A stretch of DNA of 37,214 nt from a bacterium. GTDB taxonomy: Bacteria; UBP15; UBA6099; JAJRTR01. Under the pieces are notes generated by a model. The model was given only the letters and a program-made list of their open reading frames with translations. It had not been told where the DNA came from and searched no databases. The stretch lies in contig JAJRTR010000133.1 in assembly GCA_024278215.1 (NCBI GenBank), positions 1-37,214 on the forward strand, in the 5' to 3' direction. Each line of letters starts with the position of its first letter. Position 1 is the stretch's first letter. Position numbers and translations under genes: made by a program. Of the stretch, positions 1 through 37,214 are shown piece after piece.

Positions 1-3000
1 AGCAGTCCCACAGTGTTCTCGGCCTTAACGGTTACATAATACGTCTGGCCCTCGACAAGCACCAGCGGCGTCGCCGTAGCGGCGGTTGCCACTCCCGCGT
101 CTGTCCAGTACACGACATCCGTCGCGCCGCTCGCTGTGCCGATCGCATACCAGTAGCGCTGCAATCCGCTCTGTCCGTCCGCCGACGCGGACCAGTTCAT
201 AGCGATATAGTTCGTCCAGGTCGCCGTGTCAATGTCTGTTCCGTTTCCGTCGTTAACAGTCAATATGTCGCTCGGCGGCGTCGCGTCGACCGTTACGCCG
301 TCCGAGGTAGTAGTATTCGAGAACAGACCGGCCCCGTTTTCGGCCTTCACCGTGAGGTAATACGTCGTCCCGTCGACAAGTGTCAACGTAGTGGTCGAGA
401 AGTTCTTGTATCCATAATTATCAGTCCAGTTGATGGTATCCGACGCGCCCGCGACCGTTCCGACACTGTACCAGTAGTGCGAAACCCCGCTTTCCGAATC
501 CGTGGACTCCGACCAGCTTCCCTCCAGGTCCGTAGTCGAAGCCTGCCATGTCGCGTCTGTCGAAAGGCCGTCGATCACGGTCACGATATCAGTTGGCGGA
601 GTATCGTCGTAGTAGTCGACCAGAGTTCCGTCCGAAATCGTGTTGGTCGAGAACAGGCCGACCCCGTTTTCAGCTTTCACAGTCGTGTAATACATCTGGT
701 TGTCGGTCAGGGAAAGTCCGGTGTCGTTCGCATATCTGGAAAGCCCGTTATCCGTCCAGCTTATCGTATCGGAAGCGCCGGGTGTTGTACCCACTGAATA
801 CCAGTACCTTGCTATCCCGCTTTCGCTGTCCACGGAAATATCCCAGTTCGAGCTCATATACGATCCGCTGCTCTGCGTGTCTTCGTCCGCGCCCGCACCT
901 TCATACACAAACGCGATAGTGCCCGGCGCCGTGTCGTCAACCGTATATGACAGTTCTGTCGAACTTGTGGCGTCGTCCGCGTTCGACCACTCGTCCTCGC
1001 AGCCGATGAAAACAGACTCGGTGCCCACCGACAGCCCTGTCGTCGAACACGAGTGATTGACGGCAAGCGCGACGTCACATGTGTGAGTTGCCGGCATCGA
1101 GGAATAATCCAGATCGGACAGAGCCCACAGGCAGCGGCTTGTCTCATCCGTGTCGAATGTCAACAGGGGTGATGTCGTCGCCACACCCGAATCGTCCGCC
1201 GGGTCCCAGTTGCTCTGTATCGGCGTGGACAGGTCGATCGTATATGTGAGCAAGGTATTTGTGTCGTAAGCATCCGAATTATTATTTGTGTCCATGCACG
1301 CGATATAGACGTTGTTGCTGCCTTCCGTGAGGCCCGTCGCAGTGCAGGTTTGCGACATTGTGCCCGCGCCTGCGCACTCGTTCCCTGCCGGCATGACCGT
1401 GTATGCGTTGTCGTATTCGTACCACCTGCATGTCGCGTTTTCGTCGGTGTCGAAAGTGATGACAACCGTCGAGCTTCCCTGCTCTGTCCCGCTTGCGGGC
1501 GACCAGTTGCTCTGCACCGGCGGCGCATTATCAACTACGACGCCGTCTGAAACCGAGACATTGGAATAAGTACCTGCTGTGTTCATCGCTTTGACCGCGA
1601 AATAATATGTCAATCCACTCGTCAGTGTCAGTCCGCCCTGTGTGACGGACGTGTTGCCGCCCGCGTAGGTCCAGTCCACTACATTTGTCGCGAATGTCGC
1701 AGTACCTATCGCATAATAATAGGCGGATATTCCTGTCTGGGGGTCCGACGAGGTCGACCAGTTGGCCGACAGCGATGTGGTCGAGCTGGCGAAGTCGCTG
1801 TCCACGCCCGTCTCCGTGCCGTCATAAACATTCGCTATATCGGTCGGCGGCGTACTGTCCACCGTGACATTTATATGTTCATTTGTCAGGTCCGTATCTT
1901 CGTTCAAATTGGTATCTATACAGGAGAGGTAGAAAATAGTGGCGCCGTCCGCGAGTCCCGCCACGTCGCAGGTCATGGATGTTGTTCCGCCGCCGCCGCA
2001 GTCCTGACCCGCCCCCATATCCGTATAGCCCTGGTCCGTCAGCGACCACCGGCACGAGCCGTTTTCATTCAGGTCGAATGTCACAGTCGGAGACGCTGTG
2101 CCTATGGTGCTGAATTTCGCCGGGTCCCAGTTGCTCTGCTGGGGCGGCCCGTTGTCCAGCTTCTGTCCGTCGGTCGTTACTGTTGCCGATACACCTCCCG
2201 CTCCATTTACCGCCCGCACATTGACGTAATACGTTACCCCGTCCATCAGGGACAGATTCAATTGCGTCATCCCATAGCCGGAAGTTCCATCGTCCGTCCA
2301 GTCCAATACATCCGTCGCACCGGCACTGGTGCCTATCGAGTAGTAAAACGTGTCGATTCCGCTTTCGCCGTCTGCAGCGTCCGACGCCCAGTTCGCGGAC
2401 ATCTGATCCGGCAAAAAGATTATATCCACGTCGCCCGGCCCCGCTCCGTCATTCGCCCAACTGGGTGCCGACGGCGCTGTCGCGTCATAGAGTTGCCGGT
2501 CGGAATTCGCGGCGGGCGATTGCAGCCCGACACCGTTCTCCGCCCGCACCGTGAAGTAATACTTCTGGCCCTGAATAAGCGACAGCCCCGTATGCGTGAC
2601 CCCGGTCGCCAGTCCGATGTCCGTCCAGCCCACCAGGTCCACAGCACCCGTGGAGGTGCCGATCCCATATTGATATTTGACTATTCCGCTTTCCGGATCG
2701 GACGAAGTATCCCATATCGCCGAAAGCTGTGTTCCGTCGTTTGTGAAATCTATATCGTCCGGCCCCGTGCCGTCATACACATAAGAGATGTTCGTAGGCG
2801 GCGTGCCGTCGACGATATCCACCTGCTGGCCGTTGGAATTGACCACTCCGGATTCTATCCCGCCCCAGTTCTCCGCTTTCACCGTGAAATAGCACCATGT
2901 ATAGTTCGGTATTTGCAATCCCGTGTGGGTTACGGACAGATTGTTGCCGTTGTCCGTCCAGTCGACAATGTCGGTAGCCCCCGGCGCGGTGCCTATCGCA

Positions 3001-6000
3001 TACCAGTAGCGCCTTATGCCCGAGTCTCCGTCGACGGCGGCGTTCCAGTTGGCTTCAAGCTGCGTCGCGACCGGCGTCGAGTTTATGTCCGCGCCCAGCC
3101 CGTCCCTGACCACTCCCACCGTCGACGGTGCCGATGTGTCAGTATTAAGTAACGCGCCGTCGGATACCGATGCGTTTCCCTCGAGTCCCGATCCGTTTTT
3201 GGGCTTGACAAAGAAGTAATACGTCTGTCCGTCGGTCAGGCTCAGACCGGTGATTGTCTCGGCGGTATCCGTTCCGGCGGATGTCCACGACATGAGGTCC
3301 GGATACCCGTTTGTCGCGCCGAGCCCCACGTAATAATCCGATATCGCGCTCTCGCCGTCTACCGATGCGGACCAGTTCGCCGGGTACTCGGTCGGGTCGT
3401 AAAACACGTCCCAGTCGGCGCCGGGCCCATCGTTCACCGTCGCTATATCGCCTGGATACGTATTGTCGACTTCCACGCCGTCCGCCTGGGTGGTCGCCCC
3501 CGTCAGCCCCACCCCGTTCACCGCTCTGACGGACCAGTAATATATGTCTCCATGCACAAAAACCAGTTCACTGTATGTTACGAACGTATTATCCGTATGG
3601 CTCGCCCAGCCGATAATATCCGAGCCGCCGGGCGTTGTGCCCAGCGCATATTCATAATACAGTATCCCGCTTTCCGGGTCGTCCACCCCCGACCACGATA
3701 CCGTCAGGTCGTCAGGCTCCGGACTCAGGTCCTGGCACAACGCGCCCGTCCAGTTGCAGACAGAAGGGTATGCTTCGCAATTGGTCTGATTCAATCCCGT
3801 GCAGATGCTAGTGTGTGATATGTAATCGCCGTCGTAGATGATGTCTATGGCGGGTGGCGGCGTGACGTCTGTATTGTTCACCTGCTGGCCGTCGCTGGTA
3901 ATCGTGTTGGACATGTAGCCCGCGCCGTTTTCCGCTTTCACCGTGAAGTAATATGTCTGACCGTTGACGAGGTCGAGTCCACCGTGCGTAACCGAGAGAT
4001 TCGTTGCGTTATCCGTCCACGAAACGGTGTCCGACGCCCCGGCGGTCGTTCCTATCGAATACCAGTAACGTGCGATGCCGCTGTCCACGTCCGAGGAAGC
4101 CGACCAGTTCGCCGACAGCTCCGTCATAACCGACGTCGTGTCGATATCGGCGCCCAGCCCGTCATTGAGCGTCGTAATGTCCGAAGGCGGTGTGTTGTCG
4201 ACCTGGAACCCGTCTGATGTTTCAACAGCCGATGCGTCGCCGTTTCCGTTATACGCGACTACGGATATGTAATACGTATTTCCCGTACCGCCGGCAAGCG
4301 CGTGCGCATCCGCCATCACTGTCGACGTGGAATTATTCGTCCACCCGATCTCGTCGGCGCCGCCGGGCGTCGTTCCCAGCGCGTAGGAATAGTATGCGAC
4401 GCCGCTTTCCGGGTCCGTCGTCGGCGGCCAGTTCCCGTATACGGTCGTGGTCGGTGTAATGTAATCGACATCTTCGCCGGTCCCGTCTCTGACGACCGGC
4501 ACCGCGGGCGGCGGCGTCGTCTCCGTATAACTCGTCATCTGTCCATCCGAGTTGCGCGCGCCTGTCCAGTTCCCGTTTCCCGCTTTCGCCATTACCGTGA
4601 AGTAATACGTGGTCAGATTCGCGAGCGCCAGATCGATATGCGTGACCGATGTCGCCGTGCCGATACTCGTCCAGGGCACAACATCCGTCCCGCCGGCCGT
4701 CGTCCCTATCGCATACTGATAATGATCTACTCCGCTTATCCCGCAATTGCAGTCATCCCAGTTGGCGGACAACTTGGTACCGTAAGGCGTAGTGTCGATA
4801 TCGGGAGCAATGGTGCCGTCACGCACAGCGTCGGGCAATGTCGGTATTCCCGTGTCGATCGTCACTCCATCGCTGATCGGGTAATAGCCGCCGCTGCCGC
4901 CTATTTTCGTCTGCATACCGACGCCGTTCTCCGCTACGACTTCGACGTAATATGTCGTACCGACGATCAGTGTCAGCCCCGTTTTGGTAAACGATGTGTT
5001 CAGTCCGTTGTCGGTCACCGCCACAATATCATTTCCGCCCTGTGTCGTGCCGATCTGGTACAGATACCTGACAATACCGGATTGAGGGTCCTGGACGACA
5101 TCCCAGTTTGCCGATAATTGGGTTGTTGAAGTCTGGAAGTCGATGTCCACTCCAAGACCGTCCCTCACTTCCGTCGGTCCCTCCGGCCCGGATGTGTCTA
5201 TCGTCACCCCGTCCGACACAACCTCTTTATATGCACCCGCGTTGTTGTAACCCCTGACCGTCACGTAATATGTCTGGTCGGGTTTAAGGGATAATGAAGT
5301 AACTTCCACAACCTTGGTTCCAGGTGAATAAGCGATAGTTGTCCAGCCCAGGGCTTCTGTCGTGTCCGTCGCCGTGCCGATTGCATAACGATATTTGTCC
5401 ATGCCGCTTCCAAGGTCCACGAAAGCCGGCCACTGGGCCTTGATCGTGTTGGTCGAACCCTGGAAATCTATGTCGACACCAGGATCAATAAATATTTCTA
5501 TCACAGGTTCGCCGCCGGTAGGCGGTGTGTTGTCGACTGTAATGCCGTCGGAATATGTAAATGCAAATGGAGCCACACCGGGCGGCGGCGGATCGTCAGG
5601 AATGCTTCCGGCACAGTTCTCGGGAATTACGGTAACGTAATACTTTGTCCCGTTCGACAGAGAGAGCCCGAGTCTTGAAAAACTGGTGGACGAACTGCCC
5701 GTGCTTGTCCAGTCGACAACTTCTCCGCCGCCCTGCGTCGTGCCTATACGATACTGATGATTGCATATTCCGCTCTGAGCGTCCGACGCGGCGTCCCAAC
5801 TCGCGTAAATCCGGTCCGTCCATGACTGGTAATCCATGTCAAGATGAAAAATAATTCCATCATAAACAGTTGCTATTGTGCTCGGAGGTGACAGGTCGAC
5901 ATCGAAACCGTCGGATACCCGCGCTGTCCCCTCTCCATCTGCGTTTTCCGCCCATATACATACATAGTTCTTACTCCCTGTCGAGAATGTACCGGTGTTG

Positions 6001-6305
6001 AGCGATCCTTGAAGATTTCCACCCGGGGGATTTGTCCATACTATCGTGTCCGGCGCGCGGTCGCAGGCGATACACGTATTCGTCGAAGACACGCACATGT
6101 GGTAGCCGGTAATAGTGCTTCCGTTCGGTGCAGCCGCATCCCAGTTGGCACCGATATCAGTAGTACTATTGTTCCAATCGACATCTATACCCAGATCGTA
6201 GCCGTCCCTCGCGGCGGGCGGCACTCCGGGCAGTGCTCGTGCGATTCCGGTCGAGGCCAGTGTGAGTATTACAAGCAAGCAGAATATTACGCTACTTCGC
6301 TTCAT
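1..6305 (-). CDS. Giant secreted FN3-repeat protein (3' end outside window)
   Basis: Frame is open from an ATG at 6305 to the window edge (about 2,101 codons); I checked the frame at seven points. An AGGGG Shine-Dalgarno lies 6-7 nt upstream of the ATG. The N-terminus is a signal peptide (MKRSSVIFCLLVILTLAS, then an ARA-type cleavage site near residue 24), so the protein is exported. The rest is tandem ~110-residue modules with a landmark strand of the type TYYVTVKAENGAG and an upstream strand of the type SGIxxYxYAIGT, typical of bacterial FN3-like domains. I count 16 landmark strands, at about 31, 355, 687, 1600, 2224, 2552, 2887, 3215, 3535, 3945, 4267, 4600, 4948, 5263, 5635 and 5960. Three different modules with four cysteines each interrupt the series near 930-1190, 1200-1545 and 1860-2160. 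No enzymatic domain is visible. Likely a cell-surface adhesin or exoprotein; the C-terminal anchor or sorting signal would lie off the left edge. Confidence 0.88.
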   Translation of the reverse strand, partial: MKRSSVIFCLLVILTLASTGIARALPGVPPAARDGYDLGIDVDWNNSTTDIGANWDAAAPNGSTITGYHMCVSSTNTCIACDRAPDTIVWTNPPGGNLQGSLNTGTFSTGSKNYVCIWAENADGEGTARVSDGFDVDLSPPSTIATVYDGIIFHLDMDYQSWTDRIYASWDAASDAQSGICNHQYRIGTTQGGGEVVDWTSTGSSSTSFSRLGLSLSNGTKYYVTVIPENCAGSIPDDPPPPGVAPFAFTYSDGITVDNTPPTGGEPVIEIFIDPGVDIDFQGSTNTIKAQWPAFVDLGSGMDKYRYAIGTATDTTEALGWTTIAYSPGTKVVEVTSLSLKPDQTYYVTVRGYNNAGAYKEVVSDGVTIDTSGPEGPTEVRDGLGVDIDFQTSTTQLSANWDVVQDPQSGIVRYLYQIGTTQGGNDIVAVTDNGLNTSFTKTGLTLIVGTTYYVEVVAENGVGMQTKIGGSGGYYPISDGVTIDTGIPTLPDAVRDGTIAPDIDTTPYGTKLSANWDDCNCGISGVDHYQYAIGTTAGGTDVVPWTSIGTATSVTHIDLALANLTTYYFTVMAKAGNGNWTGARNSDGQMTSYTETTPPPAVPVVRDGTGEDVDYITPTTTVYGNWPPTTDPESGVAYYSYALGTTPGGADEIGWTNNSTSTVMADAHALAGGTGNTYYISVVAYNGNGDASAVETSDGFQVDNTPPSDITTLNDGLGADIDTTSVMTELSANWSASSDVDSGIARYWYSIGTTAGASDTVSWTDNATNLSVTHGGLDLVNGQTYYFTVKAENGAGYMSNTITSDGQQVNNTDVTPPPAIDIIYDGDYISHTSICTGLNQTNCEAYPSVCNWTGALCQDLSPEPDDLTVSWSGVDDPESGILYYEYALGTTPGGSDIIGWASHTDNTFVTYSELVFVHGDIYYWSVRAVNGVGLTGATTQADGVEVDNTYPGDIATVNDGPGADWDVFYDPTEYPANWSASVDGESAISDYYVGLGATNGYPDLMSWTSAGTDTAETITGLSLTDGQTYYFFVKPKNGSGLEGNASVSDGALLNTDTSAPSTVGVVRDGLGADINSTPVATQLEANWNAAVDGDSGIRRYWYAIGTAPGATDIVDWTDNGNNLSVTHTGLQIPNYTWCYFTVKAENWGGIESGVVNSNGQQVDIVDGTPPTNISYVYDGTGPDDIDFTNDGTQLSAIWDTSSDPESGIVKYQYGIGTSTGAVDLVGWTDIGLATGVTHTGLSLIQGQKYYFTVRAENGVGLQSPAANSDRQLYDATAPSAPSWANDGAGPGDVDIIFLPDQMSANWASDAADGESGIDTFYYSIGTSAGATDVLDWTDDGTSGYGMTQLNLSLMDGVTYYVNVRAVNGAGGVSATVTTDGQKLDNGPPQQSNWDPAKFSTIGTASPTVTFDLNENGSCRWSLTDQGYTDMGAGQDCGGGGTTSMTCDVAGLADGATIFYLSCIDTNLNEDTDLTNEHINVTVDSTPPTDIANVYDGTETGVDSDFASSTTSLSANWSTSSDPQTGISAYYYAIGTATFATNVVDWTYAGGNTSVTQGGLTLTSGLTYYFAVKAMNTAGTYSNVSVSDGVVVDNAPPVQSNWSPASGTEQGSSTVVITFDTDENATCRWYEYDNAYTVMPAGNECAGAGTMSQTCTATGLTEGSNNVYIACMDTNNNSDAYDTNTLLTYTIDLSTPIQSNWDPADDSGVATTSPLLTFDTDETSRCLWALSDLDYSSMPATHTCDVALAVNHSCSTTGLSVGTESVFIGCEDEWSNADDATSSTELSYTVDDTAPGTIAFVYEGAGADEDTQSSGSYMSSNWDISVDSESGIARYWYSVGTTPGASDTISWTDNGLSRYANDTGLSLTDNQMYYTTVKAENGVGLFSTNTISDGTLVDYYDDTPPTDIVTVIDGLSTDATWQASTTDLEGSWSESTDSESGVSHYWYSVGTVAGASDTINWTDNYGYKNFSTTTLTLVDGTTYYLTVKAENGAGLFSNTTTSDGVTVDATPPSDILTVNDGNGTDIDTATWTNYIAMNWSASADGQSGLQRYWYAIGTASGATDVVYWTDAGVATAATATPLVLVEGQTYYVTVKAENTVGL

Positions 6306-6385
6306 AAGAATCCCCTGTAAAATAGATTTGCATTGTCTACTCATACTCATTGCTCCCAGGGTCAACCCTGTGAACACAAAAAACC

Positions 6386-6401
6386 GGAAGCTACCGCTTC
6401 C
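6386..6401 (-). terminator. Small hairpin with T-run, terminator-like
   Basis: Six-base-pair stem (GGAAGC/GCTTCC) with a TACC loop. Read on the minus strand it is followed by GGTTTTTT, resembling an intrinsic terminator placed about 80 bp upstream of the giant FN3 gene. On the plus strand it is followed by ATATTTTT. The stem is short and no gene clearly feeds into it, so it could equally be a leader structure or an insulator. Confidence 0.35.
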
Positions 6402-6730
6402 ATATTTTTATAAACGTATACAGGAAACGGCTGCCGCCGTAACCTGATTTTTTACATGGAAATGTATTGACTGTAGTAATTGACTCTATGTTTGAAAGAT
6501 TAAGATTCTTCACTGTTAATATTATTATAGCACATTTTCCGCTTTTTGTGAATGCAGAACTCTGCACAAAAACCACCTCGTATGTGCTTTTTATTGCACG
6601 GTTTTACGGATTTCTCTGCAAGAAATCCGGATTAATTCCAAACTTGTGCATTTTTCAACATATTGTGAGAATTTCGGGGACAAGACTGGAATATGCCCTT
6701 TAATTCCGGATCGTCCTCATAAATTCCACT

Positions 6731-6923
6731 ACTGTCACGTCAGGCTTGCAACGTCGCAAGAAGGTGTAGACAAGGGCGGGGTCACCGTACCCCGCCTGAA
6801 CATATTTCTCGCGAAAACTGTTTGTACAGGCACAAGTTGAGGCGGAGTACAGTGCCCCCGCCCTTTACTTTTATTGTTTTAAATCTACCCCATTTTACAT
6901 TTTTCCTTTGTTGACATGGCACT
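6731..6923 (+). repeat. Family B palindromic repeat, copy 1
   Basis: About 193 bp, homologous over its whole length to the reverse complement of 12949-13133. The outer ends are inverted repeats (ACTGTCACGTCA... against AGTGCCATGTCA...). Inside is a GGCGGGGT/ACCCCGCC hairpin with a CACCGT loop, and a diverged inverted copy of it (GGCGGAGT...CCCCCGCC) on the other side of a core containing TTTCTCGCGAAAAC. No coding capacity; MITE-like. Confidence 0.7.
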
Positions 6924-6969
6924 TCTTTTTATAAAAACGCAATAGTTCATTTAATCGAAAATAATTCTT

Positions 6970-7124
6970 CGGGGCTTGCCCCGGAGTTGGTGATACGTAA
7001 GGTCGACACAATGTTGAGAGAAGCGCTCTTCTTGCGCTTCTCGACGAAAAGTTTTGAAAGAGTGTGAGAAAACTTCTCCAGAAGTTGTCTCACGTATTTT
7101 GATACCCCGGAGCCTGCTCCGGGG
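6970..7124. repeat. Cluster of three strong hairpins
   Basis: Three palindromes lie in 155 bp: CGGGGC-TT-GCCCCG at 6970-6983; a perfect 9-bp stem GAGAAGCGC/GCGCTTCTC with a seven-base loop at 7018-7042; and a perfect 8-bp stem CCCCGGAG/CTCCGGGG with loop CCTG at 7105-7124. The flanks (GGTGATACG... and CGTATTTTGATACC...) are loosely complementary, suggesting one degenerate larger inverted repeat. Possibly the remnant of a mobile element end. Confidence 0.5.
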
Positions 7125-7424
7125 AGTTTCATTTCCAAAATATCACCTTATTACAAACCAGGGCTTGTATTCACCATACATTGCTCAATATTCTTCCGCA
7201 AAATACATGCCAGATTTCACTAAAAACTCAGCATTCCTACTTACAGTTTTGGCTCTTAAGAATGAAATCCTGCGCAAGGTTGTAAGGGGATGTTGAAAAA
7301 TAGATCAATGAACGAGGCGCGTTCAGACCCTGCGTTCCGGATCGGAGCCCCGAAACGATGAAAGCTGTTTTACCCACACAATTCGGCGAAAAACCCGGTT
7401 TTTTTCTGAAAAATGGTATCGACA

Positions 7425-9059
7425 TCAACCGCCGAACGAGCCGACGAGCAGTCCTTCGAGATAATCGCATTTTTCGCGATTCATGCCTTCAGAAGTTTCG
7501 ATCACGTCACCGATGAGAAGAAAATTATCTTTTTCGGCACTGTACGGCCGCCAATCAGGCACTTCGAATGCGCGCGGAATACCCGTTCGTGCAAATGTTG
7601 TCCAAAGATCAATAACCCTGCGCGACAGTGCCCGGTTGGACCTTGTTTTGAAATCCAGACCCATGAATCTGAAATTTCCGAACACAAAAGGAAGTTCGCA
7701 TCCGTGAAAAGCGCCGAGCCCCTGTGCGAATCCCGTCTCAACAGGAGCCTTTGTAAACATGTAGAGATATGTTTTAATATTGTTTTCGGCGAACAATCGC
7801 GCGGCGGCCCGCGTGGGACACACAAAACGCGTGTCCGTCGTCATCTCGATATAAGCGCGCTTCGGAGTCTTATAACGACCGGGCGCATACTGCCGCAGCA
7901 TGTCCGAGGGTTCGACTTCCGCACCGTATCGCTCTCTGATATATTCGACATTCGGACCGAGGCTGCTTCTGAATTCATCATAGGTTCGCAGGTCCCTGCC
8001 GATATTGAAAATGGTAGTCTCGTCCCTGTTGACGCCGAGCATGATGCCGATGTCCGACGAAAAGCCACCTTTATTGATGATCTCCAGCGCACGCCCGGGA
8101 ATTAGTTTGCCGTCGATATTCGGTTGAAAACTGAATGCTTCGCTGCTGTTATTTTTGCCGTTTGGCGACGAAGGGGGTGTCATGCCTGATCTCACAATGC
8201 CATAGATTTTATCCGCAGGCAACTGCCTAAGGCACATCGCCGCTGTTGCCGGGTCGCCGCAACCCAGCATCTCCGCCGCCCTGCTCCCTTCCTTTTCCGC
8301 CTCATCGAGCGTCCTGTATATCATCATCATGGGACTGCTCTGCATGATCGCCCTCCTGAACATCGCCGACACGGAAGGCGACGCAATAAAATTCGCAATG
8401 CTCACAGCGCCCGCGGATTCGCCGAACAGCGTTATATTGTGCGGATCGCCTCCGAAATATTCTATATTCTTCCGCACCCAACTAACTGCATAAGCCATGT
8501 CGTACATTCCGTAATTCCCACTGGTTCCTTTTGAATCCCTTAGTGCCGGATGCGCGAGGAAACCCATTGCGCCAAGCCGATAGTTGAAAGTAACAACAAC
8601 CACCCTGCCCTGCTCCGATAGCCTGTTGCCGCGGTATATTTCCTGCGAGCCCGAACCGGAAACGAAACCGCCGCCATGCACAAAAAGCATTACAGGCAGC
8701 AACTCGGCGCCCGCGTCATTCGGCTGCCATATATTCAGGTACAGACAGTCTTCACTTCCGACAAGTTTCCTTGACGGAAAAATACTCATCGGATATTGAA
8801 GGCATTCAGGTCCGAATTCATAAGCGAGATACGGCTGTTGCCATTCGGCATGTGGAACAGGTTTTTCAAAACGAAGCGATCCCACAGGCGGCGCGGCATA
8901 AGGTATTCCGCGATATTCGCACATGTCGTTTTCGCCGAGGTCCACGCCTGTTACAGGTCCTCTGTCTGTCGGTATATTCGCGCAATGCTTATTGTTCCGG
9001 GCGTAGCATAGGTTTGCTGAAGTTATAAATGTCAGGAGCAAAATTATCAGTATACGCAT
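7425..9059 (-). CDS. Secreted type-B carboxylesterase (alpha/beta hydrolase)
   Basis: Carboxylesterase/cholinesterase-family serine hydrolase of about 544 residues. Visible motifs are the nucleophile elbow GESAGA (in ITLFGESAGAVS), the early EDCLYLNIW strand, the oxyanion-hole HGGGFVSGSG, a glutamate in GVNRDETTIF, and the catalytic-histidine region GAFHGCELPFVFGN. I place the start at 9059 because it begins a clean signal peptide (MRILIILLLTFITSANLCYA). The frame also opens at 9161, three bases after the upstream GDPD stop, but those extra 34 codons are very AT-rich and look non-coding. It lies directly downstream of the GDPD gene and is probably co-transcribed. It should hydrolyse carboxylic esters in the periplasm or outside the cell; the substrate is unknown. 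Confidence 0.85.
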   Translation of the reverse strand: MRILIILLLTFITSANLCYARNNKHCANIPTDRGPVTGVDLGENDMCEYRGIPYAAPPVGSLRFEKPVPHAEWQQPYLAYEFGPECLQYPMSIFPSRKLVGSEDCLYLNIWQPNDAGAELLPVMLFVHGGGFVSGSGSQEIYRGNRLSEQGRVVVVTFNYRLGAMGFLAHPALRDSKGTSGNYGMYDMAYAVSWVRKNIEYFGGDPHNITLFGESAGAVSIANFIASPSVSAMFRRAIMQSSPMMMIYRTLDEAEKEGSRAAEMLGCGDPATAAMCLRQLPADKIYGIVRSGMTPPSSPNGKNNSSEAFSFQPNIDGKLIPGRALEIINKGGFSSDIGIMLGVNRDETTIFNIGRDLRTYDEFRSSLGPNVEYIRERYGAEVEPSDMLRQYAPGRYKTPKRAYIEMTTDTRFVCPTRAAARLFAENNIKTYLYMFTKAPVETGFAQGLGAFHGCELPFVFGNFRFMGLDFKTRSNRALSRRVIDLWTTFARTGIPRAFEVPDWRPYSAEKDNFLLIGDVIETSEGMNREKCDYLEGLLVGSFGG

Positions 9060-9164
9060 GAATCCGGCAAACAGGGTGCCCGATTCCCACTCCAGCGATA
9101 AAATCATCATACTTATACTTTTAATTATCCTATAGATATAAGATATAATATTATTCAGCATGTT

Positions 9165-9980
9165 CTATTCGCCAGTGCCTTTGGTGCAGTTGTTTCCTGT
9201 TCTCTTTTCAACAATAAACTGCAATATTAGCGGATCGTCCGTCTGTATTATATCCAATCCTGCTTTCATCTTTTTCCTGACTCTTTTCTCACTATTTATC
9301 GGCATCGTTATTACGCGCAACCCCAGTCGCTTCGCCTTCCTGATACGTGCCGCTGTGGCCGTCTCCACAAGCATACCGACCCAGTCGGCCCCGAGTTTTC
9401 TTATCTGTTTCAAACTCAGCGCCGGCACGGGCCATGAGAGAGAAGTGGTTACTTCCGGATAATTCGACTGCATCCATTTCTGATCTTCTATGCGCCACAG
9501 CCCCGCAACGACTCTGTCCCTCATCTTCTTACCGACAACAACCGCCATCAGCTTTTCCATAGTAGAAATGTCATGCACTCCTGTGTCAAGGTAAACTCTT
9601 ACCCTGCGCTCCTTCGCAACATCGAGCACTTCTTCAAGTGTCGGAATCATTTCCCCGTGTTCAGTTCGAAGCATCCTTATCTCGTCGAGTGTCATGTCTT
9701 CGACTTTCCCGCTGCCGTTTGTCGTCCTGTCCACAGTCTTGTCGTGCATGATGATGAAGGCACCGTCTTTTGTGAGGCGCGGGTCGCATTCGATAATGTC
9801 CATTCCGTAATCAGCGGCCAGCCCGAATGCTTTAATCGTATTTTCATCGGCCCGGCTTCTGGTGCCCCTGTGCCCTACAAGAATCACCGAATCCTCACCG
9901 GCTTCCTGCACGCTTTCTGTTCCCGAAAGCAACAAAAATACGGGAATCGCCGCAAAACTCAGTAATAGTATTATTTCCAT
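9165..9980 (-). CDS. Membrane-anchored or exported glycerophosphodiester phosphodiesterase-family protein
   Basis: GDPD domain of TIM-barrel type: VGHRG (first catalytic His), the ENTIKAF segment, DIIECDPRLTKDG (metal-binding Glu and Asp), and MHDKTVDRTTNG (second catalytic His). ATG at 9980 is chosen because AGGAG sits 6 nt upstream; a TTG two codons earlier would overlap that spacing. The N-terminus (MEIILLLSFAAIPVFLLLSG) is a signal peptide or anchor, so the enzyme acts in the periplasm. The family hydrolyses glycerophosphodiesters to glycerol-3-phosphate and an alcohol. A second, cytoplasmic GDPD paralogue lies at 35171-35902. The esterase gene follows closely. A solo end of repeat A sits 93 bp upstream of the start. 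Confidence 0.88.
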   Translation of the reverse strand: MEIILLLSFAAIPVFLLLSGTESVQEAGEDSVILVGHRGTRSRADENTIKAFGLAADYGMDIIECDPRLTKDGAFIIMHDKTVDRTTNGSGKVEDMTLDEIRMLRTEHGEMIPTLEEVLDVAKERRVRVYLDTGVHDISTMEKLMAVVVGKKMRDRVVAGLWRIEDQKWMQSNYPEVTTSLSWPVPALSLKQIRKLGADWVGMLVETATAARIRKAKRLGLRVITMPINSEKRVRKKMKAGLDIIQTDDPLILQFIVEKRTGNNCTKGTGE

Positions 9981-10294
9981 ATACAACTCCTGTCCGCCTC
10001 ACTCGCTAACCATCATATACCGCATACGCTGGATATAAAAGCAAAAGCGCGAAAAGCAAAAGTTCTTTTCGTAGAGCCGATTACAAAATTCTGATTCTGC
10101 TGCGGTCGGCTCTATAATATATCCACAGTGAACTCATAACTTCAGCCTTTTTCGTCGCTGATCGGAGTTCCGGATTGTCGCAAAGATGCCTGAACGAACA
10201 CCCCGAAGCTTTATTTTCAATTTGTATATCCATATAATTACGACGATGAAAGCCCGAGGGCAATCACATAATATTTTCTGAGAGAACGCTTATT
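9981..10294. other. Divergent intergenic region between GDPD and etfB
   Basis: Separates the minus-strand GDPD/esterase pair from the plus-strand etf operon, so it must hold two promoters. It contains the 39-bp repeat-A solo end (10074-10112) and a TATAAT at 10233-10238 facing etfB, but no good -35 partner 17 bp upstream. No gene seen. Confidence 0.5.
10074..10112 (-). repeat. Family A solo end (R end only)
   Basis: 39 bp matching the R end of family A (GAGCCGATTACAAAATT then CTGATTCTGCTGCGG) and closed by GGCTC, so it forms a short GAGCCGA/TCGGCTC inverted repeat. It looks like an internally deleted copy. The R end faces the GDPD start at 9980, matching the orientation rule of the full copies, but the -35 part is deleted. 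Confidence 0.65.
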
Positions 10295-11104
10295 ATGAAA
10301 CTTGTCGTGTGCGTGAAACAGGTTCCGATGGTATCAGAACTGCCATGGGACGCGAAGACGGGAACACTGAAGCGCGAACATGCCGAGGGGATGATGAACC
10401 CGGCATGTAAACACGCGCTCGAAGCCGCGATACGCATTAAAGAAAAACACGGTGGCGACATAACCGTGTTGAGTATGGGCCCATCGCAGGCGGAGGAAGT
10501 CCTGCGCGAAGCCCTGGGTATGGGCGCGGACCGGGGAGTGCTGCTTACATCGCGTAGAATGGCGGGCGCGGACACACTGGCGACGTCATATACACTTGCA
10601 TGCGCAGTACGGAAAGTCTGCCCGGATTTCGACCTCATTTTGTGCGGAGCGCATACCTCGGACAGCGAGACATGGCAGGTGGGGCCGCAGATGATGGAGG
10701 AGCTGGATGTACCGGGTGTCGCCTGTGTCGAGGAATTCGAGTTGAATTGTAACATATTGCGCATGAAACGCGAATCGGACGATTTTCTTGAAACTCTCGA
10801 AATGGAGCTTCCCGGTCTTATAACAGTGTCCACGCGGCATAATATTCCCAGGTATGTATCATTCGCAGGCGTCGAGAACGCGTTCGACGAGGGACAGATC
10901 GAAGTGCTGGACGTTGAAGCGATAGGTGCCGACCCGGCGCGAATCGGTATCGGCGGCTCGCCCACGAAGATTCTCAGTGTCTACTCGCCTACGGCGGAGA
11001 AAAAGGGCGTTCTGATCAAGGGTTCCGCAAAGAAAGCTGTCGAAGAACTGTTCGACAAATTCGGCGATCTCCTCGGCGGCGTGATTGGAAAAGACCTCGC
11101 TTAG
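10295..11104 (+). CDS. etfB: Electron transfer flavoprotein, beta subunit
   Basis: 269 residues, normal for EtfB. The N-terminus MKLVVCVKQVP is the family start, followed by a region like NPACKHALEAAIRIKE and the nucleotide-binding segment CGAHTSDSETWQVGP (about 117-131), which corresponds to the family CG..A.DGDT.QVGP motif but is somewhat diverged. With EtfA it forms the FAD-containing heterodimer that carries electrons between flavin dehydrogenases and a quinone reductase or ferredoxin partner. A GAGAG lies about 10 nt before the ATG. etfA follows after 45 bp with its own Shine-Dalgarno. No acyl-CoA dehydrogenase or ETF:quinone oxidoreductase gene lies nearby, so the electron donor is not evident. 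Confidence 0.93.
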   Translation: MKLVVCVKQVPMVSELPWDAKTGTLKREHAEGMMNPACKHALEAAIRIKEKHGGDITVLSMGPSQAEEVLREALGMGADRGVLLTSRRMAGADTLATSYTLACAVRKVCPDFDLILCGAHTSDSETWQVGPQMMEELDVPGVACVEEFELNCNILRMKRESDDFLETLEMELPGLITVSTRHNIPRYVSFAGVENAFDEGQIEVLDVEAIGADPARIGIGGSPTKILSVYSPTAEKKGVLIKGSAKKAVEELFDKFGDLLGGVIGKDLA

Positions 11105-11149
11105 AGAATGCACAATTCTGACGGCGCTTTACCGGTTGGAGCATTATAA

Positions 11150-12151
11150 ATGACAAACAATAGAAGAGAAATATGGGTATTCGGTGATTACAGGAATTAT
11201 TTCCAGAACCGCGTTACCCTGCAACTGATAGCGAAGGGGAAAGAACTCGCGGCGCAGACAGGCGCGGATTTGTGCGCTGTTGTATTCGGCAACGATATTG
11301 ACGAATGGGTATGGGAATACACATGTCACGGCGCAGACAGGATATATATAGTAAAAGACGAGTCACTCGCGCAATATAAGATAGAAATATACGCCGCGCT
11401 GCTCGAGCGACTGGCGCGTGAGTATGAGCCTGATATACTTCTTATCGGAGCCACGGCGTTCGGGAAGGAATTCGCGCCGCGTGTTGCGAAAAGACTTGGC
11501 GCGGGCCTCAGCGCGGACTGTATCGGACTGAAGATAGACAAAGAGGAACGTCTTGTGGCGACTGCGCCGGCATTCGGAGGTAATCTGCTTGCCGATATTG
11601 TCGCGCCGGACAGCAAACCGCAGATGGCGACGGTCAGGCCGGGCACTTTCAAAGAAATACCGCACAATGACAACCTCGATAGTGAAAAGATATATATTCC
11701 ACTGCCTGACGATCTTCCAGAGGAAAGAGTTCGGCTGATCAGCTCCGAGAAAATCCCCGAGCGCGGAGTGAAGCTCGAAAACGCCAGAGTGGTGGTATGC
11801 GGCGGGCGCGGCATGGGAAGCAAAAGAAAGTTTCGCAACCTGAATGAACTCGCGAAACTTCTTGGCGCGGAAGTCGGCGCCACAAGGCCTGTTGTGTATT
11901 CCAACTGGGCGAGCCATGACGCGCTTGTCGGACAGGCAGGCAAGAATATCAGGCCACAGGCTCTGTTCTCCTTTGGCATTAGCGGCGCGATCCAGCATAC
12001 CGCGGCGATTACAGATGCGGATTTCATAATTGCAGTCAACAAGAACCCGAACGCCACGATGATGAAGATGGCGGATGTCGCTATAGTTGCCGATGCGGGG
12101 CAGGTGTGCAACGCCCTGATAAAGGAGTTGAAGAAACGCGCGAAAGACTGA
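11150..12151 (+). CDS. etfA: Electron transfer flavoprotein, alpha subunit
   Basis: 333 residues with the two EtfA parts: an N-terminal domain (1-195, with ILLIGATAFGKEFAPRVAKR at 97-115) and the C-terminal FAD domain (210-333) with VVCGGRGMGS, the S/T-rich FAD loop region ATRPVVYSNW, and the signature GQAGKNIRPQALFSFGISGA (261-280) followed by IQH and FIIAVNKNPNA. There is no ferredoxin domain at the N-terminus. TTGGAG lies 8 nt before the ATG. It pairs with etfB directly upstream; the two four-helix membrane proteins follow after 49 bp and are probably in the same transcript. Confidence 0.93.
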   Translation: MTNNRREIWVFGDYRNYFQNRVTLQLIAKGKELAAQTGADLCAVVFGNDIDEWVWEYTCHGADRIYIVKDESLAQYKIEIYAALLERLAREYEPDILLIGATAFGKEFAPRVAKRLGAGLSADCIGLKIDKEERLVATAPAFGGNLLADIVAPDSKPQMATVRPGTFKEIPHNDNLDSEKIYIPLPDDLPEERVRLISSEKIPERGVKLENARVVVCGGRGMGSKRKFRNLNELAKLLGAEVGATRPVVYSNWASHDALVGQAGKNIRPQALFSFGISGAIQHTAAITDADFIIAVNKNPNATMMKMADVAIVADAGQVCNALIKELKKRAKD

Positions 12152-12200
12152 TGCTTTTTTTATTTTGGATTCCTGAATATTAATCTTTCGAAGAGAAAAT

Positions 12201-12575
12201 ATGAAATATAAAATCCTTTTGTTTATTGACATCATATTCGCGACAAGTTCGCAGATACTGATGAAGACGGGCGTTTCAAAACTCGGCGGTCTGGAGCAGT
12301 TCCACGGGCTACTTCCTCTGTTGTTCGCGTTTATTACTTCACCATACATAATAATCGGGCTTTTCCTGACAGGTTCGGGGATTCTGCTCTGGCTGACAAT
12401 CATCTCCAACCTCGAACTCAGCTTCGCATACCCATTCAATTCACTTAGTTACGTAGTTATATTGTTGTACGGTGCGCTGGTGTTAGGTGAGAATGTTAAT
12501 ATTATACGCATAAGCGGAGTTGCGATGATAATTGCAGGAGTAATAATTATATCACGCACAGAGGAGGCCGGCTAA
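12201..12575 (+). CDS. Four-helix EamA/SMR-like membrane protein, subunit 1
   Basis: 124 residues with four predicted transmembrane helices (about 5-22, 42-62, 68-88 and 100-118) in the SMR/EamA half-transporter fold; SSQILMK in helix 1 matches the EmrE GTTLMK segment. Alignment on LMK puts Ala14 where EmrE has its essential proton-coupling Glu14. That absence is usual in ArnE/ArnF-like lipid-carrier flippase subunits and argues against a simple proton/drug antiporter. The gene overlaps the next by one base (TAATG), so the two are translationally coupled and probably form a heterodimer. Substrate unknown. Confidence 0.8.
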   Translation: MKYKILLFIDIIFATSSQILMKTGVSKLGGLEQFHGLLPLLFAFITSPYIIIGLFLTGSGILLWLTIISNLELSFAYPFNSLSYVVILLYGALVLGENVNIIRISGVAMIIAGVIIISRTEEAG

Positions 12576-12949
12576 TGGCTTTCGTGCTTCTTTTCGCATC
12601 TATATTCTGCGCAATCTGCGGCCAGTTGCTGATGAAAATCACAGTGATAAAACTTGACGGTCTGGATTTCGCTTCGGGCTCTTTTGCAAAGCATTTCATG
12701 AAGCTGCTTGCTTCGCCGTACATCTATATTGCAATGTGTTTTTATTTCATGAGCATGGTAATTTATCTTATTGCGATTTCGCATCTGGACCTGAGCATGG
12801 CATATCCGATGGTAAGCATCAGCTACGCTATAATATTGTTGTGTTCGAGATTGTTTTTTGGAGAAAAGGTGTCCGCGTTGAGATGGGTGGGTGTGGCGAT
12901 TATAATAGCAGGCGTGTTTTTAGTCTCACAGAGCGGTGGCCCGCACTAA
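12575..12949 (+). CDS. Four-helix EamA/SMR-like membrane protein, subunit 2
   Basis: Also 124 residues and clearly paralogous to the preceding protein: the same GQLLMK helix-1 segment, a shared LDLSMAYP/LELSFAYP turn before helix 3, and a shared GVAIIIAGV/GVAMIIAGV helix 4. The position equivalent to EmrE Glu14 is Ala13. GAGGAGG precedes the ATG by 7 nt, and the start overlaps the upstream stop by one base. As known for paired SMR and ArnE/F proteins, the two subunits probably assemble with opposite or defined topology. A family-B repeat begins exactly at its stop codon region (12949). Confidence 0.8.
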   Translation: MAFVLLFASIFCAICGQLLMKITVIKLDGLDFASGSFAKHFMKLLASPYIYIAMCFYFMSMVIYLIAISHLDLSMAYPMVSISYAIILLCSRLFFGEKVSALRWVGVAIIIAGVFLVSQSGGPH

Positions 12950-13133
12950 CTTTGCGTCAACAAGAAAAGACGTAAAATGGGCTAGCGTAATAACGATAAA
13001 AGTGCAGAGCGGGGTCACCGTACCCCGCCTCAACTTGCGCTTGTAAAAACTGTTTTCGCGAGAAATATGCTCAGGCGCGCTGCGGTGCCCCCGCCCTACA
13101 CATCTTGCACATTTACAAGTGTGACATGACACT
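12949..13133 (-). repeat. Family B palindromic repeat, copy 2
   Basis: Reverse-complement homologue of 6731-6923, about 185 bp. It keeps the GGCGGGGT/ACCCCGCC hairpin, the TTTCTCGCGAAAAC core and the outer segment (as its reverse complement) TGTCATGTCACACTTGTAAA. It starts at the 3' end of the second SMR-like gene and ends 75 bp before the tRNA-Leu 3' end, so it may act as the transcript end for one or both. Confidence 0.7.
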
Positions 13134-13208
13134 ATCGTTGCGCCGGTGAAATGAACGCCGAGTGGAAGGTAAGAAGGAAGGTATTGTCGAAATCAACTTA
13201 CAGGATAC

Positions 13209-13295
13209 TGCCGAAGGGGGGACTTGAACCCCCACGTCCAATAGTGAACACTAGAACCTGAATCTAGCGCGTCTACCAAATTCCGCCACTTCGGC
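13209..13295 (-). tRNA. tRNA-Leu (anticodon CAG)
   Basis: Cloverleaf reads on the minus strand: acceptor GCCGAAG/CTTCGGC, D-arm GGCGGAATTTGGTAGAC, anticodon stem CTAGA/TCTAG with loop TTCAGGT giving anticodon CAG, a long class II variable arm (GTTCACTATTGGAC), T-arm GGGGG-TTCAAGT-CCCCC, and discriminator A. The long variable arm and anticodon agree on leucine (CUG codons). The genomic sequence after the discriminator is GTA, so CCA is not encoded and must be added enzymatically. Confidence 0.96.
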
Positions 13296-13331
13296 TTGCT
13301 GCGAGGCCGTTTCTCGAAACGGCACTATAAC

Positions 13332-13359
13332 ATTATGGAGATTTCCGCCTGAAAGTCAA
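13332..13359 (-). promoter_or_regulatory. Probable sigma70 promoter of tRNA-Leu
   Basis: On the minus strand TTGACT, a 16-bp spacer, then CATAAT, about 36 nt upstream of the tRNA 5' end. The -35 box lies only 7 bp from the divergent LptF/G start codon. A perfect 7-bp hairpin (GCCGTTT/AAACGGC, 13306-13323) lies in the tRNA leader. Confidence 0.5.
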
Positions 13360-13366
13360 TTTATAA

Positions 13367-14452
13367 ATGAGAATTTTTAAGATTATAGACAGATACATTC
13401 TTGGTGAGTTTTTTCTATACCTCGTTTTTGGGCTGACGCTTGTTGTGATTTTTCTTATGGTGAATATGATCCTGTTCCAGATGCTGGATTTCGTGATAGA
13501 GAAGCAGGTGCCGCTCGCTGTTTTCATGAAGATACTTTTTTACCAGGTGCCCGCGTTCCTTGTGCTGGCGTTGCCGATGGCTACATTGTTCGCTTCGCTT
13601 ATCTCGATGAGCAGGATGTCTAAAGACAGCGAGATCGATGTGATGCGCACGAGCGGCATGAGTGTAATAAGGATTCTCATGCCGGTTCTTGTTGGCGGAG
13701 CGTTGGTTAGCGCGTTCGGGTGGGTTACGCTTCAGCGCATTGTGCCGTGGTCAAACACGCAGAGCGCGAAGCTGTGGCGGCAGTTCTACCTGAGCGATGT
13801 AATGAACAAACCTATGGCAAATGTCTTTTTCAAGGGTAAAGACAACAAGATGTTTTATATTGACTCGGTTGATCCGCGCTCGGATACTGTGCTCGGCATT
13901 TTAATATATGATACGTCAACGGGTAAATATCCGCGCATCACCACAGCGCCGCGCGGTGACTGGAAGGGCAACGCACTTACACTCCGCGACGGCATGATCC
14001 ACCATTTCAAGGATAACGGATTGCTCGATTACGAAGTGAATTTCGAAAAACTTAAATTGAATATCGAGCGACACATGGAACAGATATTCGGCGAGCAGAA
14101 GTCGCCCCAGGAGATGACGCTCGGGGAACTGCGTGACAAGATAACGCTGTTCAAGGAAAGCGGCATCGACACTAAGAAATGGGAAACCGACATGTACTTT
14201 AAAATGTCGATCCCCGTTGCGAGTTTCATTTGTGTGCTTGTGGGGGTGCCGCTGAGTATTAAAACGGGGCGCAGCGGTATGATGGCGGGGATATTGACAG
14301 CTTTTCTTCTTGTGATCCTCTACTGGGTGATGACGATAATATGTACCGCGCTGGGCTACAAGGGAGTGTTGCCGCCTGTAGTTGCGGCGTGGGCGCAGAA
14401 TGTGCTTTTCCTCGCGATTGGTATTGTCCTGATTGTCCGCACCAGAAGATGA
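13367..14452 (+). CDS. LPS export ABC transporter permease, LptF/LptG family
   Basis: 361 residues with the YjgP/YjgQ architecture: three N-terminal transmembrane helices (about 16-40, 57-80, 103-125), a periplasmic beta-jellyroll-like region (about 135-270) and three C-terminal helices (about 280-300, 306-330, 336-357). The N-terminal IIDRYILGEFF and the loop SMSRMSKDSEIDVMRTSGMS (coupling helix to LptB) are characteristic. LptF and LptG form the inner-membrane part of the LPS extractor. Only one homologue is visible here, so its partner and LptB lie elsewhere, and I cannot say whether this is F or G (the N-terminus looks slightly more LptG-like). lptD follows, separated by a family-A element. 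The Shine-Dalgarno is weak (GAAAG). Confidence 0.9.
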   Translation: MRIFKIIDRYILGEFFLYLVFGLTLVVIFLMVNMILFQMLDFVIEKQVPLAVFMKILFYQVPAFLVLALPMATLFASLISMSRMSKDSEIDVMRTSGMSVIRILMPVLVGGALVSAFGWVTLQRIVPWSNTQSAKLWRQFYLSDVMNKPMANVFFKGKDNKMFYIDSVDPRSDTVLGILIYDTSTGKYPRITTAPRGDWKGNALTLRDGMIHHFKDNGLLDYEVNFEKLKLNIERHMEQIFGEQKSPQEMTLGELRDKITLFKESGIDTKKWETDMYFKMSIPVASFICVLVGVPLSIKTGRSGMMAGILTAFLLVILYWVMTIICTALGYKGVLPPVVAAWAQNVLFLAIGIVLIVRTRR

Positions 14453-14476
14453 ATGCGTAATAAACGGTGAAAGATA

Positions 14477-14655
14477 GAGCCAGTTGCAAAATTATATTCG
14501 AAGCGAGGTCGAGCGAAATTGGTCGGAAGCAAGGCAGAGGTGCAAAATCCCCGCAGGCGTACTTGTAGAGTACGTCGAGGATGATTTTGTGCCGACAACG
14601 CAGCTGTTGACAATTGCAGCCGACCGTAGCTGAATCAGAATTTTGCAATTGGCTC
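14477..14655 (+). mobile_element. Family A MITE-like element, copy 1
   Basis: 179 bp between GAGCCAGTTGCAAAATT and the inverted AATTTTGCAATTGGCTC, flanked by the direct duplication GATA on both sides (14473-14476 and 14656-14659). The whole element is an imperfect palindrome centred on GTACT-TGTAG-AGTAC. No coding capacity. It separates the LptF/G gene from lptD, with its R end 26 bp before the lptD start. Confidence 0.85.
14607..14635 (+). promoter_or_regulatory. Outward promoter in family A copy 1, facing lptD
   Basis: TTGACA (perfect -35), a 17-bp spacer, then CTGAAT. The same block is found at the same place in all complete family-A copies. A start point near 14642 would give lptD a leader of about 40 nt. 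Confidence 0.45.
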
Positions 14656-14681
14656 GATAATCAGTAACACACAGGTTTTTG

Positions 14682-16958
14682 ATGAGATATGACCACACAG
14701 GAATGACCGCACACATAAAATCGTTTTCCGCATCCGTTGCAGCAGCATGGCTCGTGGGATTAGCTGTGATGCTGCTTTCGTGCACGATTTCGCCGAAAGG
14801 GGCGTGCGCGCGATCACAGAAATATCGGATTGTCATCGAGTCGGCCGATTATCTCAAGTATGAAAAAAACATGTCGGTTACGTTCATGAAAGGCAACGTG
14901 GTGATCGCCTATGAAGGCACCCGCATAATGGCCGATGAAGCAGTCCTGAATGAAAGGACGAAAATGGTGACTGCGAAAGGAAATGTCGCGGTTATCGAAT
15001 CGGATAACGAACTGGACGGCGAGTTTCTTATATACAAATACGATGAAAAGTATTTCGAGTTGTCGCAGGTGAGTGGCCGCACCATTTCGGACAACAAGGG
15101 AACAGAAGTTTTTTTTACCGGCGAGACGGTGAAGGGAACAGAGCGGAAGGTGAAGGTGAGGTATCCGGATTTCACAACGTGCGGCCCGCATTGCCCGTCG
15201 GAATATCACATGCGCGCGCGCGACGTTTCGATATTTCCGAACAATAAAATAATCGCCCGGAAAGTAGCGATATATCTGCGTAAAACGCGCGTGATGTGGC
15301 TGCCTCTTTATATTATATCGCTTAAGGATGAAGACCGTTATATGCCAGAATTCGGCTACGACAAAACCCGTGGCTTCTATGTGCTGTCGAAGTATCCGTA
15401 TCTTGCGAGAGAACTTGTTTCCGGCTGGATAATACTGAACTATATGACGAAAAAGGGCACAGAGTACGGGATGGACCACAAGTACACCGCACGCAGGATC
15501 GGCGGCGCGGGCCGCACTACTTTTAAGACTAATAACGACAAGCAATCGGGCAATACAAACTCGACGATTTCGCTGACACAGCAACTGAAGTTCGGAAAGA
15601 AGTTCTCCGGAAACACTTCGTATTCCAGAGTCAACACATACAACATCTACACACCCGCCTACCGCACTAACACTGCCAGATATGCACTGAACATGAATAT
15701 CAGGCAGACAAGTTACAAGAACCTTGGAATAAAGTATAACTTCAACGAAAGCAAAAGCAGGTCCGAAAGCAAGAACAGTTCGATCGGCCTGACGAGGAAA
15801 ACGCGATTCAGCAAAAACCTCACTCTCGATTACAACTATACACAGACATTCAGGCAGATCGGCGAATATCCGAAAAATGAAGAGTCGACCTTCAACTCGA
15901 CGACAAGATATAATCTGCCCGGCATCCTCTCGATGACGATGACGACATACAAGACCTTCGACCCCGACGGCGACAAATACGCGAACGACCGGAATGTCAG
16001 CGTAAACAACCAGAAGACGCCGGAGATAAATGTGCAGCTACAACCAAAACTCTGGCAGAAAACACTACCGCAAAAATATATTCCATTAAAAAAGGTTTCT
16101 TTCCAGCATGGCCGATACAGGCAGGGCACACGCAGGAGCAGCGAGGCGCTGCGCAGGAACGCCTTCGAGCTCATGGCCGACAGGCAGTTCAAATTCGGCA
16201 ACAGGCTCACTATCACTCCGCGGGAAACATACAAACAGCGTTTCTACAACACGAAAGACGCGATGTATATACTCGACCACACGACGGCGCTCCAGTACCG
16301 GACGCGGAGCAGGAACGGCAAGACAAAAACATTTACGATGAACTACAGGAAGTCCGGCGACTCCGGCGGAATACCGTATCCGCGCGACCGCGGCTCCGAA
16401 CAGATAATGCTCAACGGCAACTTTACAATACAGAATCCAAAAACTGTTTTCAAGATGGCGACGAGCTACAATTACAGGACTTTCTCATACAGTCCGCTGA
16501 CTCTCAATTACAAGCGGGGCATCACGCAGAACTCGACATTCAACATCAACGGCGGTCGCGATCTCAACCGGCATACATGGAACAATACTTCGACCACACT
16601 CGGACTGAAAAGGAGAAACACAAGAATAAATATCAACGCCACCTGGGATACGGAAAAGGATTTCGAACTGCGCAACATGAATATAAAAACCGAGCACAAG
16701 CGCCGCAATGGCTGGAAGTTCCAGACCAGAAGCGTCTACGAGGACAACGACCGTTACAGCCTGCTCCGCGATGTTATCGCCACAAAAACAAGATGCTGCA
16801 CGCAACTTCAATTTTCATATAATACGGAAAGAGACGAATTCAAATTTCAATATATGATCCTTGCGTTTCCGAGCAAAAGCTTCGGCTTCACACAGGGCGG
16901 CCAGGGGTTCGAGTTCAATGAGAATCTCACAGAATTCAAGTCTGAGGAACAGAAATGA
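14682..16958 (+). CDS. lptD: LPS-assembly outer-membrane protein LptD (OstA/Imp)
   Basis: About 758 residues. Signal peptide with core SVAAAWLVGLAVMLLS, then an OstA-type beta-jellyroll (about 50-170; YRIVIESADYLKYEKNMSV and MKGNVVIAYEGTRIMADEA), then a long beta-barrel rich in alternating polar/aromatic strands. Four cysteines match the E. coli LptD disulfide pattern: two at the end of the jellyroll (TTCGPHCPSEYH, about 167 and 171) and an adjacent pair near the C-terminus (TRCCTQLQFSYN, about 705-706). It inserts LPS into the outer leaflet with LptE. ATG 14682 is chosen (CAGG 6-9 nt upstream); TTG 14679 and ATG 14703 are alternatives. The following lipoprotein gene overlaps its stop by 4 bp. 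Confidence 0.9.
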   Translation: MRYDHTGMTAHIKSFSASVAAAWLVGLAVMLLSCTISPKGACARSQKYRIVIESADYLKYEKNMSVTFMKGNVVIAYEGTRIMADEAVLNERTKMVTAKGNVAVIESDNELDGEFLIYKYDEKYFELSQVSGRTISDNKGTEVFFTGETVKGTERKVKVRYPDFTTCGPHCPSEYHMRARDVSIFPNNKIIARKVAIYLRKTRVMWLPLYIISLKDEDRYMPEFGYDKTRGFYVLSKYPYLARELVSGWIILNYMTKKGTEYGMDHKYTARRIGGAGRTTFKTNNDKQSGNTNSTISLTQQLKFGKKFSGNTSYSRVNTYNIYTPAYRTNTARYALNMNIRQTSYKNLGIKYNFNESKSRSESKNSSIGLTRKTRFSKNLTLDYNYTQTFRQIGEYPKNEESTFNSTTRYNLPGILSMTMTTYKTFDPDGDKYANDRNVSVNNQKTPEINVQLQPKLWQKTLPQKYIPLKKVSFQHGRYRQGTRRSSEALRRNAFELMADRQFKFGNRLTITPRETYKQRFYNTKDAMYILDHTTALQYRTRSRNGKTKTFTMNYRKSGDSGGIPYPRDRGSEQIMLNGNFTIQNPKTVFKMATSYNYRTFSYSPLTLNYKRGITQNSTFNINGGRDLNRHTWNNTSTTLGLKRRNTRININATWDTEKDFELRNMNIKTEHKRRNGWKFQTRSVYEDNDRYSLLRDVIATKTRCCTQLQFSYNTERDEFKFQYMILAFPSKSFGFTQGGQGFEFNENLTEFKSEEQK

Positions 16959-17638
16959 AAAACAACTTGATGAAACGCGGATTCATGTTTTTGACGGCGG
17001 GAATACGGGCAGCGTGGTTGCTGATTGTATTCGTGATATTCCTTTCAGGATGCGCGAGATACGCGCCTGTGCCGCCGCCACCACCTAAAGACCGCATCCT
17101 CGAAATCAGGCTCGTTACGGCCGAACCGGTGTCGCCCGATTACTATTACTATATTGCCCTGAACACGGACAACGACCCGGATGTCGACGGCCCGTGGCAA
17201 TATCTTTCCGGTGCCGACCGCGCTAAAGACTGGTCATATTATATTGTCCTGAAAGACGGATATTTCAGTGAAAACATCATAGCGAACGAAGAGGACCGGG
17301 ACAATGAACCGACCCTGTTCAACAATACATCTTCGAGGTATTATTACACGACTGTTTCAGGCACAAGCATAACTGTAAGAATGCTTATAAGCAACTTTAT
17401 CGCCGACAATATCGCCATAAAGATGAATTTCATCACGAGCCTTCTGCCCCTGACTCCGACAGACGAGGTGATCGAGGCGCTGGATTATATCAAGCCGACT
17501 TTTTTCAGTGTTACCAACAGGGACGGCGAGTTGATAAATTATACGAATTACCCTGCTGTCAGCGACCACGCAGTCGCGGGCGACGACAACAAAGCTGCGG
17601 ATATTGTCGCCTGGTATGTGCGCATCTACGAGATTTGA
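16955..17638 (+). CDS. Lipoprotein of unknown function, coupled to lptD
   Basis: 227 residues with a hydrophobic N-terminus ending in the lipobox LSGC (Cys about 33), followed by a PVPPPPPK linker and a domain with many Tyr and Asp (PDYYYYIALNTDNDPDVDGP). It starts inside the lptD stop (ATGA overlap) with AGGAACAG upstream, so it is translationally coupled to lptD. I recognise no family. Its position invites the idea of an LptE-like partner, but E. coli LptE is smaller and I see no specific similarity; this is an inference from location only. Confidence 0.75.
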   Translation: MKNNLMKRGFMFLTAGIRAAWLLIVFVIFLSGCARYAPVPPPPPKDRILEIRLVTAEPVSPDYYYYIALNTDNDPDVDGPWQYLSGADRAKDWSYYIVLKDGYFSENIIANEEDRDNEPTLFNNTSSRYYYTTVSGTSITVRMLISNFIADNIAIKMNFITSLLPLTPTDEVIEALDYIKPTFFSVTNRDGELINYTNYPAVSDHAVAGDDNKAADIVAWYVRIYEI

Positions 17639-17672
17639 ACCAAACACCGTATATCGTGACCGTCGTTTCTAT

Positions 17673-17695
17673 CCCGCATATTTCACCATTGCGGG
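17673..17695 (+). repeat. REP-like palindrome, copy 1
   Basis: CCCGCAT followed by ATTTCACCA and a near-complement ending TTGCGGG. One of four related 19-23-bp palindromes in the window, all intergenic; here just after the lipoprotein gene. Confidence 0.6.
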
Positions 17696-17897
17696 CCAAA
17701 ATTCGTAACGGTTGAGAATACGTTACAGGAACCGCTCCGGGTCTGTCGTATAATGATAGGGAGCAATTGGATACTTGCGTCCGATTCGCCATGCAAGGCC
17801 GGCTGCGATTTAATACAGGCTCGAATAACACATACCTTTGACTCGATACCCTTCAGTTTGCCACTCTGTGAACAGTAACATATTTTTAATATCGGAC

Positions 17898-17925
17898 TTG
17901 ACAAAACGCGATAGTTACATAAGAC
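17898..17925 (+). promoter_or_regulatory. Possible promoter of the cold-shock gene
   Basis: Perfect TTGACA -35, a 16-bp spacer and TAAGAC as a weak -10. The distance to the ATG (about 200 nt) would give a long 5' leader, as known for cspA-type genes. The -10 match is poor. Confidence 0.35.
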
Positions 17926-18123
17926 TAAGCTTAACTGATAATTCATTCTTTTGGACATGTTCTTTTTTTGTGCGGAATGTATTTATCAAAAGTAATGAGC
18001 TTAGTTTTATGTTAGAGGGATTCTGTCTGGATAAAGTCACCACAAAAATACTAAAAACTTTTCCATTGTTCAGAAACACCGTTTTGCTAGGCTCGATTCG
18101 CGGAAAGGGAGAAGCGAAGCAAA

Positions 18124-18327
18124 ATGAGAATTCAAGGTACAGTAAAGTGGTTTAACGCATCAAAGGGTTATGGTTTTCTCCAGAGATCGGACGGAGACGA
18201 TGTTTTCGTGCATTACTCCGCAATTCAGGACGAAGGTTATAAGACACTCGAAGAAGGCGAGAGCGTCGAGTTCGACATCGTGGAAGGGCCGCGTGGCGAG
18301 CAGGCTTCCAACGTCACAAAAATCTGA
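18124..18327 (+). CDS. Cold-shock domain protein (CspA family)
   Basis: 67 residues, the usual size. Single cold-shock OB-fold with [15 protein letters not shown] (RNP1, KGYGFLQ) and DVFVHYSAI (RNP2), ending [14 protein letters not shown]. Binds single-stranded RNA/DNA and acts as an RNA chaperone. An AAGGGAG about 14 nt upstream of the ATG sits in the loop of a small TTCGC/GCGAA stem, which might modulate translation. Convergent with the radical SAM activase gene downstream. Confidence 0.95.
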
Positions 18328-18418
18328 ATTTCTAATCCGGAAAAGTTACACATTCGGCAAAGTGTAGTTGCATTATATTTGTTTGCAATGCTTATCTGTG
18401 CCTGTTTTCGTTGATGTA

Positions 18419-19330
18419 TTATTTGCTGACTTTAACTTTAAATCCGATCGATTCAAAACACTTCTTAAAGCTTTCAATATCTTCATCCCGCAGTTCCCCG
18501 AAATCTTTGTATGCCCCGCCCTGCCCTATCTTCTTATACTTTGTAGATGCCATCCTGTTATATGGCATAAAATGGACTTCGCCTTCATATCCGGCGCGTT
18601 TCAGGAGTTCGACAATACCGGCGGCGGACTCGCTATCCGTATTGAAACCCGGTATAAGCGGTATACGGGGCAGCACTTTCTCAACTCCGGCGCTTTTCAG
18701 CAACCGCTTGAAATTACGCTGTATCAGGTCCGTGGACACGCCTGTCATTTTCTTGTGCAATTCGGAGTCGGCATGTTTTATGTCGAAAAGAAAGAGGTCC
18801 ACCAGCCCGGTGAGTTCGCCGGCAAGGTTTTCTTTGAAAAATCCAGCCGTCTCTATCGCCGTATGAATACCCTTTTCTTTCATAAGCCTGAGCGTTGCAA
18901 TCAGGAACCCTGGCTGCATCGTCGCCTCTCCGCCTGAGAACGTCACACCGCCTCCGGAATTGTCGTAAAACGGCTTGTCTCTCAAAACCCGTTCAGTGAT
19001 TTCTTCAGGCGTTACTTCCTCGCCTATAAGTTCCGTCGCCCTGTTCGGGCATGCTGACGCGCATTTTCCGCATACGACACATCGCGCCGAGTCGCGAACG
19101 ACTTTTTTGTTTTTTAACTTTATTGCTTTTTCGGGACAGACCTTTACGCACTCGCCGCAGCCGACACAATTGTCTTCGAGATATCCGATCTGGAGTTTTG
19201 TTGATTGTGATTCCGGGTTATGGCACCACTTGCAAGTCAGAGGACAGCCCTTGAAAAAAACCAGTGTTCTTATCCCGGGTCCGTCGTATATCGCGTAGTA
19301 CTGTATGTCGAATATGAGTCCTTTTATCAT
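18419..19330 (-). CDS. Glycyl-radical-enzyme activating protein (radical SAM, PflA family)
   Basis: 303 residues. Radical SAM cluster CPLTCKWC (Cys29, 33, 36), then an inserted two-cluster ferredoxin domain CVGCGECVKVCP (55-66) and CVVCGKCASACP (84-95), then SGGEA for SAM binding. This is the extended activase type that generates a glycyl radical on enzymes such as pyruvate formate-lyase, benzylsuccinate synthase, glycerol dehydratase or related proteins. No glycyl-radical enzyme gene is next to it, so the target is unknown. ATG at 19330 with GGAAAC about 13 nt upstream is the only sensible start. A family-A element lies 68 bp upstream. It implies an anaerobic lifestyle. Confidence 0.92.
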   Translation of the reverse strand: MIKGLIFDIQYYAIYDGPGIRTLVFFKGCPLTCKWCHNPESQSTKLQIGYLEDNCVGCGECVKVCPEKAIKLKNKKVVRDSARCVVCGKCASACPNRATELIGEEVTPEEITERVLRDKPFYDNSGGGVTFSGGEATMQPGFLIATLRLMKEKGIHTAIETAGFFKENLAGELTGLVDLFLFDIKHADSELHKKMTGVSTDLIQRNFKRLLKSAGVEKVLPRIPLIPGFNTDSESAAGIVELLKRAGYEGEVHFMPYNRMASTKYKKIGQGGAYKDFGELRDEDIESFKKCFESIGFKVKVSK

Positions 19331-19398
19331 GCGTTTGCTCTTGTTTCCTGTGTGTTGCAGTCAATGATAATTCCTGTCGATATTTTATATTTCCTTAC

Positions 19399-19576
19399 GA
19401 GCCAACTGCAAAATCATGATTCTGCTGCGGTCGGCGGCTATTGCCCATAGCTGCGTTGTCGGCGCGAAATCGTCCTCGACGTACTCTACAAGTACGCCTG
19501 CGAGGATTTTACACCTCCGCCTTGCTCTGAACAATTTCGCTCGACCTCGCTACGAACATAATTATGCAATTGGCTC
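19399..19576 (-). mobile_element. Family A MITE-like element, copy 2
   Basis: 178 bp with terminal inverted repeats GAGCCAACTGCAAAATC and (A)TTATGCAATTGGCTC, flanked by the direct duplication TTAC on both sides (19395-19398 and 19577-19580). Reverse orientation relative to copy 1. Its R end faces the activase start codon. Confidence 0.85.
19419..19447 (-). promoter_or_regulatory. Outward promoter in family A copy 2, facing the activase gene
   Basis: Minus strand TGGGCA, 17-bp spacer, CAGAAT. Same position in the element as in the other copies; the -35 here is one base weaker. Confidence 0.35.
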
Positions 19577-19682
19577 TTACGTCTTTTCATCGCCGGCACG
19601 ACAGTAGTTACGGTAACGAAAAACTTCACAACCGGGCGCTTTGTCGATAGTAATGGTGCTCGCGTGGCGGCAAGACTTGAGT

Positions 19683-21638
19683 TCAGTCTATGATGTCTGC
19701 TTTTATGAATGAGACGTAGGCGAGTATGAAGAACAGGAACGCAAACCCGAAAAGAACTGTCAGATCAACCAGTGCATATCTAATTCTCTGCGCAAGGTCC
19801 ATTTGCTTGTAATTAAAGCGCGGGAAGTCGTCCATTTTGAATTCCGGTTCCCTGAAGGCACCGCCGAAGATCGAGTGTACGCGTTTGCTGTCGGGCATGT
19901 CGAACTTCGTGACGAGGAAATTGAGGAACTTCGACTGGTAGTCCCAGAGATATTGTTTCAGGTGTTTATCGCGTTCGATGCCTGTGTTTGCAAGGTCGGT
20001 AATCGCGTAGATGTATGCGGAAACCGGTGAGATGCGGGATATGTCTTTGGTGAGCGCCACCTGGCTGTCGATGTCGCGGGCGTATTTTTCTTCTTCTTCT
20101 TTGCTTATCTGGCTGCCTCGTTTGTTCATCATGATGAAGCTGCTGTACATGTCGTCGAAGAATTTTCCTTTTTCTTCATCCGAGAGGGACATGAACTTGC
20201 CCCAGAATTCATCCATTGTAACTTTATCCTTCTTTTTCGGTTCGGGCGCTTTCGCCTGAACAGTCTGTTGTTTGGGTTTTGCGGTTGTGCCGCCGCCCGA
20301 CTGCGCACTTGCAATAGCGGACGCCGAAGCGCCCGAGCGTTTCATTTCGATGAGTTTTGTTTTCTGCGATTCACATTCTTTAAGCAGCGTGTCTACATCT
20401 ATGTCGTAGCCGAAGTCGGTGGCCATTTTCTTTGCCTGGTCGAGAGTGACACCGTATTGTTTTTTGAGTTTTTTGCTGATCCAGCGTTCGCAGCCGCCGA
20501 GTTGTATTTCGCGCAGATCGCTGTCTGTTATCTCACCTGCCATTGATTCGAGAGAAGCCATGTCCATGCCTGCGGGCATACCCTGTGCCTGTGAGCCTCC
20601 GCCGGACGATGAGCTGCTGGATGATGATGACGCCGCCGCCGAGGCCTGCTGCTGCTTCTGGTCTTCGTCGCCGGTGTCTTCTTCGTCTTGGGTCATTCCG
20701 GAGAAGTCGATCTGGTCTACCGTGATGCCGGTGGCCTGTTCGAATGCTTTTATGGTCTCGCCGAGCAGATCGCTGATTGTGTTCCCCGTGCGGTATTTGA
20801 TCTGGCTCATTACAGAACTGTAGGAGTCGATGGGCTTAATCTTATCGACGATAAAGGGAACGGCATTGGGGATCATGAGAACGAAAATGACCCAGATAAA
20901 AAGGAGTATGGAGATGGAAGTCGAGCTGCGTTTCGACAAAACGGACACAAATATGCCGACGGAGTACATAACGCCGATGAAAACAAGTGAAATGATGACG
21001 GTCAGTATGTAGGCCAGCCACTCCTGTGTTTCGAAGCTTATTCGCGGGTTAAGCAGCACAATCAGAGTCGATATGACTGCGCCGGTTATGTAGGGGATGG
21101 CAAGGCTAACGTAGCCACCAGTCCATTTCGCAAGTATGATTTTGTCTCTTGGTATCGCGTAAGACATCAATAATTTCAGAGTGCCGCGTTCGCGTTCGCC
21201 GCACACCGCGTCGTAGCTGAAAACGAACGCGATGAGGCTCAACACGACGCTGATGACAAAAAGGGTGTCCACGACCGGAAAGAGCGGAAAAACGGGATTG
21301 ATGTTGAGTTCGCCCATAAATCTGGGTTTAAAGAAGGGGAGTATCATAGTCGAGCGGTTGGGGTTTTTCTCGACGCCGGTGTAAAAAATCTGGAGGGGGA
21401 CAGGCGGTCTGTCCGCGCCGATGCCCGAGAACATCAGTTCGAGATAATTATCTTTTGCAGCGGCCTGATCGAAGTGTGCTTTCAAGTTTTGTGTGTAGGA
21501 GTCGCGCTTGTTGGTGTAATCCTGCATGAGAACAATTGTGCTGATAATCATGATGAAGACGACAATTATCGAAGAAACCAGAAAGCGGAAACTAAGCAGA
21601 TTGTTGAGCAACTCCTTTTTTATAAGGTTCATTATCAT
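19683..21638 (-). CDS. ABC-2 type exporter permease with large soluble insertion
   Basis: 651 residues. N-terminal KKELLNNLLSFRFLVS followed by a helix (about 17-38), a block of five or so membrane helices (about 125-265), a ~340-residue soluble region, and a C-terminal helix (about 622-645): an ABC-2/DUF3526-like layout. SYDAVCGERERGTLKLLMSY matches the cytoplasmic coupling motif of this family. The soluble region holds a low-complexity stretch (QKQQQASAAA then about nine Ser and Gly-Gly-Gly) near 335-360 and an Ala/Ser/Lys-rich stretch near 440-480, both probably flexible. Third gene of the ABC operon, 39 bp after the other permease. Substrate unknown. Confidence 0.85.
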   Translation of the reverse strand: MIMNLIKKELLNNLLSFRFLVSSIIVVFIMIISTIVLMQDYTNKRDSYTQNLKAHFDQAAAKDNYLELMFSGIGADRPPVPLQIFYTGVEKNPNRSTMILPFFKPRFMGELNINPVFPLFPVVDTLFVISVVLSLIAFVFSYDAVCGERERGTLKLLMSYAIPRDKIILAKWTGGYVSLAIPYITGAVISTLIVLLNPRISFETQEWLAYILTVIISLVFIGVMYSVGIFVSVLSKRSSTSISILLFIWVIFVLMIPNAVPFIVDKIKPIDSYSSVMSQIKYRTGNTISDLLGETIKAFEQATGITVDQIDFSGMTQDEEDTGDEDQKQQQASAAASSSSSSSSSGGGSQAQGMPAGMDMASLESMAGEITDSDLREIQLGGCERWISKKLKKQYGVTLDQAKKMATDFGYDIDVDTLLKECESQKTKLIEMKRSGASASAIASAQSGGGTTAKPKQQTVQAKAPEPKKKDKVTMDEFWGKFMSLSDEEKGKFFDDMYSSFIMMNKRGSQISKEEEEKYARDIDSQVALTKDISRISPVSAYIYAITDLANTGIERDKHLKQYLWDYQSKFLNFLVTKFDMPDSKRVHSIFGGAFREPEFKMDDFPRFNYKQMDLAQRIRYALVDLTVLFGFAFLFFILAYVSFIKADIID

Positions 21639-21677
21639 GGTGTTTCAGACGCTCCCTCTTTTAAAGTAATAGCGCAG

Positions 21678-23078
21678 TTATTTAACGTCGTAATTCAGGA
21701 ATTTCACGAAAGCCAGAAGGAAAAGGACAATGAGGTAGGTCAGCAGCATACCAATGTCCCATATCGCATTCGAGATACTTGCGTCTATTGCAAGTTTTTT
21801 GTCCCTGAAGCTGGGGACCTTGTCCGTATTGATTTTTATGTACAGCATCGGGATAGGCTTGGATTTATCGCTTTTGAGAAATTTTTTCCTGGCCTCGCTT
21901 ACGTCGGCGCGGTATCTCAGCGCCTCGTCGCGAAGTTGCAGATAGTCTTCGACACCGGTACCGGCAATAGCTGATGAAGCAAAAAGGTAATTTGCGGAAG
22001 GTGAAATTCTGGCGATGTTCATTGCAAGCTTGATCTGCTTATCGAGTCCGCGCAACCAGCGGTCCTCGAGAGAACGAACTTTTTTGGGTATTTCCTCTTT
22101 GATTTTCCGACTTGCGGCGCGTTTGTCGGCATCCGATTTCTTGTTCCTCGCGTCTCGCTGCATCTGATCCTCGAGGCGGTCGACTTCACGTAGTATCTGG
22201 TCGGGTGTTTTCAGGGGAACAACCTGGCGCGCGATGACCGGCGCGAGATTGGGGATCACCAGCACGAAGATAACCCAGGCGAATATCGAAAGGATGAGCG
22301 AAGTCGATGCCTGTGCCGTGAATGTGGAGAAGACCATGCCTATCAGGAAGAATATACAGATATAAAGTGTCGCTACAGCCATGATCAACACAACTCTTGT
22401 GCCCGCTTCATCAGCGAAGGAAACATCGGGTCTTATCCACACAAGCAGAATTCCGATCATGAAAGAAGCAATAAAGGGTACAATGATCGAAAGAGTGCCT
22501 CCGATCCACTTGCCCACCAGAATAATATCGCGGGGCACTGCGTTTGTGAGCATCAGCTTGAGAGTCTGGTCTTCTTTTTCGCCCGAGATGGTGTCGAACG
22601 AATAGAGAAGCGCCAGCAGGCTCAGCACAATGTTCACAACATAGACGAAATCCGGAGCCATGAATAATGTGAAGATCGGGTTCGAGTACTTGCTGCCTTC
22701 AGGCATAATGCCCATGAGTTTGGAGGCGGAGTACATCATCGGAGCGTTTCTATCCTCATCGCTCAGCATCGACATGCCGGGAATCATGAAAGAACGGCTC
22801 ATCTGTTTTTCGAGTCCGATCGCGAAAATACCCAGCATGGCGGGTCGCGGGTCTTTCGTGACGCCGAAAGCCTCGAACTCGGGTCTTGTGCTGATCTTCT
22901 TGATGTCGTCCTCGTGCATTTCCACACTTGTCGAGAAGTCATCGAGCCGGCGCGAGTAATTCACAGCCATCATCTGCATGCTGCCGATAACGAGCAGGGC
23001 GAGTAGAGCCGTGGACACCATGAATCTGAAGCTTACCAGATTCAGAAGTATCTCTTTCCTTATAATTGTATACAGCAT
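21678..23078 (-). CDS. ABC-2 type exporter permease, shorter paralogue
   Basis: 466 residues, paralogous to the next gene: it starts with RKEILLNLVSFRFMVS, contains SFDTISGEKEDQTLKLMLTN (counterpart of the GERERGTLK coupling motif), and has one N-terminal helix, a central helix block (about 125-275), a charged coiled-coil-like soluble segment (about 285-345, LREVDRLEDQMQRDARNKK) and a C-terminal helix. AGGAG lies 7 nt before the ATG. Preceded by the ATPase gene with a 45-bp gap. The two permeases probably form the membrane heterodimer of one exporter. Confidence 0.85.
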   Translation of the reverse strand: MLYTIIRKEILLNLVSFRFMVSTALLALLVIGSMQMMAVNYSRRLDDFSTSVEMHEDDIKKISTRPEFEAFGVTKDPRPAMLGIFAIGLEKQMSRSFMIPGMSMLSDEDRNAPMMYSASKLMGIMPEGSKYSNPIFTLFMAPDFVYVVNIVLSLLALLYSFDTISGEKEDQTLKLMLTNAVPRDIILVGKWIGGTLSIIVPFIASFMIGILLVWIRPDVSFADEAGTRVVLIMAVATLYICIFFLIGMVFSTFTAQASTSLILSIFAWVIFVLVIPNLAPVIARQVVPLKTPDQILREVDRLEDQMQRDARNKKSDADKRAASRKIKEEIPKKVRSLEDRWLRGLDKQIKLAMNIARISPSANYLFASSAIAGTGVEDYLQLRDEALRYRADVSEARKKFLKSDKSKPIPMLYIKINTDKVPSFRDKKLAIDASISNAIWDIGMLLTYLIVLFLLAFVKFLNYDVK

Positions 23079-23123
23079 GATCGGTCTCCTGCTTAAGCAG
23101 CGCCCGGGGGCTGCCGCCTTGAA

Positions 23124-23873
23124 TTATTTTACGACTTTTCCGTGAGTTATATTCGATGAAATATATTTCAAATATAGTTTTTCAAGGTCTTCGTGTTCGA
23201 GTTCTTTGCGGTCGATAACGCGCACCAGATTACCGGAACTCATGATTCCGATGCGGTCCGCGATGTCTTTAGCCCTGAAGATGTCGTGGGTCGTCATGAG
23301 GATGCCCTTGCCCTCCTGGCGCAGTTCGTCGAGGATGCGCAGGAACTCCATGCCGCCCTTGGGGTCGAGTCCCGAAGTAGGTTCGTCCAGGAGTATCAGG
23401 TCTGTGTCTTTGAGGATGGCGATAGCGATGCCCAGGCGCTGGCGCATCCCTTTCGAGAATCCCTTGACACGCCGCTTGTGGGCCTCTTCGGCAAGTCCGG
23501 TTCGCAGAAGCACGCGGGAATACTCATCGTCGCTGACTTTTCTGCCGGCAAGCTTTGTGAAGAAGTCGAGATTCTGCCGGGCTGTGAAGTTGCCGTAAAG
23601 CTGCACGTTCTCAGAAACGTAAGCAACGTGTTTCTTTGCCGACAGCGGGTCTTTGTGTACATTGATGTCGCATATCTCGACAGTGCCGCTGGTCGGGTCG
23701 GTGAAGCCAAGCACGAGCATCAGTGTCGATGTTTTGCCCGCTCCGTTGGCACCCAGCATACAGAATATCTCACCGGCGTGTATGTCCAGGTTCAGTTTGT
23801 CGACTGCGAGAATCCCGTTGTCATAGCGTTTGACGAGTTCCTTGATCCTCAGTAATACCTTGCTGTTATCCAT
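23124..23873 (-). CDS. ABC transporter ATP-binding protein
   Basis: 249 residues with all ABC motifs: Walker A GANGAGKTST (41-50), signature FSKGMRQR (139-146), Walker B LILLDE (159-164) followed by PTSGLDP, and the switch histidine in MTTHD (about 197). GGGAG sits 6 nt before the ATG. First gene of a three-gene operon with two ABC-2 permeases, so it powers an exporter (CcmA/GldA-like subgroup). A family-A element with outward promoter lies 80 bp upstream. Confidence 0.93.
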   Translation of the reverse strand: MDNSKVLLRIKELVKRYDNGILAVDKLNLDIHAGEIFCMLGANGAGKTSTLMLVLGFTDPTSGTVEICDINVHKDPLSAKKHVAYVSENVQLYGNFTARQNLDFFTKLAGRKVSDDEYSRVLLRTGLAEEAHKRRVKGFSKGMRQRLGIAIAILKDTDLILLDEPTSGLDPKGGMEFLRILDELRQEGKGILMTTHDIFRAKDIADRIGIMSSGNLVRVIDRKELEHEDLEKLYLKYISSNITHGKVVK

Positions 23874-23953
23874 TGGTATCTCCCGTTTATAATGGCAGGT
23901 ATGTTCATTTCAAAATAATCATATCAGAAATAATGTGATTTTTATAGTGATAC

Positions 23954-24131
23954 GAGGCAATTGCAAAATTCTGATTATGCTGCGGTCTGCTACTATTGTC
24001 CATAGCTGCGTTGTCGGCATAAAATCGTCCTCGACGTACTCTACAAGTACGTCTGCGAGGATTCTACACATCCGCCTTGCTCTGAACAATTTCGCTCGAC
24101 CTTGCTACGAATATAATTTTGCAATTGGCTC
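23954..24131 (-). mobile_element. Family A MITE-like element, copy 3
   Basis: 178 bp, from GAGGCAATTGCAAAATT to AATTTTGCAATTGGCTC. The immediate flanks (ATAC and GTAA) do not form a direct repeat, and the first TIR has one mismatch, so this copy is older or rearranged. R end faces the ABC ATPase gene. Confidence 0.82.
23974..24002 (-). promoter_or_regulatory. Outward promoter in family A copy 3, facing the ABC operon
   Basis: Minus strand TGGACA, 17-bp spacer, CATAAT: the best -10 match of the five copies (5 of 6). It would drive the ATPase-permease operon with a leader of about 95 nt. Confidence 0.5.
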
Positions 24132-24422
24132 GTAACTTTACAGAATTTCTTTCGAGACTTCGCTCGAAAGAAAAGCCGGTACCCGGAGGTTGGAAATCAG
24201 GAGTCAGGAAAAGATCAAACATTTTTCGTACCGTTCACAGGAGTTGAAATCAGTTATAAACAACCTTGAAAACCCTGAAGATTCTTCGCTTCGCTCAGAA
24301 TTACAAAACGATGTGATGAGAAGTATTTTTTCTCTCCATTCTCATTTTCATCATTTCCCCTCTGCATTCATAAAAGCTTCTGTTCGCAAAGACTATACGA
24401 CGGCCCAACTGATACAATATAC
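24132..24422. other. Non-coding interval with hairpin, between rsmB 3' end and family A copy 3
   Basis: Contains a perfect 11-bp stem TTTCTTTCGAG/CTCGAAAGAAA with loop ACTTCG (24146-24173), usable as a terminator in either direction. The remainder is AT-rich with no recognisable gene; an 87-codon frame starting at TTG 24190 runs into the rsmB 3' end and was rejected. Confidence 0.5.
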
Positions 24423-25805
24423 TCACGAAATCGCCCTCAATACTGATATATAACCGCCACAGGCGCGAGTGTCACAGGGTAGAAATGTGACTCCGATTCC
24501 ATCGTGAATAAAAGCATCTGTCGAGAAGGGCAGTTTTGAAACTGTTTCCTTCGTTACATTCTCGAAAGCGCTGTGCGAATCAAGAAAATGTTCTATGAGA
24601 ACCTGATTTTCTTCAGGCAGGACCGAACATGTTGAATAGACAATCCGGCCGCCTGATCGTACATATCCGGCTGCGGCATCGAGAAGGCGGGCCTGCAAAT
24701 CACTCAATTGACGAACATCTTCTTCGGTTATTCGCATTTTAAGTTCAGGTTTTCTCCGCAATGTGCCCGAACCGGAGCACGGCGCGTCGAGCAGCACACA
24801 ATCGAATGTACCGAGATCATGCTTTTTCGCCATATCTCCACAGAAAATTTCTATATTATCATCGTCGATACCGAGCCTGTTGAATTCGGCTTTCAGCGCT
24901 TTCAGTTTATGCGCGTGTACATCCGATGCAGTGATTGAAGCGCACGGTGCCAGCTCCGCGAGCTGTGTGGTCTTGATTCCCGACCCGCAGCATAAGTCCA
25001 GGATTCTTTCTCCATCCCCGGGAGCGGCGAAATAAGCGATATACTGCGAACTCCGGTCCTGCGCCGTCATAAGTCCCGCATTGTATTCCTTTGCCGGGAA
25101 CGCACCGCTGCCCGGTGGGATGCAAACACAGAAAGGCGGCGAGTTCACCCTGTTAAAATTACAAATCCGCTCAGGCTTTTCACCTTTCAGTTCTTCTTTG
25201 TCCTTTATTGATATTTTTGTTCTGTTCATGCGAAAGAACGTGTCCTGCGGTGTATTGTTCGCTTCGAGAACAGCTTTCGTTTTTTTCATTCCATAAGTGC
25301 CGGCAAGTTTTTCGGTCAGCCATTCAGGGTGCGAATATTTCAAAGCAATCGCTTCGATTTCATTTTCAGCGCTTTTCAATAATACATCTATATCATCCGG
25401 AGCGACCTGTCTGAGGCAGGCATTCATGAATCCCGATTCTCTCCTGCCGCAAACGCCGCGCGCCATTTTCATGTACTCTGAAACAGAGGCATAGCCGGGT
25501 ACTTTGTCCATGAACAGCAACTCGTATGCCGCCATTCGCGCAAGCAGCAGTGCGCCGTGTGACAGTGTAAGTTTTTTCCTTTTTGATTTTGATTTAAGAA
25601 CTTCGTCTATGAGTCGGTGATTGCGCAGAACACCGTATATAAGATTTACAGCCGCCCGGTTGTCGTCCGGCGAAGCACCTTCGCTTTCGATTGTTTTTCG
25701 TGAGATAATATTTGAAAACGCGCCGCCGTATAATATTCGCCGCAACGCTTTGAACGCAATCTTTCTGCCATGATAATACACGCAGCCGGTAGCATCTTCA
25801 ACCAT
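24423..25805 (-). CDS. rsmB: 16S rRNA (cytosine-C5) methyltransferase RsmB/Sun
   Basis: 460 residues: N-terminal NusB-like RNA-binding domain (about 15-150) and a C-terminal SAM-dependent methyltransferase. Visible are motif I LDLCCGSGIKTTQLAEL (about 273), the motif IV Cys in DAPCSGSG (about 342) and the catalytic motif VI Cys in YSTCSVLPEEN (about 396). It makes m5C967 in 16S rRNA (E. coli numbering). Its ATG overlaps the fmt stop by 8 bp (ATGGTTGA), the common fmt-rsmB arrangement, with translational coupling likely. Confidence 0.93.
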   Translation of the reverse strand: MVEDATGCVYYHGRKIAFKALRRILYGGAFSNIISRKTIESEGASPDDNRAAVNLIYGVLRNHRLIDEVLKSKSKRKKLTLSHGALLLARMAAYELLFMDKVPGYASVSEYMKMARGVCGRRESGFMNACLRQVAPDDIDVLLKSAENEIEAIALKYSHPEWLTEKLAGTYGMKKTKAVLEANNTPQDTFFRMNRTKISIKDKEELKGEKPERICNFNRVNSPPFCVCIPPGSGAFPAKEYNAGLMTAQDRSSQYIAYFAAPGDGERILDLCCGSGIKTTQLAELAPCASITASDVHAHKLKALKAEFNRLGIDDDNIEIFCGDMAKKHDLGTFDCVLLDAPCSGSGTLRRKPELKMRITEEDVRQLSDLQARLLDAAAGYVRSGGRIVYSTCSVLPEENQVLIEHFLDSHSAFENVTKETVSKLPFSTDAFIHDGIGVTFLPCDTRACGGYISVLRAIS

Positions 25806-26736
25806 AGGAACCGAACACGTCGCCTTCTTTTATTGTATAGCCGCGAAGAAACGAATCCACCGACTGGCGTTTCCTGCCCTCGAGTTGCACTTCCCTGATA
25901 AGCAACGCGCCGCCGCCCGTGCTGACAAGTATTCCGTTCTCATCCGATTTCTGTACTGTACCGGGTATATCGTTGTCATCGGGAGCCGAGACCACATTTT
26001 CCGCTCGCCATATCTTAAGAAATTTTCCATTGTGAAACGTGAACGCGCTCGGCCATGGTGCACAGCCGCGAACTCGATTCCTGATATCAACAGCGTTCCG
26101 CGTCCAGTTTATTCGGCCATCCACCTTTTTCATCTTTCCGGAATATGTAGCTTTCGATTCGTCCTGCTTTATCGGAACGATTGAATCGAAGTCGGCAATA
26201 GAACGGACAGCAATCTCCCGCGCTGCCTGTGCAAGCCGGTCATGCAGCTCACCAGCCGTCTCGTCGTCGCCTATCTCAACTTCGACTTTGAGCAGTATGT
26301 CGCCTGTGTCCATGCCCTCGTCCATAATAAAAGTCGTTACGCCTGTTCTTTTTTCACCCTGTATGACCGCCTGATTTATGGGAGAAGCGCCTCGCAGCTT
26401 CGGCAGCAGCGACGCATGGATATTGATGCACGCCTTTCTCGGAATGTCGAGTATTTCCCTCTTAAGCAACTGCCCGAAAGCGGCGGTCAATATGAAATCC
26501 GGTTCGAGAGCAGCCAGTTCAGCCGCCGCGTCTGTAGCGGATTCGGGCTGAAAAACATTGATGCAATGCTCGAGAGCATAATTTTTAACAGGCGTTCGGA
26601 TCACCTTCTGACCGCGTCCTGCCGGTCTGTCCGGTCGGGTGACAATAGCGCAGACATCGAACTCGCGGCGCAAAGCGTCAAGCGCCGGCAATCCGAAATC
26701 GGGCGTTCCCATAAATATTATTTTCTGTTTAGCCAT
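25798..26736 (-). CDS. fmt: Methionyl-tRNA formyltransferase
   Basis: 312 residues, full length. N-terminal formyltransferase domain with IIFMGTPDFGLPALDAL, INIHASLLPKLRGASPINQA (active-site Asn, His and the SLLP loop), and MDEGMDTGDIL; the C-terminal OB-like domain starts about 205 (TYSGKMKKVDGRINW). Formylates initiator Met-tRNA with 10-formyl-THF. The peptide deformylase gene often adjacent is not here. A family-A element with outward promoter lies 96 bp upstream; the Shine-Dalgarno is weak. Confidence 0.95.
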   Translation of the reverse strand: MAKQKIIFMGTPDFGLPALDALRREFDVCAIVTRPDRPAGRGQKVIRTPVKNYALEHCINVFQPESATDAAAELAALEPDFILTAAFGQLLKREILDIPRKACINIHASLLPKLRGASPINQAVIQGEKRTGVTTFIMDEGMDTGDILLKVEVEIGDDETAGELHDRLAQAAREIAVRSIADFDSIVPIKQDESKATYSGKMKKVDGRINWTRNAVDIRNRVRGCAPWPSAFTFHNGKFLKIWRAENVVSAPDDNDIPGTVQKSDENGILVSTGGGALLIREVQLEGRKRQSVDSFLRGYTIKEGDVFGSYG

Positions 26737-26832
26737 ATCATCGTTTTATCGTTTTGGAACTCTGACCCGTGACGCATGGCATAAGCGCTCCGCTTTCACA
26801 TAAAACTTCGAAAGATGAAAGTTGTCGCCTTT

Positions 26833-27010
26833 GAGCCAATTCCAAAATTCTGATTCTGCTGCGGTCGGCTGCTATTGTCCATAGCTGCGTTGTCGGCGCA
26901 AAATCGTCCTCGACGTACTCTACAAGTACGCCTGCGAGGATTTTACACCTCCGCCTTTCTCTGAACAATTTCGTTCGACCTCGCTACGAACATAATTGTG
27001 CAATTGGCTC
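26833..27010 (-). mobile_element. Family A MITE-like element, copy 4
   Basis: 178 bp from GAGCCAATTCCAAAATT to ATTGTGCAATTGGCTC, flanked by the direct duplication CTTT on both sides (26829-26832 and 27011-27014). R end faces the fmt start codon. Confidence 0.85.
26853..26881 (-). promoter_or_regulatory. Outward promoter in family A copy 4, facing fmt
   Basis: Minus strand TGGACA, 17-bp spacer, CAGAAT; would drive fmt-rsmB with a leader of about 110 nt. No better promoter is apparent between the element and fmt. Confidence 0.45.
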
Positions 27011-27037
27011 CTTTGCCTTTGCGTTTCCGGAGCGGAT

Positions 27038-27056
27038 CGCATATTTCACCGATGCG
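27038..27056 (+). repeat. REP-like palindrome, copy 2
   Basis: CGCATATTTCACCGATGCG, a shortened form of the CCCGCAT...ATGCGGG palindrome, 47 bp beyond the aroC-like stop codon. Confidence 0.55.
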
Positions 27057-27102
27057 GGTTAATTATAATACTCCAATAAACAACACAGGTTCAGTCTGCA
27101 AT

Positions 27103-28434
27103 TCACTCTGCAACTTTCTGTATCATCGCCTGATATCCATAGTGGGCGATAAGGTTGTCGAGAATAACCATGGCCATGACACTTTCCGCAACCGGCCATA
27201 TACGACCGACAATTGTGGGATCACGGCGCGTGATGGCCGAAAGCTGCGTGTTTTCCATCGTGTACTTATCCACAGTGTTTTGTTCTCTGTCGATAGTAGG
27301 CGTCGGCTTGACAGTGATGCGAGCGATAACCGGCTGACCTGTGGAAAGACCGCCTGTGATGCCGCCGGCGTTGTTCGAGTCGAACCTGATTTTGCCGTCT
27401 GCCGCGCTCATTCTGTCGTTGGAATCGTAACCTGTCATGTCTTTGACAGCCATGCCCGCGCCGACCTCGACTGCCTTCACGGCGCCAATGCTCATCAGTA
27501 TGCCTAGGTCGCCGTCGAGCTTGTGAAAAACGGGTTCACCTACTCCGGCAGGCAATCCGAGCGCCACAACTTCCACCTGTCCGCCTGACGAATCGCCTGT
27601 CTTTGTTATTTTATTGCATTCTTCCAGCATTTCATCCGCAATATCGGCATCAGGGCAGTTGATAACATGATGGACACCGTATTTATCCCTGATCACCGCC
27701 GGGTCGACCTCTCTCGCTTTTGCTCTGATGTCCTGTATTTCGTTTTCGATCTGTGCGAAGATCGCCATCTTTTCGAGGAAACGCTGTTCAGTGTTGATGC
27801 GCTCTTTTACGTATATTTCCTGGTAGAACGGGTCGTAGTCGCAACGATATTGTTTATACTGCTGATAAGATTCCCATGCTTTTTCCAGGTCTACGCTGTC
27901 GACTCGCACACCCGCAGCTTCCTTGATATAGGAGAAAACGCGGATGCCGCATTTTCCGAGAATGCGGCGGGCGACATGGCCCGCTGCGACAATAGTCGCA
28001 GTGTAGCGACCGCTGAAGAAGCCCGCGCCGATAGCGTCGTCGTCCGGGCCGTATTTGATAAAGGACGCATACGAAGCGTGGCCGGGGCGTGGTGTGCGGT
28101 TTGTATCCTGGTACTGTTTTATGTGAATAAAATGACGGTCCAGATTCGGTATCAACACGGTAAACGGCGTACCGTTGGTGTGTCCTTTGTTGTCTGCGCC
28201 CTCAATAGTATCCGCAGCATTTATCCCCGCATATATCACTGGCAGGTCTGGCTCGACGCGCGGTGATGAAAGCTCATCAGCACCGGGCTTGCGCAGCAGA
28301 AGGTCGGAATACAGTTCCTGCTCCGTTATCTTCATGCCGGGCGGCACTCCCTGTATCGTCGTATTCAGTCCGTCCTGGTAGGAGCCGCCGCCTACGGTCA
28401 CCTGAAATATTCGTCCGAAATGACATCCTATCAT
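27103..28434 (-). CDS. aroC: Divergent chorismate synthase homologue
   Basis: 443 residues, versus about 360 for typical AroC. Family regions in order: GRIFQVTVGGGSYQDG (7-22), IQGVPPGM, TPRPGHASYASFIKYG (114-129), GAGFFSGRYTATIVAAG (136-152), VVALGLPAGVGEPVF (289-303), SNNAGGITGGLSTGQ (353-367) and KPTPTI. Chorismate synthase makes chorismate from EPSP with reduced FMN. Odd points: the GESHG motif is GGSYQDG, so its conserved His is Tyr19; GRHDPC is TRRDPT; and about 55 extra residues with a coiled-coil look (YQQYKQYRCDYDP... to REVDPAV, about 188-245) are inserted. His119 is kept. AGGAG lies 10 nt before the ATG. It may be a divergent true AroC or a paralogue with another reaction; no other shikimate gene is near. 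Confidence 0.8.
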   Translation of the reverse strand: MIGCHFGRIFQVTVGGGSYQDGLNTTIQGVPPGMKITEQELYSDLLLRKPGADELSSPRVEPDLPVIYAGINAADTIEGADNKGHTNGTPFTVLIPNLDRHFIHIKQYQDTNRTPRPGHASYASFIKYGPDDDAIGAGFFSGRYTATIVAAGHVARRILGKCGIRVFSYIKEAAGVRVDSVDLEKAWESYQQYKQYRCDYDPFYQEIYVKERINTEQRFLEKMAIFAQIENEIQDIRAKAREVDPAVIRDKYGVHHVINCPDADIADEMLEECNKITKTGDSSGGQVEVVALGLPAGVGEPVFHKLDGDLGILMSIGAVKAVEVGAGMAVKDMTGYDSNDRMSAADGKIRFDSNNAGGITGGLSTGQPVIARITVKPTPTIDREQNTVDKYTMENTQLSAITRRDPTIVGRIWPVAESVMAMVILDNLIAHYGYQAMIQKVAE

Positions 28435-28486
28435 GTCTTTGTGTCTCCTGTTCTCTGTTTTAACCCGGATTTCTCCCGATTTTTAA

Positions 28487-28508
28487 CCCGCATTGGTGAA
28501 ATATGCGG
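28487..28508 (-). repeat. REP-like palindrome, copy 3
   Basis: CCCGCATTGGTGAAATATGCGG, the reverse orientation of the other copies, between the metallophosphoesterase and aroC-like genes. Confidence 0.6.
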
Positions 28509-28572
28509 TATAACACACGTGTATTATGTATAAAGAAGCGGTTTTCTGCAAGGGGACACATATACAGATGGA

Positions 28573-29499
28573 TCATGTATGTGTATGTGGAAAAACGAAC
28601 TTTCCGTATTTCTTAAGCAGCCTGGTCCTGACATTGCCGGCATAATATTCCAACTCCCGGAATGTGCCGTCCTGAAATAGTTCGACGGCAATACAATCTT
28701 CCTCGAAGCGGCTCCCGAAACTTGGAACCGTGAATATGTTTGCGCCCGGTATCGACTTCTTATCAATCAATTTAAGATGTGTGTGACCGTTGATAATTGT
28801 CAGACCTCCGCCCTCGTTTCTTTCCACATGTGCTTTTATGATATCTACGAACTCTTCTTTATCCTTCAACACATTTCCGTAATAAATCTCGAAACCGTTG
28901 AATATTTTTTTGTTGCCTGTTGCGTCATGATGAAGGAGGATGATTTTGTGTTTGCCTTTATATTCAGCAGTTGTGAGAAACCAGCGCAACATGTCGAGTT
29001 GCCGCATTCCGAGCTGTCCCATCGCTGATCGTGCAAGTGTCGAGTCGAGCCCGATGAGCGCGAAGCCCCTGCCGAGTTCACGAATATATGGAAAGTATTC
29101 TTTCGATGATTCAGGAGTATTCGTCTCATGCAGGAATTCGCGCATATACTTTTTAAAACGCCTCATGCGTACATTCCATGATTCCAGATTATTAAAGTTA
29201 GCTGTGTCGTGATTACCCGGAACGACGCAGAAGCGTTCAGGATCGCAACGATCGAGTACAGACATTACAGCTTCATATTGATCCGTCCGCCCGTTGTCTG
29301 TAAAATCGCCTGCGATAAGCACATAGTCGACAATCTTCAGGAAACGGCCCAGCAACTCCGCAAGGTCTTTCTGTATTTGCTCTGTGCTTTTAGCTTCGCC
29401 TACAATGCGGCTGAAAGCGAATGTTCTGCTGCCCACACAATGTATATCAGAAATAAGAAGCAGTTTGATAGAATCAATCTTTTCGGTCACATCAACCAT
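28573..29499 (-). CDS. Calcineurin-like metallophosphoesterase
   Basis: About 308 residues. Metal-ligand blocks in order: LLISDIHCVG, LIAGDFTDNG, VVPGNHDTANF, LLHHDATG, and INGHTHLKL, the complete class III phosphodiesterase set that binds two metals. The frame extends up to an ATG at 29622, but the first 41 codons (many Cys and Trp, no conservation) look untranslated, so the start is placed at the internal ATG 29499, about ten residues before the first motif, as in CpdA-like proteins. No signal peptide, so cytoplasmic. Substrate (cyclic nucleotide, nucleotide or phosphodiester) cannot be told. Confidence 0.87.
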   Translation of the reverse strand: MVDVTEKIDSIKLLLISDIHCVGSRTFAFSRIVGEAKSTEQIQKDLAELLGRFLKIVDYVLIAGDFTDNGRTDQYEAVMSVLDRCDPERFCVVPGNHDTANFNNLESWNVRMRRFKKYMREFLHETNTPESSKEYFPYIRELGRGFALIGLDSTLARSAMGQLGMRQLDMLRWFLTTAEYKGKHKIILLHHDATGNKKIFNGFEIYYGNVLKDKEEFVDIIKAHVERNEGGGLTIINGHTHLKLIDKKSIPGANIFTVPSFGSRFEEDCIAVELFQDGTFRELEYYAGNVRTRLLKKYGKFVFPHTHT

Positions 29500-29660
29500 C
29501 CTGAAGTTTATTAATCCACTTTTGAACAAAACGCAAAGTTCTGTCCATCCGCCGTCACAAATATTAGCATAAGATCGACACAACATAAAACGGGAATGGT
29601 TGCACTTCCTGTTTTTTGCCATGTATCGGGTCTTGTTGTGGAAAGCCTGTAGATATATAA

Positions 29661-29690
29661 TTGCATAGTATCGGCAGTCGGCGATATAAT
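29661..29690 (+). promoter_or_regulatory. Sigma70-like promoter
   Basis: TTGCAT, 18-bp spacer and a perfect TATAAT, ending 68 bp before the ATG at 29759. Best-looking housekeeping promoter outside the repeats; likely drives the helical hypothetical gene and perhaps the genes after it. Confidence 0.55.
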
Positions 29691-29758
29691 CGACGGGCCT
29701 TCAACACCGTGCTGAACGGTATGGTGTATGTGCAATAGGCGCAAAGGGAGAACTTAAA

Positions 29759-30730
29759 ATGGACAATGTTCAAACAACAGTAGAAAAATCTTTCTGGATG
29801 TTAATAGAAGGAAAAATTCATGAGCTTGGTGATTCGGAATTCAGCGGAAGCGGAGAAAACGCCGTGAAAAAGATTGCCCTGGAAATAGACTCGAGCGGAC
29901 TCAATGTTTCTCTCAACGGAGGCCGTATGATCCAGCTGAGGACGGCAGTAAGAGAACGAATCAGGGTAGGCAGGCCGCTCTTGAAGGATATAACTGACGC
30001 GATAAACGCGCTTGCTCTCGAAGATATCGCGGATGCTTATGCCGCCATGATGGGTGTGACGGGCAAAGTGGGGCAGACATTTCCGGACTTCCGACAATCC
30101 GCCTACCGCCCCGATGTGCTCGCCATGGTCGAGAAAAAGAAACTCGATCTTCAGGTTGCAAAAGCAAAAAGTCTCGACGGCGACTCCGGGATACGATACT
30201 TGATCGGCGAAGGCATCGAAGATGAAATAATTATCGATTCGCTCGGCATCAATGATGAAAAACTCGCCGAAGTTAAAACCGCTATTGCCGCCGAACTTGC
30301 TGAAAAGAGACGGATTGAAAAACTGCTTGAAGCCGTCGGCGATAAAAGCGATGACGAAAAAGTGAAGCACCTCATAGACAACGATGTTGCCGATGAACAA
30401 ATAGTGAAAATCGGCGGCTTCGGTCGGGACATAATCGACAATGTCAAAAAAGCGATGGAAGAAGAGTTGAAAGAAAAACAGAGACTTGCCGATGAGGAAG
30501 CCGCCAGGAAAAAAGCGGAAGCGGAAGGCCCGCCCCTTGAAGATATTCCGGCAGATCAGATGCTCGAATACATAGAGACTATCAACGACATTCTCGATAT
30601 GACCGAAGTCGAGGCGGAGGTGCGACAGATGTGCGAACAGAGTTCAATCCCGAAATGCCTCATAGATGTTGCCGTCACGGATAGGGGAAAACTCGAAGAA
30701 CTCGAAAAACAGGCGGAAGACGCAAGCTGA
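29759..30730 (+). CDS. Hypothetical helical protein with duplicated ~50-residue module
   Basis: 323 residues, strongly charged, no signal peptide or membrane helix; AGGGAG lies about 9 nt before the ATG. I do not recognise the family. Two consecutive related segments are visible: about 143-192 (IRYLIGEGIEDEIIIDSLG ... VKTAIAAELAEKRRIEK) and about 201-249 (VKHLIDNDVADEQIVKIGG ... VKKAMEEELKEKQRLAD), each a short helical motif followed by a coiled-coil-like helix. A Lys/Glu/Ala-rich linker and a small acidic C-terminal domain follow. Probably a cytoplasmic protein-protein interaction protein. Followed by the leader and hairpin of the BtuF-like gene. Confidence 0.75.
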   Translation: MDNVQTTVEKSFWMLIEGKIHELGDSEFSGSGENAVKKIALEIDSSGLNVSLNGGRMIQLRTAVRERIRVGRPLLKDITDAINALALEDIADAYAAMMGVTGKVGQTFPDFRQSAYRPDVLAMVEKKKLDLQVAKAKSLDGDSGIRYLIGEGIEDEIIIDSLGINDEKLAEVKTAIAAELAEKRRIEKLLEAVGDKSDDEKVKHLIDNDVADEQIVKIGGFGRDIIDNVKKAMEEELKEKQRLADEEAARKKAEAEGPPLEDIPADQMLEYIETINDILDMTEVEAEVRQMCEQSSIPKCLIDVAVTDRGKLEELEKQAEDAS

Positions 30731-30872
30731 ATCCCTTACGCACACATGATTTCAACACCGGTGTATATGCCTGCGATACGGAAATACCGAACGGATAACA
30801 CCTCACAATGAGAGAGCCGTTCGCGCAATGAGCTTTCAACACAGCACACCCGATAGGCAGAGGCAAGCACCG

Positions 30873-30894
30873 GACCTCCCGGAGGTCTTTTTTT
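30873..30894 (+). terminator. Terminator-like hairpin that also buries the next gene's Shine-Dalgarno
   Basis: GACCTCC-C-GGAGGTC followed by seven T. It has the form of an intrinsic terminator for the upstream gene, yet its right arm contains GGAGG, which lies about 9 nt before the ATG at 30895 and is the only Shine-Dalgarno for that gene. The T-run abuts the start codon. Confidence 0.65.
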
Positions 30895-31863
30895 ATGTCG
30901 CACATCCAGAATAAACTTGCACTGTGTCTGGCGTTATTGTCACTCTTTGTTTTTGCCCTTGCGTCCTGCACTGGTGAGAATCATGCAAATACCGACGGCG
31001 GCAATGCCGGCGCAAAAAATGCCCCGAAACGCATTGTGTCACTCGCTCCCAGCGTCACGGAAACATTGTTCCTGCTGGGACTCGACAAGGAAATAGTCGG
31101 AGTGTCGAGTTATTGCAACTACCCGCCTGCCGCGCTCGAACGTCCCCGGCTCGGCGGTCTGTATGATCCGAATCTTGAAAGTATTATTGCCCTCAAACCT
31201 GATCTTGTAATACTATTCCCAAGCCTCAGTGAAACCATCGGCGCTTCACTAAGGGCGATGGGCATAAAAACGCTTGCCAACGAAAACCAGACGCTTGAGG
31301 ATATCGAGCAGTCATTTATCACTATCGGTAATGCCGTCGGACACGTAAAAAAGGGCCGTGAGCTTGCCGAACAGTTCAGAACAGAAATAGAGCGCGCGAG
31401 AAAAAAATATGCAGGCAGGGAAACATCTGCAAAAGTTATGGTAGTGGTCGGTCGGAACCCCGGTACTATGCAGAGCATTTATGTCGCCGGCAAGAAGACG
31501 TTTTATAATGAAATATTGGAAATAATCGGCGCTTCGAATATCTTCGGCGACGTCGACATGAATTATCCGCAGCCTTCCATCGAAGAAATCATCACAAGAA
31601 ACCCGGACATTATCATCGAAGCAGCATCCGGACGCGCAGGCGAAAAAGACCTCACCCGTAACATTAAGAACGAATGGGCGCGGCTCGGGAATATCAGCGC
31701 GGTCGCAAATGACAGGATATATGTTTTTGTCGATCAGTACGTGTCGATCCCCGGCCCTCGAATTACGCTTCTACTGCATGATTTCGAAGAAGCGGTATAT
31801 GGAGACGAGCATGATGCGACGGATGAAGAAACCTCCGGCACGTCAGCTTTAAGGGATCATTGA
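30895..31863 (+). CDS. BtuF-like periplasmic substrate-binding lipoprotein
   Basis: 322 residues. Signal peptide with lipobox LASC (Cys about 24), then a class III periplasmic-binding domain: RIVSLAPSVTETLFLLGL (the BtuF hallmark), GVSSYCNYPPAA, GGLYDPNLESIIALKPDLVI, a long backbone helix around 130-165, and EEIITRNPDIIIEA. The family binds cobalamin, or haem/siderophores in relatives, and delivers it to a BtuCD-type importer; no permease or ATPase is adjacent. The start is fixed by GGAGG inside the preceding hairpin. queC follows after 87 bp. Cobalamin is the most likely ligand because of the Y/C/P-rich GVSSYCNYPP segment typical of BtuF. Confidence 0.85.
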   Translation: MSHIQNKLALCLALLSLFVFALASCTGENHANTDGGNAGAKNAPKRIVSLAPSVTETLFLLGLDKEIVGVSSYCNYPPAALERPRLGGLYDPNLESIIALKPDLVILFPSLSETIGASLRAMGIKTLANENQTLEDIEQSFITIGNAVGHVKKGRELAEQFRTEIERARKKYAGRETSAKVMVVVGRNPGTMQSIYVAGKKTFYNEILEIIGASNIFGDVDMNYPQPSIEEIITRNPDIIIEAASGRAGEKDLTRNIKNEWARLGNISAVANDRIYVFVDQYVSIPGPRITLLLHDFEEAVYGDEHDATDEETSGTSALRDH

Positions 31864-31950
31864 ACAGAATGAGGCACAAAATATATAGAAAACTGTTGAC
31901 AGTTGCCGACCGGCGGTAATGTTCATAGCAACCGGGAGAGCAGAAACTCT

Positions 31951-32643
31951 ATGGAAAAAGCAGAGAGAGCCGTTGTTTTGCTGAGTGGAGGACTTGACTC
32001 CGCCACGACAACGGCAATTGCGAAAAGCGAAGGATACGAAATATATGCTATGTCCTTCGACTACGGCCAGAGACATCTGGTGGAGCTTGAAGCTGCAAAA
32101 AGATTGGCGGAATATTTCAATACCTGCAAACATCAGATAGTAAAAATTGATCTTCGGGCATTCGGCGGTTCCGCTTTAACCGGCGATATTGATGTGCCGA
32201 AAGACCGCACCGGTGATGACATGAGTGAAGGCATCCCGATTACTTATGTGCCGGCAAGAAATACTATTTTTCTCTCCTTCGCACTGGCCTGGGCGGAAGT
32301 TGAAGGCTGTGAAGATATCTTTATCGGCGTCAATGCGATTGACTACAGCGGTTACCCCGACTGCCGTCCCGAATATATAGCAGCCTTCGAGAACATGGCC
32401 AACCTTGCAACGAAGACGGCAGTTGAAGGCAAACAGAGAATAAGGATACACACGCCACTGATTTCGCTTACTAAAGCGGACATAATAAAAAAAGGTATAG
32501 CCCTTGGCGTCGACTACTCGATGACGTCGAGTTGCTATGACCCGGATATGCGGGGCCTTGCCTGCGGGCAGTGCGATTCGTGCCTGTTGCGAAAAAGAGG
32601 TTTTCTCGAAGCCGGGATTCCGGACCCGACAAAGTATGCTTAA
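31951..32643 (+). CDS. queC: 7-cyano-7-deazaguanine synthase
   Basis: 230 residues from ATG 31951 (GGGAG about 12 nt upstream; an upstream in-frame ATG at 31903 adds 16 residues without family similarity). PP-loop ATPase motif [44 protein letters not shown] and the zinc site C-Y-D-P ... [11 protein letters not shown]. Converts 7-carboxy-7-deazaguanine to preQ0 for queuosine. No other que genes are in the window, and I see no preQ1 riboswitch in the 87-bp leader. Confidence 0.95.
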
Positions 32644-32684
32644 TAATAGCTGGAGATAGTGATATTAACTTTTATAATAGAAAA

Positions 32685-32857
32685 GAGCCAATTGCAAAAT
32701 TATGTTCGTAGCGAGATCGAGCAAAATTGTTCAGAGCAAGGCGGAGGTGTAAAATCCTCGCATGCGTACTTGTAGAGCAAGGACGATTTTATGCCGATAA
32801 CGCAGCTATGGACAATAGCAACCGACCGTATCAGAATCAGAATTTTGCAATTGACTC
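32685..32857 (+). mobile_element. Family A MITE-like element, copy 5
   Basis: 173 bp from GAGCCAATTGCAAAATT to AATTTTGCAATTGACTC, flanked by AAAA on both sides (32681-32684 and 32858-32861). It has lost a few bases of the central hairpin arm (AGAGTACGTCGAGG is reduced to AGAGCAAGG). R end faces the amidohydrolase start. Confidence 0.83.
32809..32837 (+). promoter_or_regulatory. Outward promoter in family A copy 5, facing the amidohydrolase gene
   Basis: TGGACA, 17-bp spacer, CAGAAT. A start near 32844 gives a leader of about 46 nt. Confidence 0.45.
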
Positions 32858-32889
32858 AAAAGAATTAGTTGTTGCGAAAGTGTACGGAA

Positions 32890-34290
32890 ATGATAAAGAA
32901 ATTGGGAAAAGCGTTCAACAGACTCCTTATTAAGAATGCACGTGTGCTCGATGTCGAAAAAGGTGAGCTTTCGCCGCCGCAGAAGATTATCATTGAAAAA
33001 GGTATTATTCGGGAAACAGGCACAGAGGCCGAACCCGATTGTGATAGTATCGACCTCGATGGACTGACTCTTTCGCCCGGTCTCATCGACTGCCATGTAC
33101 ATATTCTCAGTCCGTATCTGACGGAACAAAAGGGTATACCGGGACTATGGACACTGAAACAGATGGAGCGCAACTGCCGGGCGACTCTTGCTGCCGGAGT
33201 GGTCTGTGTCTGCGATATGCTTTCACCGATAAAGATACTGAATCGTGTGCGCAGAAAGATCGAATCCGGCAATGTCGATGGACCGGACATCATAGCATCC
33301 GGCGGAATATTCAGCTGCGCGGGCGGTTACCCGGAAGCGATAAGTCCGGTGGCTGCTCCCATAGGCGCTGTAACCGGCCAGCCCAAGTATGAGCCCAGAA
33401 CTCCGGCGCAGGCGAAAAGACTTGTTAATTACCTTTATAACCTTGGCGCAGGCGTGATAAAAGTCGGCTACACACGATTGTCACGCCAACTCGTGGACGG
33501 CAGAACCCTTCCCGCTATCAGCGATGAGAACCTGCGTGCCGTTTGCAACGCCGCACACGAACTCGGGCTCAAAGTTCGCGTCCACCACAATTGGTCCGAG
33601 GACATGAACCATCTCATCACATTCGACATAGACACGCTCGAACACGGCGTCTACGACAGGACGTTGCTTGATGAAGAAATTCAGGATGTGAAAGAAAGCG
33701 GTGTGTCGATTGTCCCCACACTTACCATAAACGACAGCCAGGCACGATTCGAAGAAAAGCTCGGATTTCTCAAAAGCAACAGGGCGAAAGAATATTTCGA
33801 GCCGGAAGCGCTAAGGCATCTCACATGGGTTTGCTCGACATGGACAGACTTCAGTGGTGAGAGCTATGGCGGCTCGTTCGGCTACACACGTGCCAACCGC
33901 TACTGTTATGATGCCGAATTGAATAATACACGAAACCTTTTCGAGGCCGGTGTGAAACTGTATGCCGGAACAGACACCGGCGCGGTCGTAGCATGGCCGG
34001 GTGAACTCGCAGATGAATTGATCAGGCTCAACAGCATCGGCATGTCTCCCCTGCAGGCCGTCAGGGCCGCAACGGCAGAGGCCGCCGAACTGGTTGGCAG
34101 GCCGGACCTCGGCATCGTTAAAAATGGTAAAACCGCGTCGTTCACTGTTATCGAGGGCAATCCGCTTGACGACCTTTCGGCTTATAAGAAAGTAAGATAT
34201 GTCTGCAAGAGTGGAAAGTGGTACAAACCCCTGCACGATCAATTGCCCGATTTCTGGTCGGGTTACGATGTTCATTTCAAGCTTCGATAG
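32890..34290 (+). CDS. Metal-dependent amidohydrolase
   Basis: 466 residues from ATG 32890 (an in-frame TTG at 32869 is an alternative; it lies just outside the repeat). Amidohydrolase fold with N-terminal composite domain (LLIKNARVLDVEKGELSPPQ), the HxH motif GLIDCHVHI, the lysine in GVIKVGY, histidines in KVRVHHNW and TLEHGVYD, and the aspartate in YAGTDTG; the C-terminal part has GIVKNGKTASFTVIEGNPL. Resembles the imidazolonepropionase/Xaa-Pro-dipeptidase-like subgroup; no signal peptide. The substrate cannot be assigned. The AG of its TAG stop comes from a truncated family-B repeat. Confidence 0.87.
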   Translation: MIKKLGKAFNRLLIKNARVLDVEKGELSPPQKIIIEKGIIRETGTEAEPDCDSIDLDGLTLSPGLIDCHVHILSPYLTEQKGIPGLWTLKQMERNCRATLAAGVVCVCDMLSPIKILNRVRRKIESGNVDGPDIIASGGIFSCAGGYPEAISPVAAPIGAVTGQPKYEPRTPAQAKRLVNYLYNLGAGVIKVGYTRLSRQLVDGRTLPAISDENLRAVCNAAHELGLKVRVHHNWSEDMNHLITFDIDTLEHGVYDRTLLDEEIQDVKESGVSIVPTLTINDSQARFEEKLGFLKSNRAKEYFEPEALRHLTWVCSTWTDFSGESYGGSFGYTRANRYCYDAELNNTRNLFEAGVKLYAGTDTGAVVAWPGELADELIRLNSIGMSPLQAVRAATAEAAELVGRPDLGIVKNGKTASFTVIEGNPLDDLSAYKKVRYVCKSGKWYKPLHDQLPDFWSGYDVHFKLR

Positions 34291-34345
34291 TGTCGTGTCA
34301 CACTTGTAAATGCGCAACATGTGTATACAGTGGCCGGGGTCACCG
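34289..34345 (+). repeat. Family B repeat, truncated copy 3
   Basis: AGTGTCGTGTCACACTTGTA and the following bases up to the GGCCGGGGTCACCGTACC block match the start of family B (reverse complement of 13133 downwards). Homology fades after about 57 bp. Confidence 0.65.
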
Positions 34346-34455
34346 TACCATAAGCGCTCAAATAAGAATGGCCAATAAACTGGGTGCAGTATTTCTATTT
34401 GCAATGTTCGTTTTCTATTTCCTTCCATCAATTTTGTTTTAATATCGTTAACCCC

Positions 34456-34893
34456 TCCCTGCAATCCGTACCCGGCCTCAGCCCCGTCTCCATCGCCGCC
34501 ATCATCGCCGAAACAGGCGACATCAACCGCTTCGAAACCGTCAACAAATACATCGGCTACATCAGACTCTACTCCGTTCGCTTCCAGTCCGGCAAAACCG
34601 ACTTCTTCTCCCGCATGACACGAAAAGGCAACAAGCTCCTGAAGGATACACGGCATTGGCGACGACATGTCCACCGCCCGCGAAAAATACGAAAACGACG
34701 GCGTCAAAGCCGATGGCATCAAACACAACAACAGCGCCGCCTGCGCCGAGAAATCGCAGGAGTGAGCATCCCAAAGATCACACAACCGAGAGCCGCAGGC
34801 TCGAAAATCCTTGAGGCCCTCGACATAAAACTGCCCACCCCCAGCGACGACATACGAAAAGTATCCACCACAACCAAACAAGCGCACAAATAA
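34456..34893 (+). pseudogene. IS110-family transposase remnant (C-terminal domain)
   Basis: Residues SVPGLSPVSIAAIIAETGDI, NRFETVNKYIGYIRLY and GKTDFFSRMTRKGNKLLKD match the helix-hairpin-helix-like C-terminal domain of IS110/IS116/IS902 transposases (Transposase_20). The N-terminal DEDD catalytic domain is missing. After about 34655 the frame becomes Arg-rich nonsense, and another reading frame there is open for only about 37 codons. The last 30 residues (ILEALDIKLPTPSDDIRKVS) look protein-like again but I cannot place them. A decayed, possibly composite, element. Confidence 0.65.
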
Positions 34894-35170
34894 AAACGCC
34901 TTTGTATATCAGCATATTTCCAATATCACACTGTTCGTTCGGGGGGAATATCCGTTGTGAATGGTTGTTTTCTGCTTTTTATTTTATGACACCGTTTAAA
35001 GGGTGAATCACGAGGATGTATAATAATCAGATATTGTTTGCTTAATTCCATGGGGGACACGATTCGGAATCGAAGTGCGAAGTCAGGTCATGTCCACGGA
35101 ACTCCACAACGTCACTTCAGCTTACTGAAGTGTTACGTTTACTTTAGTGAAAAGGCACAAAGGGTTTTTA
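34894..35170. other. Intergenic region with strong hairpin upstream of second GDPD
   Basis: No gene seen. Contains a perfect hairpin CACTTCAG-CTTA-CTGAAGTG at 35113-35132, extended by AACGT/ACGTT arms (35108-35139), about 30 bp before the GDPD start; and a CGATTC-G-GAATCG palindrome near 35060. The hairpin may end transcription or form part of the GDPD leader. Confidence 0.5.
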
Positions 35171-35902
35171 TTGAGTGGCCCGGTAAAACACATAGAGATA
35201 TTCGGACACAGGGGCGCGCCGACAGAAGCGCCGGAGAATACGATGTCGTCGTTTCAGCGTGCGTTCGAGGCGGGCGCGGGCGCTGTCGAGCTGGACCTGC
35301 GCCGCACGCTCGACGGCCGGGTGGTGGTCTTCCACGATAAAAAACTCGACCGGACGACAAACGGTCGCGGTCGGGTGGATTCATTATCTGAGGATGAACT
35401 TCTGGAGCTCGACGCCGGCGCGTGGTTCGGGCCGAAGTTCGCGGGCGAAAAGATACCTGTGCTGGACGAAGTGCTGAAGTGGGCGGCTGAGACGGGTGTC
35501 CGCCTCGATCTTGAACTTAAAGACGATGAGATCGAGGAGTTTGTCGTCAGGCGGATCAAGGCGCATGAGATCGAGGACAGTGTTGTGCTCAGTTCATGGA
35601 GCGTGAAGAATCTTCTCGCGGCTCGCGGATACGATCCGAAGGTGAGAATCGCACCGATATTGGTTGCCGGTCTGCACTTGCGGAAACATGTTGAAGAGAT
35701 CAAACCGGAATTTGTTTTGTTGTGGTCGGGGCCTGCGCTCACTGCCGGGATCGTCGAAAAAGCCGAAAAACTGGGTGTGCCGGTGGTCGCGTGGCTGGTG
35801 AATTCGGAGCCGTTGTTCAAGAAAGTCAAGGGACGCGGTGTCGCCGGTGTGATAACAGACGAAACCGCGCTTATATGCGGTGCCGCGGAGCGAAAGTCAT
35901 GA
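35171..35902 (+). CDS. Cytoplasmic glycerophosphodiester phosphodiesterase
   Basis: About 243 residues. GDPD signatures: IFGHRGAPTEAPENT (catalytic His), AVELDLRRTLDG (metal ligands), and VVFHDKKLDRTTNG (second catalytic His), then LDLELK and the C-terminal VITDETAL. TTG at 35171 is preferred because AAAGGG sits 6 nt upstream and the HRG motif then begins at the usual distance; GTG at 35147 has no Shine-Dalgarno. No signal peptide, unlike the paralogue at 9165-9980. Hydrolyses deacylated phospholipids to glycerol-3-phosphate. Confidence 0.88.
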   Translation: MSGPVKHIEIFGHRGAPTEAPENTMSSFQRAFEAGAGAVELDLRRTLDGRVVVFHDKKLDRTTNGRGRVDSLSEDELLELDAGAWFGPKFAGEKIPVLDEVLKWAAETGVRLDLELKDDEIEEFVVRRIKAHEIEDSVVLSSWSVKNLLAARGYDPKVRIAPILVAGLHLRKHVEEIKPEFVLLWSGPALTAGIVEKAEKLGVPVVAWLVNSEPLFKKVKGRGVAGVITDETALICGAAERKS

Positions 35903-35981
35903 TAGTCGACGGGGTGTGGCCGTCGGTTTTATGCACATCTTTTGTGGCGGGCCGATTACATAAATCTGTACAGGGACGTAG

Positions 35982-36890
35982 ATGATGAAAACAGTGATTT
36001 TTTTCGTACTTGCGCAGCTTGTGCTGTGTTTTATGATGTTGACACAGAGTCCGTGCGAGGCGAAAGGTGCTGTCGACCGGCTGAGCGATAATCTCGTTGC
36101 GGGCATCTCCAGCGAAGACTACTTTCTCGGACGCGAGCCCGAGAACTTCGATTATGAAATCAACAAAAGAATGTTCTGGATCGGCGGAAAAAACGGCACA
36201 CGTTTTTTTTCGTCCAGGACGGAAACCGGGATCGTGAAAGATGCGTCGATAAAAAAGTTTGCAACCACGATACGAATGGACGAGTATGGACTGAAGGCCG
36301 GCTGGCGGCTCGGCGCAATGAATAACCAGAGCTTCGCTGTCGGATACGGCAGAAAGGATATCGACCCCAGCGATTATATCGAGTATTCATACAGCGATTA
36401 TTGCAAGGCTAATCACGCGGGGGGGCCTTGCGCTTCTCCGCTAGGTCTCTCCGGCATTCATTCCAACCCGGTTTACTTCGATTACCTGTATGACATGCGC
36501 GGACTGTGGCATGTCAGCCTGTCGTACATTCACGAAAAAATACATCTCGAAACGAATGCCGGACTATCGGTTGCCGCCGATGTGTTTACATTGTCAGGAG
36601 GCAGGGAATGGACACGGTTTGCGCTGGACTTTTCTCTTACAAAACAGGTTTCCGACCTCGCGCCGGATAACACGAATCTTGAAATGAAACTTGCGTATGA
36701 GCCTGTGCGGCACATCGAGATCAGTCTTCTCGCCGGTGCATATTTCAACGGGCTGCCGGCAGGCGGGCGCTCTTTCAGCGACCTCGGCGAGCGGTTCGTT
36801 TTCAATTATCTGGCAGGCGACAGCGGTTTCGATAAGCTGTATTCGGAAAAGTTCGGTTACTTTGCGCTCGGAGTGACTCTTTCGCTTTGA
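35982..36890 (+). CDS. Outer-membrane beta-barrel-like protein, unknown function
   Basis: 302 residues. Signal peptide (MMKTVIFFVLAQLVLCFMML, cleavage near CEAKG), then alternating polar/aromatic strands, ending GYFALGVTLSL, the kind of C-terminal strand recognised by BamA. AGGGA lies 5-6 nt before the first of two ATGs. No family recognised. It follows the GDPD gene by 79 bp and may be co-transcribed. Confidence 0.75.
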   Translation: MMKTVIFFVLAQLVLCFMMLTQSPCEAKGAVDRLSDNLVAGISSEDYFLGREPENFDYEINKRMFWIGGKNGTRFFSSRTETGIVKDASIKKFATTIRMDEYGLKAGWRLGAMNNQSFAVGYGRKDIDPSDYIEYSYSDYCKANHAGGPCASPLGLSGIHSNPVYFDYLYDMRGLWHVSLSYIHEKIHLETNAGLSVAADVFTLSGGREWTRFALDFSLTKQVSDLAPDNTNLEMKLAYEPVRHIEISLLAGAYFNGLPAGGRSFSDLGERFVFNYLAGDSGFDKLYSEKFGYFALGVTLSL

Positions 36891-36905
36891 TCCGGGCTGT
36901 TGCCT

Positions 36906-37101
36906 GTGCTCAAACGAAAACGGTTTGAGCACGGCGCGCGCTCTATGGTTTTATCAGTACGATCTACAGTTTTATCAGTACTGATGTTCGTGCCCAAACG
37001 AAAACGGTTTGAGCACGGCACACGCTCTATGGTTTGAGCACGGCACGCGCTCTATGGTTTGATCACGGCGCGCATGGTTTATCTCAACTCCGGATTGAGA
37101 T
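36906..37101 (+). repeat. 25-bp tandem and inverted repeats
   Basis: A 25-bp unit GGTTTGAGCACGGC... ending CGCTCTAT occurs at 36922-36946, 37006-37030 and 37031-37055, with a shortened fourth at 37056-37075. Two of the units are preceded by a complement, giving hairpins such as GTGCTCAAAC/GTTTGAGCAC (36906-36932). GTTTTATCAGTAC is also repeated twice, and ATCTCAA/TTGAGAT forms a last hairpin (37081-37101). Downstream of the beta-barrel gene; non-coding. Confidence 0.7.
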
Positions 37102-37116
37102 CCGAGGAATCATTAT

Positions 37117-37139
37117 CCCGCATATTCCACCAATGCGGG
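37117..37139 (+). repeat. REP-like palindrome, copy 4
   Basis: CCCGCAT-ATTCCACCA-ATGCGGG, the most symmetrical of the four copies (7-bp perfect arms). Confidence 0.65.
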
Positions 37140-37158
37140 CTGAAAAATTAAATAAAAC

Positions 37159-37214
37159 GAGCCAATTGCAAAATTATGTTCGTAGCGAGGTCGAGCGAAA
37201 TTGTTCAGAGCAAG
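37159..37214 (+). mobile_element. Family A MITE-like element, copy 6 (cut by window end)
   Basis: First 56 bp of the element: GAGCCAATTGCAAAATT, then ATGTTCGTAGCGAGG and ATTGTTCAGAGCAAG, same orientation as copies 1 and 5. The R end and any downstream gene lie outside the window. Confidence 0.8.

Follow-up and report, generated by a model that had tools for sequence, protein, structure and literature searches.

Our analysis indicates that the divergent aroC gene in the window (the whole stretch of 37,214 nucleotides that was analysed) very probably encodes the organism's only chorismate synthase, a functional FMN-dependent enzyme whose proton-donor site has been rebuilt, and that this form replaces ordinary AroC in these lineages. 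The GGSYQ form, called here after the motif that stands where other AroC proteins carry GESHG, appears to be a genuine and widespread variant of a known enzyme and not the bearer of a new reaction. It has gone unremarked in the open-access literature that we searched, in which we found no description of a His-less chorismate synthase or of a chorismate synthase from Phycisphaerae. A large clade without the catalytic His (His17 in N. crassa), evidently with this protein as its only chorismate synthase, provides a natural test of the need for that residue, and a GESHG signature would miss genuine AroC enzymes. The pathway is a target of antimicrobials and herbicides, and it is useful to know which of the active-site residues are replaceable.

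The protein scores 301.7 bits against a cut-off of 27 in a profile search with PF01264, and lies just under the cut-off of the stricter equivalog NF003793 (310.4 versus 321). The GESHG N-terminal signature with its catalytic His is not present, the protein reading GGSYQ at this place, and we therefore file it as an AroC variant and not as an ordinary member. A metallophosphatase gene lies upstream of aroC, with fmt and rsmB downstream on the same strand as aroC; Rfam and tRNA searches of the aroC region returned nothing relevant. The features on which the argument draws are as follows.

27103..28434, minus strand: divergent aroC (chorismate synthase), 443 amino acids plus stop; PF01264 E=6e-90, TIGR00033 305.8 bits against a cut-off of 212.2; sole family member in the genome.
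28445..28449, minus strand: likely ribosome-binding site AGGAG, upstream of the ATG at 28434, read from the sequence.
28375..28389, minus strand: GGSYQ, residues 16-20, replacing GESHG, with Tyr19 (28378-28380) at the His17 site; from the alignment of 79 family members with 27 canonical AroC proteins.
28123..28134, minus strand: HFIH, residues 101-104, at the 3-residue insertion before RPGHA; H101 and H104 are invariant in the family and absent from canonical AroC.
28072..28089, minus strand: RPGHAS, residues 116-121; His119 (N. crassa His106) retained, Ser in place of an invariant Asp; from the alignment.
27997..28029, minus strand: GAGFFSGRYTA, residues 136-146; Ser141 and Arg143 retained, R125 and E130 (L010 numbering) lost; from the alignment.
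27679..27885, minus strand: region with a large helical insertion, residues 184-252, conserved in the family; from family comparison and the model.
27214..27231, minus strand: TRRDPT, residues 402-407; Arg403 and catalytic Asp405 (N. crassa Asp367) retained; from the alignment, the role of the Asp from PMC3509576.

The 443-residue reading frame bears out what an earlier note had read from the DNA, namely VTVGGGSYQDG in place of TTFGESHG with Tyr19 at the position of the catalytic His, and RPGHAS, GAGFFSGRYTA, SNNAGGITGG, LPAGVGEPVF and TRRDPT are likewise all present as described there. In an alignment of 79 family sequences (that of the window included) with 27 canonical AroC proteins, Tyr occupies the His17 site in every family member and His in every canonical one. 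Canonical AroC has 53 columns that are at least 90% conserved, of which the family retains 44 and changes nine; six of the nine sit in three active-site motifs (E17G, H19Y, G20Q, D108S, R125I and E130Y, numbered after the canonical AroC L010), and these are the departures that matter. The other motif differences are real without all being remarkable: the His of GRHDPC, which is not conserved among ordinary AroC proteins either, is Ser/Thr in type II AroC (ERSDVC), and within the change of RSSARET to FFSGRYTA the FSGR itself is also found in the otherwise canonical AroC L024. Nor are the roughly 55 additional residues a single insertion, as had been supposed; there are three: one of about 10 residues (about residues 72-82), one of 3 residues in the loop that precedes RPGHA, and one helical block lying in the region of about residues 184-252. 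Ser18, Arg48, Arg116, His119, Ser141, Arg143, Arg403 and Asp405 are retained by the family. His119 in RPxHA (the N. crassa His106 site), Asp405 in RxD (the Asp367 site) and the motif residues Ser18 and Ser141 are each present in 79 of 79 family sequences, and no family member departs from Arg at columns 48 and 403. Ser18 and Ser141 correspond to the conserved catalytic Ser residues of these motifs, Ser16 and Ser127 in N. crassa.

The AlphaFold model of the protein has the AroC fold (pTM 0.85), and its 28 PDB matches at E<=0.001 are all chorismate synthases. pLDDT falls below 50 at residues 51-62, 107-127 and 135-140, which include active-site loops, so that the model, as a prediction, supports the fold while its active-site geometry is below usable confidence.

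Published work assigns protonation of flavin N1 to the His106 position, deprotonation of N5 to Asp367 and protonation of the leaving phosphate to His17 (PMC3509576, PMC2386126, PMC7144000). A His17 equivalent is reported in mono- and bifunctional enzymes of all known species and lies within the family signature (PMC2386126), which counts against our reading. Putting Ala in place of the other invariant His costs the N. crassa enzyme 20-fold, and mutating the Asp 300-600-fold (PMC3509576); a 2025 paper leaves it undecided whether His or Arg donates the proton to the phosphate (PMC12697075). These findings leave room for an enzyme without His17. We propose that the GGSYQ-form enzyme would, like other AroC enzymes, bind reduced FMN and EPSP and form chorismate by 1,4-trans elimination of phosphate, using the retained flavin-protonating His119, the motif residues Ser18 and Ser141 and the N5 base Asp405. 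The site of the leaving-group acid would have been rebuilt, with Tyr in place of the phosphate-protonating His and the nearby E, D, R and E replaced together. As to the donor itself, we infer that the phosphate proton may come from Tyr19, from His101 or His104 of the inserted HFIH loop, or from a retained Arg. We are evenly divided on whether the clade as a whole uses a different acid for the leaving phosphate (Tyr19 or a His of HFIH), in which case nature would have solved the acid step in a second way. A possible but doubtful variant of the proposed reading, differing from it in the acid alone, is that the His is simply dispensable, Tyr19 having no special role and the enzyme being slower or relying on Arg or water as acid. 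The published doubt over His17 or Arg (PMC12697075) and the invariance of Arg at columns 48 and 403 would fit such an enzyme, but Tyr19 is itself invariant and changed together with five neighbours, which indicates a specific role.

The setting in which the gene is found speaks to its function. A profile search found no further PF01264 member in the organism's own genome (4.55-Mb, 95%-complete, 207 contigs) and no canonical aroC in six genomes of the same order, which answers the earlier note's question about a second, canonical copy in the negative. The own genome has one match to PF01761 (the aroB family) and one to PF01959, two members of the EPSP-synthase family that a sequence reading and an AroA search resolve into one AroA and one MurA, two chorismate-binding enzymes of the trpE/pabB type, and one prephenate dehydratase (pheA). 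Chorismate is evidently both made and used there, given these aroA, aroB, pheA and trpE/pabB-type genes, and the search of this genome yielded no candidate for the chorismate step other than the GGSYQ-form gene. All the same-order genomes have TrpE/PabB-type and PheA genes, and most of them also aroA and aroB; one of them (G001) carries two GGSYQ-form copies and another (G005) only a 3' fragment. The earlier note had reasoned that a complete pathway with this form alone, together with complementation, would mark it as a normal divergent AroC, and the genomic half of that picture is what we see, with no canonical aroC and the tested pathway genes present.

The early shikimate pathway looks unusual in some of these genomes. 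PF01959 (archaeal-type DHQ synthase II) genes occur in bacterial genomes at G000:C98:45747-46748, G066:C1:2257331-2258320 and G098:C1:5541384-5542373; G000 and G098 also have an ordinary PF01761 enzyme, G066 has PF01959 only, and G106 has neither.

Beyond the order, a scan of 84,980 species genomes returned 196 relatives, of which the 80 kept show 68-81% identity across their whole length. Their record titles name Planctomycetota/Phycisphaerae/Sedimentisphaerales, Fibrobacterota, Omnitrophota, Ratteibacteria, Auribacterota, Spirochaetales and others, though nearly all are titled MAGs and single phylum labels are possibly mis-binned. At a strict threshold the form occurs in 9 of 386 genomes of a broad sample, six of the nine belonging to the window's own order. 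No relative was found in the viral contigs searched, and plasmid matches were all below 60% identity, the best being annotated as ordinary aroC. In 42 of 50 carrier genomes, which belong to several phyla and have three single-contig chromosomes among them, the GGSYQ form is the only AroC homologue; two of the remainder have two GGSYQ copies, one an unresolved second fragment, and five an added canonical copy. The two forms exclude each other in one small phylum, where G170 and G307 have the GGSYQ form only and G436 canonical type II only.

Some carriers show further arrangements. Two GGSYQ-form copies were seen in G001 (on C33 and C107), G082 and G099, those of G001 being distinct types that are each found singly in related genomes. 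The MAGs that combine GGSYQ and canonical AroC (G081, G091, G094, G097 and G108) may reflect contamination or real coexistence. One locus, L076, was considered as an interrupted aroC gene, a reading that we rejected because the gene is intact and a further, partial 3' end lies beyond it. Two small genes, HicA/HicB-like by eye, stand between this intact GGSYQ-form aroC and the partial 3' end (L076:7336-7930), a layout resembling the outcome of an insertion that duplicates the 3' end of aroC.

Linkage to aroA points in the same direction as gene content. In 22 of the 50 carriers an aroA gene precedes aroC at a distance of at most 300 bp and in the same orientation, and in 29 the two are within 7 kb of each other. 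When 77 neighbouring genes, of which 61 were immediately upstream and 16 downstream, were scanned against Pfam, 29 matched EPSP synthase, and every other non-repeat family occurred three times at most. Two observations count against our reading: in the window's own genome aroA is on a different contig from aroC, and aroA was not detected in some carrier MAGs (G002, G003, G004 and G060). The linkage holds even with a divergent kind of AroA, 33-38% identical to that of the window's genome. Such an AroA stands beside a GGSYQ-form aroC whose product is still near 70% identical in G062, G071, G072, G073, G088 and G102. Across phyla, AroC identity to the window protein is about 70%, whereas AroA between the same genomes is mostly 48-59% identical and lower for the divergent kind; the higher identity of AroC would fit strong constraint, horizontal transfer, or both.

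In a quick tree, the phylogeny for which the earlier note had called, all GGSYQ-type homologues form a single clade with an SH-aLRT support of 100, which falls on the type I side. The stem of the family measures 2.88 changes per column and its internal branches are short, the exact sister group being obscured by meeting long branches. We suggest that the family arose once, passed through a long stem and then remained highly conserved, substituting for ordinary AroC in several phyla.

That the protein might instead be a paralogue, having lost activity on EPSP and taken up a different flavin-dependent reaction, was one of the two options raised at the outset, and we consider it very unlikely. 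The loss of the invariant active-site His and of nearby charged residues, the gain of a conserved insertion and the long stem could be read in this way, and the canonical AroC that coexists in five of the 50 genomes counts against our explanation and fits a paralogue there, although all five are MAGs. However, canonical AroC is missing from the 42 carriers with a single homologue and from every same-order genome, enzymes that use chorismate were found in each of the same-order genomes tested, aroA linkage is operon-like, and the active-site Arg, Ser, His and Asp are all retained. The option of adapted catalysis is thus the one that gains ground, while the new-reaction paralogue is unsupported: as sole AroC homologue in a genome with the pathway present, and as a neighbour of aroA, the protein is best regarded as a divergent chorismate synthase. 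An artefact of sequencing or assembly, or a pseudogene, is a negligible prospect, as nothing speaks for it beyond a fragmented draft genome in 207 contigs, while the frame of 443 codons is open and strongly conserved and 78 relatives from other assemblies, differing from one another throughout, share the same Tyr, an agreement that rules out chance or error. We infer that the enzyme works as a chorismate synthase, a strong claim drawn from family membership, residue conservation, gene content and aroA linkage, each of which was observed directly. It would still be an unusual one, since an active-site His held to be invariant is replaced across the whole clade.

Comparison with known systems places the protein closest to type I chorismate synthase (AroC; PF01264 / TIGR00033; 4LJ2, 5Z9A, 7RCA and 1R52), with which it shares the fold and full-length homology, along with the RPGHA His, the motif Ser, the Arg of SxR, the Asp of RxDP and a place beside aroA. 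The family departs from type I AroC where GESHG, RPGHAD and R-S-S-A-R-E become GGSYQ, RPGHAS and I/F-F-S-G-R-Y, and in the three added insertions that bring the protein to 443 residues against about 360 and leave it under the NF003793 cut-off. Type II chorismate synthase (ERSDVC; L022, L025-L031 and L139) belongs to the same superfamily and likewise departs from GRHDP; unlike the GGSYQ family it keeps GESHG or GDSHG, and it forms a separate branch in the tree.
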